DNA of 64,000 nucleotides from Halobaculum sp. XH14 (GTDB lineage: Archaea > Halobacteriota > Halobacteria > Halobacteriales > Haloferacaceae). This document shows positions 1 to 64,000 of the stretch, piece after piece. Numbering within the stretch: position 1 is the stretch's first letter; each line of letters starts with the position of its first letter. The notes beneath the pieces are model-generated. The model saw nothing but the letters and a program-made list of their open reading frames with translations. It searched no databases and was not told where the DNA came from. The stretch covers positions 1,178,001 to 1,242,000 of the forward strand of contig NZ_CP134949.1 in the NCBI RefSeq assembly GCF_032116555.1. Direction: 5' to 3'. A program made the position numbers and the translations under genes.

Positions 1-710
1 AGCTCCTCGGGCGAGCGGACCATCCGCGCGGTCGAGGTCGAGTCGCTGAACACCGTCTCGCCGTCCCGGAGGATCTCCATCGACATCACGAGGTCGGCGG
101 GATCGCCCACGGACGCCGGTGAGACGACGCACGGTCCGACCGAACAGCAGCGGTCGTAGATCTTCGCCTGCGGCAGGTACAGCGGGTTCTCGCCCTCGAT
201 GTCGCGGCTGCTGACGTCGTTACCGACGGTGTAGCCGACGATCTCGCCGTGGTGTAACACGACGGCGAGTTCGGGTTCGGGCGCGTTCCAGTCCGAGTCG
301 CCCCGAACGCCGACGGCCTCCCCGGGGCCGACGGTCCTGCTCGGGGTCGCCTTGAAGAAGATCTCGGGACGCTCGGCGTCGTAGACGTTCATGTAGATCT
401 CGGCCATCGAGCTCTCCTGTTCGCGCGCCTTCTCGCTGATCTCGTAGGTGACGCCCGCCGCCCAGACTTCGTCGGCCCGGACCGGACACAGCAGGTCGGA
501 CGCGAGGTCGCCCCGGGGGAGTTGCTCGGCTCCGGCGAGTCGGCGGCGCGCGATGTCGTCGACGGGCTCGCCGGCGAGGGAGGCGGCTCCCGCGAGGTCC
601 CGAAACCCGGTGAGTCCGGGGTGGGTCGACGTGAGATCATACACCCCGTCGCCGTCGTCGACGACGAGTCTCCGGACTGCCCCCTCAGCTGCGAGCTGGT
701 AGTACCGCAT
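1..710 (-). CDS. xacE: 2-keto-3-deoxy-pentonate dehydratase, FAH family (3' end outside window)
   Basis: About 236 residues are visible from ATG at 710 (MRYYQLAAEG) to the window edge, with no stop. The reading frame contains FFKATPSRTVGP (about 118-129), EPEL (145-148) and GNDVSSRDIEG (163-173), the conserved core and acidic metal-binding residues of the fumarylacetoacetate hydrolase superfamily. This pattern fits the haloarchaeal 2-keto-3-deoxyxylonate/arabinonate dehydratase of oxidative pentose degradation, which makes alpha-ketoglutarate semialdehyde. The divergent neighbour is the aldehyde dehydrogenase that would use that product, which supports the assignment. A TATA box at 732-739 places transcription within a few bases of the ATG. 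The exact substrate is inferred. Confidence 0.82.
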   Translation of the reverse strand, partial: MRYYQLAAEGAVRRLVVDDGDGVYDLTSTHPGLTGFRDLAGAASLAGEPVDDIARRRLAGAEQLPRGDLASDLLCPVRADEVWAAGVTYEISEKAREQESSMAEIYMNVYDAERPEIFFKATPSRTVGPGEAVGVRGDSDWNAPEPELAVVLHHGEIVGYTVGNDVSSRDIEGENPLYLPQAKIYDRCCSVGPCVVSPASVGDPADLVMSMEILRDGETVFSDSTSTARMVRSPEE

Positions 711-729
711 ACAGGAGACTCCAAGCAGT

Positions 730-741
730 CGTATAAATAAA
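730..741 (-). promoter_or_regulatory. TATA box of the xacE-like gene
   Basis: The AT-rich run GTATAAATAAAT lies 22-30 bases upstream of ATG 710 on the minus strand, in otherwise very GC-rich DNA. That spacing predicts a leaderless or nearly leaderless transcript, the usual haloarchaeal arrangement. Confidence 0.6.
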
Positions 742-890
742 TAGTGGTCAGTGGTCCGGCCGCTGTCAGGTACGGCCGGAACCGCTCGTGCCGGCAGCGA
801 CGCCGGCCTGACACGTGGATGGGGGTCCGACCGCCGAACTCGGGTCCGGCCACCGAAAGACCCAATATCGCGGGTGGGGCAGGTGATGGT

Positions 891-2342
891 ATGCCAGAAC
901 GTGACGGAAACTTCATCGACGGCGCGTGGACACAGGCGGAGTCGGGCGAGACGTTCGAGGTCGTGAACCCGGCACGGACCGACGAGGTCGTCTCGACGTT
1001 CCCGCTCTCGGACGAGTCGGACGCGGCGCGAGCGGTCGAGGCCGCCCGTGCGGCGGCCGACGACTGGGCGAACACGCCCGGCCCGGCCCGCGGGAAGATT
1101 CTCCGCGAGGCCGGGTCGCTGCTGGAGGACCGACGCGAGGACCTGGTTCAGTTGTTGACCCGCGAGGAGGGGAAGACCCACGACGAGGCGCGGCCGGAGG
1201 TGGTCCGGACCGTGGACATCTTCTACCACTACGCGGAGAAGGCGGCCGACTACGGCGGCACGGTCAAGGCCGCGAACTCGTCGCGGAAGACGCTCCACAC
1301 CCGGAAGGAGCCGCTCGGCGTCGCCGCGCTGATCACCCCCTGGAACTACCCCATCGCCATCCCGGCGTGGAAGCTCGCGCCCGCGCTCGCGGCCGGGAAC
1401 ACGGTCGTCATCAAGCCGGCCACCCAGGCACCGACGGTCGCGGCCGAAGTGGTCGGCGCGCTCGAGGAGGCGGGGCTCCCCGACGGCGTGGTGAACCTCG
1501 TCACCGGCCCGGGCAGCGCCGTCGGCGAGGCGTTCACGACCCACCCCGAGGTCGACGCGGTCTCGTTCACGGGGAGCGGCGTCGTCGGCACCGAGGTGTA
1601 CCGCGGCGCAACCGCCGAGGGCAAGCGCGCGCAGGCCGAGATGGGCGGGAAGAACCCGACCGTCGTGATGCCGAGCGCCGACCTCGACGAGGCGGTCTCC
1701 ATCGTGGGCGCCGGCGCGTTCGGCGTGACCGGCCAGGCGTGTACCGCCTGCTCGCGGGCCATCGTCCACGCCGACGTCTACGACGAGTTCGTCGCGGGCA
1801 TCGTCGACTACGCCGAGTCGCTCTCGGTCGGCGCGGGCGACGAGGGCAACGACATGGGGCCACAGATCAGCGAGGGCGAGCTGGAGGGGACCCTCGACTA
1901 CGTCGACGTGGCGAAGACGGAGGGCGCGACCCTGGCGACCGGCGGCGAGCGGCTCGAGGACGGCGAACACGCTGACGGCTTCTTCGTCGAGCCGACGGTG
2001 TTCGCCGACGTGGACAACGACAGCCGGCTCGCCCAGGAGGAGGTGTTCGGGCCGGTGCTCGCGGTGATCCGGGCCGAGGACTTCGAGGAGGCCGTGACCG
2101 CCGCGAACGACACCCGGTACGGGCTCTCGACCAGCATCGTCACCGACAGCCACGCCGAGGCGAACGAGTTCGTCGACCGCGCCGAGGCGGGCGTCGTCAA
2201 GGTGAACGAGAAGACGACCGGGCTGGAACTCCACGTCCCGTTCGGCGGGGTGAAGGAGTCCTCGACCAACACGTTCCGCGAACAGGGCGACGCGGGGCTC
2301 GACTTCTTCACCACGACGAAGACGGTGTACCGGAACTACTGA
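891..2342 (+). CDS. xacF: Aldehyde dehydrogenase, probable alpha-ketoglutarate semialdehyde dehydrogenase
   Basis: 483-residue NAD(P)-dependent aldehyde dehydrogenase of normal family length. The catalytic set is visible: Asn152 in TPWNYP, Lys175 in VVIKPA, Glu250 in AEMGGKNP and nucleophile Cys284 in GQACTACSR. I chose ATG 891 because it follows a Shine-Dalgarno-like AGGTGA and gives the family N-terminus; an in-frame extension to 744 is GC-biased noise. It would oxidise alpha-ketoglutarate semialdehyde to 2-oxoglutarate, the last step of haloarchaeal pentose oxidation. Divergent pairing with the xacE-like gene supports this, but substrate cannot be read from the sequence alone and a glycolaldehyde or other semialdehyde substrate is possible. 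Confidence 0.85.
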   Translation: MPERDGNFIDGAWTQAESGETFEVVNPARTDEVVSTFPLSDESDAARAVEAARAAADDWANTPGPARGKILREAGSLLEDRREDLVQLLTREEGKTHDEARPEVVRTVDIFYHYAEKAADYGGTVKAANSSRKTLHTRKEPLGVAALITPWNYPIAIPAWKLAPALAAGNTVVIKPATQAPTVAAEVVGALEEAGLPDGVVNLVTGPGSAVGEAFTTHPEVDAVSFTGSGVVGTEVYRGATAEGKRAQAEMGGKNPTVVMPSADLDEAVSIVGAGAFGVTGQACTACSRAIVHADVYDEFVAGIVDYAESLSVGAGDEGNDMGPQISEGELEGTLDYVDVAKTEGATLATGGERLEDGEHADGFFVEPTVFADVDNDSRLAQEEVFGPVLAVIRAEDFEEAVTAANDTRYGLSTSIVTDSHAEANEFVDRAEAGVVKVNEKTTGLELHVPFGGVKESSTNTFREQGDAGLDFFTTTKTVYRNY

Positions 2343-2382
2343 CCGGCACCGAACCCTCCCGTTTCCGGCGATCCGTTGCCTA

Positions 2383-3459
2383 CTACTCCTTCCCGCTCCG
2401 TTCGGAGTCCAGCACGGCCAGCATCCCGTTGAGGTAGCCGACCGCGTGGGCCCGTCCCCTGTGTTCCCAGTCCGTGTCGCCCTCCACGTGGGGGACGTGA
2501 TCCGGGATGACGAGGCCGTCGAAGCCGACGTCCAGCAGCGCGCGCAACACCGCCACCGAGTCGTAGTTCCCCTCGTCGAGGAACGTCTCGTTGAACGACG
2601 GCACCGACCCCTCGACGTCCCGGAAGTGGACGTAGAACAGCTTATCCCGCTCGCCGAACTGCCGGATGACCTCGATCACGTCCTCGCCCATCTCCGACCA
2701 GCAGCCGAGACAGAACTCCAGCCCGTGGTTCGGGCTGTCGACGACGTTCATCGCGCGCTCGAACGCCTCGAAGCTCCGGAACAACTGTGGGACGCCGCCG
2801 AGCGATTCCACCGGCGGATCGTTGGGATGGAGACAGAGCCGCACGCCCGCCTCCTCGGCCACCGGGACGAGTTCGCGGACGAAGTACTCGTAGTTCTCCC
2901 AGAGTTCGGCCTCGGAGTACTCCCTGTCGTGGGTGAGTTCGTCGTCGACCGCCGCGAGGTCGAACCCGGTCGCGGTCGCGCCGCCCCTGACCGGGACGGT
3001 CGTGTTCCGCCAGACGCCCGAGGGCATCCAGTGGTAGCCGAACGTCGGGATGCCCGCGCGCCCCATGTTGCGGACGGTGCGCTTCATCGAGGCCAGTTGC
3101 TCCTCCTTGCCCGGCAGGCCCAGCATGAGCTTGTCGTAAAACGAGACGGGCACGTTCTCGATGGCGTTGAGCGTGAGCCCCTCGGCCTCGACGCGCTCGC
3201 GGAGCGCGACGAGTTCCGCCTCGGACCACTCGCCATCGTCGCCCAGCGGCGGCGTCTCGTCGTCGGGCAGGTGCGGATAGTCCGGCGAGTACTGGTACAT
3301 GTTGAGCAGGACGTCCGTGACGCCGAGTTGCCGGCAGAAGCGGAGTTTCTCCGGCGTCGGATTCATGAACTGTCCGAGCCCCACCCGCATCGGGGGTGAC
3401 GGCGACTCGGTCGTCGGTGACTCCGCGACGTCGCTGTCCGAACTGGTCGGTCGGCCCAT
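2383..3459 (-). CDS. uxuA: Mannonate dehydratase family protein (UxuA-like), copy 1
   Basis: 358-residue TIM-barrel protein of the mannonate dehydratase family, which removes water from D-mannonate to give 2-keto-3-deoxygluconate. Metal and catalytic signatures are in order: LHPNDPP, FCLGCWSEMG, VHFRDVEG and IPDHVPHVEGD. Start ATG 3459 adds a 23-residue Ser/Pro-rich tail (MGRPTSSDSD) before the conserved MRVGLGQF. The internal ATG at 3390 is an equally good start and matches the start inferred for the second copy. It is convergent with xacF and shares an AT-rich promoter region with the divergent PPC-domain gene. With the nearby SDR reductase it would complete a fructuronate-mannonate-KDG route; the substrate is inferred from family. 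Confidence 0.8.
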   Translation of the reverse strand: MGRPTSSDSDVAESPTTESPSPPMRVGLGQFMNPTPEKLRFCRQLGVTDVLLNMYQYSPDYPHLPDDETPPLGDDGEWSEAELVALRERVEAEGLTLNAIENVPVSFYDKLMLGLPGKEEQLASMKRTVRNMGRAGIPTFGYHWMPSGVWRNTTVPVRGGATATGFDLAAVDDELTHDREYSEAELWENYEYFVRELVPVAEEAGVRLCLHPNDPPVESLGGVPQLFRSFEAFERAMNVVDSPNHGLEFCLGCWSEMGEDVIEVIRQFGERDKLFYVHFRDVEGSVPSFNETFLDEGNYDSVAVLRALLDVGFDGLVIPDHVPHVEGDTDWEHRGRAHAVGYLNGMLAVLDSERSGKE

Positions 3460-3518
3460 GCCCGTCCCTCGCCGCACGGGGGGATAACAGTTTCCGGCGG
3501 TCCGGGGCCGGTCCGCCG

Positions 3519-3555
3519 GCACATTCATAAGAAATATGACGTAATAGTTAACCCC
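3519..3555. promoter_or_regulatory. AT-rich divergent promoter between uxuA copy 1 and the PPC-domain gene
   Basis: The segment containing TTCATAAGAAATATGACG and TAATAGTTAA is the only AT-rich stretch between the two divergent genes. TATA-like hexamers can be read on both strands at suitable distances from ATG 3459 (minus) and ATG 3591 (plus). A shared regulator site is likely but no clear operator palindrome is seen. Confidence 0.45.
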
Positions 3556-3575
3556 CCGCGTTTCCACGCCATCAG

Positions 3576-3590
3576 TGTAGGGAAACTACA
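3576..3590 (+). other. Small hairpin abutting a start codon
   Basis: TGTAG-GGAAA-CTACA forms a perfect 5-bp stem whose last base touches ATG 3591. If transcription starts at about 3565, the hairpin lies wholly in the leader and would affect access to the start codon. The stem is short and could be chance. Confidence 0.3.
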
Positions 3591-4025
3591 ATGGAGACAT
3601 TCGAATCCAACGACGAGCACATCTTCGTCCGACTCGACCCCGGCGACTACGCGCTGGAGTCCATCACGGAGGCATGCGCGAAACACGACGTCGACTCCGG
3701 CGTCGTCGTCTCGGGCATCGGCACGTTCCGCAACCTGAACATCCACTACGTCCCGACGACGGACTTCCCCTCGGAGAAGTCCGAGCGCAACACGTTCCTC
3801 GACCTCGACGGCGCGTGGGAGGTCGGCACCATCGACGGCGCGATCGCGGACGGCGACCCGCACCTCCACGTCATCGCCTACAACGGCGAGGAGACGCTGG
3901 CGGGCCACCTCGAGAACGAGTGTGAGGTTCACATCCTCAGCGAACTCGTCATCCGTCGAATCGACGGCCCCGCGCTGACCCGGCGGCCGAACGAGAAGAA
4001 CGTCGGCACCCTGCAGCGCCGGTAG
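3591..4025 (+). CDS. PPC/DUF296-domain protein
   Basis: 144-residue single-domain protein of the plant-and-prokaryote-conserved (PPC, DUF296) fold. The motifs SGIGTFRNLNIHY (about 40-52), ADGDPHLHV (86-94, metal-ligand-like histidines) and GHLENECEVH are typical. Prokaryotic members are trimeric; some are annotated as DNA-binding but most have no known activity. It lies 31 bases before the SDR gene on the same strand and opposite a mannonate dehydratase, so a role in sugar-acid metabolism or its control is likely. That role is an inference from position. Confidence 0.75.
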   Translation: METFESNDEHIFVRLDPGDYALESITEACAKHDVDSGVVVSGIGTFRNLNIHYVPTTDFPSEKSERNTFLDLDGAWEVGTIDGAIADGDPHLHVIAYNGEETLAGHLENECEVHILSELVIRRIDGPALTRRPNEKNVGTLQRR

Positions 4026-4056
4026 GGCCGACGAACCAACTGTCCCACTTTCACTC

Positions 4057-4821
4057 ATGCCCGAGTATCCAAAGGTAACAGTCGACGGCAAGACCGCCGT
4101 GGTCATCGGCGGAACGAGCGGCATCGGCGAGGCCATCGCGCTCGCGTTCGCGGAGGACGGGGCCGACGTGGTGGCGACGAGCAGGCGGGCCGACGCGGTG
4201 GCCGACACCGCCGAGCGGGTCCGGGACCACGGCGCGCGGACCGTCGAGACGACGTGTGACGTGACCGACCGCGACTCCATCGAGGCGATGCGCGACGCGG
4301 TCCTCGAGGAGTTCGGTTCGGTGGACGTGCTCGTCAACTCGGCGGGCGTCGCGGCCCGGACCGAGTTCCTCGACCTCACCGTCGAGGACTGGAACAGGGT
4401 CATCGACGTCGACCTCAACGGGACGTTCCACGCCTGCCAGTTGTTCGGCCGCGTGATGGATGAGGGGAGCATCATCAACGTCTCCTCGATGTCGGCGGAC
4501 CTCGCGCGCGAACGGCTACTGCCGTACTGTGCGGCCAAGTCCGGCGTGAACGCGCTCACGCGCTGTGCCTCGCGGGAACTGGCGCCGGACGTCCGCGTGA
4601 ACGCCATCGCGCCCGGCTTCGTGATGACGCCGCTCACCGAGGAGGAGTACAGCGAGGGCTCGGAACTCCGGCGCGGCATCGACGAGCGCGCGGTGCTCGG
4701 CCGCGTCGCCGAGCGGGAGGAGATCACCGGCACCGCCGTCTACCTGGCTTCGGACGCGTCGAGCTACACGACCGGGGAGGTGCTGTTCGTCGACGGCGGC
4801 TTCACCAGGAACGCGCTCTGA
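4057..4821 (+). CDS. Short-chain dehydrogenase/reductase, possible fructuronate/mannonate oxidoreductase
   Basis: 254-residue classical SDR. The Rossmann motif GGTSGIG lies at 18-24, NSAG at 94-97, Asn121, Ser143/144 and catalytic Tyr157-x3-Lys161 (YCAAK). ATSRR after the second beta strand suggests NADP preference. The C-terminus has the family DGGF motif. It follows the PPC-domain gene in an apparent operon and is close to mannonate dehydratase. Reduction of fructuronate to mannonate is therefore a reasonable proposal, but many SDRs act on polyols or keto acids and the substrate cannot be read from sequence. Confidence 0.8.
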   Translation: MPEYPKVTVDGKTAVVIGGTSGIGEAIALAFAEDGADVVATSRRADAVADTAERVRDHGARTVETTCDVTDRDSIEAMRDAVLEEFGSVDVLVNSAGVAARTEFLDLTVEDWNRVIDVDLNGTFHACQLFGRVMDEGSIINVSSMSADLARERLLPYCAAKSGVNALTRCASRELAPDVRVNAIAPGFVMTPLTEEEYSEGSELRRGIDERAVLGRVAEREEITGTAVYLASDASSYTTGEVLFVDGGFTRNAL

Positions 4822-4950
4822 TCGGCGCCGGGACCGCGACCCGGACCGCCGGTCGGCGTGACCATCGAGCCGGGAACGACCACGATTACTCCCTCCGAAT
4901 TTCGGCGTCAGAGCCCTCACGACGCCGATTCCCTCCAAACACGATGAATA

Positions 4951-4970
4951 TTACAGATAGATATATATGG
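4951..4970 (+). promoter_or_regulatory. Promoter of the sugar ABC transporter operon
   Basis: TTACAGATAGATATATATGG contains a strong TATA box at about 4959-4968. Initiation about 25 bases on would fall near 4990, just before ATG 4998, arguing against the further-upstream in-frame ATG at 4944. Confidence 0.6.
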
Positions 4971-4997
4971 GGTGGTGGTCAACGGAGAATCGGAGCT

Positions 4998-6503
4998 ATG
5001 GCACGAGGTAGCAATCCGAACGGTAGTGGTAGAGCCATGCGTCGTCGCAGATTCCTGGCGGGTGCGGGGGCGACGGGCGTCGCGCTGACCGCCGGCTGTG
5101 CCGGCGACGGCGGGAACGGCGGCGACGGAACACCGACCGACTCGTCCGACGGGGGCGGCGGCAACGGAACGACGATGGGCGACTCGAACGGGAACCGCTG
5201 GGACGGCGTCACCGTCGTCTACTGGAACCGGTTCCACAACAACTCCGGCCAGGCGGCCGAGGCCATCAGAGGCGCGATCAGCAGCTTCGAGGAGGAGACC
5301 GGCGCGACCGTCGAGGTCGACTACTCCTCGGGCGAACCGGGCCAGCGGTGGCTCACCCTGGCGCGCGAGGGGGAGCGGCCCCACATCATGGACCAGGTGT
5401 CCGGGCAGGTCGGCCCGTTCGCGGAACTCGGCATCGCCAAGCCGTTCAGCGAGTACAGTCACCTGTTTAGCGACGAGCTGATCGAGCACACGTCGTGGTT
5501 CATGGACGTCCTGGGCGAACAGGCGTACGCCGGGTTCGGCGGGCAGGCCTACGAGTTCAAGTTCAGCAGCGAGTCCGCGCGGCTGTTTCTCGCCCGACGC
5601 GACCACCTGGAGGCGGCCGGGCTCAGCCCGGAGGACGACTTCCCGCCGACCGACTTCGAACACAGCGTCGAGATCGCCCAGACCATGCAGGAGGACGGTC
5701 CGGGCAACTACGGCTGGCAGATCTACGGGTCGAGCGGCGACGTGACCGACACGTGTACCGAGGACTGGCCGGTCGCCCAGGCGGGACAGGCCGGTAAGAT
5801 CCTGAACGAGGACTGGTCGGACACCCAGATCGACGACGAGCCGATCAAGCAGACGTACGAGAACTTCGTCTCCCTGCACACCGAGTATGAACTCTCGAGC
5901 CCGGGGACGGTGTCCCAGTCCGACGAGGACGGCACGCAGTTGCTCATTCAGGGCGAGGCGAGCATGACACAGGTCCCGTCCGCGACGTACGCGGACCTGC
6001 TCGCCAACGCGGAGGACCAGGTCATGGACGGCAACTTCGTCTTCGGCGCGCCGTGGAAGGGCGAGTCGGGTGCGCGGGGCATCATCGGCGGCGACGGCGT
6101 CGTCTTCGTGAACCCGCCGGACGGCGCGGACCAGAACGAGTGGGACGAGGCACAGGAGGCCGCGGCGGACCTCCTCGAGAACTACCTCTACCACTCGGTG
6201 GACTTCCAGCGGCGGATGTTCAGCACCATCGGCGGCGGCCCGCTCCGCGACGACGTCTCCACGGAGGACATCATGGGCGCGGTCGACGACCCGACCGGGT
6301 ACGAACAGACGAACATCATCGAGGCGTCCGAGCTGGGGACGTTCGACCAGGAGGACTACTACCTGCAGGAGGCCGCGCCGTTCTTCGGCCAGATCCAGCA
6401 GGGGATCATGCCCGGCTACATCCAGCAGGCGCTGCAGGGACAGATCACCGCGCGGGACGCGCTGGACCAGGCCGCCGAGGAGGCGCGCGCCCAGTTCTTC
6501 TGA
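4998..6503 (+). CDS. Sugar ABC transporter substrate-binding lipoprotein (Tat-exported)
   Basis: 501-residue extracellular solute-binding protein of the MalE/UgpB type. The N-terminus has a twin-arginine stretch (RRRRFLAG, 15-22), a hydrophobic core and a lipobox ending at Cys34 (LTAGC), followed by a Gly/Asp/Thr-rich linker, the usual haloarchaeal way of anchoring a binding protein. Start 4998 is chosen from the TATA position and the CGGAG just upstream; ATG 5037 is the alternative. It heads the importer operon and lies inside the sugar-acid cluster, so a uronate, aldonate or pentose ligand is likely. The ligand is unknown. Confidence 0.88.
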   Translation: MARGSNPNGSGRAMRRRRFLAGAGATGVALTAGCAGDGGNGGDGTPTDSSDGGGGNGTTMGDSNGNRWDGVTVVYWNRFHNNSGQAAEAIRGAISSFEEETGATVEVDYSSGEPGQRWLTLAREGERPHIMDQVSGQVGPFAELGIAKPFSEYSHLFSDELIEHTSWFMDVLGEQAYAGFGGQAYEFKFSSESARLFLARRDHLEAAGLSPEDDFPPTDFEHSVEIAQTMQEDGPGNYGWQIYGSSGDVTDTCTEDWPVAQAGQAGKILNEDWSDTQIDDEPIKQTYENFVSLHTEYELSSPGTVSQSDEDGTQLLIQGEASMTQVPSATYADLLANAEDQVMDGNFVFGAPWKGESGARGIIGGDGVVFVNPPDGADQNEWDEAQEAAADLLENYLYHSVDFQRRMFSTIGGGPLRDDVSTEDIMGAVDDPTGYEQTNIIEASELGTFDQEDYYLQEAAPFFGQIQQGIMPGYIQQALQGQITARDALDQAAEEARAQFF

Positions 6504-6518
6504 CCTGCGACGGCTCAG

Positions 6519-6537
6519 GGGGAAACAGTTATTCCCC
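6519..6537 (+). terminator. Intercistronic hairpin after the binding-protein gene
   Basis: GGGGAA-acagtta-TTCCCC is a perfect 6-bp stem with a 7-base loop, 16 bases after the binding-protein stop and followed by a pyrimidine-rich tract. Such hairpins between binding-protein and permease genes often stabilise the upstream message or partly terminate, giving excess binding protein. Function here is inferred. Confidence 0.5.
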
Positions 6538-6563
6538 TCCGATTTCTCCTTCTTCATATCGCC

Positions 6564-7499
6564 ATGCTAGGTGTGACCACTAACCTGTCGGTTTTCCGGC
6601 AGCGTGCAATCAACGCGAAGCAAGTCCTGCGGCGGGACTGGCTCACGTACAGCATGCTGCTCCCGGTGCTCGTCATCATGGGCACGCTCGTCTGGGGATC
6701 GCTGCTCGACGGCATCTGGATGAGCTTCCACGAGTTCGACTTCCTCGGGCGGCGCGTCTGGGTCGGCCTCGACAACTACGCGTACGTCCTGGGCTGGGAC
6801 ACGTTCTGGACGTCGCTGAAGGCGACGATCATCTTCGGCACCGTCACGTTCTCCCAGCTGCTCATCGCGCTGATCGCCGCCGTCGCCGTCAAGCACGCGC
6901 GGTTCCGTGATTACCTGAGCGCACTGTTCGTGATACCGTACACGATTCCGGGACTGGTCTCCGGGACGATGTGGGTGTTCATCCTCCACCCCGACCTGGG
7001 ACCGATCTTCCCGCTCCTGGTCGATTACGGGATCATCAACGAGACGATCTATTGGGGGACGAGCGGCGACACGGCGATGGCCGTCATCATGTTCGCGGCG
7101 ACGTGGGCGTACTGGCCCCTCGCGTTCATCATCCTCACGGCCTCGCTCGACGGGATTCCCGAGGAACACTACGAGACCGCGCGGGTGTACGGCGCGAGCA
7201 AGGTGCAGGCGTTCTTCCACATCACGCTGCCCCAGATGAAGGGTGCCATCCTCATCGCGGTCAGCCTGCGGACCATCTACAACCTCACGAAGGTGAGCCA
7301 GCCGCTCCAGATCACCGGCGGCGGTCCGGGGTTCGACACGTCCGTGCTCGGCATCCTCGTCTACCGGTTCACCGAGGGGTCCCAGCGCTTCGGGCTCGCG
7401 ATGACGGTGGGCGTGATCCTCGTCATCGTCACGATGATGTTCGTGATCCCCTACATCCGCTCGTTCGAGCGTGACACCAACACGGGTGGTGTGGCATGA
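6564..7499 (+). CDS. Sugar ABC transporter permease (MalF type)
   Basis: 311-residue integral membrane protein with about six hydrophobic segments. The cytoplasmic EAA loop is seen as ETARVYGASKVQAFFHITLP (about 209-228), the site that docks onto the ATPase. The N-terminus is short and lacks the extra periplasmic domain of E. coli MalF. It overlaps the next permease by ATGA, indicating translational coupling. It pairs with the MalG-type permease to form the membrane channel. Confidence 0.9.
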   Translation: MLGVTTNLSVFRQRAINAKQVLRRDWLTYSMLLPVLVIMGTLVWGSLLDGIWMSFHEFDFLGRRVWVGLDNYAYVLGWDTFWTSLKATIIFGTVTFSQLLIALIAAVAVKHARFRDYLSALFVIPYTIPGLVSGTMWVFILHPDLGPIFPLLVDYGIINETIYWGTSGDTAMAVIMFAATWAYWPLAFIILTASLDGIPEEHYETARVYGASKVQAFFHITLPQMKGAILIAVSLRTIYNLTKVSQPLQITGGGPGFDTSVLGILVYRFTEGSQRFGLAMTVGVILVIVTMMFVIPYIRSFERDTNTGGVA

Positions 7500-8353
7500 G
7501 GCTGAGCGTCGACACGCTGACCGGCGCACGGTTCGACCTCGAGGACCTCGTCTTCAGGTCCTCAGTGTACCTGGTCATCGCCGGGCTGGCCGCGCTCGTG
7601 CTCATCCCCCTGGTCATCGTCGTCGCCGTGGCGTTCACGCCGTCGAGCGAACTGTTCGAGAACCCGGCGGTCTGGTTGCCGTCCGAGCCGACGACCCAGT
7701 ACTGGAGCGAGGGGTTCGTCGAACTCCAGGAGGGGCTGATCCACAGCTTCGTCATCTCCGTCGGGACCGCCGTCATCGCGCTGTTCGTGACGATCCCGGG
7801 CGCGTACGTGTTCGGTCGCAAGGAGTTCTTCGGCAAGCGCTTCGTCTTCTACGCGATCATCCTCTCGCTGCTGTTCCCCTCGATCGTGCTCGTCGTGCCG
7901 GTGACGGCACGGTGGCTCGAGTGGGGGCTGTACAACTCCTACCACGGGCTCTGGATCGCGTTCCAGATCTTCATCACCCCCTTCGCCATCTGGATCCTCC
8001 GGGACTACTTCAGCAAGCTCCCGGAGAACCTTGAGGAGGCCGCACAGGTGTACGGCTGCACCGAGTTCGGCGCGTTCGTGCGCGTCATCCTCCCCATCGC
8101 GCGCCCGGCGCTCATCGCGGTCGGGTTCCTGGCGTTTCTGAACGGCTGGAACGAGTTCCTGTTCGCCAACCTGCTCACGACGAGCAGCGGGGTCCAGCCC
8201 GCCATCGTCGTGCTCTACTCGACGCTCCACGGCGGGCAGGGCGAGAGCATCGCCTGGGGCATCCTGATGGCCGAGGCCATCATCATCGGCACGCCGCCCG
8301 CGGTCCTCTACTTCGTCGCCCAGCGCGGGCTCAGGGGGACGTTCGGCGCGTAG
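7496..8353 (+). CDS. Sugar ABC transporter permease (MalG type)
   Basis: 285-residue membrane protein with six predicted helices. The EAA loop is EEAAQVYGCTEFGAFVRVIL (about 179-198), followed by LPIARPAL. The start codon overlaps the stop of the preceding permease (ATGA). It is the second half of the heterodimeric channel. Confidence 0.9.
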   Translation: MRLSVDTLTGARFDLEDLVFRSSVYLVIAGLAALVLIPLVIVVAVAFTPSSELFENPAVWLPSEPTTQYWSEGFVELQEGLIHSFVISVGTAVIALFVTIPGAYVFGRKEFFGKRFVFYAIILSLLFPSIVLVVPVTARWLEWGLYNSYHGLWIAFQIFITPFAIWILRDYFSKLPENLEEAAQVYGCTEFGAFVRVILPIARPALIAVGFLAFLNGWNEFLFANLLTTSSGVQPAIVVLYSTLHGGQGESIAWGILMAEAIIIGTPPAVLYFVAQRGLRGTFGA

Positions 8354-8534
8354 TCGCTCCCGACTTCCCCGGCCGGCACGACCCTCCCGCGGTTTTCCAC
8401 GACCACGTCACGAGTCGACGAGTGGCCCGACTCCGCGAGGTCTCGCTCACGACTCGACGGGGCTCGCCACTCCGATCCGGTCATGCAAAGAGTTAACAGT
8501 CCCCGATTAGTCTCTCCATCAAGGTAGTACGGAG

Positions 8535-9680
8535 ATGAGCGAGGCCACAACTGACGGACGGCGACCCGAAGCGAAGCGAGAGCCAGACCGGTCAGCGGAG
8601 CCGGTCATCAGCATCAGAGACCTCAGAAAGACGTTCGACGGGGGCGAGATCATCGCCTGTGAGGACATCGAGCTCGACATCTACCGGGAGGACTTCGTGG
8701 TCCTCCTCGGCCCCTCGGGCTGCGGGAAGACGACGACGCTGCGGTGTATCTCCGGGCTGGAGATTCCCGACGGCGGCCAGCTTCTCATCGACGGCGTGGA
8801 CATGACCGGCGTCAAGCCGAAGGACCGAAACCTGGCGTTCGTGTTCCAGAGCATCGCGCTGTTCCCACACAAGGACGTCCGGGGGAACCTCCGGTTCGGG
8901 CTCGACATGTCGACGGACCTCTCGAAGGCGGAGAAGAACGAGCGCGTCGAGGAGATCGCCGCGATGCTCGGCATCGAGGATAAGCTCGACCGGAAGCCGG
9001 CGGACCTCTCGGGCGGCCAGCAACAGCGCGTGAGCCTCGGGCGCGCGATGGTGATGGAGCCGGCGGCGTTCCTGCTCGACGAGCCGTTCTCCGCGCTCGA
9101 CGCCAACCTCCGCAAGCACATGCAGACCGAAGTGAAGGAGCTCCAGCGCCGGCTGGAGACGCCGATGGTGTTCGTCACCCACGACCAGGAGGAGGCGATG
9201 GCCATCGGGGACAAGATCGTCATCATGGACGACGGGCTCATCCAGCAGGTCGGGACGCCCTACGAGGTGTTCAACGAGCCGACGAACCGGTTCGTCGCCG
9301 ACTTCATCGGCTCGCCTTCGGTCAACATGTTCGAGAGCGAACTCGTCCGGACGGACGAGGGGCTGACCCTCAGCAACGACCTGTTCACGCTCCCCGTCGA
9401 AGACGAGGTCGGCGGCACGGCGGAACCTGGCGCGGTCACCTTCGGCGTCCGCCCCCAGTACGTCCACGTCGCGGAGGAGGGCGAGGGTCTGTTCACCGGC
9501 GACGTGACGCTCGTCGAACCCCAGGGCGACCGCGACACGGTGTACTTCGACGTGGACGGGCGGGAGGTGCGAGCGGTCGTCCCGCAGAACTCCGTGAGCG
9601 CCGGCCGAACCGACGTCGCCCTCGACGTCGACCGGGACAAGTTCTGGGTGTTCGACGCGGAGGGAGACCGGCTGTTCTGA
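8535..9680 (+). CDS. Sugar ABC transporter ATP-binding protein (MalK/UgpC type)
   Basis: 381-residue ATPase. Walker A GPSGCGKTT at 59-67, Q-loop VFQS (103-106), signature LSGGQ (158-162), Walker B FLLDEP ending at Asp182-Glu183, and the switch His in VTHDQ. The C-terminal ~130 residues form a TOBE/OB regulatory domain of the CUT1 family. A 181-base gap separates it from the permease and GGAG sits directly before the ATG, so it may have its own promoter in addition to read-through. It would energise the importer encoded upstream. Confidence 0.92.
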   Translation: MSEATTDGRRPEAKREPDRSAEPVISIRDLRKTFDGGEIIACEDIELDIYREDFVVLLGPSGCGKTTTLRCISGLEIPDGGQLLIDGVDMTGVKPKDRNLAFVFQSIALFPHKDVRGNLRFGLDMSTDLSKAEKNERVEEIAAMLGIEDKLDRKPADLSGGQQQRVSLGRAMVMEPAAFLLDEPFSALDANLRKHMQTEVKELQRRLETPMVFVTHDQEEAMAIGDKIVIMDDGLIQQVGTPYEVFNEPTNRFVADFIGSPSVNMFESELVRTDEGLTLSNDLFTLPVEDEVGGTAEPGAVTFGVRPQYVHVAEEGEGLFTGDVTLVEPQGDRDTVYFDVDGREVRAVVPQNSVSAGRTDVALDVDRDKFWVFDAEGDRLF

Positions 9681-9727
9681 ACGCGGCGGGCGACCGATTC
9701 GTTCGGGGGACGTTCCGCCGGTGGGAA

Positions 9728-9764
9728 AGTATAAACCAGCACTCGCCCTCTACGACGACGGAGG
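9728..9764 (+). promoter_or_regulatory. TATA box and Shine-Dalgarno for an ATT-initiated gene
   Basis: AGTATAAAC at 9728-9736 is a good haloarchaeal TATA box. Initiation about 25 bases later falls near 9757. GGAGG at 9760-9764 is a perfect Shine-Dalgarno core 8 bases before ATT 9773. Together they place translation start at 9773 and not at the first conventional alternative start (TTG 9833). Confidence 0.6.
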
Positions 9765-9772
9765 ACGGAACC

Positions 9773-10729
9773 ATTCAGCTTTCACTCATACTCCCGCCGG
9801 AACCGGACGAGCGCTGGGACCTCGCAAAACAGTTGGGCGTGACGACCGCGGTCGTTCACCCCCTCGAGATCGGCGACGGGACCCGGTTCTGGGACTTCGA
9901 CACGCTCCAGAAACTGACGAACTGGTTCGAGGGCGCCGGCCTCGAGGTCGGCGTCATCGAGGGTAGCGTCCCGCTCACCGAGACGACGAAACTCGGCCTG
10001 CCCGGCCGCGACGACGAGATCGAGACGTTCCAGCAGTTCCTCCGGAACTGCGGGGAGCTCGGGATTCCGGTCGTCTGCTACGACTGGTTCGTCGGCGTCC
10101 GCTGGGCGCGCACGAGCGCGCACGTCCCCTCCCGCGGCGGGTCACTCACGACCGAGTTCGACGCCGAGCGGATGCAGGGCGGCCCGCCCGTTCGGGCCTC
10201 CGGGGTCACCAGGGAGGAACTCTGGGAGAACCTCGAGTACTTCCTCGAACGGGTCGTGCCGGTCGCCGAGGAGGCGGGCGTCAAACTCGGTCTCCACCCC
10301 GACGACCCGCCCCGCGAGGAGATCCGGGGCATCCCTAGAATCGTCACGAGCGTCGAAGCGTACGACCGCGTGCTCGACGTGGTGGACAGCGAGTACAACG
10401 GCGTCACGTTCTGTCAGGGGAACTTCGCCGCGATGGGCGTCGACGTCCCGGCGGCGATCCGGCACTTCGGCGACCGGATCAACTTCGTCCACTTCCGCGA
10501 CGTCGAGGGCGACGCCGATAGGTTCGTCGAGACGTGGCACGACGACGGCCCGACCGACATGCTCGCCGCGATGCGCGCGTACCGCGTGGTCGGCTTCGAC
10601 GGGCCGATCCGCCCCGACCACGTTCCGACGATGGCCGGCGAGTCCAACAGCAACCCCGGCTACGAGACGCTCGGGCGGCTGTTCGCCATCGGATACATGA
10701 AGGGGCTGCTCGAACAGACCGAGTCGTGA
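9773..10729 (+). CDS. uxuA: Mannonate dehydratase family protein (UxuA-like), copy 2, with apparent ATT start
   Basis: 318 residues if begun at ATT 9773. The family motifs are present: LHPDDPP, FCQGNFAAMG, VHFRDVEG and RPDHVPTMAGE. No in-frame ATG or GTG exists upstream of TTG 9833, yet the 20 residues before 9833 (starting IQLSLILPPEPDERW) look like the first beta strand and helix of the family. They align with MRVGLGQFMNPTPEKLRF of copy 1 exactly at its methionine. GGAGG stands 8 bases before the ATT. The gene follows the importer operon, with its own TATA box, and probably acts on the imported sugar acid. A sequencing error replacing ATG is the alternative explanation. Confidence 0.72.
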   Translation: MQLSLILPPEPDERWDLAKQLGVTTAVVHPLEIGDGTRFWDFDTLQKLTNWFEGAGLEVGVIEGSVPLTETTKLGLPGRDDEIETFQQFLRNCGELGIPVVCYDWFVGVRWARTSAHVPSRGGSLTTEFDAERMQGGPPVRASGVTREELWENLEYFLERVVPVAEEAGVKLGLHPDDPPREEIRGIPRIVTSVEAYDRVLDVVDSEYNGVTFCQGNFAAMGVDVPAAIRHFGDRINFVHFRDVEGDADRFVETWHDDGPTDMLAAMRAYRVVGFDGPIRPDHVPTMAGESNSNPGYETLGRLFAIGYMKGLLEQTES

Positions 10730-11283
10730 CGGGCGTTGGGGGGACCTGTTGGCGTGGTGCTGTCCCACGAAGCTCCAAGCTTGGCGCTAAGTTCGTGTCA
10801 GAAGAGAGTTCTTCTCCACTCTCCTCGAACCTCTGTCCTTTTTGCCGTCGGTCGGCTGCGGTCGGAGCGTGGATCGACGTGTTCGAACTCTGACCGGCCG
10901 TCACGTGGGCACGATGGCCGAGTAATCGACTGTTAGCGGTCCGATACCGGCGATTTGATCCGTAACGATCGATCGCGGGACGGGTTCAGGGCCGCTCGGT
11001 TGCTGCGCCGTCGTTTCTCGAAGGCGACCCATTGACGAGCGGCGAGTTGCTGATCGAGTTCGCGTTTCGTTCGGACTCGCGGCCACTTAGACGTCCTCTC
11101 CCGGCGGTTTCGAGTCGTCGGAGCGCGGAGTTCGTCGATCGGATGCTCGACTGGCAAGAATCCAACCATATTGTAAACCGATATACCTACTGAATTGGTA
11201 GATGCTCTCCGGGCCGGTCGCGGAACTTGCGTGTGCCCCGGCGAGAACGAACTAGTTGGGGGATCAGATCAGCCCGGACCGAC
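10730..11283. other. Gene-free stretch
   Basis: 554 bases without a convincing gene; the short reading frames have poor codon bias. A perfect hairpin AGAAGA-GAGT-TCTTCT lies near 10800-10815, and an AT-rich patch near 11165-11200 may be promoter debris. The segment separates the sugar cluster from the housekeeping region and could contain decayed mobile DNA, but I recognise no transposase. Confidence 0.5.
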
Positions 11284-11643
11284 TCAGGCGCCCGCCATTT
11301 CTCGGCAGGACTCCGCGCACTCGCGGACGACGTCCGCACAGATCTGGCAGTGGTCCTGCTCGTGGCGATCGCACTCCTCGGCGCACTCCTCACAGACGCC
11401 GGCACAGACCTCGGCGAGGCCGGTGCTGTAGTTCGAATCGCGCGCCATGAACCGGGCGTGGAGCGTCGCCACGTCCGCGACGTCCCGACAGAGTCGGATG
11501 CACTCGGCCATCCCCTCGCCCTCGTCGATGCACTCGTCGGCACACCACTCGCAGACCTCGGCGGCCTCGAAGCAGTTCTCCAGGCACTCCCGTTCCCTCT
11601 CGCTCAGGTGGTCGATGTTGGACGCGGTTTCGGCAAGGGACAT
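11284..11643 (-). CDS. Cysteine-rich four-helix-bundle copper-binding (Csp-like) protein
   Basis: 119-residue protein with 15 cysteines, most in CxxC or CxxxC spacing along amphipathic helices (ECLENC, CEWCADEC, CAGVCEEC, CQICADVVREC). This is the pattern of the Csp/DUF326 copper storage proteins, whose helices point cysteines into the bundle core to bind many Cu(I) ions. No signal peptide is seen, so it would be cytosolic (Csp3-like). Copper buffering is known of the family; in vivo role here is inferred. Confidence 0.85.
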   Translation of the reverse strand: MSLAETASNIDHLSERERECLENCFEAAEVCEWCADECIDEGEGMAECIRLCRDVADVATLHARFMARDSNYSTGLAEVCAGVCEECAEECDRHEQDHCQICADVVRECAESCREMAGA

Positions 11644-11779
11644 TGCGGTCGGTCGTTTCGTTGCCGGATTGGTTATCGTGGTCGCTGTAAATACAAGCCT
11701 CTATGGCTGGGACCGTGGACGACTGTGCTTCTCCAGAGTTGTAGCTGGGGCGTTGGCTTCGAAACGAGTGGTAACCGCA

Positions 11780-11854
11780 TGGGCGCTGCAGGATTTGAAC
11801 CCGCGACAGCCTGGTCCGAAGCCAGGTACTCTGTCCAAGCTGAGCTAAGCGCCC
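11780..11854 (-). tRNA. tRNA-Arg (anticodon TCG)
   Basis: The minus strand folds as a 75-base tRNA: acceptor GGGCGCT pairs with AGCGCCC, discriminator A at 11780. The anticodon stem CCTGG/CCAGG encloses loop CTTCGGA with anticodon TCG, and the T loop is GGTTCAAATCC. No intron and no encoded CCA. It decodes CGA (and CGN by wobble) arginine codons. Confidence 0.95.
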
Positions 11855-11986
11855 TGTACGTTCGGTAGCGCCGGACCGCTTTTAACTCCCGCGCTTCGCC
11901 GCCACCCGGAAACGAAGCGAACACGCCACGATCGACCGCCACGTGTCGCGTCATTTATGCCGGACCCGGCTGGATTCCGTCACGAC

Positions 11987-12829
11987 ATGGGGGACAGGAC
12001 GGCGTTCGCGACGGGGCTGCTCGAACTCACCCGGCCGGGGAACGCAGTCGCGGCGGGGGCGCTGACGTTCATCGGCGCGTTCGTCGGCGGAGGGCTTCGG
12101 GCCACCAGCGTCGCCCTCGCCGTCGCCGCCACCGTGTTCGCCGTCGCCGCCGGCAACGCCGCCAACGATTACTTCGACCGGGACATCGACCGCGTGAACA
12201 GGCCCGACCGGCCGATCCCCAGCGGTCGGGTCTCGCCGCGAGGAGCCGCGGTCTTCTCGGCCGTGCTGTTCCTCGGCGCGGTCGTCGCGGCGGTCACGCT
12301 GCCCGTGCTGGCGCTCGGGATCGCCGTCGTGAATCTGGTCGCGCTCGTCGCCTACACGGAGCTGTTCAAGGGGCTCCCGGGAGTCGGCAACGCCGTCGTC
12401 GCGTACCTCACCGGGAGCACGTTCCTCTTTGGTGCCGCCGCGGTCGAGTCGCTCGGCCCGGACGTCTGGGTGCTGTTCGGGCTGGCGGCCGTGGCGACGT
12501 TCGCGCGGGAACTCGTGAAGGACGTCGAGGACGTCTCGGGCGACCGGGAGGAGGGGCTCCGGACGCTCCCCATCGTCGCCGGCGAGCGGGCGACGCTCAC
12601 ACTCGCCGTCGTCGTCATGGCACTCGGCGCGGGGGCCAGCGTCCTCCCGTACGCACGCGGGACGTTCGGACTCGCGTACCTCGCGCTCGTGATCCCCGCC
12701 GACGGCGTGATGGTCGGCGCGACCGCCCTGGGGTTCAGGGATCCGGGGACCGCCCAGCGCTGGCTCAAGCGCGGGACGTACCTCGCGGCCGCCGCGTTCG
12801 TCCTCGGGCGGATAGCGGTGCTCGGCTGA
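11987..12829 (+). CDS. UbiA-family prenyltransferase, probable digeranylgeranylglyceryl phosphate synthase
   Basis: 280-residue polytopic membrane protein. The first Asp-rich site NAANDYFDRDIDRVN (about 57-71) and the second DVEDVSGD bind the Mg-diphosphate of the prenyl donor, as in UbiA enzymes. The sequence fits archaeal (S)-2,3-di-O-geranylgeranylglyceryl phosphate synthase, which adds the second geranylgeranyl chain of archaeal lipids. ATG 11987 gives the family N-terminus LLELTRPGNAVAAG; ATG 11957 would add ten residues. Confidence 0.85.
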   Translation: MGDRTAFATGLLELTRPGNAVAAGALTFIGAFVGGGLRATSVALAVAATVFAVAAGNAANDYFDRDIDRVNRPDRPIPSGRVSPRGAAVFSAVLFLGAVVAAVTLPVLALGIAVVNLVALVAYTELFKGLPGVGNAVVAYLTGSTFLFGAAAVESLGPDVWVLFGLAAVATFARELVKDVEDVSGDREEGLRTLPIVAGERATLTLAVVVMALGAGASVLPYARGTFGLAYLALVIPADGVMVGATALGFRDPGTAQRWLKRGTYLAAAAFVLGRIAVLG

Positions 12830-12879
12830 GTGTGGAGCGGACGGTCACGGCGGTCGCAACCGGATGGGATTCAATCAAA

Positions 12880-12990
12880 AAGAATAATACCGGCTCACGG
12901 CATGGACCTAGCGACTGATGACTCCCTGCGAGACGTTCCGTCTTGCGAGCCCTCCGTGGACCCGTCGCGGCCCGGGGGTGGGAGTCCCCC
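12880..12990 (+). promoter_or_regulatory. Promoter and structured leader of the KaiC/RAD55-like gene
   Basis: A TATA-like AAGAATAATACC at about 12882-12893 predicts a start near 12915 and a leader of about 75 bases, long for haloarchaea. The leader contains GCGAGAC-gttcc-GTCTTGC (12928-12946, one G-U pair). A second hairpin, GGGGG-tgggagt-CCCCC (12974-12990), touches ATG 12991 and has the Shine-Dalgarno-like GGGAG in its loop. Confidence 0.45.
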
Positions 12991-13599
12991 ATGTATGAGG
13001 TTTCGACGCTGGGATCCAGCATCGAACCCGGATCGAACGTCCTCTTCACCGGCCCGCCGCTGAGCGGCAAGCGCGAACTGGCCCTCGACGTGCTCGCGGA
13101 AGGGACCGAACGGGGGGAGGGCGCGATCATGGTGACGACGAAGGACAGCGCGGACAGGCTCCTGAAACGGTTCGGCAAGCGCGTGAGCCACGACGGGAAG
13201 CCGGTCGCGGTCGTCGACACGGTGACCCGCCAGCAGGGCGTCGGGGACGTCCGGGACGACGACCGCATCAAGTACACGTCCTCGCCGGTCGACCTCACCG
13301 GGGTCGGCATCAAGCTCTCCGAGTTCCTCGAGAACTTCCACGCGGAGCGTGGCATCGAGCGGAACCGGGTGATGCTCCACTCGCTCTCGACGCTTCTGAT
13401 GTACACCGACCTCCAGACCGTGTTTCGGTTCCTCCACGTGTTCACCGGCCGCATCCAGAGCGTCGACGGCCTCGGCGTCTACTGCATCGACTCGACGGCC
13501 CACGAGGAACGGGAGATGAACACGCTGAAACAGCTGTTCGACGGCATCGTCGAGACGTCCGAGGACGCCGAGCCCGCGGTGCGGATCGCGGACGCCTGA
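12991..13599 (+). CDS. KaiC/RAD55-like RecA-superfamily ATPase (HTR-like protein)
   Basis: 202-residue RecA-fold protein with a P-loop variant FTGPPLSGKRE (about 19-29). A strand ending in HSLSTLLMYTD (about 131-141) occupies the Walker B position. It belongs to the abundant haloarchaeal KaiC/HTR-like family, which lacks a full KaiC tandem; members are often near signalling genes but roles are poorly known. ATG 12991 is used because upstream in-frame codons are low-quality. It probably binds nucleotide; no partner gene is adjacent. Confidence 0.75.
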   Translation: MYEVSTLGSSIEPGSNVLFTGPPLSGKRELALDVLAEGTERGEGAIMVTTKDSADRLLKRFGKRVSHDGKPVAVVDTVTRQQGVGDVRDDDRIKYTSSPVDLTGVGIKLSEFLENFHAERGIERNRVMLHSLSTLLMYTDLQTVFRFLHVFTGRIQSVDGLGVYCIDSTAHEEREMNTLKQLFDGIVETSEDAEPAVRIADA

Positions 13600-13702
13600 G
13601 GCGACGCCGACGCGCCGATGCCGGTTTCCCCCGCCCTTCGGCCGTGCGCCCGACGGGCGCTCCCGCCGAACGCTTAACGCCCGGGCGGGCCAATCGCCCG
13701 GC

Positions 13703-14125
13703 ATGCCAGTGACCGACGACGAGGGGCTCCGCGAACTGCTTTCGATGGACCCCGTCGCCGTAGTCGGCTGTTCGAGCACGCCGGGAAAGGCCGCCCACGA
13801 CATCCCTGCGTACCTCCAGCGGCACGGCTACGAGGTGATCCCGGTGAACCCGTACGCCGACGAGATTCTCGGCCGCGAGGCGTACGACTCGCTGGCCGAC
13901 GTCGAGGCGGACGTCGAACTCGTCGACGTGTTCCGGCCCAGCGACGAGGTCGCGGGGATACTCGATCAGGTGCTCGACCGAAAGGAGTCCCGCGGTGACG
14001 TTCGGGGCGTCTGGCTTCAACTCGACATCACCGACGACGAGGCGCTCGCGCGGGCGGAGGAGGCGGGCCTCACCACCACGCAGGACAGATGCATGAAAGT
14101 CGAGCACGGCCGGTTACTGGGCTGA
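13703..14125 (+). CDS. CoA-binding domain protein (YccU-like)
   Basis: 140-residue Rossmann-type CoA_binding_2 domain: VAVVGCSSTPGKAAHDIPAYL at the N-terminus forms the nucleotide-binding loop, followed by VNPYADEILG, DVFRPSDEV and CMKVEHGRLLG. Members are stand-alone CoA-binding proteins of unknown function, widespread in archaea and bacteria. It is monocistronic between the KaiC-like gene and convergent cysteine synthase. Confidence 0.85.
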   Translation: MPVTDDEGLRELLSMDPVAVVGCSSTPGKAAHDIPAYLQRHGYEVIPVNPYADEILGREAYDSLADVEADVELVDVFRPSDEVAGILDQVLDRKESRGDVRGVWLQLDITDDEALARAEEAGLTTTQDRCMKVEHGRLLG

Positions 14126-14189
14126 CCGGCACCGGACGCGACGGCCGAACCGACGACGCGTCGCCGGTAGGCCCCCGGGTTCCGGTCCG

Positions 14190-15170
14190 TTACCCGGTCC
14201 ACTCCTCGAACGATCGATAGACGCCCTTCGAGAGGTACCGCTCGCTCGAATCGGCAAACACCGTCACGACCGCGTCGTGGGGCGCGTCCACCTCGCCGGA
14301 TTCGATCTCGCGTGCGACCTCGCGGGCGGCCAGCGAGTTCGCCCCCGAACTCGACGCGACGAGGTGGCCCTCCTCGCCCGCGAGTCGGGCCATCTCGCCG
14401 TGGATCGCCTCGTCCGAGATGGTCTTGAGGTCGTCGACGAGGTCGGGGTCGAACAGCTCGTTGGTGGCGACGTCGTGGGTACCGATTCCCTCGGTCTTGT
14501 ACTCGCCCTCCTCGGCGTCCTCGCCGAAGAAGTCGCCGTACGTTGACCCCTCGGGCTGGACGGCGACGACGTGGGTGTCGGGGTTCCGTTCGAGCGCGTA
14601 CTCGGCCATCCCCATCAGCGTCCCGCCCGTGCCACAGCCGGCGACGATGGCCCCGACCTCCCCGTCGAGCGCCTCGAACGCCTCCGGCGCGGTCGTCTCG
14701 TAGTGTGCCTCGGCGTTCAGCGGGTTCTCGAACTGCTGGGGGACGACCGCGTCGTCCAGTTCCTCGGCCAGCGCGTGGGCGCGCTCGATGGCGCCGGCCA
14801 TCCCGTCCTCGCTCGGGGTGTTGATCACCTCCGCGCCGAGCGCGCGCATGAGCTGCTGTTTCTCGACGCTGAAGCGCTCGGGCACGACGAACACCGCGTC
14901 GACGTCGAGTTGCCCCGCGGCGACGGCGAAGCCGATGCCGGTGTTTCCCGCGGTCGGTTCGATGACGGTTCCGCCCGGATTCAGCGTTCCCGCCTCGAGC
15001 ATCGCCCGAACCATGTACTCGCCGATGCGGTCCTTCACGGACGCGCCGGGGTTGAACGACTCCAGCTTCGCGTGGACCGGAACTGACTCGGGGGAGGCGT
15101 GGACGCGGACGAGCGGCGTCTCGCCGACCGCCTCCAGCACCGAATCGAGCGGCTCCCGGTGTGTGGTCAT
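14190..15170 (-). CDS. cysK: Cysteine synthase family PLP enzyme
   Basis: 326-residue fold-type II PLP enzyme. Lys46 in NPGASVKDRIG forms the Schiff base, EPTAGNTGIG binds the substrate carboxylate and GCGTGGTLMG grips the PLP phosphate. Members make cysteine from O-acetylserine (or O-phosphoserine) and sulfide; some haloarchaeal relatives are cystathionine beta-synthase-like. ATG 15170 gives the natural start MTTHREPLDS. A longer in-frame opening to 15368 is Arg/Pro-rich and not coding. Confidence 0.88.
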   Translation of the reverse strand: MTTHREPLDSVLEAVGETPLVRVHASPESVPVHAKLESFNPGASVKDRIGEYMVRAMLEAGTLNPGGTVIEPTAGNTGIGFAVAAGQLDVDAVFVVPERFSVEKQQLMRALGAEVINTPSEDGMAGAIERAHALAEELDDAVVPQQFENPLNAEAHYETTAPEAFEALDGEVGAIVAGCGTGGTLMGMAEYALERNPDTHVVAVQPEGSTYGDFFGEDAEEGEYKTEGIGTHDVATNELFDPDLVDDLKTISDEAIHGEMARLAGEEGHLVASSSGANSLAAREVAREIESGEVDAPHDAVVTVFADSSERYLSKGVYRSFEEWTG

Positions 15171-15270
15171 GTACTGGCAAAGATTGCCAGGGGTTACGTA
15201 TCTTGCTATCCGGGGGCGAGGTCGCCCTCGCCGGGACCGACTCGGCGAACCGGTCGCGCGGCGTCTCCGA

Positions 15271-15579
15271 TCAGGCGGCCGACCCGTCCGATTCGGTCCC
15301 CGCGTCGTCCGAGGCGGCGTCATCGGCCGAACTCTCGTCGGTCGCCGCGACCTCCTCGACGACGGCATCCGGGTCGATGCCCCGCTCCTCGGCGAGCGCG
15401 ACGACGAGCGCGCGCTGCTCGGCCAGTTCGCCCTCGACCCGCTCGACGCGCTGCTCGGTGGTGGAGACGGTGTCGCGCATCCGGTCGACCTCCTCGCGCA
15501 TCTCGTTCACCCTCGCGTACAGTTTCTCGGCGGTGTCGGCGACCGTCTGGATCTTCTTGGCCGTGCTTCCCAGTCCCAT
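15271..15579 (-). CDS. Small coiled-coil protein, haloarchaeal DUF5798-like
   Basis: 102 residues beginning MGLGSTAKKIQTVADTAEKL. Residues about 15-65 form a continuous heptad-rich coiled coil (LYARVNEMREEVDRMRDTV and onward). The last 25 residues are an acidic Ser/Asp tail. It resembles the haloarchaeal family DUF5798, function unknown. ATG 15579 is the natural start. It lies between cysK (same strand) and divergent surE. Confidence 0.7.
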   Translation of the reverse strand: MGLGSTAKKIQTVADTAEKLYARVNEMREEVDRMRDTVSTTEQRVERVEGELAEQRALVVALAEERGIDPDAVVEEVAATDESSADDAASDDAGTESDGSAA

Positions 15580-15676
15580 GGCCGGTCTATGCGACCCGCA
15601 CGCCCTGTGTCTTGTGGTGTGCGGTTCGACGGGAACGAACCCACGTGCTTTTGCTCCCCGTCGCCGACCACCCGCC

Positions 15677-16483
15677 ATGACGACGAGCCGCGACCCTCGA
15701 TTCCTCCTGACGAACGACGACGGCATCGGGACGGTCGGCTTCCGGGCCCTCTACGACGCGCTCTCGTCAGTCGGCGAGGTGATCGCGGTCGCCCCCGCCG
15801 ACGACCGGAGCGCGGTCGGCCGCTCGATGTCCCACGGCGTGAGCGTCGAGGAACACGAACTCGGCTACGCCATCGAGGGCACGCCGGCCGACTGTACGGT
15901 CGCCGGACTCGAATCGCTCTGTCCCGACGTGGACATGGTCGTCTCCGGGTGCAACAAGGGCGCGAACCTCGGGTCGTACGTCCTCGGCCGCTCGGGAACC
16001 GTCTCCGCGGCCGTCGAGGCGGCGTTCTTCGACGTGCCCGCCATCGCCATCTCGCTGTACATCCCCGCGGGGACCGGCGAGTCGTACCGGGAGTTCGAGG
16101 TGACCGAAAGCGACTACGCCGAGGCGACGCGCGCGGCGCGCTATCTCGCCGAGCACGCCGAGGACGCGGGCGTGTTCGACACCGCGGAGTACCTGAACGT
16201 GAACGCGCCCTGGCCGGACGAGTCGCCCGCGAGGATGGTCGTCACGCGACCCTCGACGCTGTACGACATGACCGCCGAGCGCGACGGGGACCACATCGCG
16301 CTACACGACCGAACCTGGGACGTGATGAAGCGGGGGACGGTCCCGGACCCGGTCGGCACCGACCGGCGGGCGATCGCGGACGGACACGTCTCCGTCTCGC
16401 CGCTGACGGCCCCGCACACGACCCGGCACCACGACGAACTCGACCGGCTCGCGGACTCGTACGCGTCGGAAGCCGGGGACTGA
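15677..16483 (+). CDS. surE: 5'/3'-nucleotidase SurE
   Basis: 268-residue SurE phosphatase. LLTNDDGIG (10-18) carries the Asp-Asp metal ligands, followed by APADDRSAVGRSM, EGTPADCTV, and SGCNKGANLGSYVLGRSGTVSAA, all diagnostic. It dephosphorylates nucleoside 5'- and 3'-monophosphates. ATG 15677 is the family start; upstream frame is non-coding. Confidence 0.93.
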   Translation: MTTSRDPRFLLTNDDGIGTVGFRALYDALSSVGEVIAVAPADDRSAVGRSMSHGVSVEEHELGYAIEGTPADCTVAGLESLCPDVDMVVSGCNKGANLGSYVLGRSGTVSAAVEAAFFDVPAIAISLYIPAGTGESYREFEVTESDYAEATRAARYLAEHAEDAGVFDTAEYLNVNAPWPDESPARMVVTRPSTLYDMTAERDGDHIALHDRTWDVMKRGTVPDPVGTDRRAIADGHVSVSPLTAPHTTRHHDELDRLADSYASEAGD

Positions 16484-16565
16484 CCGCGATCGGTCCTGAT
16501 GGTTGACCTCCTCGTCCGCCGGAGTGGACACGTTTATGCGAGGCGGGTCGGAACCGTCGGTCACC

Positions 16566-16688
16566 ATGAGTCCGTTCCTCCTCGCCCAGTCGGAGGCGCC
16601 GCGCCTGCCCGTCACGGAGACGGCAGCAGTCGTCCTGATCGCCAGCCTGCTCCTCACGGTCGGCTGGCTCGTGTACTTCTACCGCTGA
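16566..16688 (+). CDS. Single-pass membrane microprotein
   Basis: 40 residues (MSPFLLAQSEAPRLP...) with one strong transmembrane segment, residues about 18-38 (VTETAAVVLIASLLLTVGWL), ending in YFYR. An upstream TTTATGC patch at 16532 could be its TATA element. It lies between surE and cinA. Codon bias and a clean hydrophobic segment suggest it is real; function unknown. Confidence 0.55.
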   Translation: MSPFLLAQSEAPRLPVTETAAVVLIASLLLTVGWLVYFYR

Positions 16689-16746
16689 CACCCGAGTCGA
16701 CCGCTGCCAACGGGAGTCCCGGTCACGTCGACCGGGACCGTCCGCC

Positions 16747-17439
16747 TCAGTTCTCGACCGGATCGACACGCTCGCGGAGCCACGCCGCCGCGCGCTCGGC
16801 CTCGCCCCGCTCGCCGGCGGTCAGCTTCACCCTGACGTGTTCGCCCGGGTACGAGCCGACGGAGACGTCGAACGCCTCGCGGAGCGCCCCTAGGCGGTCG
16901 ACCAGCGTGGACTCGGGTTCGTCGACCGCGACGAACTCCGTGTAGGTCACCTGCCCCGAGAACTCGGAGGCGACGCCGTCGAACATCGCCTCCATCTCGT
17001 CGGGGACGCCCGGGAAGACGTACACGGATTCGAGCACGCAGCCCGGCGCGACGCCCGCCCCGTTGTGCAACGGCCGGGCGCCCGCGGGGAGCGCCGCCGT
17101 CCCGTCGTTCAACTCGGCCGCCGCGTAGCCGCCGTGTTCGGTGAGCCAGTCGAGCGCCTCGGCGTTCTCGACGAGGTCGCGGCCGAAGGCGGCCGCCACG
17201 CCGGCCATCGTCACGTCGTCGTGGGTCGGGCCGATGCCGCCGGTGACGAGGACGGCGTCGTACTCGGCCCGGTACTCGTTGACGACGCGGGCGATGTCCG
17301 CGAGCCGGTCGGGGACCGTCGTGACGCGCTCGACCGACACGCCCCGCTCGTTGAGCCGGCCGGAAAGCCACGTGGCGTTCGTGTTCTCGGTGTCGCCCAT
17401 GAGGAGTTCGTCCCCCACGGTGACGATGGCCGCGTTCAT
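16747..17439 (-). CDS. CinA-like molybdopterin-binding-fold protein
   Basis: 230-residue protein matching the N-terminal (MoCF/COG1058) domain of CinA: VTVGDELLMGDTENTNATWL at the start and VTGGIGPTHDDVTM in the middle. The bacterial C-terminal nicotinamide-deamidase domain is absent, as in most archaea. ATG 17439 begins MNAAIVTVG; nine upstream codons are unlikely. Possible role in ADP-ribose or NMN salvage, not established for archaea. Confidence 0.85.
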   Translation of the reverse strand: MNAAIVTVGDELLMGDTENTNATWLSGRLNERGVSVERVTTVPDRLADIARVVNEYRAEYDAVLVTGGIGPTHDDVTMAGVAAAFGRDLVENAEALDWLTEHGGYAAAELNDGTAALPAGARPLHNGAGVAPGCVLESVYVFPGVPDEMEAMFDGVASEFSGQVTYTEFVAVDEPESTLVDRLGALREAFDVSVGSYPGEHVRVKLTAGERGEAERAAAWLRERVDPVEN

Positions 17440-17532
17440 GGACCGGGGAACGGACGAGGGAGGCATAAGTTCGCGGGGACCGTCGGCGGAGAACCGCGGA
17501 TGCTGGCGGTCAGCCGGTGGACCGGCGGCGAC

Positions 17533-18318
17533 TCAGCGGCGTCCCGGCGGCGGGTCGCGCCCGTCGTCGTCGCCGACGTCGACGTCGAGCCCCATCTCCT
17601 CGCGGGTCTCCCGGAGCTCCCTGATCTGTCGCCGGTAGTACGCGACGCCCACGATGGCCAGCGCGCCGAACACCGCGAGCAGCCCGCCGAACAGCGAGAG
17701 GTCCCGCTCGAGGTAGAACTGCACGAGGACGGTGTCGGTCGCCACCTCGTCCCAGGTGACGTGGACGCGGTCCTGAGCGTCGGTCCGCGTCTCCGCGCCG
17801 CCGGGCGAGACCCGACCGAACACCGGGACGGAGACGTCCCTGTCGGGCGGCAGGACGACCTCGTAGGAGCCCTCGACGTACGTCGGGACGACGAAGCGTT
17901 TCGGCGTGCTCTCGGCGGTGAACGCGACCTGGCCGCCCGCCACCGGGGTGCGAATCGTCACCTCGTCGCGCGTCTCCCGGACGCTCCCGCGCTCGGCGAG
18001 CGTCGAGCCGTCGATGACCGTGCCGTTGGGGTAGCGATAGCGGACCGCACGAACGTCGAGCGGGTTCCTGCCGCCCAGCCCGTCGTTCCGGTAGAGAACG
18101 AGTTCCGAACCGTTCACCCGGTAGACGCCCTGGAACGTGGAGTCGGCGCGGACGGTGACGTGGACGTCGACGCTCTCGTTCCAGGCGTAGCCGTCGCCGG
18201 CCGGCTCCTGGTCGAGCCGCTCTGCCGGGACCGAGTCGTCGCCGAAGAAGCCGAGACAGCCGGAGAGGAGGAGCATGCCCACGAGCGCGAGCAGCGCGAG
18301 GACCCGGCGTCGCCTCAT
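17533..18318 (-). CDS. Haloarchaeal lipoprotein, DUF5803-like
   Basis: 261 residues. The N-terminus is a lipoprotein signal (RRRR, hydrophobic core, lipobox LLSGC at about 17-21), followed by an extracellular beta-rich region. A transmembrane helix lies near the C-terminus (FGGLLAVFGALAIVGVAYYR) with a charged cytoplasmic tail. It is third in the tfe operon and overlaps the DUF2110 gene by ATGA. The long open frame running on into the upstream gene is a GC artefact. Function unknown. Confidence 0.75.
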   Translation of the reverse strand: MRRRRVLALLALVGMLLLSGCLGFFGDDSVPAERLDQEPAGDGYAWNESVDVHVTVRADSTFQGVYRVNGSELVLYRNDGLGGRNPLDVRAVRYRYPNGTVIDGSTLAERGSVRETRDEVTIRTPVAGGQVAFTAESTPKRFVVPTYVEGSYEVVLPPDRDVSVPVFGRVSPGGAETRTDAQDRVHVTWDEVATDTVLVQFYLERDLSLFGGLLAVFGALAIVGVAYYRRQIRELRETREEMGLDVDVGDDDGRDPPPGRR

Positions 18319-18986
18319 GGAATGACGGCTTTGAGTTCGGCGGGGAGATACCCCCCGATGGCCGCCAGCAACCCCGGCGGGTCGGTTCCCTCGGTGCAGA
18401 CGATGCTCTGTTCGAGCAGGCCGAGTCGCTCCACCGTGACGATGTCCTGCGCGTGGCCCGCCCGGTTCACCGTCGCCCGGACCTCGCCGCGGGTCGCGCT
18501 GTTGACGTTCACGCGGCCGTCGCCGCGCGTCCAGTCGTACAGCCGGTCGCGCTCGGCGTCCGCGAGTTCGTGGTCGCCGTCCCCGTCGTAGACGAACCGG
18601 AGCGCGAGGTGCTGGACGAGTCCGAAGCGGTCGCGAATCTGGGCGGGCGAGCCGGCACCGAGTCCGATGCCGGCGACGGGGATTCGGATCTCCCGGCCGG
18701 CGTCGAGGACGAACCCCTCCTCGTCCCAGCTCTCGAGGGTGCCGCGGTACGTCTCGCCGTCGGTGAAGTGGTCGGTCACCTCGCCCCACCGCTCGCGGAG
18801 GAGGTTCCGTGCGACCGTCGCGTCCGGGCCGTCGACCGTGACCGAGACGAAGTCGTCGTGGCGGACACCCACGTCGGACTCGACGTCGAGCTCGCCCAGG
18901 TCGTTGGCGACGAGCGAGGCCATCCCGTCGAGGGCCCTGTCGCGCGCGTCGCCGGTCACGTAGCACTTCGTCGCCAGGACGACCAT
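18315..18986 (-). CDS. DUF2110 family protein
   Basis: 223-residue archaeal protein with no membrane segment. The N-terminus MVVLATKCYVTGDARDRALDG and the region GYLPAELKAVIP at the end agree with DUF2110. The central part has an OB/KOW-like beta region (YRGTLESWDEEGFVLDAGR). It overlaps tfe by one base (TAATG) and the next gene by four. The constant linkage to tfe suggests a transcription-related or ribosome-related role, but none is established. Confidence 0.8.
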   Translation of the reverse strand: MVVLATKCYVTGDARDRALDGMASLVANDLGELDVESDVGVRHDDFVSVTVDGPDATVARNLLRERWGEVTDHFTDGETYRGTLESWDEEGFVLDAGREIRIPVAGIGLGAGSPAQIRDRFGLVQHLALRFVYDGDGDHELADAERDRLYDWTRGDGRVNVNSATRGEVRATVNRAGHAQDIVTVERLGLLEQSIVCTEGTDPPGLLAAIGGYLPAELKAVIP

Positions 18987-19525
18987 TACGCGCCTGCCCC
19001 GGCGTCGTCGTGCTCGACGTTGAGCTCCTCGCGGAGCTGGTCGATGCGCCACTCCATCGCCTCGACGAGGCGGCTGTTCTCCATCGACTCCAGCGGTGAG
19101 CCACACTCGGGACACTCGAAGCCGAACTCCATCGCCTCCTCGAACTCGAAGCGGATGGAGTCGACCTCACAGAGGTAGAACTGGTGGTCCTCCTCGTAGG
19201 ACTCCCGCTGTTCGAGCCCCTCCAGCAGCCGGTACATCTCCTCCTCCAGGTTCTCGGGGATGTTGTCGTACTGGAACGTCCAGAGGTACGTGAGCCAGCC
19301 CGAGTCCTCGTCGCGGACGCGGCGGTACGACGCGAGGTCGTTCTCGTAGAGGATGAACAGCGCCCGGCGGACGTCGTTCAGCTCCAGTCCGAGTTCCTCC
19401 GCGAGTTCCTCGTCGGTGACCTCCCCGTCCGGCGGCGCCGCGGCGACGGGCATGCCGGTGGGGCCGACGAGTTCGTGGAGGTACTTCTGGATGACCGGGT
19501 CCTCCAGGAGTTCCTCAAAAGCCAT
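18986..19525 (-). CDS. tfe: Transcription initiation factor E alpha (TFE)
   Basis: 179 residues. The N-terminal ~100 residues are the TFE winged helix (TDEELAEELGLELNDVRRALFILYENDLASY). The C-terminal zinc-ribbon region holds YLCEVD and ECPECGSP. Only three of the four usual cysteines are visible, the second of the first pair being Asp. TFE helps TBP-TFB open the promoter with RNA polymerase. First gene of a three-gene operon, with a TTTAAAGG element 20 bases upstream suggesting a short leader. Confidence 0.93.
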   Translation of the reverse strand: MAFEELLEDPVIQKYLHELVGPTGMPVAAAPPDGEVTDEELAEELGLELNDVRRALFILYENDLASYRRVRDEDSGWLTYLWTFQYDNIPENLEEEMYRLLEGLEQRESYEEDHQFYLCEVDSIRFEFEEAMEFGFECPECGSPLESMENSRLVEAMEWRIDQLREELNVEHDDAGAGA

Positions 19526-19590
19526 TGGGGGAAAACGGGGGTGGATTCATTTAAAGGAACCGGATAGGGCGGCCCGGGCCGGCCACAGTT

Positions 19591-20238
19591 ATGGCCCACG
19601 AGCCCAACCCACACGGCGTGCCCCCCGACACGCCGCCGGTTCCCGTCGAACGGCTCGCGGAGGGTGACTGGCGCGAACTGGAGCGGGCCGCGTGGCGGCC
19701 GTTCGACGTCGGCTTGCTCGCCGTCGATGCGACCCGGGTGGTGTACGAGGACGCGACCCTCCGGAACCGGATCCGCGAATCGACGGGGATCGACGGCTCC
19801 TGGCGCTTCTTTCTGGCCGCCCGGCTAGAACTCTCACCGACGCCACCCGGGTCACGCGCGCTGACCGCGCTCGTCACCGACAGGGCGCTTTCCGGCTTCG
19901 TCGACGTGCTCGCGGAACGGGGGTTCGCGGACGTTCGGCGGGCCGCGTCGTGGGACGAGCCGGCCACTCGACCGGTGGCGGAACAGGGCGACGACCGCGA
20001 GCCCTCGGACGCGCCGGTCGAGTACGTCGCTCGCTGTACCGTCGACGGCGTCTCGCTCCGCGCGACGGCGCTCGCCCTCGTCCGCCCGGTCGAGGGCGGC
20101 TACGTCCTCGCCGGTGGTGCCTATCCGACGGGCGTGCGCGACGCTCCCGACGGGGTGGGAGCCGACGCGATCGAACGTGAACTCGATCCCGCCCGGTTCC
20201 GATCCGAACTCCTGGCGCTCGTTCGGGCTACCTGCTGA
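19591..20238 (+). CDS. Conserved haloarchaeal protein, unknown function
   Basis: 215 residues, acidic, no signal peptide or membrane segment. It reads as alternating beta and alpha elements (VERLAEGDWRELERAAW, LTALVTDRALSGFVDVL, YVARCTVDGVSLRATALALV). Codon use is typical of the region. It is divergent from tfe and overlaps convergently by 11 bases the end of the TbsP-like gene. I do not recognise the family. Confidence 0.65.
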   Translation: MAHEPNPHGVPPDTPPVPVERLAEGDWRELERAAWRPFDVGLLAVDATRVVYEDATLRNRIRESTGIDGSWRFFLAARLELSPTPPGSRALTALVTDRALSGFVDVLAERGFADVRRAASWDEPATRPVAEQGDDREPSDAPVEYVARCTVDGVSLRATALALVRPVEGGYVLAGGAYPTGVRDAPDGVGADAIERELDPARFRSELLALVRATC

Positions 20239-21031
20239 TCCCGAGCCGCTCCTGGACGGTCGGGATCAGCTCACCCGGGTCCACCTCGCCCAGCGCCTCG
20301 TCGGCGAGCGCGAGCTGTTGGCGGGGACGACCGACGCCCTCGGGGACCCGTCTCGTCTCGACGATGTCGGCGCTCGCCAGCCGTTCCTTCGCCCGCGCGA
20401 CCTCGGTCCGGCTCGAGAAGTTCACCTCGCGGGCCCACTCGCCGAGTTCGATGGAGAACAGTTCGTGACGGGCTCCGACGAGGGTACAGACGCCGACCGG
20501 GTCGAGCACGTCGTCCTCACGGACGGCCTCGGCGCCGTCGAGCGCGCCCGACAGGGTTCTCGCCGCGTCCGGCCAGCGGTCCCGAAAGGTGTCGAGGAGG
20601 ACGTCGCGCGCGGGGACCTCGGGGCGGTAGTCGGCGGCTTCCGCCCACCGGATCTCGAACGCCTCGCGGAACGCCGCCGTCACCTCGTCGTCGCTCGTCG
20701 AGAGCGAACTCATCGTGGAGTCGGCCCGGACGTGGACCCAGGCCCGTCCGTCACCGAGCGTCAGGCTCTCGGCGATGTCGGGGGCGGTTCGAACGACGAG
20801 TCTGTCGCCGTCGATGGCCTCGGCGGCGGCCGTCGCGGTCCGGAACTCGTCGAACAGGTCCTCGGCGTCGGCCGGCGTCAGGAACAGCCTCGCCGTCTCC
20901 TTCCCGGTTCGCACCGAGCGGGCAACCGACCGCGCGAGCCGCGGGGGTGGGGAGACGAACAGCGGATCACGCGCGGTTGCGAGGAGCGTCTCGGCGACGG
21001 AGGGCGTCGCCTCGAGCGAGCGAGCGGGCAT
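20228..21031 (-). CDS. TbsP-like transcriptional regulator (DUF5821 type)
   Basis: 267 residues. An N-terminal sensor-like region is followed by a C-terminal winged helix (FSSRTEVARAKERLASADIV, then TRRVPEGVGRPRQQLAL as the wing). It resembles the haloarchaeal TbsP family, one member of which acts with TrmB in glucose-responsive control of a glyceraldehyde-phosphate dehydrogenase gene. The family match is from memory of the pattern, so moderately secure. Monocistronic, convergent with the preceding gene. Confidence 0.6.
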   Translation of the reverse strand: MPARSLEATPSVAETLLATARDPLFVSPPPRLARSVARSVRTGKETARLFLTPADAEDLFDEFRTATAAAEAIDGDRLVVRTAPDIAESLTLGDGRAWVHVRADSTMSSLSTSDDEVTAAFREAFEIRWAEAADYRPEVPARDVLLDTFRDRWPDAARTLSGALDGAEAVREDDVLDPVGVCTLVGARHELFSIELGEWAREVNFSSRTEVARAKERLASADIVETRRVPEGVGRPRQQLALADEALGEVDPGELIPTVQERLGISR

Positions 21032-21067
21032 GGGGGAGGATGGACGACGGGCCGACTTTAATTTTCA

Positions 21068-21811
21068 CTATCCGTTCCGGGCGAAAGTGAGATAGCCCGT
21101 GTGACCGACCCCGGCGGTGCTGGGCCGCGTGCCGCGGTCGTCGACGTGGAGCTCCCGCTGGATCGTCTCCAGCGTCTCGACGCCGAGCAGTCCGACCGCG
21201 TCCGCCGCCTCCTCCGCCCGCCGCGCGTCCTCCACGAACGGGGCGTAAACGGCGCAGTAGCCGCCGCTGGTGAGCAGTTCCGGCGCGTGTTCGACCACGG
21301 TCGCCGCGTCGGCCGTGTCGAGCGTGAGGAGGTCGAACTCCTCCCCGGAGAGCGCGTCGAGGTCCTCGAGCACGTCGCCCCCGCGAACCTCGACGCGGTC
21401 GTCGACGCCCGCGAGCGCCATGTTGTCGCGGGCGACCTCCGCGAATTCGGGGTCCCGTTCGTAGGTGGTCACTGCGGCTCCCAGCCGGCCGAGATACGCC
21501 GAGAGCACGCCGGTTCCGGTGCCGGCGTCGAGCACGCGGTCGCCCGACTGCGCGCCGACGTGGCCCACGACCAGTCCGACGTCGCGGGGCATCATCGGCG
21601 CGCCGGTGCGCTCGAAGTGGTTGAACAGGTCCGGACCACGGAGCGCGCGAACGGTGAACGGTTCCTCGAGATGCGTCTCGATGATCTGGCCGGGGTCCGG
21701 GTCGTCCGGAACGGTCAACACGCCGAGGTCGGTCTGGAGCTCCTCGCCCGGCGTGCGGAGGTACTCGCGGTCCGAGTCCGCGTGAACGAGGAGGACGGCC
21801 GCGTGGCTCAC
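21068..21811 (-). CDS. trmI: tRNA (adenine-N1)-methyltransferase TrmI
   Basis: 247 residues. The SAM site [19 protein letters not shown] lies near 92-110, with [14 protein letters not shown] before it and LDTADAA as motif IV. Archaeal TrmI methylates N1 of A57/A58 in the T loop of tRNA. The C-terminus [11 protein letters not shown] is the family ending. Start overlaps the stop of nac by ATGA, a pairing common in archaea. Confidence 0.88.
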
Positions 21812-22203
21812 TCCAGCCGGGAGATCGCCGCCGCGAGGTCGCCGTCCTCGGCCTCGAGGGCCTCCCGGGCCGCGTCGGTGCTTACGCCCGCCCGCTGTGC
21901 GACGATCTCCACGTCGTCCGCGGGAATCTCGTCGGCCTCGCCGCCCGAGTCGTCGCCGGATTCGATGGCGGCGTCACCGCCGTCGCCGCCCTTGCCGACC
22001 GCGCGGGACTCAGGGGAGCCGACGACCTGGTAGGTCTGCTGGCCCTGGGCGTCCATCCGCGTGACTTGGGCGTCCCCGAACACGAGCTCCTCGTCGGCCG
22101 TCCGGATGATCACCTCCTCGGCGTCGAGTTCGGTCACGTCGATGCCCATCTGTTTCATCATCTGTTCCATCTTCCGTGGGTTCATGCCGCCGCCTCCGAA
22201 CAT
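21808..22203 (-). CDS. nac: Nascent polypeptide-associated complex protein
   Basis: 131 residues starting [20 protein letters not shown]. The NAC beta-barrel core ([26 protein letters not shown]) is followed by an acidic linker and a C-terminal UBA helix triplet ([19 protein letters not shown]). The homodimer binds nascent chains at the ribosome exit. ATG 22203 is the family start. Confidence 0.93.
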
Positions 22204-22344
22204 GCCAGGAGCGTCGGCGTGCCGGAGCAAAAGCGTGGCGACGTGCCTCGCTGGTGGGACTCGTTGGCACGCGCTCGGCCCCGTCGGCTACGAGTCGCCG
22301 CCGCGACCCCTCGTTTCATGCGGGGGCCGGCCCACCCCCCTGGC

Positions 22345-23148
22345 ATGCAACTGGCCGAACGGACGTGGCCCGAGCTGGGCGAGTACGTCGCCGGCGAGTC
22401 GGTGGCGGTCGTGCCGCTCGGCTCCACCGAGCAGCACGGTCCGCACCTGCCGCTGGCGACCGACGCGCTCATCGCCGAGGCGCTGGCGCGGGAGGCGGCC
22501 GACCGGACCGGGTTCCTCTGTACCCCGCCGGTCCGGATCGCCGTCTCGGAACACCACCGGCAGTTCCACGGGACGATGTGGGTCGAGCCCGACGTGTTCC
22601 GCGACTACGTCGAGAGTTTCTCGCGGAACCTCACGTACCACGGCGTGGACCGGATGGTGTTCGTGAACGCCCACGGCGGCAACACCCAGCACCTCCGCGA
22701 GGTGGGCCGACGGCTCAGGCGCGACCGGACCGCCTACGCGGTCGAGTGGATGTGGGACGAGTCGATCCCTGAACTGGTGCGGGAGTCGTTCGCCCACAAC
22801 GGCCCCCACGGCGGCCCGAAGGAGACCGCGATGATCCAGCACATCGCGCCCGACCTCGTCCGCGAGGGGGAACTGGAAGCGGCGCGCGACGGCGGCGTCG
22901 TCGACCTCCCGGCGGCGACGACGGGCCGGTTCGGCGCGCGGACGTACTACGACAGCTCGGACAACTCGCCCAACGGCGTGTTCGGCGACCAGACGGACGC
23001 GACCGCGGAGATCGGCGCGGAGCTGTTCGAGGCCGCGAGCGAGCAGCTCGTGAAGCTGTTGGGGTGGCTCGACGACCAGCCGTTCTCGGATCTCATGCCC
23101 GAACCGCACGTCGACCCGCAGCCGGGGAGCCGACGTCCGGAGCGCTAG
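22345..23148 (+). CDS. Creatininase family amidohydrolase, possible ArfB
   Basis: 267 residues. Metal-binding motifs of the creatininase fold are present: PLGSTEQHGPHLPLATD (with Glu and His ligands), NAHGGNTQHL and HGGPKETAMI. Archaeal members include ArfB, the formamide hydrolase following GTP cyclohydrolase III in riboflavin/F420 biosynthesis. A GTP cyclohydrolase III gene lies 16 kb away in this window, which makes ArfB a fair suggestion. Creatinine hydrolysis is unlikely. ATG 22345 is chosen by homology. Confidence 0.8.
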   Translation: MQLAERTWPELGEYVAGESVAVVPLGSTEQHGPHLPLATDALIAEALAREAADRTGFLCTPPVRIAVSEHHRQFHGTMWVEPDVFRDYVESFSRNLTYHGVDRMVFVNAHGGNTQHLREVGRRLRRDRTAYAVEWMWDESIPELVRESFAHNGPHGGPKETAMIQHIAPDLVREGELEAARDGGVVDLPAATTGRFGARTYYDSSDNSPNGVFGDQTDATAEIGAELFEAASEQLVKLLGWLDDQPFSDLMPEPHVDPQPGSRRPER

Positions 23149-23299
23149 CGGATCGCTGACTGGCGGCGTCCTCGTCACGTCGGCGACGGGTGTTTTCCCC
23201 GGCGCGTTCGATCCCGTCCGACGCGACGCCGCGCACCCGCGAACGCCGGACGGCAGTTCTCAGCGCACACGGCCGTTGGTCGCGGTCCGGTATTTGAAC

Positions 23300-23992
23300 C
23301 TACGTGTCGACGGGGTCCGAGCGGTCGCCGGTTTCCTCGACCTTCGTCGAGACGGCGAGTCCGGAGCCGACGGGGAGGACGAGCGTCTCGAACGCCGGGT
23401 CGTCGCGGACGGCGTCGAGATAGCAGGCGACCCCGCGTGAGGGCTCGTCGTCGATGTCGATCGCGCGGGGTTCGCCCTCCATGTGTGCCAGCAGCGAGTG
23501 GAAGTCGATGGGGCCGTACATGATGTTGTCCGCGACGACGACGCCGCCCTCCGCGACCTTCGGCGCGACCGAGTGGAAGGCGTCCTCGTAGCGCTCCTTC
23601 TGGTGGTCGACGAGGACGACGTCGAACGGGCCGTCGTACCGCTCGACAGCGGCCAGCGCGTCGCCGTGCTCGAACTGACAGCAGTCGGCCAGGCCGGCCT
23701 CGGTCAGGAACTCCTCGCCCCGTTCGAGTTCGTCCTCGTCGAACTCGGTGAGCACGACCCGGTCGGCCCCGCCCCGCAGGAACCACGACGCCGAGTAGCC
23801 GAAGCCGGAGCCGAACTCGAACACCGTTTCCGCGCCCGTGAGCCTGGCGACCATGCGGAGGACGCCGCCCGCGTCCGGGCCGATGTTCGGGAACCGCCGT
23901 TCGCGGGCCAGCGCTGCCATTCGCTCCTGTACCTCGGTGTGTTCCGGCCCGGCGGCGCGGACGAACCGGGTCGCCTCGTCCGAGAGCACCAT
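23300..23992 (-). CDS. SAM-dependent O-methyltransferase
   Basis: 230 residues from ATG 23992 (MVLSDEATRF). It resembles catechol O-methyltransferase-like enzymes: VFEFGSGFGYSASWFLRGG is the SAM site, VVLTEFDEDELERG follows, and VVVADNIMYG is the post-catalytic motif. Substrate unknown. ATG 24049 would add 19 poorly conserved residues. Divergent from the GNAT gene. Confidence 0.8.
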   Translation of the reverse strand: MVLSDEATRFVRAAGPEHTEVQERMAALARERRFPNIGPDAGGVLRMVARLTGAETVFEFGSGFGYSASWFLRGGADRVVLTEFDEDELERGEEFLTEAGLADCCQFEHGDALAAVERYDGPFDVVLVDHQKERYEDAFHSVAPKVAEGGVVVADNIMYGPIDFHSLLAHMEGEPRAIDIDDEPSRGVACYLDAVRDDPAFETLVLPVGSGLAVSTKVEETGDRSDPVDT

Positions 23993-24075
23993 GTCCCGGG
24001 GGACGGGGGGCGGGACCGTGAGCCTTCGGGTCACACCCCCGAAAGCCATTCGTAGCGCCTCTCGGACGGGAGCGT

Positions 24076-24495
24076 ATGGACGGCGGTCGCATCGAGGAGG
24101 TGACGAGCGACGAGGGCTGGGACCGGGCGCTGCCGGTGCTCCAGGAACTGTGGAGCGACGCCGACGAGTCGTTCGTCCGGTCGTGGCGCGACGAGGAGGA
24201 CTACCGGCTGTTCGGGCGATACGTGGACGGGGGGCTGGTCGGCGTGGTGGGCGTCTCCGTCCAGCGCGTCGTTCACCACGCCAGACACGCATGGATTCAC
24301 GACCTCGTCGTCACCGAGTCGCGCCGGGGAGCGGGTCACGGCGCGGCGCTGCTCTCGTTCGTGGAGTCGTGGGCGCGCGACCGGGACTGCGAGTACGTCG
24401 CCCTCGCGAACCGACTGGGGAACGAATCGGCGCTCGACTTCTACGAGGCGGAGGGGATGGAGGCGTGGGGGTACGTCGTCGAGACGGAGCTGTAG
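24076..24495 (+). CDS. GNAT family N-acetyltransferase
   Basis: 139 residues, single GNAT domain. Motif A is WIHDLVVTESRRGAGHGAAL (acetyl-CoA pyrophosphate loop), motif B NESALDFYEAEGME. Substrate unknown. Confidence 0.85.
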   Translation: MDGGRIEEVTSDEGWDRALPVLQELWSDADESFVRSWRDEEDYRLFGRYVDGGLVGVVGVSVQRVVHHARHAWIHDLVVTESRRGAGHGAALLSFVESWARDRDCEYVALANRLGNESALDFYEAEGMEAWGYVVETEL

Positions 24496-24523
24496 GACGG
24501 CGCGACCGGCGGGCTGGCACGGT

Positions 24524-24979
24524 TCACAGTGCGGGAGCGGCCAGATAGCCGCCGATGACGAGCAGCACGACCCCGACCACGGACGCGAGTCTGAGGAACG
24601 TCTCCGCGTCGTGGGCGGCGGTTCGGACCTTGCCGACGTCCAGCGCGGACCTGATTTTGCTCGCGCCGACCTCGACGAGGCCGGTCATGACGAGCCAGAG
24701 CGCCAGCATCGTGAGCACGAGGTGGCCGCGACCGGTGCCGAACAGCAACTCGCTCCCGTAGACGGTCGCGGCCATGTGGCCGCCGGTGGCGACGAACACC
24801 AGCGCCGCGACCCGCGTGATGGTCGTCAGCCCGGAGGAGATCGACCCGAGCGCGTCGGGGTCGAGGCCCCCGCCCTTCGCGAGCGGGACGACCTTCCAGG
24901 TGGCGAGCAGGACCGCGCCGACCCAGACGCCGGCGAACAGCGTGTGCAGGACGTAGGCTCCCGTGAGTGCGAGCGGCAT
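24524..24979 (-). CDS. CopD-like four-helix membrane protein
   Basis: 151 residues with four hydrophobic segments (about 5-27, 52-74, 83-105, 128-148). The TM1 histidine (YVLHTLFAGVWVGAVLL) and GGH in TM2 resemble the CopD/DUF2269 copper or haem-binding membrane family. Function unknown; redox or metal transfer is possible. Monocistronic. Confidence 0.65.
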   Translation of the reverse strand: MPLALTGAYVLHTLFAGVWVGAVLLATWKVVPLAKGGGLDPDALGSISSGLTTITRVAALVFVATGGHMAATVYGSELLFGTGRGHLVLTMLALWLVMTGLVEVGASKIRSALDVGKVRTAAHDAETFLRLASVVGVVLLVIGGYLAAPAL

Positions 24980-25126
24980 GGTCGGCGACTCGGGTGGTCA
25001 CCGCATAAATCCCGGCAGGACGGCCCGGACGGGGGGAGGGTCAGGTCGGTGGCGTGACGGCTCCACGAGGCCCGTCCGTGACGCGACGTGGAGGCTTTAA
25101 GACGAGCGCGACCGACCCATCAGGTG

Positions 25127-26809
25127 ATGTTTGACCCCGACGACCTGGAGGAAATCCGCTCGGAGAAGCGGCGGTGGGAGGAGGAGACCCGCGAGCCCAC
25201 CGTCGAGCGGTTCGGGGAGCGCGAGGAGCGGTTCACAACCGACACCGGCGGCCAGGACGTCGACCCGCTGTACACGCCCGACGACGTCGCGGACCTCGAC
25301 TACGAGGCGGACCTCGGCTTCCCGGGCGAGGAGCCGTACACCCGGGGCGTCTACCCGACGATGCACCGGGGGCGGCTCTGGACGATGCGCCAGTACGCCG
25401 GCATGGGCACCGCCGCGGAGACGAACGAGCGGTTCAACTACCTCATCGACCAGGGCTCCTCGGGGCTCTCGATGGCGTTCGACCTGCCGACCCAGATGGG
25501 CTACGACTCCGACGCGGACATGGCCGCCGGCGAGGTCGGGAAATCGGGCGTCGCAATCGACTCGCTGGAGGACTTCGAGCGCGTGTTCGACGGCATCCCG
25601 CTCGACGAGGTGTCGACCTCGATGACGATCAACGCGCCCGCATCGGTGCTGCTCGCGATGTACGTCGCCGTCGGCGACCGGCAGGGAGTCGACCGCGAGG
25701 AGCTCCGGGGCACCATCCAGAACGACATCATGAAGGAGTACATCGCGCGGAACCTCTACATCTACCCGCCCGCGGAGTCGATGCGGCTCATCACCGACAT
25801 CTTCGAGTTCTGCGCGAACGAGACGCCGAAGTTCAACACCATCTCCATCTCCGGGTACCACATCCGGGAGGCCGGGTCGACGGCGGCCCAGGAGATCGCG
25901 TTCACGCTCGGCAACGGCATCGAGTACGTCCAGGCGGCCGTCGACGCCGGCCTCGACGTCGACGAGTTCGCCCCGCAGCTCTCCTTCTTCTTCAACGCCC
26001 ACAACAACATCCTGGAGGAGGTGGCGAAGTTCCGCGCCGCCCGCCGGATGTGGGCGACGATCATGGCGGAGCGCTTCGGCGCGGAGAACCCGAAGTCGAA
26101 GCAGCTGAAGTTCCACACCCAGACCGCCGGCTCGATGCTGACGGCCCAGCAGATCGAGAACAACGTCGTCCGGGTCGGCTACCAGGCGCTCGCCGCGGTG
26201 CTGGGCGGCACCCAGAGCCTCCACACGAACGGGAAGGACGAGGCGCTCTCGCTCCCGACCGAGAAATCCGTGCGGACGGCGCTCCGGACCCAGCAGATCC
26301 TCGCCCACGAGTCGGGCGCGGCCGACACCATCGACCCGCTCGCCGGGAGCTACTACGTCGAGAGCCTCACGGACGGCATCGAGGAGGAGGCGTTCGACAT
26401 CCTCGACGAGGTCGACCGCCGGGGCGGGATGCTCGACGCCGTACAGAACCAGTGGGTCCAGCGCCAGATCCAGGACACGGCGTTCGAGCGCCAGCGCGAG
26501 ATCGAGGAAGGCGAGCGCGTCATCGTCGGCGTCAACGAGTACGAGGTCGAGGAGGACGAACCGCAGGTGGACCTGGAGGACGTCTCCGAGGAGGAGCAGC
26601 GGGCGCAGGTCGAGCGCGTGCAGGACCTCCGCGAGTCGCGCGATTCGGAGGAGGCGGAGGCGGCGCTGGCGGCGCTCCGTGACGCGGCGACCGGGGACGC
26701 GAACCTGATGCCGTACATCGTCGACGCGGTGAAGGCGTACGCGACGGTCGGCGAGATCTGCAACGTGCTCCGCAAGGAGTTCGGGGAGTACCAGCCCGGT
26801 TCGGTGTAG
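25127..26809 (+). CDS. mcmA: Methylmalonyl-CoA mutase large (catalytic) subunit
   Basis: 560 residues, the TIM-barrel half of methylmalonyl-CoA mutase. Diagnostic stretches are [48 protein letters not shown], and [17 protein letters not shown]. The cobalamin-binding domain is not fused and is not in this window, as in other haloarchaea where it is a separate subunit. It interconverts succinyl-CoA and methylmalonyl-CoA in propionate and polyhydroxyalkanoate metabolism. ATG 25127 follows AGGTG. A large open frame on the opposite strand is a codon-bias shadow. Confidence 0.95.
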
Positions 26810-27303
26810 GGGAGTTGGCTCCAGAACGAGAGTCCGCCGTTCATCACCATTCGAGGATGGCCGGTCGGCCGTCTGGACGCACGGCACTGTTGCTGGCTCA
26901 CCTGAAACCGCAGCCACGTCCTCCCCGGCCGATTCGCTCGCGGTCGGCGCAGGCGCGGACCGACAAGCACCACGGGAGCGAACGTAGTGTGCGGCGAGGA
27001 GCGTGGTTCGAACGGCGCTCGCACCGTTCGTCAGTACGGGAAACCGACGGGTTCCCGTCAGCGGTCGGATTCCGTCTGAATCCGACAGCATCACGAAAAC
27101 CTTCGATTTTCGAACGAAAGCGGCCGGACCGAGGCGTGCGTCACGACGACCAACCAAACCACGAAACCTGCGAAAACCGACGACTGGCAGCCACGAAATC
27201 CCGAAAATCGACCTCCACGATACCACAAACCGAAAACACGACGAGGATTGGGGATTCCTGCAGCGGACGAAACCGCTTTCTCGGGGGCGCGTCACGTCCA
27301 CCC
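26810..27303. other. Intergenic region carrying a hairpin element
   Basis: 494 bases between mcmA and the Lrp-type gene. No convincing gene. It holds an imperfect hairpin GGGAAACC-gac-GGGTTCCC near 27048-27066, the repeat element at 27064-27117, and an adenine-rich stretch (27130-27250) with several CGAAA and ACGA runs. It is less GC-rich than its flanks. Confidence 0.55.
27064..27117 (+). repeat. Hairpin-plus-block repeat element, copy A
   Basis: A perfect 9-bp stem GTCGGATTC-cgtct-GAATCCGAC (27064-27086) is followed 3 bases later by ATCACGAAAACCTTCGATTT and TCGAACGA (27090-27117). The same block, differing by one indel and one substitution, occurs on the minus strand at 49773-49799. There too it is preceded by a perfect 9-bp hairpin, but of unrelated sequence. 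Confidence 0.7.
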
Positions 27304-27795
27304 ATGGACGACGAGACGCGCGCCCTGCTCGACGTGCTAGTTGCCGACGCCAGGGAATCGACCGCAGACATCGCCCGCCAGACGGGCCTCTCGGCGGACG
27401 AGGTGGACGCGCGTCTCGACGAACTCGAAGCGGCGGGCGTGCTGCGCGGCTACACGGCGGTCGTCGACTGGGACAGCACCGACGCCGACCGGGTCGCCGC
27501 GGTCGTCGAGGTGAACGTCGAACTCGACCGGGAGACCGACTACGAGGACATCGCACGCCGCATCGCCGAGTCGCCGACCGTCGACTCGCTCCGGCTCGTC
27601 TCGGGCGACTACGACTTCGCGCTCGACGTGAGCGCCGACACGATGCAGGCCGTCTCCCGATTCGTCGCCGACGAGGTCGCGCCGCTGCCGGCGGTGACGA
27701 AGACGGTCACCCACTACGTGATGGAGACGTACAAGGAACGCGGGGTCGTCTTCGACGAGCGCGACGACGACGACCGGCTCTCAGTGACCCCATGA
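27304..27795 (+). CDS. Lrp/AsnC family transcriptional regulator
   Basis: 163 residues. N-terminal helix-turn-helix (LLDVLVADARESTADIARQTGLSADEVDARL in sense) and C-terminal RAM/AsnC effector domain (TVDSLRLVSGDYDFALDVSA). It overlaps the aminotransferase start by ATGA, so the two are co-translated. It probably responds to an amino acid and controls this operon. Confidence 0.9.
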   Translation: MDDETRALLDVLVADARESTADIARQTGLSADEVDARLDELEAAGVLRGYTAVVDWDSTDADRVAAVVEVNVELDRETDYEDIARRIAESPTVDSLRLVSGDYDFALDVSADTMQAVSRFVADEVAPLPAVTKTVTHYVMETYKERGVVFDERDDDDRLSVTP

Positions 27796-29048
27796 GCGAC
27801 CGGAGTGATTCCCCGGACACGCCGGCCAGCGGGGCTTCAGGGGCTTCGGAGACCGGCAGCCGCGAGACGGACGACCCGGGGAAGGCCGACCGCTTCACGC
27901 CAGCGGAGCGCGTCGAGGCGGTGCCGCCCTCGGGCATCCGCGCGTTCTTCGAGGTCGCCGAATCCCGCGAGGACGTGATCTCGCTGGGCGTCGGCGAACC
28001 GGACTTCACCGCGCCGTGGGCCGCCCGGTCGGCGGCGATCGAGTCGCTGGAGCGCGGCCGCACGAGCTACACGGCAAACCGCGGGATGCCGGCGCTCCGA
28101 CGCGCCATCGCGCGCCACGTCGAGCGCTACGACCTCGCCTACGACCCGCAGGAGGAGATCCTCGTCACCACCGGCGCGAGCGAGGCCGTCGACCTCGCGT
28201 TCCGCGCGCTCGTCGACCCCGGGGACGTCGTCGCGCTCCCGACGCCGACGTACGTCTCCTACCGGCCCGGCGTGACGTTCGCCGGCGGCGACCCGCTCCC
28301 CGTCCCCACCCACCACGAGGACGACTGGTCGCTGACGCCGGACGCGCTCGCGGCGGCCGGCGCCGACGAGGCGGACGTGCTCGTGCTCTGTTACCCGAAC
28401 AACCCGACCGGCGCGACGATGACGGGGGAGGAACTCGCCGCAGTCGCCGAGTTCTGTCTCGAACACGACCTGCTGGTCGTCTCCGACGAGATCTACGCCG
28501 CGCTCACCTACGAGGGCGAGCACACCTCCATCGCCACGCTGCCCGGGATGCGCGAGCGGACCGTCGTCGTCAACGGCTTCTCGAAGGCGTACGCGATGAC
28601 GGGGCTCAGGCTCGGCTACGCGCTCGCGCCGCCGACCGCCTCGGCGGCGATGACGAAGGTCCACCAGTACGGGATGCTCTCCGCGCCGACGACGGCACAG
28701 CACGCCGCGATCCGGGCGCTGGAGGACTGTGACGACGACGTCGTCGAGATGCGCCGCGAGTACGACCGTCGCCGGCGGTACCTCACCGCGCGCCTGCGGG
28801 AACTCGGCGTCGCGGTCGCCGAGCCCGGCGGCGCGTTCTACGCGTTCCCACGGGTCGCCGACGTCGCGCCCGACGGCGACGACGAGGCGTTCGCCACGGA
28901 GCTGCTCGAGACGACCGGCGTCGCTGCGGTGCCGGGCAGCGCGTTCGGAGACGGCGGCGCGGGGCACCTCCGGCTCTCGTACGCGACCGGGATGGACGAC
29001 CTGAAGGAGGCGATGGCGCGGCTCGAAACGTTCCTCGCGGACCGCTGA
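27792..29048 (+). CDS. Class I/II PLP-dependent aminotransferase
   Basis: 418 residues. A disordered Ser/Asp N-terminus (about 1-40) precedes an aspartate-aminotransferase fold: GVGEPDFTAPW, YTANRGMPALRRAI, YPNNPTGATM, SDEIYAAL, and NGFSKAYAMTGLRLGY with the PLP lysine (SKAY). Conserved Arg in HLRLSYATG binds the substrate carboxylate. Substrate (aspartate or aromatic amino acid) is not resolvable. Coupled to the Lrp gene. Confidence 0.88.
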   Translation: MSDRSDSPDTPASGASGASETGSRETDDPGKADRFTPAERVEAVPPSGIRAFFEVAESREDVISLGVGEPDFTAPWAARSAAIESLERGRTSYTANRGMPALRRAIARHVERYDLAYDPQEEILVTTGASEAVDLAFRALVDPGDVVALPTPTYVSYRPGVTFAGGDPLPVPTHHEDDWSLTPDALAAAGADEADVLVLCYPNNPTGATMTGEELAAVAEFCLEHDLLVVSDEIYAALTYEGEHTSIATLPGMRERTVVVNGFSKAYAMTGLRLGYALAPPTASAAMTKVHQYGMLSAPTTAQHAAIRALEDCDDDVVEMRREYDRRRRYLTARLRELGVAVAEPGGAFYAFPRVADVAPDGDDEAFATELLETTGVAAVPGSAFGDGGAGHLRLSYATGMDDLKEAMARLETFLADR

Positions 29049-29201
29049 ATCGGATCGTTCCTCCGGATTCCTCGATTCGAACCGTACCACGGGGTCCGCC
29101 GTGAGGTCCGCCGGCCAGGGCTCGACGGGTCCGGGAGAAACGTCTCGCCCGCCGTCAGGGGTTTCAGGGAGTTTAGGTAGTCGGGTGTGTGATGTGTCCG
29201 C

Positions 29202-30356
29202 ATGGAGTTCGCACTCTCCGAGGAGCAACGACAGCTACGCGACGAGGTCCGGCGATTCGCGGAGAACGAGGTCGCGCCCGTGGCGAGCGAGCACGACCGG
29301 GAGGAGTCGTACCCGTACGAGGTGATGGAGGAGGCCGCGAAGATGGGGCTCACCGGCCCCCACATCCCGGTCGAGTACGGCGGCGTCGGCTACGACTCGC
29401 TCGAGACGGCCATCATCACCGAGGAACTGTTCGCGGTCGATCCCGGCGTCGGGCTCTGTATCACCTCGGCCGCCTTCGGCGCGGAGGCCATCATGGGGTT
29501 CGGGACCGACGAGCAGAAGGAGGAGTACCTGACGCCCATCACCGAGGGCGAAACCGTCATGGGCGCGGCCATCAGCGAACCGCAGGCCGGCTCGGACGTC
29601 ACCGGCATCACCACGCGCGCCGAGAAGGACGGCGACGAGTGGGTCATCAACGGCAACAAGATGTGGATCACGAACGGATCGGTCGGGGACTACTTCGTCG
29701 TGATGTGCGAGACCGACCCCGACCAGGAGGACCGCTACATGGGCTACTCCCAGATCATCGTCGAGTCCGACCGCGACGGGTTCGACGCCGACAAGATCAC
29801 CGGGAAGATGGGCATCCGCGCGAGCGACACCGCCGAACTCATCTTCGACGACGTGCGCGTCCCCGAGGAGAACCTCGTCGGCTCGCGCGGCATGGGGTTC
29901 CTCCAGCTCATGCAGTTCTTCGACGAGACGCGGACGGCCGTCGCCGCACAGGGCGTAGGCATCGCGAAGGGCGCGGCCGAGCGCGCGCTGGAGTACACGG
30001 AGGAACGCGAGCAGTTCGGTCGCCCCATCTCGGAGTTCCAGGCCGTCAAACACGAACTCGCCGAGCAGTTCACGAACCTCCGCGCCGCCCGAAACCTCAC
30101 CTACGAGGCCGCGTGGGCCGTCGAGAACGAGCCGGACGATCTGACCCGGCTCGCGTCGATGGCCAAGGAGTTCGCCTCCCGGACGGCCGTCGAATCGGCG
30201 GACACCGCGGTCCAGCTCCACGGCGGGGCCGGCTTCGTCAACGACCACGACGTCGAGCGGCTCTACCGCGACGCGAAGATCACCCAGATCTACGAGGGAA
30301 CGACCCAGATACAGAAGAACATCATCGCGCGCGAACTGCTCGACGAAGGGTTCTGA
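29202..30356 (+). CDS. Acyl-CoA dehydrogenase
   Basis: 384 residues of normal length. AISEPQAGSDVTGITTRAEK and NGNKMWITNGSVGDYFVV bind FAD; the catalytic glutamate is in IYEGTTQIQKNIIAREL near the C-terminus. It oxidises acyl-CoA in fatty or branched acid breakdown, passing electrons to ETF. Its stop meets the stop of the convergent HalX gene with no spacer. Confidence 0.93.
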   Translation: MEFALSEEQRQLRDEVRRFAENEVAPVASEHDREESYPYEVMEEAAKMGLTGPHIPVEYGGVGYDSLETAIITEELFAVDPGVGLCITSAAFGAEAIMGFGTDEQKEEYLTPITEGETVMGAAISEPQAGSDVTGITTRAEKDGDEWVINGNKMWITNGSVGDYFVVMCETDPDQEDRYMGYSQIIVESDRDGFDADKITGKMGIRASDTAELIFDDVRVPEENLVGSRGMGFLQLMQFFDETRTAVAAQGVGIAKGAAERALEYTEEREQFGRPISEFQAVKHELAEQFTNLRAARNLTYEAAWAVENEPDDLTRLASMAKEFASRTAVESADTAVQLHGGAGFVNDHDVERLYRDAKITQIYEGTTQIQKNIIARELLDEGF

Positions 30357-30977
30357 TCAGAATCCGAACTCCGTCCCTTCCCCGCCGCTTCCGTCGCCGG
30401 TGCCGTCGGCTCGCCCGATGTCCCGGAACGCGCCCTCGAAGTCGTCGTGCTCGTCGAAGTTCGCCACCGAGTCGTCGAGGTTCTCACGCAGGTCCCTGAG
30501 CTGTGCGTCGAGGTAGTCGTACTCCTCGGACTCCTCCAGGGCCGCACGCCCCTTCTCGGACTCGAGAACCGCCTTCTTCGAGGCGAGCGCGAAGTACGTC
30601 TGAACGTCGCTGTCGTACTCGCTGCGTCGGAACAGCCCCTCGACCGTCTCCGTGAGCGCGCCGCGCGTGACCGGCTTCACGAGGTAGTCGTCAAAGCCCA
30701 TGGCGACGATGTCGAAGTCCGGTTCGACCGCGGTCACCATCGCGACGCGACACTCGATTCCCCGCTCCCGGACCGCGACGAGCACCTCGTCGCCCGACAG
30801 GCCCGGCATCCGTCGGTCGAGCAGCACGATGTCGACGTCCTCGTCGAGCTGTTCGAGCGCCTCGTGACCGCCGTAAGCGGTCCGTACCTCGTACTCGTCG
30901 CCGAGCCACGCGGCGTACAGGTCCGCGAGGTCGGGCTCGTCTTCGACGACCAGGACGACAGGGAGGTCTTCACTCAT
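30357..30977 (-). CDS. Response regulator with HalX domain
   Basis: 206 residues. Receiver domain 7-120: VVEDEPDLADLYAAWL, phospho-acceptor Asp in DIVLLDRRMPGLSGDEV, MVTA and VKPV. It is followed by a HalX domain (about 125-190, AVLESEKGRAALEESEEYDYLDAQL) and an acidic Gly-rich tail. HalX regulators are haloarchaeal; the output is unclear since no DNA-binding domain is seen. No histidine kinase is adjacent. Confidence 0.88.
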   Translation of the reverse strand: MSEDLPVVLVVEDEPDLADLYAAWLGDEYEVRTAYGGHEALEQLDEDVDIVLLDRRMPGLSGDEVLVAVRERGIECRVAMVTAVEPDFDIVAMGFDDYLVKPVTRGALTETVEGLFRRSEYDSDVQTYFALASKKAVLESEKGRAALEESEEYDYLDAQLRDLRENLDDSVANFDEHDDFEGAFRDIGRADGTGDGSGGEGTEFGF

Positions 30978-31199
30978 GCTACAGTGTTCCGTGTTGTCCC
31001 CACCTGACGGAGCAGTCCTTATGAATATACCCCTTGGCCGGTGGCGGCGTCCCCACCCTCGACTCCGTTCGTCCGTCAGGTAGCCGCCACGTAACCATCG
31101 CCTGGCGGTCGTTCCCCCCAACACTTAATCGTGTCCCGTCTGACTCCGGCAGAAATTGCGCGCCGTCCGGCGTGCGGAACCGACCCGGCCCGCCCCGGT

Positions 31200-32696
31200 T
31201 CACTCGCCGGGGCTGTAGTTGGGTGCCTCGTCCGTGATGGTCACGTCGTGGGGGTGGCCCTCGGTCTGGCCGGCCTGGGAGACGCGGACGAACTCGGCGC
31301 GCTCCTTGAACCCCGACAGCGTCTCGGCGCCGACGTAGCCCATCCCCGAGCGCATCCCGCCGACGAGCTGGTGGAGCTCCGAGGCGAGGCTCCCCTTGTA
31401 CGGCGTCGCGGCCTCGACGCCCTCGGGGACGAACTCCTCGTCCTCCTCGGCGTCCTTCAGGTAGCGGTCGCCCCCGCCCTCGCTCATCGCGCCGACCGAG
31501 CCCATCCCGCGGTACTGCTTGTAGCGCTTGCCGTTCATCGTGATGACCCGGCCCGGGGCCTCGTCGGTGCCCGCGAAGTAGGAGCCCAGCATCACCGCGT
31601 CCGCGCCCGCGGCGACCGCCTTGATGGCGTCGCCGGAGTAGCGGATGCCGCCATCCGCGATGACGGGGACGCCGTGTTCGCTGGCCACGTCCGCGACCTG
31701 CGCGACGGCCGTGATCTGGGGCATGCCCGCCCCGGAGACGACGCGCGTGGTACAGATGGAGCCGGGGCCGATGCCGACCTTCAGGCCGTCCGCGAAGTCG
31801 ACGGCCGCCTCGGCGGCCTCCCGCGTCCCGACGTTCCCGACGACGACGTCGGCCGCGACGGTCTCCTTGATCGCCCGCGCCGACTCGAGCACGTTGAGGT
31901 TGTGCGCGTGGGCGCAGTCGATGAACAGCACGTCCGCGCCCGCCTCGTCGGCCGCGACGGCCCGCTCCTCCTCGAACGGCCCGACCGCGACGCCGACGAG
32001 CAGCGCGCCCGCCTCGTCACGGGCGGCGTCGCCGTGTTCGCGGCGCTGGAGGACGCCCTGCATCGTGACGAGCCCGACGAGCCGGTTCCCCTCGTCGACG
32101 ACGGGGACGCGCTCGATCTTGTGCTCGTACATGAGCTCGAGCGCCTCACGCGCGGAGACGTCCTCGGGCGCGGTGATGACCTCGTCGGTCATCGCCTCCC
32201 GGACCGCGTCGGACTCGCCGACCTCCAGGTACGGCCGGATGTCGGTGCCCGAGATGATGCCCAGCACGGCGTCGTCGTCGTCGACCACCGGCGCGCCCGA
32301 GACGCCCGCCCGCTCCATCATCTCGTCCACGTCGCGGACGGTCTGGTCGGGCGCGGCCGTGACGACGTTCTCGCGGCGGATGACGAGTTCGTCCGCGCGC
32401 TTGACGCGCTCGACCTCCGCCGCCGTCTCCTCGACGGTCATGTTTCGATGGAGGACGCCGAGGCCGCCCTCGCGGGCCATCTCGGCCGCCAGATCGCTCT
32501 CGGTGACCGTGTCCATCGCGGCCGACAGCACCGGGATCGTCAGTTCGACGTTGCGGGAGACGCGCGTGGACACGTCCGCCTCGTCGGGTTCGACGCGGCT
32601 CTCCTTGGGTCGGAGCAGCACGTCGTCGAACGTCAACGCCTCGGGCACCGCCAGCTTCTCGGAGAAGACCCCACCTGTTGAACCGTCGTTCGCCAT
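31200..32696 (-). CDS. guaB: Inosine-5'-monophosphate dehydrogenase
   Basis: 498 residues. Catalytic loop [19 protein letters not shown] with the nucleophilic Cys, flap [10 protein letters not shown], and two CBS domains inserted at about 100-215. It makes XMP from IMP with NAD, the committed step to GTP. ATG 32696 (MANDGSTGG) is preferred; the longer frame to 32762 is not supported. Confidence 0.95.
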
Positions 32697-33042
32697 GTTA
32701 TCGGTGGGGCGCTCCGTCCCAAAAACGTTCCGAGGACCCGTGCTCCCGCCATCCGCTGACACGCTACTCGCTCACATGCACGACCGACGTCGCTCGAACT
32801 GCCACCTGAACCGGCCGCTCGAACGTGCCGCCGGCCCGGACCGCTCGAACTGCCACCGGGACGGGCCCCACGCCGGTCGCAATGGTTGCCCCAACCGACG
32901 CCCGACACCGATCATCTCGAGGCGATGGGCTATAATTGACGTGGATTCGTAGGCGAATCACCCGTCTCGGGTGCCTACCTTCGTGACCCATGCGCTCGAA
33001 TCCCACACAACGCTTATTGTCACGACGTGGGTTTGAACGATC
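32697..33042. other. Intergenic region with direct repeats
   Basis: 346 bases upstream of guaB and the 71-residue gene. The 16-base sequence CGCTCGAACTGCCACC occurs twice, near 32790 and 32842, with a degenerate third copy between them. A TATA-like CTATAATTG lies near 32930 and CTTATTGTC near 33012, the latter suitable for ATG 33043. No gene is evident. Confidence 0.5.
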
Positions 33043-33258
33043 ATGGACTTCGTGTCCCACTACGGTGCACGCACTGCCGGCCAGACGAGCATCCGCGCGG
33101 CGCTCGTGACAGCCTTCCGGCAGGCGACGAAACCGACGGTGGAACGCGGAGCCGCGGGCTTCCGCTGGCCGCTCCGGTTCGAATTCGGCTCGAACCCCCA
33201 CGCGGAGTCGCCCGATCGCTACCACCGCGCCGCCGGTGAGGCGCACGGCTATCGCTAG
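33043..33258 (+). CDS. Small protein of unknown function
   Basis: 71 residues starting MDFVSHYGARTAGQTS. It is arginine-rich in the middle, with no signal or membrane segment. The stop TAG abuts the ATG of the DUF5794-like gene, which suggests co-translation. A TATA-like element lies about 27 bases upstream of the ATG. Family not recognised. Confidence 0.5.
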   Translation: MDFVSHYGARTAGQTSIRAALVTAFRQATKPTVERGAAGFRWPLRFEFGSNPHAESPDRYHRAAGEAHGYR

Positions 33259-34251
33259 ATGAGTACGTCACGACACCCGATCGCGCTCCGGCTTGAGCGA
33301 CGCGTCGGCGGCCCCACGCGGCTGCTCGCCACCGTCATGGGCCTCCCGCTCATCGACGGCATCTTCCCCGCGCTCGTCATCGCGGGGGCGCTGACGGTCC
33401 CGTTCGGCATCGTCGAGACCGGGCTGCTCATCTTCGGCGGCTCGGCCACGATGGCGGTCGTCCTCGCCGAGATGGAGGGAACGCCGCGCGAGAAGGCCCT
33501 CTCCATCCTGCTACTCGGCGCGGTGCTCGTTCCCGTGGCCGTCGCCGAGGCCGCGCTGGCCCAGACCATCCAGAGCCTGCTCACCGACACGTTCCACCGC
33601 TTCGCGGGCCTGGTCATCCTCGCCATCGCGGCCAAGACCGCGAGCGCGGAGGTCGGCGAGTACCTCCCGCGGCCGGGGGCGATCATCGCGCTCGGGCTCG
33701 TTGCGAGTTTCGACCCGAGCGGCGCACGGCTCACCCTCCTGCTCGACCCCGGGCTGCTCGTCCGCGCCGGGGCGGCCGCCGGGGTCGGCGTCGGCTTCGC
33801 GCTCGCGGTCGCGCTCGCGGGCGACCACCTGCGCGACCGCGTCGACATCGACCGCTTCCGGTTCGGCTCGGCGGTCGCGCTCGGGATGCTGGCGCTCTCG
33901 GTGCTCGGCCTGCTACCGACCGAACAGCCGGTCGCGCTCGGCGTGCTCTGCGTGACGGCCGTGTTCTCCTACGAGCCGAGTTCCGACGTCGCGTCCGCCG
34001 GCTCCTCGGACGACGCCGACGGGGCGACCGGCGACGGTACGAGCGGGGACGGGGCATCGGAGCCAGCACCCGCAGCCGACCACGGTGGCGAGTCGGCTCC
34101 CGCCTCGGCCCCGGACCTCGCGGCCGGCGCCGTGTCCGGATCCGCGACGGACGGCGGCTCGTCGGCCGGGATCGACCCGGTCGACGGCGACGACGCGGAC
34201 GGGAGCGTGTCGGACCCCGAGGACGGCCCCAACCGCGCTCCCTGGCTGTAG
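33259..34251 (+). CDS. Polytopic membrane protein, DUF5794-like
   Basis: 330 residues. About seven hydrophobic helices fill residues 20-235 (LIDGIFPALVIAGALTVPFG, GLLIFGGSATMAVVLAEM, LGMLALSVLGLL and others). The last ~90 residues are a low-complexity Ala/Gly/Asp/Ser tail, probably cytoplasmic. It resembles the haloarchaeal DUF5794 family, and a DUF5795-like gene follows. Function unknown. Confidence 0.75.
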   Translation: MSTSRHPIALRLERRVGGPTRLLATVMGLPLIDGIFPALVIAGALTVPFGIVETGLLIFGGSATMAVVLAEMEGTPREKALSILLLGAVLVPVAVAEAALAQTIQSLLTDTFHRFAGLVILAIAAKTASAEVGEYLPRPGAIIALGLVASFDPSGARLTLLLDPGLLVRAGAAAGVGVGFALAVALAGDHLRDRVDIDRFRFGSAVALGMLALSVLGLLPTEQPVALGVLCVTAVFSYEPSSDVASAGSSDDADGATGDGTSGDGASEPAPAADHGGESAPASAPDLAAGAVSGSATDGGSSAGIDPVDGDDADGSVSDPEDGPNRAPWL

Positions 34252-34299
34252 CGTCCCGCCGACCGCGGGCTTTACTTCGACCGCCCCGCTTGCACCGAC

Positions 34300-34521
34300 A
34301 TGAGCAATCGCGTCGTCGAGGGGCGGATGGTCACGCCCGAGAAACTGGCCGAACTCGTCGAGGGCGAGTCGGTGATGGAAGCCGAGGACATCGCGGACGC
34401 CGACCGGCAGTGTCCCGACTGCGGCGGCGACGTCATCTCGGTCGGATACATGCCCTCGGTCACGGAGTTCGTGACCGCCTACAAGTGTCAGGAGTGCCCC
34501 TGGGGCGAGACGGATCGCTGA
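34300..34521 (+). CDS. Zinc-ribbon protein, DUF5795-like
   Basis: 73 residues. The C-terminal half is a zinc ribbon with CPDCGGD (about 43-49) and CQECPWGE (63-70). The N-terminus is a helical acidic segment (MVTPEKLAELVEGESVM). Matches the haloarchaeal DUF5795 pattern. Follows the DUF5794-like gene by 48 bases. Confidence 0.78.
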   Translation: MSNRVVEGRMVTPEKLAELVEGESVMEAEDIADADRQCPDCGGDVISVGYMPSVTEFVTAYKCQECPWGETDR

Positions 34522-34568
34522 CCGAATCGAAATCCCTTTAGGCGATTCCGGGGAAGAAACTGATGCGA

Positions 34569-34748
34569 GGGGTCGTGGCCAAGCCAGGCATGGCGACTGA
34601 CTCCAGAGGCTGACCGCCCGGTGACGAACTCCAGACTGATATACCGAGCGTCCGACTGATCATCGGCCGCGACGACGACCCTCTGGAGGACCGAGGCGCG
34701 ACAACCGGAGATATCAGTCGATCGGGGGTTCAAATCCCTCCGACCCCA
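34569..34748 (+). tRNA. tRNA-Trp (anticodon CCA) with a 106-nt intron
   Basis: Acceptor GGGGTCG (34569-34575) pairs with CGACCCC (34741-34747), discriminator A 34748. The anticodon stem ACTGA (34596-34600) pairs with TCAGT (34714-34718) and the loop is CTCCAG|A with anticodon CCA at 34603-34605. The intron splits positions 37 and 38. The bulge-helix-bulge is exact: helix CTCC/GGAG with bulges AGA (34605-34607) and ATA (34711-34713), cut after the second base of each. T loop is GGTTCAAATCC. Intron-bearing tRNA-Trp is the haloarchaeal norm. Confidence 0.96.
34607..34712 (+). ncRNA. tRNA-Trp intron: box C/D guide RNA for Cm34 and Um39
   Basis: Box C GTGACGA (34621-34627), D' CCGA (34644-34647), C' GCGACGA (34669-34675), D CCGA (34691-34694). 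The guide before D' contains GACTGATAT, complementary to ATATCAGTC of exon 2; the base five upstream of D' (A34639) pairs with U39. The guide before D contains CTCTGGAG, complementary to CTCCAGAG; the base five upstream of D (G34686) pairs with C34. The same two targets are known for the Haloferax volcanii tRNA-Trp intron. The boxes depart from consensus in a matched way (U to C in both C and D). Confidence 0.8.
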
Positions 34749-34868
34749 CTTCTCACGCGGCGTTTTCACGGTGAGTGACCCGCTCGTCTCTGCCGTGCCA
34801 ACCACTTCCAGTTCCACCACACCTCCGGCGCAGTTCTATGCCCCGTACCGACCACGTACCGACCAGCG

Positions 34869-35222
34869 ATGTCGAAACGGAAGAAACACGGCGCGTTCAC
34901 CCACCTCGAAGGCGAACTCGCGTGGACCATCGCGGAGCACCGAACCCCGTCGGACGCCATCGAGACGACGCGGAAACTCGTGGAGGCAGACGAGAGCGAG
35001 CACGAACTCCTCGGCCTCTCTCCGGACTGCGAGCGGGCGATCTTCTGGGACGACGCGCTCCGTGGCGTCAGAACCGCCGGGTTCGACGCCGACGGCGTCG
35101 AGGAGTTGAGCGCGGCGGACACGGACGGCCCGCGCCGGAAGGGCGAGTACCTGCAGCGCGAGGGCGTCGCGGACTGGGCGTGGGTCCACCCGCGCCACCG
35201 GTGGCTCCGGAACCCCGTCTGA
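34869..35222 (+). CDS. Conserved haloarchaeal protein, unknown function
   Basis: 117 residues (MSKRKKHGAFTHLEGELAWT), charged, no signal or membrane segment. Mixed helix and beta; the end DWAWVHPRHRWLRNPV is Trp-rich. Codon use is normal for the region. Downstream of tRNA-Trp. Family not recognised. Confidence 0.6.
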   Translation: MSKRKKHGAFTHLEGELAWTIAEHRTPSDAIETTRKLVEADESEHELLGLSPDCERAIFWDDALRGVRTAGFDADGVEELSAADTDGPRRKGEYLQREGVADWAWVHPRHRWLRNPV

Positions 35223-35457
35223 GCGGTCCGTCCCACTACCACGGCCTACCGCACGAACCAGCAGACGGCCCGCCGGTCGTTTGTCGGGCTTACCCGGCAC
35301 CCTCGAACGCCTCCGTCGGGGTTACTCGAGGAAACGCGAGCATTCGAAAATCTCGGCGAAACCACCCGACGACATGGCTGTTCATACTTAATCGGCTTCG
35401 TACTGACCCCGTTCGTGTCGTCGGTCACCGCCCCGGAGTCGGGGCCGACAGAAACCC

Positions 35458-36615
35458 ATGACCCGACACAGTCACTCACGGCCGTCTCCGCTCGGCCCGC
35501 TGCTCGCGCTCACACTCGCCTGCCTCCTCGCGACGAGTGCGTTCGCGGGCACCGCGGCCGCCGCGGGGACGACGAACGGGACGAACCCGCAGACGGGGGC
35601 ACAGCAGTTCGAACCGAACAACAGCTTCGACACGGCGACGGAGATCACGCCGGGCACCTACGAGGGGCTGAACGTCACCACGTTCGACGTCGACGTCTAC
35701 GAGATCGAGCTGACGGCGAACGAGTCGATGTCGGCGTCGATCAACTTCACGCACGAGGAGGGCGACCTCGAACTCTACCTCGTCGGGCCGAACGAGACGA
35801 TCCTGCTCAGGAACGAGTCGGCGACCGACGGCGAGTCGTTCTCGTACGTGCCCGAGCGAAACGGCACCTTCTACCTGGTCGTGACCGGATTCCAGGGCCA
35901 GACGAACGAGTACGAACTGACGTACCGTAACGACGCGTCGCCGTTCGCGGGCGTCGAGGACGAGTTCGAGCCGAACGACGACCTCCCGAACGCGACCGCG
36001 ATCGACCCCGGGTCGTACGATAACCTCACCATCACCACCGGCGACGTCGACGTGTTCGCGGTCGAGGTCGCCCAGGGCGAGATGCTCTCGTCCTCGATCA
36101 ACTTCTCGCACGAGCGCGGCGACCTGGACCTCTTCCTCACGGACGAGAACGCGTCGGTTCTGCAGGTCAGCAACTCGGTGACCGACGGCGAATCGATCTC
36201 GTACGCCCCGAACGAGTCGGGAACGTACTACCTCGTCGTCTACGGCTTCGCCGGCGCGACCGGCCCCTACGACCTCTCGGTGTCGGTGACGGCGGCCGCG
36301 AACGACACCGGGACGGAAACGGCGACGGCCGAATCGGGGACGGAGACGGCTACGGAACCCGGAACGACCACGCCGACCGGGAACGCCACGACCACCGAGC
36401 CCCCGACGGGCACCGAGACGCCCGCGGGGACGGACGCTGCGACGAGTACGGAAACCGAAACGGGAACGGAAACGCCACCCACGACGGAGACGGAAACGCC
36501 GCCCGCGACGGAGACGGCGACGAACACGGAGCCCGGGACGGACACGGAGACTGACGCGGGCACCGAAAACGGGACGAACACGGGTACCGATACGGCCTCC
36601 GTGTTCCGGGGCTGA
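35458..36615 (+). CDS. Secreted protein with two PPC (pre-peptidase C-terminal) domains
   Basis: 385 residues. A Sec-type signal peptide (LLALTLACLLATSAFAGTAAAA) ends near residue 38. Two beta-sandwich repeats follow, about 50-155 and 165-275, each opening with FEPN(N/D) and containing DVDV(Y/F), SINFSHE-GDL and a YYLVV strand, as in bacterial PPC domains. The last ~105 residues are almost entirely Thr, Glu, Gly and Asp repeats. No transmembrane anchor or PGF-CTERM motif follows, and the other frames after the stop do not supply one. Likely an extracellular or cell-wall-associated protein; role unknown. Confidence 0.78.
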   Translation: MTRHSHSRPSPLGPLLALTLACLLATSAFAGTAAAAGTTNGTNPQTGAQQFEPNNSFDTATEITPGTYEGLNVTTFDVDVYEIELTANESMSASINFTHEEGDLELYLVGPNETILLRNESATDGESFSYVPERNGTFYLVVTGFQGQTNEYELTYRNDASPFAGVEDEFEPNDDLPNATAIDPGSYDNLTITTGDVDVFAVEVAQGEMLSSSINFSHERGDLDLFLTDENASVLQVSNSVTDGESISYAPNESGTYYLVVYGFAGATGPYDLSVSVTAAANDTGTETATAESGTETATEPGTTTPTGNATTTEPPTGTETPAGTDAATSTETETGTETPPTTETETPPATETATNTEPGTDTETDAGTENGTNTGTDTASVFRG

Positions 36616-36735
36616 TCCCGATTTCGGACCAACGAGGCGGATCGCCGACGGGCCCCCTTCGGACCCCTTTCCGCGCCGTCGATCTTCCGTTCCCCATGCT
36701 GTCGAGGTTTTTCCGCGGCGCGGACGAGGGGCCGC

Positions 36736-37485
36736 TCAGTCGTCCGTGAACTCCGCGGACAGCGGATCGAGGTGGTCGATCCCAACGACCGCCACGACGT
36801 CCCCCTCGTCGCGGAGGTCGGCGAGTCGCGCGGCCATGTGCTCCTCCCGCGTCTCGTTTCGGAGGTCGCAGGCGCGGGAGGCGCGACAGGAGCCGAACGC
36901 GTTCAGCATGGCCTGCGACCGTCTGATCTGTGTCCGTTCGTCGTCGGCCTGGACCTCGGGGGCGTCCTGCCAGTCGCTCTCGTGGACGACCGGCGAGTCC
37001 ACCTCCAGGCGAAGCCCGGTTGAGGCCGCGACTCCCGCGCCGAGTCGGCAGACGGCCGCGCGCCTGGTCGCGGTCGAGAGGCCGCGGATCACCGTCCGCG
37101 CAGTCGAGAGTGCGGGTCGTTCCGACCAGAGCCGACGGGCCATCCGGCCCGCGAACCGGACGCTCGGGCCGTCGATGCCGACGACGCGGTCGACGCCCCC
37201 GGCCGTCCCCGGACGCGCCGCCTGGATCGCAGCGCTCATCTCTCCGCCGAACGCCGGCGGCGTCCGCGCGTCCCGCGCGTACTGTTCGAAGAGGCCGACC
37301 GCGAGCGGCGGGAGTTCGAGCGCCAGCACGTCCGGGTCGACGGACTCGATCACCGTCCGTACGCGGAACGTACTGGCCGGGTGGTCGTGGACCACCCCGA
37401 CGAGGACGACGTCGCCGTCGGTCGTGGAACTCGGACGGCGACTGACGTGCTCGCCGTCGACTCGTGGGTCGTTGAATTCGATCAT
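36736..37485 (-). CDS. TraB/PrgY-like family protein
   Basis: 249 residues. VVLVGVVHDHPAS with conserved His and LALELPP near the N-terminus, and RNETREEHMAARL plus VAVVGIDHLDPL near the C-terminus, fit the TraB/GumN (erythromycin-esterase-like, EreA/ChaN) superfamily of predicted metallohydrolases. No membrane helices are evident, unlike archaeal PrgY. Function unknown. An inverted repeat around GTTAAC lies 7 bases upstream of the start. Confidence 0.65.
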   Translation of the reverse strand: MIEFNDPRVDGEHVSRRPSSTTDGDVVLVGVVHDHPASTFRVRTVIESVDPDVLALELPPLAVGLFEQYARDARTPPAFGGEMSAAIQAARPGTAGGVDRVVGIDGPSVRFAGRMARRLWSERPALSTARTVIRGLSTATRRAAVCRLGAGVAASTGLRLEVDSPVVHESDWQDAPEVQADDERTQIRRSQAMLNAFGSCRASRACDLRNETREEHMAARLADLRDEGDVVAVVGIDHLDPLSAEFTDD

Positions 37486-37851
37486 CGGACTCCCCCGGTT
37501 AACGGGGTCTTACCGGGCGAAACTGCGGCGTGGAGATAAGTGTTGGCTCCGCGGGTTGCCGTGGACGACAGCCGGTGCGATATCGGTCACCAGTCGGCCA
37601 ATGACCGGACTGCATCCCTCTCCATACGGACCCGGAACGGCACCCGTCACGACATCACCTCTCCCCCGTACCCACCCGGCCCCGCCGCTTCCGTGCCGAG
37701 CGTCTGATCTGTGACGTGGGTGCGACGGCGTGACGGTATGAACCGCTTACCGGGCCCTCGAATCGACCCGTCGCGATCGAGTGTCGTCTGTCCATCGTTT
37801 CGAGTGGTGCCGGGACACGTCCGGATCCAGCGCCGGGTTCGGGTCGACTTC
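37486..37851. other. Intergenic region
   Basis: 366 bases between the divergently placed TraB-like gene and the end of the winged-helix pair. CCCCCGGTTAACGGGG (37492-37507) is an almost perfect inverted repeat at the TraB-like promoter end and may be an operator or leader hairpin. Nothing else is evident. Confidence 0.45.
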
Positions 37852-38193
37852 TCACCACTGGAGCGGTCTGACCGCCCCCGAGGGACGGACCTTGGGGAGC
37901 GGTCGGATCGACTCCGCGTCGACTTCGCCGCGGAGATACCTCACGCCGCGGCCAGTCAGTTCCCAGACGTCGGCCCGACGGCAGTCCATCAGCGGGGCGA
38001 TCAGATCCGCGTGTGCGAGGACGTGACATCGCTCGGCGAGCCGCGATTCGGACGTCTCGAACCCGGGACACCGTGCCATCGTCCTCGCGGTCGCCCACCC
38101 CTCGTCTGCGAGGTGCTCGAGGATGCGTTCGTCCAGCGTCTCCATCCACGTTCCCATCCGTCGAACGACCATCGGGAGGGCTGGTGTCGTCAT
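37852..38193 (-). CDS. Winged-helix protein, PhiH1-repressor-like (copy 1)
   Basis: 113 residues. The core WMETLDERILEHLADEG followed by SRLAERCHVLAHADLIAPL and WELTGRGVRYLRGEVDA is a single winged-helix domain. It aligns with the next gene upstream (LDDRILEYVSENG; IGNRCRKLTEHGFL; ITQRGRDYLNEEFDA). Such small proteins resemble the repressor of halovirus PhiH1 and are common on haloarchaeal chromosomes. It lies 29 bases after the second copy in one transcript. ATG 38172 is an alternative start. Confidence 0.7.
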   Translation of the reverse strand: MTTPALPMVVRRMGTWMETLDERILEHLADEGWATARTMARCPGFETSESRLAERCHVLAHADLIAPLMDCRRADVWELTGRGVRYLRGEVDAESIRPLPKVRPSGAVRPLQW

Positions 38194-38222
38194 CGTACAA
38201 GAACTTCTGCGTCGGTCCCGGC

Positions 38223-38525
38223 TCAGACGTTGCCGTCCGCCGACGCGGACTCGCCGCCACTGTCACCCTCCGCGTCCACCTGCTCGGCGTCGAACTCCTC
38301 GTTCAGATAGTCCCGGCCGCGCTGGGTGATGACGTACACGCCGTTGCCCAGGTTGTCGAGGAACCCGTGTTCGGTCAGCTTCCTGCACCTGTTCCCGATG
38401 TGCTGTGCCCCGTACGGGATGCGGTCGTCGTTCGCGATGTCGGAGGGGAGGGTCGGCCCGTTCTCCGAGACGTATTCCAGGATCCTGTCGTCCAGCAAAA
38501 CCATCCACCGGGCCGACTTCCTCAT
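38223..38525 (-). CDS. Winged-helix protein, PhiH1-repressor-like (copy 2)
   Basis: 100 residues from ATG 38525. One winged-helix domain (MVLLDDRILEYVSENGPTLP through ITQRGRDYLNEEFDA) with an acidic tail. ATG 38525 is chosen because the TATA-like GATAATACC at 38548-38556 lies about 26 bases upstream, giving a leaderless message; 38558 is the longer option. It lies in tandem with its paralogue and divergent from a PadR-type gene. Confidence 0.75.
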   Translation of the reverse strand: MRKSARWMVLLDDRILEYVSENGPTLPSDIANDDRIPYGAQHIGNRCRKLTEHGFLDNLGNGVYVITQRGRDYLNEEFDAEQVDAEGDSGGESASADGNV

Positions 38526-38877
38526 GGTGTTTCCGCGTCCGTACAGGGTATTATCCATCAGGAATAGGATACTACAACACCTTGGAAAGAACTATAGTTA
38601 TCTATACAGTATTATCGTATGTTCATGAATCCGATGGCGGACGGCTCGAGTCACTCGGCCTCCGGCGAGTGGGCGGCGGTTCGTGCCACCCCCGGCCGCC
38701 GACGGTTCGTGCCCACCCACAGATGATTCCCGGAGCACACACGAGCGGGCCCGCCCGTACGGACCCAACAGGAACACGAGAGGACCGCCACCGCGTCAAC
38801 CGAACCGAAGGGACGGCCACCGGTGCCGACGTACCCCGAGGTCCCGGACCGGCCGCCGGTGTCCGGGAGGCTAACCG
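38526..38877. other. Divergent regulatory region between winged-helix genes
   Basis: 352 bases. The left 100 bases are strikingly AT-rich (38547-38620) and include GGTATTATCC (the TATA of the minus-strand gene), a perfect 10-bp palindrome AACTATAGTT at 38590-38599, and CTATACAGTATTATCG beyond it. The right 250 bases are GC-rich and hold nothing I recognise. The palindrome is a candidate autoregulatory operator. Confidence 0.5.
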
Positions 38878-39174
38878 GTGAACGTTCCCCGCACCCTCTC
38901 GGCGCTCGAGTGGGACGTCCTCTGGATGCTATCGAAACGCGGTCCGCTGAAAGGCATCGCCATCCGGCAGGAGCTGATCGACTACTACGGCGAGGAGGTG
39001 AGCCACGCGGAGGTGTATCCGAGCCTCGACGCTCTGGCCGACCTCGAACTCGTGCGGGAGGTAGCGACCGACGGCCGGCCGCGCGAGTACAAGCTCACCG
39101 AGGAGGGGCGTCGCACGCTCGCACGGCGACAGATCTGGCAGGAAGGGCTGAGCAGTTCGAACAACGGCCCGTGA
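38878..39174 (+). CDS. PadR-family transcriptional regulator
   Basis: 98 residues with GTG start, preceded at 38865-38870 by GGGAGG seven bases upstream. LSALEWDVLWMLSKRGPLKGIAIRQEL and HAEVYPSLDALADLELV, then REYKLTEEGRRTL, form the PadR winged helix. No C-terminal dimerisation extension. Divergent from the two PhiH1-like genes. Confidence 0.78.
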   Translation: MNVPRTLSALEWDVLWMLSKRGPLKGIAIRQELIDYYGEEVSHAEVYPSLDALADLELVREVATDGRPREYKLTEEGRRTLARRQIWQEGLSSSNNGP

Positions 39175-39261
39175 TCGCAGGTTCGTCGACCGTCGTCCAC
39201 GATCGCACGTCACTGCGAACCCCACGGTGAATCACGTCAACCGTGTGAGCGCCGGGGGCGA

Positions 39262-40014
39262 CTACGCGAACTCCACCAGCGTCCCCTCGTACCGGCAGTC
39301 CTCCAGCGCGTGCTTCGCGCGGATGCCGGCCTCGTGGGCCGTCGTGCCGCGTCCGACGCCGACCTTCAACTGGACGTCGGCCTCGGAGGAGACGTGGTCG
39401 ATGGCGTCGCGGTACTCGTCGACGCCCAGTTCCGGGCAGACCGAGATGACGTTGTCGCCGCCGACGAAAAAGGAGAGCGCGCCGTGGGCCTCGCGCATGT
39501 AGCGCATGAGGCTGGCGTACGCCTGCTCGATGCTAATGAACGAATCGAACTCGTTGAGCCGGTCGGTGTACTTGCCGGTCGCGTCGTTCACGTCGAAGTG
39601 GGCGATCCGGAGGTCGCCCGCGCCGGGGTCGCCGACGAACTCGCCGTCGAGCGCCTCCGCGCGGTCGGCCGACTGCGCGCTCCCGGCGTTCTGGACGAGT
39701 TCGGTCGCGGTTTCGAGCGCCTCGATGGGCGACTCGTCCACGCCGGTTCCGAGGCTGATGGTCACGGGATACCGGTTTCCGATGGACTCCTGGAGGAGTT
39801 CGTGGTCGGACCGGTCGAGGCCGTTCGTCACGGCGACCATGTTGTCGAAGCGGGTGAAGAACGCGTAGCCGTCACGGGAGCCGACGAACTGCGCGAGGTC
39901 GGCGAACAGCCGGGACTGGAGCGTCTGGAGGTCCATCTCCCGGCGGGGCTCCGGCGTCACGGTCCACGGCCCGTAGTTGTCGATCTGAACGAGCGTGAGC
40001 TGCGTCGCGGTCAC
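39262..40014 (-). CDS. GTP cyclohydrolase III
   Basis: 250 residues. TLVQIDNYGPWTVTPEPRREMDLQ at the N-terminus, and FVGGDNVISVCPELGVDEY and GVGRGTTAHEAGIRAKHALE toward the C-terminus, match archaeal GCH III (ArfA). It opens GTP to the formamidopyrimidine nucleotide that leads to riboflavin and coenzyme F420. The fold is a duplicated nucleotide-cyclase-like domain with metal-binding Asp residues. GTG 40014 is chosen as start (VTATQLTL); no ATG lies near. Confidence 0.9.
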   Translation of the reverse strand: MTATQLTLVQIDNYGPWTVTPEPRREMDLQTLQSRLFADLAQFVGSRDGYAFFTRFDNMVAVTNGLDRSDHELLQESIGNRYPVTISLGTGVDESPIEALETATELVQNAGSAQSADRAEALDGEFVGDPGAGDLRIAHFDVNDATGKYTDRLNEFDSFISIEQAYASLMRYMREAHGALSFFVGGDNVISVCPELGVDEYRDAIDHVSSEADVQLKVGVGRGTTAHEAGIRAKHALEDCRYEGTLVEFA

Positions 40015-40194
40015 TGTACCGACGCTCCGGAGCCCCGACACATACGCGTTACCGTTCACGGTTTCGTGATGGGGTCGGTGTGGCCGGACCCGTCCCGGAC
40101 CCGAACGTGCGCCGCCGAATCGTGACGAACTCCCGATATCACGCGTGAGTCTGTCTGACAAAGGTTTATGTGCAACAGCGTGGTACAAATTGAC

Positions 40195-40338
40195 ATGGAA
40201 GAGCGCGATTCACCGTACGTCTTTCGCGACGAAACCGAGGGCCGCGTCGGCGACCGGGACCCCAACCCGGACGGGCACGACGTGGTCATCATCGAGGGTC
40301 GCGCGATGACGTACCGCGCCTACCGCGGGAACGAGTAA
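40195..40338 (+). CDS. 47-residue haloarchaeal microprotein
   Basis: 47 residues beginning MEERDSPYVFRDETEGRVGD and ending YRAYRGNE. Nearly every codon ends in G or C, acidic composition, and a TATA-like GGTTTATG (40163-40170) lies about 27 bases before the ATG, giving a leaderless message. No signal or membrane segment. Function unknown. Divergent from GTP cyclohydrolase III. Confidence 0.6.
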   Translation: MEERDSPYVFRDETEGRVGDRDPNPDGHDVVIIEGRAMTYRAYRGNE

Positions 40339-40439
40339 CCCCGCCGAGCGGGCGGCTGTGACGTTTTCGCGGCGCGAAGAAGCGGTGAGCGGTGCGACCG
40401 TCCCACCGGTCGGGTTCGGGGACGTCGCCGCCGGCAGCC

Positions 40440-40838
40440 TCAGAAGGCGTCGCCGGTGGCCGAGATGTCCGCGTGGAGCCCCTCGCGGAGCGCCGAGTGG
40501 ACGTGACAGATGTCCTCGCCGTGTGCGACGATCGTCTCGAGCGTGTCGTCGTCGACGTCTGCCTCGACGTAGATGTCGAAGCTGATGCCCGTGAGGTCGT
40601 CGTCGTCGTCAAGATCGGCCTCGGCGTCGATCTGGACCTTGCCGAGTTCTTCGTGGCCCTCCTTCTGGCCGCCGACGCGGAACGCCGGCAGGTAACAGGA
40701 CGCGTAGTCCGCGACGAGCACCTGGTTCGGCGTCGGTCCCTCCTCGCCCGTGGCGTCGACGGTCAGATCGAAGTCGCCGAGCTGGCTGGTGCTCACGAAG
40801 CCCTCCTCGCTGACTGTTGAGGTCTCGATGTCGGTCAT
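40440..40838 (-). CDS. OsmC family protein
   Basis: 132 residues. The two redox cysteines are in ADYASCYLPAF and EDICHVHSAL, the normal OsmC/Ohr pattern. Members reduce organic hydroperoxides. N-terminus is acidic; monocistronic. Confidence 0.9.
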   Translation of the reverse strand: MTDIETSTVSEEGFVSTSQLGDFDLTVDATGEEGPTPNQVLVADYASCYLPAFRVGGQKEGHEELGKVQIDAEADLDDDDDLTGISFDIYVEADVDDDTLETIVAHGEDICHVHSALREGLHADISATGDAF

Positions 40839-40931
40839 AATGCGTCCGGTTCGTTCGGTCGCGAGGGGCCTAAACCTTGCCGAACCGGTATGGACGACCG
40901 ACCGAGTCGGGACGGACCGGCCGTGCCGTAA

Positions 40932-41645
40932 TTACTCCAGCGTGAACGACTCGTCGCCGCCGAGCACGTGGACCTCGGCGTCGCTGCCGGTCGCTTTCAC
41001 CTCGCTCACGAACTGCTCGGTGTCGATCTCGATGGGCGGGAAACTGTCGTAGTGCATCGGGAAGGCGTGGTCGACGTCGAGCCAGTCGACCGCGATGGCC
41101 GCCTGTGCCGGCCCCATCGTGAAGTGGTCGCCACAGGGGACGGCGGCCGCGTCGGGTTCGAGGAACGGGCCGATGACGTCCTTCATCTCGGACATCAGGG
41201 CGGTGTCGCCCGCGTGGTAGAACGCCGTCGCGTCCGCGTCCGACTCCTGGGTCGGCTTCGTGTCGGAGATGACGTAGCCCGCGGGCATGCCGCCGGAGGT
41301 GCCGTAGCCGGTGTCGATGCCGTTCGAGTGGTCCGCCCGGACCATCGTGACGAACGCGTCCCCGAGTTCGACCGTGCCGCCGAGGTTCATCCCGGTCGAG
41401 TCGTCGACGCCGTACTCGTCGGCGAGATAGCCGGTTAGCTCCGGCGTGCCGACGAAGTGGGCGTCGCGGAAGCGGTCGCAGTCGGCGATGTGGTCGGCGT
41501 GTCCGTGCGTCAGGAGGACGTGGTCGGGGTCCAGCTCCTCCGGGTCCGTCTCGGTGTACGGGTTGTCGAAGAACGGGTCGATGAGCAGGTCCGTGCCGTC
41601 GACCGAGACCGACCAGGTTGAGTGGCCGTGCCAGGTGAGTTCCAT
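40932..41645 (-). CDS. Metal-dependent hydrolase, UPF0173 (metallo-beta-lactamase fold)
   Basis: 237 residues from [24 protein letters not shown] is the HxHxDH metal site, with later ligands in [20 protein letters not shown] and [10 protein letters not shown]. Typical length for UPF0173. ATG 41654 would add MAT. Substrate unknown. Confidence 0.9.
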
Positions 41646-41788
41646 TGTCGCCATGACGGGTGGGAGTTCGGCTGACGGCCACATAAAATCGGTCGCCGAC
41701 CTGACGGCGATCGGGTCGATGCTCGGCCGGTCCTCGCCCGCCTCGCCGGACTCCAAACGGCTAAACCCGGACCGGCCGACGTGCCACC

Positions 41789-42526
41789 ATGCGACGCGCA
41801 CGAATCCGCGACCCGTCCGGCGCGGTCCGACGCGGCCGGTACGAGAACGGCACGGTAGAGGCGGCGGGAGAGACGTTCGACGTGAGCGACCCGGCGGTTG
41901 ACCTGCTCGCCCCCTGTGAGCCGACCAAGATCGTCTGTGTCGGCCGGAACTACGCCGCACACGCCGACGAGCGGGACGAGGAAGTGCCCGACCGGCCGAT
42001 GCTGTTCCTGAAGCCGCCGAACTGCGTCGCGCCGCCCGGCTCGACCGTTCCGCTTCCGGCCGGCAAGGAGCAGGTGGAACACGAGGCCGAACTGGCCGTC
42101 GTCGTCGGCGAGCAGGCCAGGAACGTCGCCGCCGTGGACGCCTGGGACGTCGTCGAGGGCATCACCTGCATGAACGACGTGTCGAACCGGGACGACCAGG
42201 ACCGCGAGCGGAACTGGGTCCGGGGGAAGGCGTTCGACGCCAGCGCCCCGCTGGGCCCGGTCGTCGCCGACGCTGAGGACGTGCCCGCGGACGCGGCCGT
42301 CGAACTCCGCCTGAACGGCGAGCGCAGACAGCACGGCACCCGGGACCAGTTCATCTTCGACGTGCCGACGCTGATCGAGGAGGTCACGACGTACCTGACG
42401 CTCGAACCCGGCGACGCCGTCTCCACGGGCACGCCGGCCGGCGTCGGCCCGCTCGCCGACGGCGACCGCGTCGAGGTCGAGGTCGAGGGCGTCGGGGTCC
42501 TCGCACACGACGTCAGTCGGAACTGA
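41789..42526 (+). CDS. Fumarylacetoacetate hydrolase family protein
   Basis: 245 residues. [41 protein letters not shown] (ExE metal ligands), [12 protein letters not shown] and [11 protein letters not shown] are the hallmarks of the FAH domain, here of the hydroxyheptadienedioate isomerase/acylpyruvase branch. It is a different subfamily from the xacE-like gene at the left edge. Possible oxaloacetate decarboxylase or acylpyruvase; not resolvable. Confidence 0.87.
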
Positions 42527-42585
42527 GACTCCAGGGCTCGGAACTCGCCCGCGCCCCGACTCCGCGATTTCCAGACGCGTCCCGC

Positions 42586-43230
42586 TCAGATCCCGGACAC
42601 CAGATCCCTGAGCACCGCCCGCGGGTCGTCCGCCTTCGCCACGCCGCTGGCGAGCAGCACGCCGGACGCGCCGAGGTCGGCGGCGGCCGCCACGTCCTCG
42701 CCGTTCGAGACGCCGGCACCACAGAACAGCTCGACGTCCTCGTCGACGGCGGCGACGGCGGCCGCGGAGTCCTCGACGATGGCCGGGTCCGCCGAGGCGA
42801 CGGAGACGTCGCCGCCGATGAGTTCCGGCGGTTCGACCGCGACCGCGTCGGGACCGAGCGCGGCCGCCGCGGCGGCCTGGTCGGGGTTGTTCGCACAGAC
42901 GACCGTCTCCAGCCCCGTCCGCCGGGCGGCCGCGAGCGAGCCGTCGACGTCCGCCAGTTTGATGCGCCTCTCGGAGTGGTTGAGGAGCGTCCCGGCCGCG
43001 CCGGCGTCGGCGACGGCCTCGGCGAGCGTCGAGCCGGTGTGGCTCCCGTGGCCGACCGGCGAGACGTGCTGGGCCCACGTTTCGACCCCGGTGGCGGCGA
43101 CGCTGGACAGCCGTGCGGCCTGCGGCGCGACGGTGATTCGGGCGCCGGACTCGGCCGCGACGTCGGCGACGGCTTCGGCGACGTCGACCGCGTCACAGGG
43201 GTACGCCTTCAGGTTGACGAGGATGAACAT
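42586..43230 (-). CDS. tpiA: Triosephosphate isomerase
   Basis: 214 residues, the short archaeal form. NLKAY holds Asn-Lys, catalytic His is in NHSERR, catalytic Glu in VEPPELIGG and the phosphate loop is GAGVSNGED and [11 protein letters not shown]. It interconverts DHAP and GAP. Upstream on the same strand is the MBF1 gene, 93 bases away. Confidence 0.94.
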
Positions 43231-43323
43231 ATCTGGGTCGGGGGTCGGTCGGGAGAAAGGCGTGGCGGTTGCGGCGGCGTTACCGGTGGGGGGCGTGGCG
43301 GCGGCAGTTCGTGACCGTCGGGG

Positions 43324-43857
43324 TCAGTTCTCGTTCCGCTTTACCACGTCGCCGAGCGTCATCGATCCGGACGACTCCGAGGACCACTCGGACTCGTCGG
43401 TGTCCTCGCCCTCCACGAGCGAGATGTCGAGCGCCTTCTCCAGTTTCCGCTGGACGTCGTCGCTCGGCAGGATCTCGCCGCGCTCGAGCTTCCGGATGAC
43501 GCTGGCCTTCTCGTTCAGTTCCTTCGCGAGCTCCTCCTGGCTCAGGCCGGCCTGCTCGCGCGCGGTTCGAAGTCGGTCGTCGTAGTCGGTCGCCACCGTG
43601 TCCATCTCGTCGAACATGTCGCGCCGGCGGCGCGTCGACGACGAGGACGAACTCGAGGAGGACGAGGAGGAGGACGAAGACGACCCGCCCGAGGAGGACG
43701 ACGTCGAGTACTTCGTCGAGGCGGACGACCCGCCGGCGTCCTGCGTGACCGCCGTCCCGAAGTCCGAACAGTCGTCACAGAGCTCCAACTCGGCACCTTC
43801 GACCTTCGTGGTGGTGAGCGAGGGCTTCTCGGCGCCACACATCTCACACTGGGGCAT
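43324..43857 (-). CDS. Multiprotein bridging factor type 1 (aMBF1), zinc ribbon plus HTH
   Basis: 177 residues. N-terminal zinc ribbon CEMCGAEKPSL and CDDCSDFG (about 4-32). Next comes a linker with 16 consecutive serines coded by mixed TCN/AGC codons (about 59-74), and then a Cro/XRE helix-turn-helix at about 95-150 (LRTAREQAGLSQEELAKEL, SVIRKLERGEILPS). This is the archaeal MBF1 architecture; the factor has been linked to ribosomes and transcription. The serine run is unusually long. Confidence 0.9.
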   Translation of the reverse strand: MPQCEMCGAEKPSLTTTKVEGAELELCDDCSDFGTAVTQDAGGSSASTKYSTSSSSGGSSSSSSSSSSSSSSSSTRRRRDMFDEMDTVATDYDDRLRTAREQAGLSQEELAKELNEKASVIRKLERGEILPSDDVQRKLEKALDISLVEGEDTDESEWSSESSGSMTLGDVVKRNEN

Positions 43858-44026
43858 ACCAGACCGTAGCGCGCTCCCACTGATAAAACGTGCGCCCCGC
43901 GGGTTCGTCGACGGGAATCTCCTGCCCGGTCGCCGACTTTCGAGGTGATTACCGGATACGGTCGCGTACAAGCCGGAAACTGGAGTTCTTTTTACAGCAT
44001 GACTATCAGAATGTTTCAGATAGATT

Positions 44027-44037
44027 CAGTATAAAAC
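44027..44037 (+). promoter_or_regulatory. TATA box of the DUF7503-like microprotein gene
   Basis: CAGTATAAAAC is a strong TATA box centred 25 bases before ATG 44057, predicting a leaderless transcript. The 60 bases around it are AT-rich. Confidence 0.65.
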
Positions 44038-44056
44038 AAACCGTTTCGAGACCCGT

Positions 44057-44191
44057 ATGCCCGAAAACACTGCGATGGCGGCGTTCCTGGCGGAGCACCC
44101 GAAGCTGATCGGCGCACTGTTCACGATGACGCTGTTGCTGTCACAGGCCGGTGCGGTCGCGGCGAACGGAAGCTCTACTGCTGGTCCGTAA
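44057..44191 (+). CDS. 44-residue hydrophobic microprotein, DUF7503-like
   Basis: 44 residues: a short charged N-terminus (MPENTAMAAFLAEHPKLIG), a hydrophobic helix about 19-36 (ALFTMTLLLSQAGAVAA), and a short polar tail NGSSTAGP. It resembles a small haloarchaea-only family (DUF7503 as I recall it). The AVAA|N context looks like a signal peptidase site, so it could be a membrane peptide or a secreted octapeptide precursor. Its last 17 bases overlap tail-to-tail the CHAT gene. The TATA box upstream supports expression. Confidence 0.7.
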   Translation: MPENTAMAAFLAEHPKLIGALFTMTLLLSQAGAVAANGSSTAGP

Positions 44192-46367
44192 GTTCGGCCA
44201 GCCGTCGGCCCGTTACCTCGTCGCTCCACCGTATCTCGGTCGCGACTTCGATGGGAGACCTGGCCATGGTGAAGGCCCCGTCGAGCTCCGGGACGGGAAT
44301 CGGGACCGGTTCCCCCCGTCCGGAGCCGATGAACCGTTCCTCGTCGTCCCCGAAGTGGCCCATCGACATCGTTCCCAGATCGAACGACGACGTCGGATAG
44401 CACCGTGGCGTGGCCAGCACCCGGTCGCCGTCCGGGTCGTCCTCCAGTTCGATCAGCATCGCCGCCCCCGTCGCACACTGGCACAGCTGGACCCGCGGGT
44501 CCCCGACGATCGTGTACGCGCTCCCCGCGAACGGGCCCCGACCGACGACGTCCAGGGCCGCGTCCAGCGGGAACCCCACGTCGAGCAGCCGTGCCAGGTC
44601 GCGGCCGACGCGCGTGGCCAGCGAGTTCGGGAGCTCGGTCAGCGACACGACGCCGCCGAGCGCGCCCGCCTCGACGAGCGCCATCCCCTGTCGGTAGGAC
44701 GTACAGGCGTTCAACAGGAACGCGTCGACGCCGGTTTCCTCGAGCGCTTCGAGGTCGAGGAAGCCGTCGGGACACTTCACGCCGCGCTCGTCGACGTGGC
44801 CGACGTAGTGGAAGAAGTCGTGGTCCTCGGCCAGCAGGTCGGCCAGCTCCCCGACCGTGAGCTCGCTGTCCTGTCGAACGTCGAACGCGACGTGATCCCG
44901 GAAGCCGTACACCTCGTCGGCCTCCTCCGCCATCCGGTCGTCGTTGCAAACGACGGTGACGTCGATGGTCAGGTCCGCAGAGAGCGTCCGGTCGAGCCGG
45001 CTGCGGTACGATTCGACCGTCGGTTTCGACGCGCGCATCGGGTAGCCCGGACCGACCCACGCGAGCGACGTGCTGTCGGCGGGGCGCGGCGAGACGACGG
45101 CGTTCCCCTCGTCGGTGACGTTCTGTGTCGGCCCCCTGAGCCAGGGGCGCGACTCCGACCTGTCGCCGGCGCTCCGTGTGAACGCCGGCTCCTCGTCGCT
45201 GCGGACGAACTCGTCGAGCGGACCGCTCCCGTTCCCGCCGGGGACCGTCGGCGCCGGCGGCGGTGAGCGGATCGTCGAGAGGTCCGACGCGAGGAACGGG
45301 AGGATCGCGGCGTTCTCCGCGACCGGCTTCACGTCCGTCGTCTGGGGCCAGTCGATCGCCCCCTCGGTCGCCGACGTCGGCACGTCCAGATACGCGGCGG
45401 TTCGGTCCGCGAGGCTCGCGTCGTACCACGTCCGCCACGGCGGGTCCAGGCTCTCCGAGAGCGCCCGGTGGACCTGCAGGTCCACGTCGTAAAGCCCCGC
45501 CTCGCAGGCTCTCGTGGCACAGTCGAGCGTGAAACAGTGCCGAAGGATCGCGCCGAGTTCATGCGCCAGCCCCTCGCGGTCGGCCGGAAGCCGTCGGGTC
45601 GTCCCGCCCGCGGAGAGATACGGGTCGTCGCTCTCGACGATGCTCGCGGCGAGATAGTAGGCGACCGGTGCCGCCGAGAACAGCGGGCCGTACTCGAAGG
45701 GAACGCCGAGCGTCACCCCCGTCCCAGCGCGTTCCACCAGCGACGGGACGTCGAGCGAATCGCCGGTCTCGATCAGCGGCGGGTGGCCACGGAGCGTGGG
45801 GAACGACCGTTCCGGCGAGGTCGTCGCCAGCGCCGAACCGAAGGTGGACAGCGCCGCGGCGACGTCCGCGGGCTCCTCGGTCACGGTGATCGTTCCGGCC
45901 GGGGTCTCGTGGCGCGAGCGCGCGCCGATCCGGACCGCGGCGGGACCGTCGTCGAGGGAGACGGTCGGATAGCGGCCGTCGTAGTCGACGGACGCGGGGC
46001 CCTCGATCGAGAGGTACGCCTTCACGGGTGCGGTCGACAGTTCGAGGACGTGCTTTCCGGCCGGAACGGCGACGGAGCCGTTCGCCGTCAGCGTCTCGAC
46101 CAGCGAGTTGTCCGGGGTCCGGACGTACACGTCCGCCGTACACAGCGGCGTGACGTGCCGTGTCTTCGCCTCCCAGCAGCCGTCGACGGGCGTCGGGAAC
46201 GCGTTCCCGGCATCGACGCGGACCGGACGGTCGTCGTCCCCGTCGAGCCTGAACGGCAGTTTGACCTCCTCGATCCTGTCCGTGATCTCGTATCCGGCCG
46301 CACCGTCGGCCGGGACGATCGAGAGGGCGTCCGTCGGTTCGTCCGCTGTCTCGTTCACGCGACTCAC
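44175..46367 (-). CDS. CHAT domain protein (caspase-like protease)
   Basis: 730 residues from GTG 46367, whose GTGA overlaps the stop of the upstream gene. Residues about 1-190 are beta-rich (CTADVYVRTPD, VPAGKHVLELS), about 200-340 helical, about 380-460 a disordered linker. The CHAT domain occupies about 460-640: FFHYVGHVDERG gives catalytic His524, FLLNACTSYRQG gives Cys555, then GALGGVVSLTELPNSLATRVGRD. The His-Cys spacing (31) is short for the family. CHAT proteases are caspase relatives that cleave partner proteins after activation. A ~90-residue tail follows. Partner: the coupled RecA-like gene. Confidence 0.82.
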   Translation of the reverse strand: MSRVNETADEPTDALSIVPADGAAGYEITDRIEEVKLPFRLDGDDDRPVRVDAGNAFPTPVDGCWEAKTRHVTPLCTADVYVRTPDNSLVETLTANGSVAVPAGKHVLELSTAPVKAYLSIEGPASVDYDGRYPTVSLDDGPAAVRIGARSRHETPAGTITVTEEPADVAAALSTFGSALATTSPERSFPTLRGHPPLIETGDSLDVPSLVERAGTGVTLGVPFEYGPLFSAAPVAYYLAASIVESDDPYLSAGGTTRRLPADREGLAHELGAILRHCFTLDCATRACEAGLYDVDLQVHRALSESLDPPWRTWYDASLADRTAAYLDVPTSATEGAIDWPQTTDVKPVAENAAILPFLASDLSTIRSPPPAPTVPGGNGSGPLDEFVRSDEEPAFTRSAGDRSESRPWLRGPTQNVTDEGNAVVSPRPADSTSLAWVGPGYPMRASKPTVESYRSRLDRTLSADLTIDVTVVCNDDRMAEEADEVYGFRDHVAFDVRQDSELTVGELADLLAEDHDFFHYVGHVDERGVKCPDGFLDLEALEETGVDAFLLNACTSYRQGMALVEAGALGGVVSLTELPNSLATRVGRDLARLLDVGFPLDAALDVVGRGPFAGSAYTIVGDPRVQLCQCATGAAMLIELEDDPDGDRVLATPRCYPTSSFDLGTMSMGHFGDDEERFIGSGRGEPVPIPVPELDGAFTMARSPIEVATEIRWSDEVTGRRLAELTDQQ

Positions 46368-47167
46368 CCGAGCGGATGCCAGCCGGTCGATCCCCACCCG
46401 TCGATGTGCCAGCGCTCGTCGGGGACGACCGCGCGGTCCCGGAGCCTGAGCTCCACGACGACGTCCAGCCGGTCGGCGAGCTGGGTCACGACGGCGTCGA
46501 CGACCGGGTCCGAGCGGACGTCACCCTCACCGTCGGCTGCCGACCGTCGGGGCAGGTGGAACTGCGCCATGCCGTCCCGCTTCCCGACCGCGGACGTGAC
46601 GTCCCGCAGCAGCGCGCCCGCCGCCGCCTCGCCCAGCGCCGCACGGATGCCGTCGACGCGGAACAGGCAGACGCGAAGCCGCATCCCGTCGTCCCGACCG
46701 CGTTCCTCGCTCCCGTTTTCGCCGACCGCGTCGCCGTCCTCCGCGTCGGCCACGGTCGCGATCGCGTCCAGAAACCGCGAGCGAAACGTTCCGTCACCGT
46801 CAGGCGGGACTCCCCGGTCGCCGGCCGGGGACCCGGAGGCGGCGGCCGGGTCGCGGAGGGGGTCGTCCATCCGGACGACCGCAGCGCCGTCCTCGGCCGC
46901 GGTGACCCCGCCGGGGAACCACGCGTCCGGGCGCGGCGCGTCGTGGGTCAGCCCGAGCACCCGCCGGCGCGGGTACGACGGGTCGCCGAAGTACCGCGCG
47001 GCCGCCACCCGATGTGCGTCGGTCGGCACGTCGCCCGTGACCAGCAGGCGACAGCCGTCATCGAGCGCGTCGAGCGCCTCCCCCAGCGAGGGGTCGGCTC
47101 CCGTCGTCCGGCTCCCGGACCCACCGAGCGATTCGACGGGCCCGGCGTCGGCCCGTTGTCCGTTCAT
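46364..47167 (-). CDS. Degenerate RecA/KaiC-like protein, DUF7504-like
   Basis: 267 residues. CRLLVTGDVPTDAHRVAAARYFGD sits where a P-loop would be but lacks GxxxxGK. RRRVLGLTHDA and MRLRVCLFRVDGIRAAL resemble the later strands of RecA/KaiC folds. The middle (about 110-155) is a Gly/Asp-rich linker. It matches the haloarchaeal DUF7504 pattern as I recall it. ATG 47167 is preferred over the frame start 47194. Directly upstream of and translationally coupled to the CHAT protease, so likely its regulator or sensor. Confidence 0.68.
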   Translation of the reverse strand: MNGQRADAGPVESLGGSGSRTTGADPSLGEALDALDDGCRLLVTGDVPTDAHRVAAARYFGDPSYPRRRVLGLTHDAPRPDAWFPGGVTAAEDGAAVVRMDDPLRDPAAASGSPAGDRGVPPDGDGTFRSRFLDAIATVADAEDGDAVGENGSEERGRDDGMRLRVCLFRVDGIRAALGEAAAGALLRDVTSAVGKRDGMAQFHLPRRSAADGEGDVRSDPVVDAVVTQLADRLDVVVELRLRDRAVVPDERWHIDGWGSTGWHPLG

Positions 47168-47286
47168 GAACGTCCGGTCCCGTCGTGAGAACAAAAACGT
47201 TCGCCCAGCCGACGGTTCCCCTCCTCACGGCAGGATCGAGAGCCGGCCGGTCGGATCTGCCACGGCCGGGTAGGCGGACCCGGAGC

Positions 47287-47892
47287 TCACTCGATGTCCG
47301 ACCACGCGCCCCAGAATCGCTGGAGCGCGGTCAGGTGTCCGACGACCGCGAACAGCACCAGCAGCAGCGAAACGACGCCGAGGCCCGCCACGAGCGGCCC
47401 GGGAACCACCGCGGCGACGACGCCGGCGAGGCCCACGAGCGCCAGCCGATCCGCCCGGCCGAGCAGGCCGCCGTACTCCCGGCCGATGCCGACCGCCTGG
47501 ATCTGCGTGCCGAGATACGAGGTCATCAGCACGCCCGTCACCGCGGCGAGCCCGAGCCCGTATCTGCCGACGCCGGCCGCGAGCCCGACCAGGACGGCGA
47601 TGTCGGCGTAGCGGTCCAGCACGTGATCGAGCAGGTCGCCCCCCGAGGATGCGACGCCCTGCTCGCGCGCGAGCGCGCCGTCCACGAGGTCGAGCCAGCC
47701 GTTGAGGAAGACGAGCAGCGATCCGGCGACGTACCACGGCGGCTCGGCGACGCCGAAAGCGACGCCGGCGGCGATCGCACAGCCGAAGGCGACGACGCTC
47801 ACGGCGTCGGGCGAGAGGCCGAGCGCGTCGGCGACCCGGACGAACGGGGAGAGCCCGCGGTCGGCGACGTGGCGGAACCGGTCCAGCGTCAT
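47287..47892 (-). CDS. CDP-alcohol phosphatidyltransferase family protein
   Basis: 201-residue membrane protein with about six helices. The catalytic signature is complete: DLVDGALAREQGVASSGGD then LDHVLDRYAD. Family members transfer a CDP-activated lipid onto an alcohol such as inositol phosphate or glycerol phosphate (archaetidyl-lipid synthesis). Start overlaps the stop of the adenylate-kinase-like gene by ATGA. Confidence 0.88.
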   Translation of the reverse strand: MTLDRFRHVADRGLSPFVRVADALGLSPDAVSVVAFGCAIAAGVAFGVAEPPWYVAGSLLVFLNGWLDLVDGALAREQGVASSGGDLLDHVLDRYADIAVLVGLAAGVGRYGLGLAAVTGVLMTSYLGTQIQAVGIGREYGGLLGRADRLALVGLAGVVAAVVPGPLVAGLGVVSLLLVLFAVVGHLTALQRFWGAWSDIE

Positions 47893-48386
47893 CGGTACTC
47901 CAGGAAGTCAACCTCGCCCGCGGAGGGGTCGCGCTCGCCGGCAGCGACGGCGGCCAGTTCGGCGGCGACCGCCTCGGGCGTCCGGTCGGTCGTGTCGATC
48001 TCGTACACCGCGTCCGCGCCGTGCTCCGCGACGGCCTCGCCGAGCACGACGTCGAGCGCCTCGCTCTCGCGGTTCTCCGCGGCCTTCGCCTCGGGTTCGC
48101 CGCGCTCGCGGAGCCGCCGTTCGAGTTCGTCCGGTCGGCACCGGAGGACCGCCACCCGGTTGGCCTCGAACCGGTGTGCGAGGTGCGACTCCAGTACGCC
48201 GTCCCAGTCGCCGAGGTGCTCCCGGCAGGCGTCGAGGTCCACGACGAGCGTGTCGCGCTCCCCGTCGCGCTCGCTCCAGAGGCCCGCCTCGCGGACGACG
48301 TCGTTCAGGTGGACGACCTCGCGGTCGAGCGCCGCCGTCGCGCTCGTCTTTCCCGTCCCGGGCGTCCCGGTGACCGCGAGCCTCAC
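47889..48386 (-). CDS. Adenylate kinase-like P-loop NTPase (Fap7/AK6-like)
   Basis: 165 residues, GTG start coupled to the hisC stop (GTGA). P-loop GTPGTGKTSA at about 7-16, VVDLDACREHLGD, LRCRPDELERRLRERGE as the lid, and NRESEALDVVLGEA. This is the AK6/Fap7 group, which has adenylate kinase and ATPase activity and acts in small-subunit maturation in eukaryotes and archaea. Confidence 0.85.
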   Translation of the reverse strand: MRLAVTGTPGTGKTSATAALDREVVHLNDVVREAGLWSERDGERDTLVVDLDACREHLGDWDGVLESHLAHRFEANRVAVLRCRPDELERRLRERGEPEAKAAENRESEALDVVLGEAVAEHGADAVYEIDTTDRTPEAVAAELAAVAAGERDPSAGEVDFLEYR

Positions 48387-49489
48387 GCTTCCGCCTCCAG
48401 GTCGGCCGCCGCGTCGACCTCGGCGACGACCTCGTTGAGCGTCTCGACCGCCCGCCTCGTCTCCGACTCGGTCCCGCAGGACACCCGGATGCACCCCGGC
48501 AGGCCGAACGATGACGTGTCGCGGACGATGACGCCCCGCTCCTTGGCGGCCTCCGCGACCGCCGTTCCGTCGCCGACGTCGGCGAGGACGAAGTTGGCCG
48601 CGCTGTCGTAGGTGCGTGCCTCGAGGTTCTCCGTGATGTGCTCGCGCGCCCACCGGGCCGACTCGACGGACCGCTCGACGTGCTCGCCGTCGTCCAGCGC
48701 GGCGTCGGCCGCCGCCAGCGCGACGGCACTGGCCGCGAAGGGAGTGTTCACGCGTGCGAACGCGTCGGCCCACTCCGGGGGCACCACGGCGTAGCCGATC
48801 CGCAGTCCCGCGAGGCCGTACGCCTTCGAGAACGTCCGGGTGACCGCGAGGTTCTCGTGCCCGGCGAGCAGATCGATCGCCGAGGCGGACTCGGAGAACT
48901 CGACGTACGCCTCGTCGACGACGACGAGCGTGTGGTCCGCGACGCCGTCGAGCAGCGCGAGCAACTCCTCGCGCGGGAGTTCCGAGCCGGTCGGGTTGTG
49001 CGGCGTCGTGACGTGGATCATCCGCTCGCCGTCGTAGGCGTCGAGCACGCCGTCGGCGGTCTGGGCGAACCCGTCGGACTTCGAGAGCGGGTACGTGCCG
49101 ACGGTCCCGTGGTGGTAGCGCGCGCTCATCCCGTAGTACGAGAAGCCGGGTTCGGGCGCGAGCACCCGGTCGTCGGGTTCGAGCATCGCGCGGGAGAGGT
49201 AGTCCAGCGCGCCGTCCGCGCCGGGGGTCACCCACACCTGTTCCGGGTCGACACCGCGCCGGTCCGCCAGTTTCTCGGTGAGGTCCGCGTGGGCGGCCGT
49301 CGGGTAGACGCCGGCCTCGCCGGCCGCCTCGCGGATGGCCTCGACGGCCTTCGGCGAGGGACCGTGGGGGTTCTCGTTCGAGGAGAGCTTCACCAGGTCG
49401 TCGGGGTCGAGCCCGAGCTCCCTGGCGACCTCCTCGACGCCCCGCCCCGGGTCGTAGGGGGCGTTCGCGGAGAGGTCTCGCGGTCGCAT
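48383..49489 (-). CDS. hisC: Histidinol-phosphate aminotransferase
   Basis: 368 residues. LSSNENPHGPSPKAVEAI, HNPTGSELPRE, VVDEAYVEF and the PLP lysine in TFSKAYGLAGLRIGY identify HisC. It makes histidinol phosphate from imidazole acetol phosphate. ATG 49489 follows a TTAAGAA promoter element about 25-30 bases upstream, so the message is leaderless. First of a three-gene coupled operon. Confidence 0.92.
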   Translation of the reverse strand: MRPRDLSANAPYDPGRGVEEVARELGLDPDDLVKLSSNENPHGPSPKAVEAIREAAGEAGVYPTAAHADLTEKLADRRGVDPEQVWVTPGADGALDYLSRAMLEPDDRVLAPEPGFSYYGMSARYHHGTVGTYPLSKSDGFAQTADGVLDAYDGERMIHVTTPHNPTGSELPREELLALLDGVADHTLVVVDEAYVEFSESASAIDLLAGHENLAVTRTFSKAYGLAGLRIGYAVVPPEWADAFARVNTPFAASAVALAAADAALDDGEHVERSVESARWAREHITENLEARTYDSAANFVLADVGDGTAVAEAAKERGVIVRDTSSFGLPGCIRVSCGTESETRRAVETLNEVVAEVDAAADLEAEA

Positions 49490-49616
49490 ACGCGAGGGGA
49501 GTGGCCGGCGCTTCTTAAGGGTGCCCACAGCGGCGGTCGCGGACGTGGTTCGGATGAGGTGTGCTGGCTGATTCTGGACGCGCTACGCACGACGAGACGG
49601 TCGGATGGCGCGCGGC

Positions 49617-49670
49617 GTTCACGAGAGCGTTGCTCTCGTGAGCTCACGGGACGCACGGCGTCTCGTGAAC
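49617..49670. repeat. Two mutually exclusive 10-bp helices
   Basis: TCACGAGAGC (49619-49628) pairs perfectly with GCTCTCGTGA (49632-49641) across a GTT loop. Nearly the same strand, GTTCACGAGA (49617-49626), pairs perfectly with TCTCGTGAAC (49661-49670). Only one helix can form at a time, a switch-like layout if transcribed. The order works on either strand. Confidence 0.6.
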
Positions 49671-49772
49671 GGCCAAGCGGAGCGCGGCCGCTCGTGCGAG
49701 GGACGAGCATCGCAGGCTCGCGAGCGCAGCGAGCGAGCCGAGACGCGCAGGAGGCTGTTCACGCGAGCGGAG

Positions 49773-49825
49773 TCGTTCGAAAATCGAAGATTTCGTGATG
49801 ACGAAAGACGTTCTGGCGTCTTTCG
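49773..49825 (-). repeat. Hairpin-plus-block repeat element, copy B
   Basis: On the minus strand a perfect 9-bp hairpin CGAAAGACG-ccagaa-CGTCTTTCG (49825-49802) is followed two bases later by ATCACGAAATCTTCGATTTT and CGAACGA (49799-49773). The block matches copy A at 27090-27117 apart from one indel and one substitution; the hairpin stem differs in sequence but keeps its length. Confidence 0.7.
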
Positions 49826-50250
49826 AACCACGAGGGTGACTTCCGAGGAGCGTGCTCCGAGGTAAAGCACAGGAGGCTGGGGAAGGAGAGGTTCGGGGCG
49901 GTGCGGTTGCGCGGGTGGGACTGAAAGGGGCCGCGGCGGTCGGCGAACCCCGAACTCGCAAGCACCACAGCGCGACCGCAGGGAGCGCGAGGAGCGCAGC
50001 GCGGTTCGCGGGAGCCGAGCGCCGCGGGGGGTTTCGAGGCAGGGTCGCGACAACCGGATAGACTCTCGATCGAGTGCTTCCAGGCGAACCAGAACTACTC
50101 CTGGACGCGACAAATCCGAACCAACGTTCAAATACGATGGCGACCCAGCCGCCCCGTGACCTGAACGAGGCCCCGGCGCGTCAGCGGGTGCGCGGCGACT
50201 CGCGCCGGGGACGGACGACGCCGCCTGTCAGCCCCGCAAGAGCGACTGCC

Positions 50251-51561
50251 TTACCCATCCACCCCGCCGGAGCCGCCCACGTCCGCGGCTCGTCGTTCGG
50301 CCTCCGCCACGACGGACGGCTTTCCGACGAAGGCGACGCGAACGAGGTCCCCGTCGTATTTCACCGTCACGTCGCCGCGCTCGTGGAGCCACGACAGCAG
50401 CGGCTGTGCGTCGCTGCAGTTCGGAACCGCGAACTCGACGTGTTCGGTCGGCAGCGCGTCCGCCAGAGCCGCCAGCAGTTCGTCGATCCCCCCTCCAGCT
50501 AGCGCGCTCACCGCGACCGGCTCCCGGGTCTGGAGTGCCGACCGGCGTACGAGGTCGCGGCGCTCAGCCAGCGCGTCGTCGTCGAGTCGGTCGACCTTGT
50601 TGAGGACCGGAATGATCGGTCCCCGTGCCTCCGCGGCGAGCACCTCCGTCGTCACCGAGAGCCGTCGCTGCAGCGACTCTGTATCCGCGCTCGCGTCGAC
50701 CACGGCGAGCACCGCGTCCGCGTCGGCGACCTCGCCGAGCGTCGTCGAAAAGGAGCTCACGAGGTCGTGCGGGAGGTCGTCCACGAGGCCGACCGTGTCG
50801 GTGACGAGCGTCCGTCGCCCGCCGAGGGTCGCGCGCCGGGTCGTCGTCTCGAGCGTCTCGAACAGTCGGTCCGCCACCTCGGCGGTACCCACGACGTCGC
50901 CGTGTTCCGGCTCGCCGCCTTCGATCGAGAGGTCGTCGGAGAGCCGGTGGAGCAGCGTCGACTTCCCGGCGTTCGTGTAGCCCGCGAGCGCGACGAGGTC
51001 GAACCCCTCCTCGCGGCGTTCCGCTCGGCGGTCCGCGGCCTCGGTCCGTGCGTCCGCGAGTTTCCCGTCGATGGCGTCGATGCGCCGTTCCAGGTCTAGC
51101 ACCGGCGACCCCTTCTCGGTCGCCTCGTTGAGCAGCGACCGTTCGGTCGTCTGTCGGAGCCGCGGAAGCTCGTACTCCAGTCTCGCTCGTTCGACCTGGA
51201 GGTTCGCGACCCGGTTTCCGGCACCCTCGGCGAAGATTTCGAGGACGAGCCGGTAGCGGTCGACCAGCGCCGTCTCGTCGGGGAGGAGTTCGACGAGCGA
51301 GCCGTACTGGCCGGGGTCGAGCGTCCCGTCGAAGACGACGAGGTCGGCGTCGACGTCGCCCGCGACGGCCGCCAGTTCCTCGGCCTTCCCGCGGCCGAGG
51401 CCGTACGTGCTGTCCTCCCGTCGGTTCTGTGTCACCGCCGCGACCACCTCACAGCCGGCGGCCTCGGCGAGTCGGCGAATCTCGTCAGTGTTCGGTACCG
51501 CGTCGTCGTCGCGGGCGGCGACTACCGCGCGTCCGTCCCGCAGTGGTTCTCCTGCTTGCAT
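50251..51561 (-). CDS. hflX: GTPase HflX
   Basis: 436 residues. N-terminal HflX domain (RREDSTYGLGRGKAEEL, VVFDGTLDPGQ, LVDRYRLVLEIFAEGAGNRVA), a coiled stretch about 130-180, then the G domain with GYTNAGKST (G1), DTVGLVDDLP (G3), and NKVDRL (G4). It binds ribosomes and splits or rescues them in bacteria; archaeal members bind the large subunit. The C-terminal ~60 residues form a small alpha-beta domain. Confidence 0.93.
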   Translation of the reverse strand: MQAGEPLRDGRAVVAARDDDAVPNTDEIRRLAEAAGCEVVAAVTQNRREDSTYGLGRGKAEELAAVAGDVDADLVVFDGTLDPGQYGSLVELLPDETALVDRYRLVLEIFAEGAGNRVANLQVERARLEYELPRLRQTTERSLLNEATEKGSPVLDLERRIDAIDGKLADARTEAADRRAERREEGFDLVALAGYTNAGKSTLLHRLSDDLSIEGGEPEHGDVVGTAEVADRLFETLETTTRRATLGGRRTLVTDTVGLVDDLPHDLVSSFSTTLGEVADADAVLAVVDASADTESLQRRLSVTTEVLAAEARGPIIPVLNKVDRLDDDALAERRDLVRRSALQTREPVAVSALAGGGIDELLAALADALPTEHVEFAVPNCSDAQPLLSWLHERGDVTVKYDGDLVRVAFVGKPSVVAEAERRAADVGGSGGVDG

Positions 51562-51821
51562 CGGTCAGTGACCATCGCGTCGCGTTGCCGCGCCGACGGG
51601 ACCGCGGCCGAGCGACGGGCGGTCGAAGCGTCCGTGTAACTATCGGCTGAAAGCCACCGCGAACAGACGTGCTGACCGCTCGCGGTCCCGTCACCGCGTC
51701 GGGTCAGGACGGGTCGAAAAGGGTCTCCATCGACAGGTAGATCGCCCGCCCCCGGTGTAAACGTTGGTACGGTGTGAGAGGAGTGCGCACGGTCGATTCA
51801 CCCGCCTTCGGAACCCGTCCG

Positions 51822-52103
51822 TCAGCCGCGCGGCTCGACGACGTAGTGGGACTCGCCCTGCGCGACCAGGTCGGCGTCCTCCCGGAGCGTCACGAGGTAA
51901 CCGGTCGGACTCCGTTCGAGTTCGTGTTCGGCGGTGACGCGGACGAGGTTGCCGATGAGCTGTGCGGACGGCGGTTTCTGGGCGGCCGCACAGTCGTAGA
52001 CGGTGAGCAGTTCCTTCCCGTCGTCGGCCTCGTAGACGATGAGCCGGGCGTGCGGTGCGAGCCGCCAGCGGCCGTCGCCGGCCGAGGGGAGTTTCAGCGT
52101 CAT
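51822..52103 (-). CDS. Small protein coupled to the HerA-like gene
   Basis: 93 residues (MTLKLPSAGDGRWRLAPHAR), mainly beta (LIVYEADDGKELLTVYDC, LIGNLVRVTAEHEL). Its ATG overlaps the HerA stop by ATGA, so it is translationally coupled and probably works with the ATPase. A much longer reading frame through the HerA gene is a shadow. Family not recognised. Confidence 0.65.
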   Translation of the reverse strand: MTLKLPSAGDGRWRLAPHARLIVYEADDGKELLTVYDCAAAQKPPSAQLIGNLVRVTAEHELERSPTGYLVTLREDADLVAQGESHYVVEPRG

Positions 52104-53944
52104 TCCGCGCTCGTGAGTCCGGCCCGGTTCTCGATCTCCGCGACGACCTCGGTCAGTTCCTGCCCGTCGACGTTGTCGCCGTACACCCGGTCGACGAGAT
52201 CTGGCAGGGCGTACGCGTACTCGCCGCGGGACCGATGTTCGATCACGCCCGCCCGTCGGAGGGTCTTGTTGCGACTGTACGCGAAGCGCCGGTCGCCCGA
52301 CCCGCCCGAGGCGAGGTGGGCCTCCTCGGCCGTCGCACGGCCGGTCCCCCGGTAGTAGGCGAGCATCGCCCGCGTCACGTCGTCGAGCGAGCGGACCGCG
52401 CGTGCGAACCCCTCGACGACCGCCTCCCGACGCCGGAGTTCGGTCCCCTCCGCGAAGGAGGCGAGTTCGGCGTGCCGGTCGAACCCGGACCGGGACCGGG
52501 CGTCCGCGATGTCGACCCCCTCGGTGGGGGGAACCGCCTCCGGCGTCGCGGCTTCGACCGCGGTGTCGTTCGCCTCGACGGTCGAAGCAGCCCCGTCCGC
52601 GCTCGTGTCCGCGCCGCTCCCGTTCGAGCGGTGCCGGGTCGACGAGTCCCCGTTCGGTGCGACGCCGCTTGCGACCTCCTCCACCGTCGGCTCGCCGTCC
52701 GCTGTCCTGACGTTCCCGTCGACGTCGCGTGTTTCGCCGGCAGCACCCGTCCCGTCGGCGGCGTGCGTCTCGCCGTCGGCTGTCGAGAGCGTTCGCTGCT
52801 CGCCGCCCGCTCCACCGTCGTCGGCGACGCGCCCGCGTTCCGCGTCCGCGGCCTCGCGTGTGAGGTTTCGACCGCCGCCGCCGCGATACGGGGCCTCGGC
52901 CTTCCGGAGCAGCGCCTGTGCGAACGTATCGGCCATCGAGGACATGTCCTTGGCCTCCTCCAGTTCGCGTTCGAGCTGGGTGATCCGCTGGCGCTTCTTG
53001 TCGAGTTCCCGTCTGAGATCGGCGATCTCGGACTCGCGCCGTTCGCGCTCGTCCGTGATGCCCTGGAGTTCCGAGACCAGGTCGCCCGAGACGGACTTGA
53101 GGTCGGGCCGTTCGAAGTCCTCCAGCCCGGGAGTCGCGCCGGCGTCGAAGGTCCGCTTCCGGTGGAACTGCACCCGACGGATCGACTCGGCCCAGTCGGT
53201 CATCATGAACGCCTCGCCGTCGTCCATGTCCTCGATGGCCTCGCCGTAGTCGCTCCCCAGAATCCTGGAGACGACCTTCGTGTCGTTGTCCCAGGTAAGC
53301 CGGTGCCAGCAGAGCCAGTCGCACTGGGTGATGAAGTCCTTCTTCACGTCGGCCGGTCGCTGGGAGATGCCGACGATGCCGAGGCCGTGTTTCCGCCCGC
53401 GCTTGCCGATCTTGATGAGCGTCTTGCCGGTCTCGTCCATCCCGGCGCCCTCCGGGATGTACTCGTGGCACTCCTCGACCAGCATGAGGAACGGCTTCTT
53501 CAGCTTCTTCTCCTTGGCGAACAGCTGTCTGGCGGTCTCCTTGATGATGGCCGACGCCTCGTCCTCGTCGAGATAGCCCGACACGTCGAGGATGATGGGG
53601 ACGTTCTGTTCGAGCGCGAGGCTCGCGAGTTTCCCCGCGTGCTCCTCGGACACCTGGATGTCGCACTCCTCGTCCGCGCCGGCGTGGAGGATCTCGAACT
53701 CCTGTTTCAGCCCGTAGTACTCGCCGTCCGAGTCGACGATGAGCACCGGGAAGTTGTTCGACAGGAGGTTCTCGATGACGACCGACGCCGTGTTGGACTT
53801 CCCGCTCCCGGACTTCCCGGTGATGAACCCGCGCCCGGTGAGGATCTCGACGACCGGAAGCGAGATGGGGGTGCCGGCCGCGAGGTCCGACTCGCCGCCG
53901 ACGCCCTCGCTCACGTCGGCGACGGTGATGGTCTCCTCGCTCAT
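52100..53944 (-). CDS. HerA-like ATPase with coiled coil and C-terminal winged helix
   Basis: 614 residues. HAS-barrel-like N-terminus, Walker A GKSGSGKS (43-50), Walker B LMLVEECHE (153-161), sensor GISQRPADVKKDF and the arginine-rich RVQFHRKRTF. Residues about 285-335 are a coiled coil, about 365-500 an acidic low-complexity linker, and about 510-610 a winged helix (ELRRREAVVEGFARAV, NKTLRRAGVIEHRSRGEY). HerA hexamers translocate DNA, often with NurA; no NurA is encoded here. ATG 53944. Confidence 0.88.
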   Translation of the reverse strand: MSEETITVADVSEGVGGESDLAAGTPISLPVVEILTGRGFITGKSGSGKSNTASVVIENLLSNNFPVLIVDSDGEYYGLKQEFEILHAGADEECDIQVSEEHAGKLASLALEQNVPIILDVSGYLDEDEASAIIKETARQLFAKEKKLKKPFLMLVEECHEYIPEGAGMDETGKTLIKIGKRGRKHGLGIVGISQRPADVKKDFITQCDWLCWHRLTWDNDTKVVSRILGSDYGEAIEDMDDGEAFMMTDWAESIRRVQFHRKRTFDAGATPGLEDFERPDLKSVSGDLVSELQGITDERERRESEIADLRRELDKKRQRITQLERELEEAKDMSSMADTFAQALLRKAEAPYRGGGGRNLTREAADAERGRVADDGGAGGEQRTLSTADGETHAADGTGAAGETRDVDGNVRTADGEPTVEEVASGVAPNGDSSTRHRSNGSGADTSADGAASTVEANDTAVEAATPEAVPPTEGVDIADARSRSGFDRHAELASFAEGTELRRREAVVEGFARAVRSLDDVTRAMLAYYRGTGRATAEEAHLASGGSGDRRFAYSRNKTLRRAGVIEHRSRGEYAYALPDLVDRVYGDNVDGQELTEVVAEIENRAGLTSAE

Positions 53945-54066
53945 TGTCCGTACCGAACCGGTCTCCGGCCATAAGTCCCTCCCCGATGTCTGACGGACGT
54001 CACGCGGTCGGGACGGTTGCCCACCCTCTCCCTGCCGCGACGACGTTCACCACCGGGGCGTCACCG

Positions 54067-54468
54067 TCAGCCGGCGGCCCGGACGGCGTCCAGCGCGAGC
54101 CGCCACTCGTCGGCGATCTCGTCGACGCGCGACTTCTCGTCCTCGACGTCCTGCTGGTCCCGGAGCCAGTAGAGGTCGGTGTAGAACGTCACGAGCGCTT
54201 CGACCTCCGCGTCGCTCAGTCGGCCGATCTCGCCCGCGTTCGTCTCGTAGACGACCGGCTCCTCGACGGTCGCGGCCAGTTCCTCGTACCGGCCCGCCTC
54301 GCTCAACTCCTCGACGTATGACAGCGCCGCGAGCTCCGTTTCGAACGCCAGCCTGAGTCGCTCGACCGCCGCGCGCCGTCGGCGCACGAACAGGAAGTAG
54401 GATCCGGCGATGGTCGCGACCGCACCGATGAGGCTGCCGACGACGAAGCCGGCGAGCGGTCCGGCCAT
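54067..54468 (-). CDS. Single-pass membrane protein of unknown function
   Basis: 133 residues: an N-terminal transmembrane helix (GPLAGFVVGSLIGAVATIAGSYFLFV, about 3-28), then RRRR and a soluble helical domain (LRLAFETELAALSYVEELSEAGRYEEL, VEALVTFYTDLYWLRDQQD). Downstream of dinB by 61 bases on the same strand. ATG 54468 is the natural start. Confidence 0.65.
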   Translation of the reverse strand: MAGPLAGFVVGSLIGAVATIAGSYFLFVRRRRAAVERLRLAFETELAALSYVEELSEAGRYEELAATVEEPVVYETNAGEIGRLSDAEVEALVTFYTDLYWLRDQQDVEDEKSRVDEIADEWRLALDAVRAAG

Positions 54469-54529
54469 ACGGACGATTGCGGCCGCGAACTGAAACTCGT
54501 GGCGGCCGTTCGTCGCTCGCGCCCCCGAC

Positions 54530-55957
54530 TCACTCGAACTCGCCGAGCGAGACCTGCCCGTTCGGCGACCGGCGCCGGCGTTCGCGCTCGCCCGGGTCGG
54601 CGTCGACGTCGGGGTCCACGACGCCGGCTTCCTCGGCCCAGTCGTCGAGCGTCGGGTCGGCCGAGCCGCCCCCTCGATCCTCGCGCCGGTCGCCGTCCGG
54701 GCTTCCGGGGGTCGAATCGCCCGGTTCACCGGACTCCCCGGACCGGCCGGCCTCCACGGTTTCGTCGGTCTCGCCGCCCTCGTAGCCGCCGAGCGTCGCC
54801 TGCTCGCCGGCGCCGAAGGAGAGGTTCGAGACCCGGACGCCGAGCTTGCGGACCGTCTCGCCGTCGAACTCGGAGAGGAGGTCGAGCGCGACCTCCCGAA
54901 CGAGTTCCGGGTCGTCGACCGGCCCAGAGAGCGACTCGGCGCGGGTGTTCACGTCGTAGGGGGTCGTGACGGCCTTGATGCCGATGGTGCGGTACATCGC
55001 GTCACGCGAGCGGGCGCGTTCGGCCACGTCGGCCGCGAGCGCCCGGACGACCTCGGCCTTCTCCTCGTCGTCGTCGGTCCGTTCCGAGACCGCCGACTCG
55101 CGCGAGAGGCTCTTGGGACGGCCCGTCGGCGTCACCTCCCGGTCGTCGCGGCCGCGGGCGCGGTCGTACAGTTCCCGCCCGCGCTCGCCGAAGCGATCGG
55201 TCAGGTCCGACGGGTCGGCGTCGGCGAGGTCGCCCGCGGTCCCGATGCCCGCGTCCGCGAGCGTCCGGGCGGTCACCGGGCCGACGCCGTGGATGTCCTC
55301 GACCGGAAGCGGGGCGAGGAACGACTCGATCTCGCCCGGTGCGACGACCGTCAGGCCGTCGGGCTTGTCGAAGTCCGAGGCGATCTTCGCTGTCGCCATG
55401 TTCGGCGCGACGCCGACGCTGGCGACCACGCCCGCCTCGCGCTCGATGCGGTCCTTCACGTGCCGTGCGAACCCCTCGGCCAGCGTCCGGTCGCCGTCCG
55501 GCGCGTCGATCCAGGCGGTTCGCTCGGTCACGTCGAGGTACGCCTCGTCGATGCTGACCTCCCGAACCGTCTCCGCGCAGTCGTGCAGGACCTCCTTCAC
55601 CGCCGCGGCGACCCGCTTGTAGAACTCCATGTCCACGGGGCGGTAGTAGCCCGCCTCCGCCGGGTCGGGCGCGTCGGGGTCGTCGGCGTCGGCGTTCGCC
55701 ATGCGGGGGAGTCGCTCCAGCGCGCCCGAGATGGGCTGGGCCGACTCGACGCCGAACTCGCGCGCCTCGTAGCTCGAGGTGGCGACGGCGCCGATCGTCT
55801 CGCCGGCCTCGTAGCCCATCCCCACGACCACCGGCTCGCCGCGAAGCTGGGGCTCGCGGAGCCGTTCGCACGAGGCGTAAAAGCAGTCCATGTCCACGTG
55901 CAACACGACGCGCTCCCCGCCGTCGTCGGTCGGCGCCCCGGGAAGCGTCCCCTCCAT
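54530..55957 (-). CDS. dinB: DNA polymerase IV (Y family)
   Basis: 475 residues. HVDMDCFYASCE with the first catalytic Asp, SSYEAREFGV, VSIDEAYLDVT with the Asp-Glu pair, SVGVAPNMATAKIASDFDKPDG, and HhH motifs GVGPVTARTLADAGI. A little-finger domain follows and then about 75 disordered residues. The end GQVSLGEFE is a PIP box (QxxLxxF) for binding PCNA. Performs translesion synthesis. ATG 55957. Confidence 0.94.
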   Translation of the reverse strand: MEGTLPGAPTDDGGERVVLHVDMDCFYASCERLREPQLRGEPVVVGMGYEAGETIGAVATSSYEAREFGVESAQPISGALERLPRMANADADDPDAPDPAEAGYYRPVDMEFYKRVAAAVKEVLHDCAETVREVSIDEAYLDVTERTAWIDAPDGDRTLAEGFARHVKDRIEREAGVVASVGVAPNMATAKIASDFDKPDGLTVVAPGEIESFLAPLPVEDIHGVGPVTARTLADAGIGTAGDLADADPSDLTDRFGERGRELYDRARGRDDREVTPTGRPKSLSRESAVSERTDDDEEKAEVVRALAADVAERARSRDAMYRTIGIKAVTTPYDVNTRAESLSGPVDDPELVREVALDLLSEFDGETVRKLGVRVSNLSFGAGEQATLGGYEGGETDETVEAGRSGESGEPGDSTPGSPDGDRREDRGGGSADPTLDDWAEEAGVVDPDVDADPGERERRRRSPNGQVSLGEFE

Positions 55958-56132
55958 ACCTCCTGGTAGCCACTTGGTCGTGGTTAAGCTTCGCCTCCCG
56001 GGGTGAATGTAGTCGAATCCTGCGGGTTCCGGTTCTCGCGTTCGGAACGTTCGGGTCCCCGCGTCCGGCGGGGACGGGTTCCTGCTCGCGTCCCACCGGT
56101 GACATTATGTCCGTCGCGGTAACAGTTCACCC

Positions 56133-56972
56133 ATGGCCCTCCTCCGACCGTTCAGGGAGTCGCTCGGCGCGATCGCACGCAACCCCGTCATCCTCGCGAT
56201 GACCGGGCTGCTCGCGCTCGTTCAGGTTCCACAGTTCGCGGCACAGACGCTCGGCCCTCTGGTCTCGGCCGTCGTCTCGATCGGGTTCTCGCTCCTGTAC
56301 ATCGTGGCGATCCCGTACATCCAGGGCGGACTGTTCGGCATGGCGGACGAAGCGCTCGACGGGCGGACGAGCCTCGGACGGTTCCACAGCGCGGGCAAGG
56401 ACCACTACGTCTCGCTGCTCGTCGCCTACCTGCTCGTGTTCGCGCTCTCGCTCGTGATCGGCGGCGGCCTGTTCCTCGTCGGCTTCGTCGGTCTGTTCGC
56501 CGTCGTCGGCGCGAACCTCAGCACCGCGGCGACCGTCGCGATCGGCCTCGTCGTCGCGCTGCTGCTGCTCGTGTACGTCGTCGCGTTCGCGTTCGTACAG
56601 TTCTACGGACAGGCCATCGTCCTCGAGGACCTGGGCGGGATCGACGGCCTGCGACGGAGCGTCGGGACGGTCAGGTCGAACCTCCTCTCGGTGTTCCTCT
56701 ACACCGTCGTCGTCATGGTGTTCAGCGGCGGGTTCGGGCTGGTCGCCGGCGGCGCGTCGCTCGTGTTCTCCCCCCAGCCGACGCCCGGCCTCCCGATCCC
56801 CAAGGCGTCGCTCCCGATCATGGCCGCGGGCGCGCTGCTCCTGATCGTGCTCACGGCGCTGTTCTCGGCGATCTTCCTCGTGTTCTCGGTCGCGTTCTAC
56901 CGCGACCTCCGCGGCGGGACGGTCGCCGCGAACGCCGGCCGGGACGGCGACGCCGGGATCCCGTCGCTGTAA
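56133..56972 (+). CDS. Polytopic membrane protein, DUF7847-like
   Basis: 279 residues with about six membrane helices (ILAMTGLLALVQVPQFAA, VSLLVAYLLVFALSLVIGGGLF, LLVYVVAFAFVQFYGQAIV, FSAIFLVFSVAFYRDL). Conserved glycine-proline-rich loop (FSPQPTPGLPIP). Resembles a haloarchaeal family annotated DUF7847; function unknown. Divergent from dinB. Confidence 0.7.
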   Translation: MALLRPFRESLGAIARNPVILAMTGLLALVQVPQFAAQTLGPLVSAVVSIGFSLLYIVAIPYIQGGLFGMADEALDGRTSLGRFHSAGKDHYVSLLVAYLLVFALSLVIGGGLFLVGFVGLFAVVGANLSTAATVAIGLVVALLLLVYVVAFAFVQFYGQAIVLEDLGGIDGLRRSVGTVRSNLLSVFLYTVVVMVFSGGFGLVAGGASLVFSPQPTPGLPIPKASLPIMAAGALLLIVLTALFSAIFLVFSVAFYRDLRGGTVAANAGRDGDAGIPSL

Positions 56973-57087
56973 CCTGGCTCCGGCAGCGTCCCGGCACCTC
57001 CGATACCGCGATACGACTCGGGGGCGTTGGTTTCCCCGCTCGACTAGCCGTCGGGCGCGTCTTCGAAAGAGGGTGACTCCCTGTGGG

Positions 57088-57294
57088 TCAGCGATCGTTC
57101 ATCCGCGTCGCGGCTTCGTACCCACAGCGGGTACATTCGGCGACGCGGTAGGGCTCACGGGAGAACGACGCGTTCTCGCCCGAGCCCTCGGTCCGGATCT
57201 CGATCCCGACCTCGTGGGGAGTGTCCGCACCGCACTGGCTGCACGATTCGGTCAACGTCCCGTCCTCGCGTAGCGCGTGTGACACGGTGTTCAC
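57088..57294 (-). CDS. Small zinc-ribbon protein
   Basis: 68 residues from GTG 57294 (MNTVSHALREDG). Two CxxC pairs, CSQCGAD (about 18-24) and CTRCGYE (54-60), form a zinc beta-ribbon. Resembles a haloarchaeal family of putative zinc ribbons (DUF7835-like). Function unknown. Confidence 0.7.
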   Translation of the reverse strand: MNTVSHALREDGTLTESCSQCGADTPHEVGIEIRTEGSGENASFSREPYRVAECTRCGYEAATRMNDR

Positions 57295-57351
57295 CCTTTC
57301 TGGCCTACGGCATCGGTCGTAATAAGCGCGGGGTTCCCGGGAGTCGGGCGG

Positions 57352-57780
57352 TTACTTCAGTCGTTCCTGCAGCACGGACGGGTGAGCCGCCGTCACGCCC
57401 TCGATGTGACCGATCTCCTCGCTGATGGTGCGACCGAGTTCGTCGCCGTCCGCGGCGTGGACCTCGGCCATGAACATGTGATCGCCCGAGGAGGTGTAGA
57501 GCGACTCGACCGACTCGAGCGCCTTCAGTTCGCGGGTCGCTTCGACGTATCGTTCGCTGTCGACCTCGATCCCGACGAGGGCGATCGTCTTGCCCGACAG
57601 CTTCTTCGGGTCGACGTCCGCCGAGTAGCCGACGATGACGCCGTCGTCCTCCAGCTGGTTGATGTACTTTCGGACGGTCGGCTTCGACACCTCCGCCCGC
57701 TCGGCGATCTCGGCGTAGGAGGCCTGCGCATCCTGTTCGAGAACCTCGAGGATGCGGTCGGCCGTGGAGGTGGTGCTCAT
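57352..57780 (-). CDS. Lrp/AsnC family transcriptional regulator
   Basis: 142 residues. HTH at 9-50 (ILEVLEQDAQASYAEIAERAEVSKPTVRKYI in sense), then RAM domain with GVTAAHPSVLQERLK at the end. ATG 57780. It lies 126 bases downstream of korB on the same strand, so it may regulate the kor genes or respond to nitrogen/carbon status like other haloarchaeal Lrp proteins. Confidence 0.9.
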   Translation of the reverse strand: MSTTSTADRILEVLEQDAQASYAEIAERAEVSKPTVRKYINQLEDDGVIVGYSADVDPKKLSGKTIALVGIEVDSERYVEATRELKALESVESLYTSSGDHMFMAEVHAADGDELGRTISEEIGHIEGVTAAHPSVLQERLK

Positions 57781-57906
57781 TGCCGGTACTTTTGCGTCGA
57801 TGAAAAAATACCTTGCGAAGCGGAAAGCAGTTTGGCCGCCCACCGATAGGGAGCGGCCCCGAGCGGGTCGAGGTGCCCCGGTCGGGCGAATGGGGGCGCC
57901 AGGTCG

Positions 57907-58845
57907 CTACTTGTGCTTGTCGATGAAGCGGTCGTACGAGCGCTCCCACTCGTAGTCGTCGTCGAAGTAGCGCTCCGCGAGCGGCTCCTCGGGGAGCTCG
58001 CCGAGTTCGCGCTTCTCCTGCTGGTAGGACGGGCGGTCGTCCTCGCGGTAGTAGATGCCGGTGAGCACCTCGCCCTCGTACAGTTTGTCCTCGGTCTCGC
58101 GCATCAACTCCTGAGCGTCGGCCCGGTTCGTCGGGTCGAAGTCGTAATCGTCGGAGTCGTTGATGTCGGTGTACGGGACGTACTGGCGGGCGTCCTTGTT
58201 CCAGGTCGGACACTGGGTGAGGAAGTCCACGTGGGCGAACCCGTCGTGGTTCATCGCCTCGACCAGGATGTCGCGCGCCTGGTTCGGGTTCACCGCGGCC
58301 GTCCGGGCCACGAACGACGCGCCCGAGGTGAGCGCGAGCGAGAGCGGGCGGATCGGCGTCTTGGCCGACCCGTGGGGCTGGGTCTTCGACTTGTGTCCCT
58401 TCGGGCTGGTGGGGGAGGTCTGGCCCTTCGTGAGCCCGAAGATCTCGTTGTTGAACACGATGTAGGTCATGTCGTGGTTCTCCCGGGCGGTGTGCATGAA
58501 GTGGTTCCCGCCGATGCCGTACCCGTCGCCGTCGCCGCCGGCGGCGATGACCTCCAGTTCGGGGTTCGCCAGCGCGGCCGCACGCGCCACGGGCAGTGAA
58601 CGCCCGTGGATCGTGTGGAAGCCGTAGCTGTCGAGGTAGCTGTTCAGCTTGCCCGAGCAGCCGATACCCGTTACGAGGAGCGTCTCCTCGGGAGAGCGGC
58701 CCACCTCGGGCAGCGCCTGTTTCAGGGACTTGAGCACGCCGAAGTCGCCACAGCCCGGACACCACGTGGCCTGGGGCTCGACGGACGGCGTGTACTCGTC
58801 CCGGTCGATCTCGCGTTCCTCGCCGATCGCGCTGAATGCACTCAT
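57907..58845 (-). CDS. korB: 2-oxoacid:ferredoxin oxidoreductase beta subunit
   Basis: 312 residues. TWCPGCGDFGVL and GIGCSGKL give the [4Fe-4S] cysteines; AAGGDGDGYGIGGNHF and YIVFNNEIFGLTKGQ form the thiamine diphosphate-Mg site. It oxidatively decarboxylates 2-oxoglutarate (or pyruvate) with ferredoxin, replacing the dehydrogenase complex in haloarchaea. Starts three bases after the korA stop. Confidence 0.93.
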   Translation of the reverse strand: MSAFSAIGEEREIDRDEYTPSVEPQATWCPGCGDFGVLKSLKQALPEVGRSPEETLLVTGIGCSGKLNSYLDSYGFHTIHGRSLPVARAAALANPELEVIAAGGDGDGYGIGGNHFMHTARENHDMTYIVFNNEIFGLTKGQTSPTSPKGHKSKTQPHGSAKTPIRPLSLALTSGASFVARTAAVNPNQARDILVEAMNHDGFAHVDFLTQCPTWNKDARQYVPYTDINDSDDYDFDPTNRADAQELMRETEDKLYEGEVLTGIYYREDDRPSYQQEKRELGELPEEPLAERYFDDDYEWERSYDRFIDKHK

Positions 58846-58848
58846 TGG

Positions 58849-60741
58849 TCAGTCACCTGCCGCCGGAACGAACTTGGTTTCGTGGCCGGGGAGCTCCCCG
58901 TCCTCGACGATGCTGGTCTCGAAGCCCTCCACGATCTCGGCGGGCTCGAAGGGGTTACCGTTGTACTTCAACAGCGAGTGCAGCTTCTCGCCGTAGCGGC
59001 CCAGTTCCTTCTGGGTCAGCCCACGGAACTGCGCGGAGGCGTTCATCTCGACGACGAGCACCTCGTCGACGCTTTCGACGAACGCCTCGACGGCCTCGAC
59101 CGGGTACGGCGCGAGTTCGCCGACCGAGAGCGTCTTGACGCCGTGGCCGTTCGCGTTCAGCCGGTCGACCGCCTCCTCGACGGTGCCCTGCTGGCTGCCG
59201 AACGTGAGGATGCCGTACTCGGCCTCCTCGGGCCCGTGCGGCGAGAGCAGCGAGTTCTCGTCCAGGTCCGCGCGGATCGCATCCATCTTCTCGAACCGCC
59301 GGTTCACCTGCGAGACGCGGTTGTCCGGGTCCTCGCTGATGTGCCCGGCCGGGTTGTGTTCGTTGCCGGTGACGAGGTAGCGCCCGCCCTTCTGGCCCGG
59401 GATGGACCGGGGCGAAACGCCGTCCTCGACGTCGTGCTGGAACCGGTGGAACTTCCCGTCCTCCGTGTGGGGCTCGTCCGCGAGTTCCGCCTCGGTGAGC
59501 GTCTTCCCCATCGAGGGGTTCGGCTCGCGGTCGAAGGTCGATGCGGGGACGTTCGTCAGCTCGCCTGAGAGCTTCTGGTCGTAGATGACGACCGAGGGGA
59601 TCTGGTAATCGTACGCCAGCCGGAACGCGGTCCGGGCGTGGTCGTACGCTTCCTCGACGGTCCCCGGTGCGAGGACGACGCGGTGGGAGTCGCCCTGCGA
59701 GGTGTACAGGACGTGCTCCAGGTCGGCCTGCTCGGGCTTGGTCGGCATCCCGGTCGAGGGACCGGCACGCATCGCTTCGACGAGCACGAGCGGCGTCTCG
59801 GTGATCTCCGCGAGCCCGAGCGGCTCGGACATCAGCGCGAAGCCGCCGCCCGAGGAGCCGGACATCGCCTTCGCTCCGGCGTGGGACGCACCCACGGCGA
59901 GCGCCGCCGCGGCGATCTCGTCTTCCACCTGCTCGGAGATCCCCCCCAGTTCCGGGAGGTTCTGGCTCATGATGGTGAACACCTCGGTCCACGGCGTCAT
60001 CGGGTAGCCGGCGATGAACCGGCACCCTTCGTCGATCGCGCCGTAGGCGATGGCGTCCGAACCGGACATGAGCAGCTGTTCCTCCTCGTGTTCTCCCTGG
60101 GGGACGTCGATCCCCGGGGCGTCCACGTCGTACTCCTCGCTCACCTGTTCGTAGGCAGTCTCGAGGATGTCGACGTTCGGTTCGAGGATCTTCTCGGGCA
60201 TCGCGTCGGCCATCAGCTCCTGGATCCACTCGAGCTCGATGCCGGCGATGGCACAGGTCGCGCCGACGCCCGCCGTGTTCCGCATGACTTCACGACCCTT
60301 CTCGCGGGCGAGCCCGCGCAGGTCGAGCGGGTAGACGTGCCAGTCGTTCTCCTCGGCACGCTCCTCGAAGTCCGGGATGTCGGCCGGGTCGAGCAGCCCC
60401 TCGTCGTAGATGATGACGCCACCCTCCCGGAGTTCGTCCAGGTTCTCCGAGAGTGGTTTCACCTCCTCGTTGCCGTAGTACGCCCCCTCCTGGGGATTTC
60501 GGGCGAACGAGTCGCCCAGCGCCAGGAGGAAGTTGTACCCGTCACCGCGGGACTTCACCGGGTCCGCGGAGGCTCGTACCTCGACGTAGGTGTGGCCGCC
60601 GCGGATCCGGGACGGATAGTGACGGTGCGTGAATACGTGGAGCCCCGCACGCATCAGGGCTTTCGCGAAGTTCTGGCTGGTCGAGGCGATGCCGTCGCCG
60701 GAGCCGCCCGCGATCCGCCAGATGAGTTCGTCGTCTGCCAT
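58849..60741 (-). CDS. korA: 2-oxoacid:ferredoxin oxidoreductase alpha subunit (gamma-alpha fusion)
   Basis: 630 residues. Residues about 1-190 are the gamma domain (GGSGDGIASTSQNFAKAL, RIRGGHTYVEVR), the rest alpha with GSGGGFALMSEPLGLAEIT and MRAGPSTGMPTKPEQADL, the CoA/thiazolium contact region. Fusion of gamma to alpha is usual in haloarchaea. With korB it forms the two-subunit enzyme. Whether 2-oxoglutarate or pyruvate is the substrate is inferred from the family (kor versus por). Confidence 0.92.
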   Translation of the reverse strand: MADDELIWRIAGGSGDGIASTSQNFAKALMRAGLHVFTHRHYPSRIRGGHTYVEVRASADPVKSRGDGYNFLLALGDSFARNPQEGAYYGNEEVKPLSENLDELREGGVIIYDEGLLDPADIPDFEERAEENDWHVYPLDLRGLAREKGREVMRNTAGVGATCAIAGIELEWIQELMADAMPEKILEPNVDILETAYEQVSEEYDVDAPGIDVPQGEHEEEQLLMSGSDAIAYGAIDEGCRFIAGYPMTPWTEVFTIMSQNLPELGGISEQVEDEIAAAALAVGASHAGAKAMSGSSGGGFALMSEPLGLAEITETPLVLVEAMRAGPSTGMPTKPEQADLEHVLYTSQGDSHRVVLAPGTVEEAYDHARTAFRLAYDYQIPSVVIYDQKLSGELTNVPASTFDREPNPSMGKTLTEAELADEPHTEDGKFHRFQHDVEDGVSPRSIPGQKGGRYLVTGNEHNPAGHISEDPDNRVSQVNRRFEKMDAIRADLDENSLLSPHGPEEAEYGILTFGSQQGTVEEAVDRLNANGHGVKTLSVGELAPYPVEAVEAFVESVDEVLVVEMNASAQFRGLTQKELGRYGEKLHSLLKYNGNPFEPAEIVEGFETSIVEDGELPGHETKFVPAAGD

Positions 60742-61176
60742 AGTTAGGTCTGGGCCCTCCAGTAGGCCTAGTATCTGGTGGTTGCCTGCCCCGACTGAAA
60801 GGCCTTGCTATGGGTTCGCAAGGAACGTTCGTGAGGGTTAGCGATCGTTCACGTCCACTCTTTGACCGGCTGGCTTGGGTCGATACTGAGGACGGATCAA
60901 CTGGCTGTCCGCTACCTTACGTTTAAATCGGATTGCGAACCAGATTCGGTAGTCACTTGGAGTGCTGCCCGGACTCGGTTCGAGCCTCGAGACGGGTCGG
61001 ATCCGGAGTCGAATTCGTGCCCGAGCCGAGTCCGACCGCGCGAATGAGTCCGGACTCTCGACCAGCGCACCGACTGAACTCACTGAACAGGATAAAACAA
61101 CTAATCAGATAGAGGATAATTTTTCCCTTGATAAGTTAAGATTTATAACTGATACCGAATCAGACTCCGCCACCGA
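60742..61176. other. Intergenic region between kor and the PKD surface gene
   Basis: 435 bases. CCAGTAGGCCTAGTATCTGG (60759-60778) contains the 8-bp palindrome TAGGCCTA at the kor promoter, a possible regulator site. Toward the right the DNA becomes AT-rich (61085-61150: ATAAAACAACTAATCAG, GATAATTTTTCCC, GATTTATAACTG). GATTTATAAC at 61140-61149 is the likely TATA of the PKD gene. No gene seen. Confidence 0.55.
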
Positions 61177-63882
61177 ATGAAGTATCGTCCGATCCTGATG
61201 GTGCTGGTGATCGTCGTCGCCGGTGTTCCGTCGAACGTCGCGTCGCTGTCGAACGACCCGCCCGTCGTGGATGCCGGGCTGGATCAATCGGTCGAACTCG
61301 GTGAGACCGTCTTCCTCGACGGGGGTGGATCGTTCGATCCGAACGGGGAGATCGCGTCGTATCGCTGGCGAATCGAGGCCCCGGACGGGTCCACGGCTCG
61401 GCCTGCCGACCCGACGTCGGTTCGAACCCGATTCGAGGCGACCCAGGAGGGACGGTATTACGTGACCCTCACCGTCACGGACGCGGACGGTCGTTCCCGG
61501 AATGACACGCTCTACGTGGACGTTCGCGAGAGCGAGTCGGATGAGGGTTCGGGCGATAACGACTCGGCTCCGACCACGAACTCCCCGCCGACCGGGAGTA
61601 TCACCGGACCGGATTCGGTCGTTCAGGGGGAGACTGCGACCTTCTCCGCGGACGCTTACGACGACGGTCGAATCGAGTCCTATGCGTGGAGTACGGGAGA
61701 AGCATCCGGCCGCGACGCGCGGCGCACGTTCGACGAGCCTGCTGGGTCACGCGTCGTCGTGTCCGTACTGCTCACCGATGATGACGGCGCGACGAACCGA
61801 CTCAGCAAGTCGGTTACGATCCTCGAGGACGACCCTGGTGACACGAGCGACACGTCCCCGAACGAGCCACCGTCGGCCGAAATCGACGGCCCCAGTCGGA
61901 TCGCGGTCGATGAGTCGGCTACCTTCCTCCTCACCGCTAGCGACCCGGACGGAACGGTCGTCAGCCGGTCGTGGACGTCGCCTGCATCAGCTTCCGGGTC
62001 GACGGTCACGCATTCGTTCGACTCCCCCGGAGAGTACACGATTTCCGCGACAGTGACCGACGAGGACGGGAGCTCGGCCACCGCGACACACCAGGTCGAG
62101 GTGTACGGTGCGGGGGAACCGGTCGTCTCGATTTTCGGGCCGGATACGGCGCCTGCCGGATCGACCCAGTCGTACACGTTGGAGGCCTACGATCCGGACG
62201 GTGGCGAACTCACGATATCGTGGGACCCTGCACAGACGCAACTCGAACGAGACGCGACGAGGTTCCGGAACCACGTCTCAATGGACTCGCCACCGGGCGA
62301 TACGGCTACCGTCTCGGTACGGGTTAGTGACGATGAAGGGAACTCTGTTACCGTGGAGAAGCGGACTAGAGTAACTCAAACGACAAGAGTTACTTCTCGA
62401 AAAAACACTACTCCAATAGTTGGTGATATTCGATCATACTATTATCTCGACGATTCTACTCAACAATCGGACACGGATACGATCGAGGGTGGGACCTACG
62501 CCTTCTCCGCAGACATTACGAGCGGGACCCCGGGACCCGTTTCTGTCGAGTGGGAATTTAACGATAGTACTACTATCACAAAATCATTGGGTGAATTAAA
62601 TGGAACACGAACTTCGAGTATCGAACATCAGTTCGTCTCCGAGAAGGGATCGGTACGTTCTATCGCTCTCTGGGTAGAGGCGACTGACGAAAACGGTAAC
62701 AGTAGTAGACAGAAATGGACGAGCAGAGTCAACACGATCGCAACCCATTCAAATATTTCGTTTAAAGCCTCTGGAGGCGGTGAGACGGTAGGTTCGGGGG
62801 GAACCCTCGAAGTTACAGTGGGGTCTGAGGTCGTTTTCGACCTTTTCTCGTATCAGCACTATAAGATTGAAATGGGTGACGGAGTAGTGGTCACGGGGCC
62901 TGACTCGACTGAGTGGCAGGAAGTTACACACGTTTACGACGAGGTCGGAACGCATTCGGTTCAATTGACCTCCATTCAGGGGTCCGATGGATACGCGCTC
63001 AAACGGGTCAAGGTAAAGGTAACCCGAAACTCCTACACCGAGTATCGATACAAGGTCTCCAACGATCAGCACGAGAAGACTATCGCACCATCACGGCCAC
63101 CGGGAAATGACTGGAACAAGGTGGAAATTAACCACGCAGAGAGGTATCTGACGGGCCAGACGTACACCCACCAGGGAAGTCAAGCCGACCATCTCGATCT
63201 GGGTGACAACTGGATCGTCACCGACTCATATACGGAACAGCGGCAACGGACTGATCATCAGGTCGCTAGATCGGACCCGGACGGTAGCGGTGAGACTTGG
63301 ACGCTCACGGACTCGAACGTCCGTCAGGAGACGAGGACGGTCTACGAGAACCAGTACCGGTGGTACGAAGACAAGTATGGCGTGCCGGGATGGTCCCAGA
63401 CCGGGGAGACGCGAACCGATCTCGTCGTTGTCGGAGATGGTCACGATCACGACCGAACTCGGCACGAAGAGACGACCCGGGGTTCATGTGCGGATCGACG
63501 TCTTGACCCCACTCCCGGCGGCGGCTTCGGCGTGGTCTGTGTCGAATGGAACTACAATACTCGGGTCTGGTACTCGGGACACGATCACGACGGGAGGACC
63601 TACTACGATACCGACTACCGCTATCACAGGGAGGTTAAACAGACGAAGGACGTCTGGCTGCACAGGTACAGCCGTACAACGACCGAGGCTGTTCCGGTTA
63701 CGGTGTTTAGCGAAACTGCAAGTCGAAACTACTGGGTCTGGAAGCGACTTATCAATTCGAAATATTCAACAGAATACTCCTTAACTAAACCAAGGAAAGG
63801 AGCTTACGTTGATGGTACGCTTGAAAGTGTGGTGGTTAACTGTGGTGGAAAAGGTGGGCACCATGATGACCTGATGTGTTGA
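61177..63882 (+). CDS. Large secreted PKD-domain protein with atypical C-terminus
   Basis: 901 residues. Signal peptide about 1-23 (ILMVLVIVVAGVPSNVAS). Four clear PKD/Ig-like repeats, about 26-115, 130-215, 225-310 and 315-400, show the signatures GGGSFDPNG, SYRWRIE, YVTLTVTD, SYAWSTG and YTISATVTDEDG. Two more divergent PKD-like units follow (about 405-535 and 540-630). The last ~270 residues are Tyr/Trp/His/Arg-rich (NQYRWYEDKYG, DGHDHDRTRHEE, TDYRYHREVKQ), ending DDLMC, with no anchor motif. From codon ~385 on, base composition drops in GC. Probable cell-surface or exported adhesin-like protein. Confidence 0.8.
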   Translation: MKYRPILMVLVIVVAGVPSNVASLSNDPPVVDAGLDQSVELGETVFLDGGGSFDPNGEIASYRWRIEAPDGSTARPADPTSVRTRFEATQEGRYYVTLTVTDADGRSRNDTLYVDVRESESDEGSGDNDSAPTTNSPPTGSITGPDSVVQGETATFSADAYDDGRIESYAWSTGEASGRDARRTFDEPAGSRVVVSVLLTDDDGATNRLSKSVTILEDDPGDTSDTSPNEPPSAEIDGPSRIAVDESATFLLTASDPDGTVVSRSWTSPASASGSTVTHSFDSPGEYTISATVTDEDGSSATATHQVEVYGAGEPVVSIFGPDTAPAGSTQSYTLEAYDPDGGELTISWDPAQTQLERDATRFRNHVSMDSPPGDTATVSVRVSDDEGNSVTVEKRTRVTQTTRVTSRKNTTPIVGDIRSYYYLDDSTQQSDTDTIEGGTYAFSADITSGTPGPVSVEWEFNDSTTITKSLGELNGTRTSSIEHQFVSEKGSVRSIALWVEATDENGNSSRQKWTSRVNTIATHSNISFKASGGGETVGSGGTLEVTVGSEVVFDLFSYQHYKIEMGDGVVVTGPDSTEWQEVTHVYDEVGTHSVQLTSIQGSDGYALKRVKVKVTRNSYTEYRYKVSNDQHEKTIAPSRPPGNDWNKVEINHAERYLTGQTYTHQGSQADHLDLGDNWIVTDSYTEQRQRTDHQVARSDPDGSGETWTLTDSNVRQETRTVYENQYRWYEDKYGVPGWSQTGETRTDLVVVGDGHDHDRTRHEETTRGSCADRRLDPTPGGGFGVVCVEWNYNTRVWYSGHDHDGRTYYDTDYRYHREVKQTKDVWLHRYSRTTTEAVPVTVFSETASRNYWVWKRLINSKYSTEYSLTKPRKGAYVDGTLESVVVNCGGKGGHHDDLMC

Positions 63883-63973
63883 GGATCTATAATAAATTTA
63901 ATAAGTATATGTGGGAATTTAGAACAAGAGTGAGCTGCGAACACGCTCTGGACAAAATTTGGGGTGACATATC

Positions 63974-64000
63974 GTGAGTGAACATAGCAAAGACGGGAGA
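63974..64000 (+). CDS. Start of a further gene (truncated by window edge)
   Basis: GTG 63974 opens a frame reading VSEHSKDGR to the window end. It is preceded by GGGGTGA six bases upstream, a good Shine-Dalgarno, and by an AT-rich TATA-like run (TATAATAAATTTAATAAG, about 63890-63907). Only nine codons are visible. It probably belongs with the low-GC PKD gene. Confidence 0.4.

Follow-up and report, generated by a model that had tools for sequence, protein, structure and literature searches.

A caspase-fold CHAT protease gene of Halobacteria and its convergent partner gene encoding a Gly-Pro-ended tail

The window, a stretch of 64,000 nucleotides from Halobaculum sp. XH14, carries a CHAT cysteine protease gene that is preceded by a gene of the DUF7504 family and met at its 3' end by the gene of a DUF7503 microprotein (Table 1). 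The CHAT and DUF7504 genes are translationally coupled by GTGA, in which the GTG start of CHAT overlaps the stop of the upstream gene at 46364-46367. The microprotein gene faces CHAT and ends 17 nt inside it. A sequence-only reading of this DNA had proposed the GTGA coupling, a CHAT protease with His524 and Cys555, and a 44-residue hydrophobic protein overlapping the 3' end of its gene, and all three were found exactly as proposed.

Table 1. Genes and elements of the CHAT locus, with positions counted within the window.
Feature	Position	Strand	Basis or remark
Putative AT-rich promoter element TTTCAGATAGATTCAGTATAAAA, upstream of microprotein	44014..44036	+	sequence; similar elements in relatives
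DUF7503 microprotein, 44 aa, MPENTAMAAFLAEHPKLIGALFTMTLLLSQAGAVAANGSSTAGP followed by stop	44057..44191	+	PF24335, E 2.5e-20
Last 13 codons (GAVAANGSSTAGP) of microprotein, equivalent of the 13-aa Haloplanus tandem unit	44150..44188	+	tail-to-repeat alignment
Tail-to-tail overlap of microprotein and CHAT genes, 17 nt, both stop codons within	44175..44191	.	-17 offset
CHAT (clan CD, caspase-fold) cysteine protease gene	44175..46367	-	730 aa, GTG start
Catalytic Cys555 codon (LLNACTSY), CHAT	44703..44705	-	invariant in alignment A1
Catalytic His524 codon (HYVGH), CHAT	44796..44798	-	invariant in alignment A1
DUF7504 protein, KaiC/RecA fold without P-loop	46364..47167	-	267 aa (plus stop); PF24336, E 2.5e-26; GTGA overlap with CHAT

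The His-Cys dyad of the window CHAT protein lies in the HxxGH and LN(A/G)C contexts by which CHAT proteases are recognized. It is not lost among the orthologues: at 100 fetched Halobacteria loci, the dyad is kept in 103/103 CHAT genes. The CHAT model of Pfam (PF12770) matches 5 of 19 relatives (best 7.7e-5), and the window protein is without any Pfam match. A sequence search of a CHAT profile against PDB chains gave no match, whereas a fold search did. The AlphaFold model of the 730-aa protein matches SAVED-CHAT, separase, Csx29, and caspases with a probability of 1.00 over ~200 alignment columns, and its catalytic domain has the caspase-like fold of clan CD. No convincing transmembrane (TM) segment is present (maximum KD19 1.32), so the window CHAT, a predicted protease, looks like a soluble, cytosolic protein.

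The product of the upstream gene scores 93.7 bits against DUF7504 (PF24336), above the Pfam gathering cut-off of 27. Its AlphaFold model (pLDDT 80.5) shares the fold of the ATPases KaiC, FlaH, and RecA (Foldseek best E 3e-6, probability 1.00). Unlike these ATPases, the window protein and its CHAT-linked relatives lack the Walker A P-loop; it is classed as a P-loop-less relative rather than as an ATPase, in line with the RecA/KaiC-like partner with a lost P-loop that had been described from the letters. The P-loop is kept in 2 of the 10 DUF7504 copies of the same genome (GPPLSGK or GPPMTGK), one of which lies within the window.

The association of CHAT and DUF7503 is conserved across Halobacteria. 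CHAT is present in 131 and DUF7503 in 120 of 145 genomes, and DUF7503 occurs in none of the 14 genomes that lack CHAT (Fisher p 4e-13). At the 100 fetched loci, a convergent DUF7503 gene accompanies 95/103 CHAT genes. A convergent open reading frame (ORF) ending in Gly-Pro was found at 140/166 3' ends of the CHAT-A subfamily and at 12/23 of CHAT-B, against 6/952 for other genes at the same loci; the figure of 140/166 understates the true rate, because the set includes loci picked for seeming to lack DUF7503. The pairing is thus near-obligate, and the co-occurrence expected by the sequence-only reading is strong for these two genes. In Halobaculum sp. XH14 itself, each of the three CHAT genes has a convergent Gly-Pro-ending partner. 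One other genome carries two identical microprotein genes in tandem.

The third gene behaves differently. DUF7504 is present in 145/145 Halobacteria genomes, often far from any CHAT, and adjoins 56/103 CHAT genes at the fetched loci, in 54 of them on the same strand. The claim of a three-gene unit therefore stands for the near-constant CHAT-microprotein pair, whereas DUF7504, adjoining only 54-56 of the 103 genes, is not part of the core. A fourth conserved gene was also sought, and no other flanking family was found in more than 13 of ~82 loci; the neighbours are variable and housekeeping-like. In most cases the pair lies on a chromosome, and almost the whole class has it; a copy of CHAT was found on 25 haloarchaeal plasmids. 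Among 247 genomes of the phylum, CHAT-family relatives outside Halobacteria are limited to four genomes of one other family, in which neither DUF7503 nor any convergent partner was detectable, and DUF7503 was not found outside Halobacteria at all. Viral contigs and phage records contained no relative, which gives no support to a viral origin. A mirror-tree correlation of r 0.41 was obtained, which is confounded by shared ancestry.

The two genes of the pair meet tail to tail in a few preferred registers. The stop-to-stop offset is -4 in 42, 0 in 26, and -17 in 11 of the 140 CHAT-A pairs with a Gly-Pro partner, and the window shows the last of these. The genes overlap or abut (offset 0 or less) in 80/140 pairs and lie within 30 nt of each other in 114/140. 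To our knowledge, a fixed tail-to-tail gene order across a whole archaeal class is unusual, and such an arrangement implies that the two genes are coupled, be it through function or through common 3' transcripts.

The microprotein of the window scores 72.2 bits against DUF7503 (PF24335), for which the gathering cut-off is likewise 27. Its gene had been called TATA-driven. A TATAAAA sequence does lie ahead of it at 44030-44036, and a TTTCAGATAnATT-like AT-rich element recurs ~28-40 nt before the microprotein ATG in relatives; the role of this element as a promoter is plausible but putative. Helix-form partners are 41-56 aa long and contain one hydrophobic segment. In an alignment of 92 distinct microproteins, the proline of an HP(R/K) motif and a Phe are invariant (both 92/92). 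At the C-terminus, the penultimate Gly is found in 91/91 and the final Pro in 89/91, while the 8-10 residues before them vary. An A-x-A-like motif precedes the tail in 67/68 microproteins. The canonical tails contain almost no charged residues and no obvious common cleavage motif beyond Gly-Pro. An artefact of the overlapping CHAT reading frame was rejected as the cause of the final Gly-Pro, because this ending persists in pairs without overlap.

A second form of the partner, in Haloplanus, emerged when apparently DUF7503-less CHAT genes were read one by one. In 9 of 12 species, the ORF has no hydrophobic segment and carries the last 13 residues in 2-14 tandem copies, of which MTADGNGSGISGP is an example; the remaining three species keep the helix form. 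The repeat ORF has the same place, -4 offset, N-terminus, and putative promoter as the TM form, and the TM-form tail TVAAGNSGAISGP aligns position by position with the repeat YTADGNGGGISGP. Within the arrays, pN/pS is 0.04-0.09 in five, which are the longer ones, and 0.28-0.36 in three that have deviant edge units. Differences between the copies of one array fall mainly on synonymous sites; therefore, the repeated peptide is under purifying selection, and mere DNA slippage was rejected as an explanation of the repeat. On the CHAT tree, repeat forms are interleaved with helix forms (rep4 groups with a TM form at support 0.97, rep2 with a TM form at 1.0), which indicates that a switch of form, or an exchange of the partner gene, took place more than once. 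Among 391 Halobacteria genomes searched, strong matches to the array were confined to Haloplanus. Of 66 Haloplanus units, 64 have an Asp before the Gly. Such an Asp would be compatible with cutting by a caspase-like enzyme; as the canonical tails are almost uncharged, no particular cut site is proposed.

Further variation is found among the other CHAT subfamilies; for CHAT-B, the taxonomic families of the genomes were inferred from named relatives. CHAT-B, with the motif FFLNACGS, has a helix-type partner in Haloferacaceae-like genomes; the third CHAT gene of Halobaculum sp. XH14 is one such case (-4 offset, ...GITNTGP). In Natrialbaceae-like genomes, its partner is helix-less and ends in RAKRVSTYGGP (pN/pS ~0.5). 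No partner was detectable for the HFVGH tandem CHATs or for part of CHAT-B in several families, and at least 20 dyad-bearing CHAT genes are without one. The paralogues of the CHAT-C subfamily have lost the dyad. The hydrophobic helix is not the essential part of the partner, because it is absent from the Haloplanus repeat forms and the Natrialbaceae CHAT-B partners, which retain the Gly-Pro tail. As judged from the alignments, the constant part is the C-terminus ending in Gly-Pro and not the hydrophobic helix.

The most likely reading of these genes is a dedicated protease-peptide pair: CHAT would bind the Gly-Pro tail and probably also cleave it. The functional part of the partner would be its C-terminal ~8-13 residues, physically recognized by CHAT as a substrate or docking peptide, and the protease, when switched on, would cut near the tail. 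In most species, a single tail would be anchored or clustered by the short hydrophobic helix that carries it. Most Haloplanus species lack the helix and instead carry 2-14 tandem tails on a single soluble chain, which would present several tails at once. DUF7504, where present, would probably act as a sensor or gate of the protease. Several points run against this explanation. A helix inserted N-in, according to the positive-inside rule, would expose the tail to the outside and separate it from a cytosolic protease. No partner is detectable in some CHAT groups (the HFVGH tandem CHATs and CHAT-B in several families), and CHAT-C lacks the dyad. DUF7504 is missing from about half of the loci, and the canonical tails share no evident cleavage motif apart from Gly-Pro.

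The same genetics would also be seen if the microprotein were an inhibitor. Its Gly-Pro tail would then sit in the active site as a pseudosubstrate, in the manner in which securin holds separase, and its loss or relocation would free the protease; the Haloplanus repeats would be a high-avidity version. The small size of the protein, its near-constant partnership, and the place of separase among the top structural matches to the CHAT domain agree with this, yet an inhibitor should stay wherever an active protease is, and the dyad-bearing CHAT genes without a detectable partner do not follow this rule. The partner is essentially never found without CHAT, and CHAT is sometimes found without the partner, which argues for a substrate or ligand and makes inhibition unlikely. 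The microprotein could also be the precursor of a secreted peptide signal, with the helix as a signal peptide cut at A-x-A to release a variable ~8-10-residue peptide ending in Gly-Pro, and with a multi-copy precursor in Haloplanus resembling that of yeast alpha-factor. The A-x-A-like motif, the variable tail with a fixed end, and the purifying selection on multi-copy units would suit such a precursor. A secreted pheromone had been the leading reading and was demoted, as the repeat forms are without any signal sequence; the Natrialbaceae CHAT-B partners also have neither a signal peptide nor a hydrophobic segment, CHAT looks cytosolic, and secretion is distinctly improbable.

Two further readings treat the hydrophobic protein as a membrane-active agent. 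According to one, it is a small type I-like toxin that is checked by CHAT cleavage, by antisense overlap of the 3' ends of the mRNAs, or by both. The shortness and hydrophobicity of the protein, the conserved convergent 3' overlap, and the absence of the partner where CHAT is lacking are as expected of a toxin-antitoxin pair. This is nevertheless very improbable, given that the helix is dispensable, many pairs are gapped and do not overlap, and a near-universal, mostly chromosomal pair has no association with mobility or defence beyond some plasmid copies. The other reading, put forward from the sequence at the outset, is a defence or regulated-cell-death unit in which a trigger sensed by DUF7504 would release CHAT, and the microprotein, once cleaved by CHAT, would permeabilize the membrane. 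CHAT proteases act in defence elsewhere, and several copies per genome, some of them on plasmids, would be in keeping with such a role. However, a PADLOC scan of the three window proteins gave no match, viral and phage relatives were not found, the neighbours are variable and housekeeping-like, and the helix can be lost without loss of the pair. These results lend no support to a role in cell death or defence, which we regard as highly unlikely.

CHAT is a near-universal caspase-fold family in Halobacteria with an intact catalytic dyad, and its small dedicated partner is a candidate substrate. The tandem repeats of Haloplanus point directly to the recognized peptide and offer a handle on the specificity and function of CHAT. 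Haloferax extracts contain a strong, stress-tied caspase-like activity that is zVAD-sensitive and cleaves LEVD, VEID, and IETD, and no gene was assigned to it there (PMC3615174). As CHAT occurs in most haloarchaea sampled and both DUF7503 and DUF7504 match in the Haloferax volcanii control genome, CHAT is a candidate for the source of this activity. A broader, class-wide proposal would have CHAT release short Gly-Pro-ended peptides from its own precursor protein, which would carry one copy on a membrane anchor in most haloarchaea and as many as 14 units of 13 aa in Haloplanus; the peptides would serve as intra- or intercellular signals, and the CHAT family would account for the Haloferax activity. 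As a whole, this proposal is quite unlikely.

DUF7503 and DUF7504 are already catalogued in Pfam as families of unknown function, which corrects the earlier claim of an undescribed unit as far as the families are concerned; no description of their association with CHAT, of the Gly-Pro rule, or of the repeat form was found in the literature searched. Several known systems resemble the pair in part. Separase-securin shares a caspase-like fold and a partner that binds the protease, whereas separase is large and eukaryotic and securin is unrelated to DUF7503. The convergent overlap is the one feature of type I toxin-antitoxin pairs that is seen here. Bacterial gasdermin-protease systems contain a gasdermin-fold pore former, whereas the haloarchaeal partner is either a soluble repeat or a 41-56-aa protein that contains a single hydrophobic segment, and PADLOC did not match. 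SAVED-CHAT of type III CRISPR (8tl0) is the best structural match of the CHAT catalytic domain (E 3e-5); since the match covers only ~200 alignment columns, the 730-aa protein shows no SAVED sensor, and the gene upstream of the haloarchaeal CHAT has a KaiC fold instead. HetF, a cyanobacterial CHAT protease that cleaves PatU3 (PMC12288457), is similar as a housekeeping or developmental protease acting on a regulator (PMC12288457, PMC8406250), and differs in being bacterial, in its partner, and in its domain layout with TPR and TM. In Craspase of type III-E CRISPR, the CHAT protease Csx29, which is among the structural matches, has a dedicated substrate, Csx30, encoded nearby (PMC10028731), as the putative substrate is here. 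Csx30, however, has 565 aa and its protease is switched on by Cas7-11 and target RNA, whereas the haloarchaeal partner is a 44-aa microprotein or a repeat array and the search for a conserved fourth gene at the locus found none. A CHAT protease with a dedicated partner is thus a known theme, and the archaeal version, with a microprotein or a peptide array as the partner, is a new variation on it.

Partners of CHAT protease genes take several forms. The third CHAT gene of the Halobaculum sp. XH14 genome (L220) faces a convergent partner with the C-terminus ...HGEGITNTGP, which is not among the hits of the Pfam DUF7503 search of this genome. Natrialbaceae-like CHAT-B loci (L277-L283) carry small, helix-less convergent ORFs, such as MGVRHNRLWWVV...RAKRVSTYGGP, in which both ends are conserved. 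At L211 (genome G012), one CHAT gene is adjoined by two identical DUF7503 genes in tandem. The copy number of the Haloplanus repeat array at L238 is only a minimum because a run of N interrupts the array.

CHAT-C paralogues (L226, L227, L228, and L229) retain a ERSWPTLRGHPP-like N-terminal region and have lost both the catalytic His and Cys; they are likely pseudo-proteases. CHAT genes of L256-L266 and L235, several of which lie in tandem pairs, have the active-site motif HFVGHVT, and no convergent partner is detectable at these loci. Distant relatives of the haloarchaeal CHAT (L216-L219), found in four genomes from another family of the phylum, have no DUF7503 alongside. Their catalytic dyad is retained in L218 and altered in L216, while in L217 and L219 the His position aligns within QFIGH/QVIGH.

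The near-palindrome at the microprotein promoter recurs in Halobaculum relatives and is possibly an operator.

Features located in the window and at L220
Feature	Position	Strand	Remark
DUF7504-family paralogue	window 12943-13599	+	P-loop NVLFTGPPLSGKRELA
Near-palindrome TATCAGAATGTTTCAGATA	window 44005-44023		overlaps microprotein promoter
Third CHAT gene, own genome	L220 4227-4928; G000:C1 near 1598939		convergent partner at offset -4

A receiver/HalX-like gene recurs near the CHAT-microprotein pair at nine loci (L134, L142, L145, L154, L157, L160, L165, L185, and L186), in some beyond the microprotein, on its far side, with a second DUF7504 gene. Unlike the CHAT-linked DUF7504 copy of the window, the tabulated paralogue has an apparently intact P-loop.
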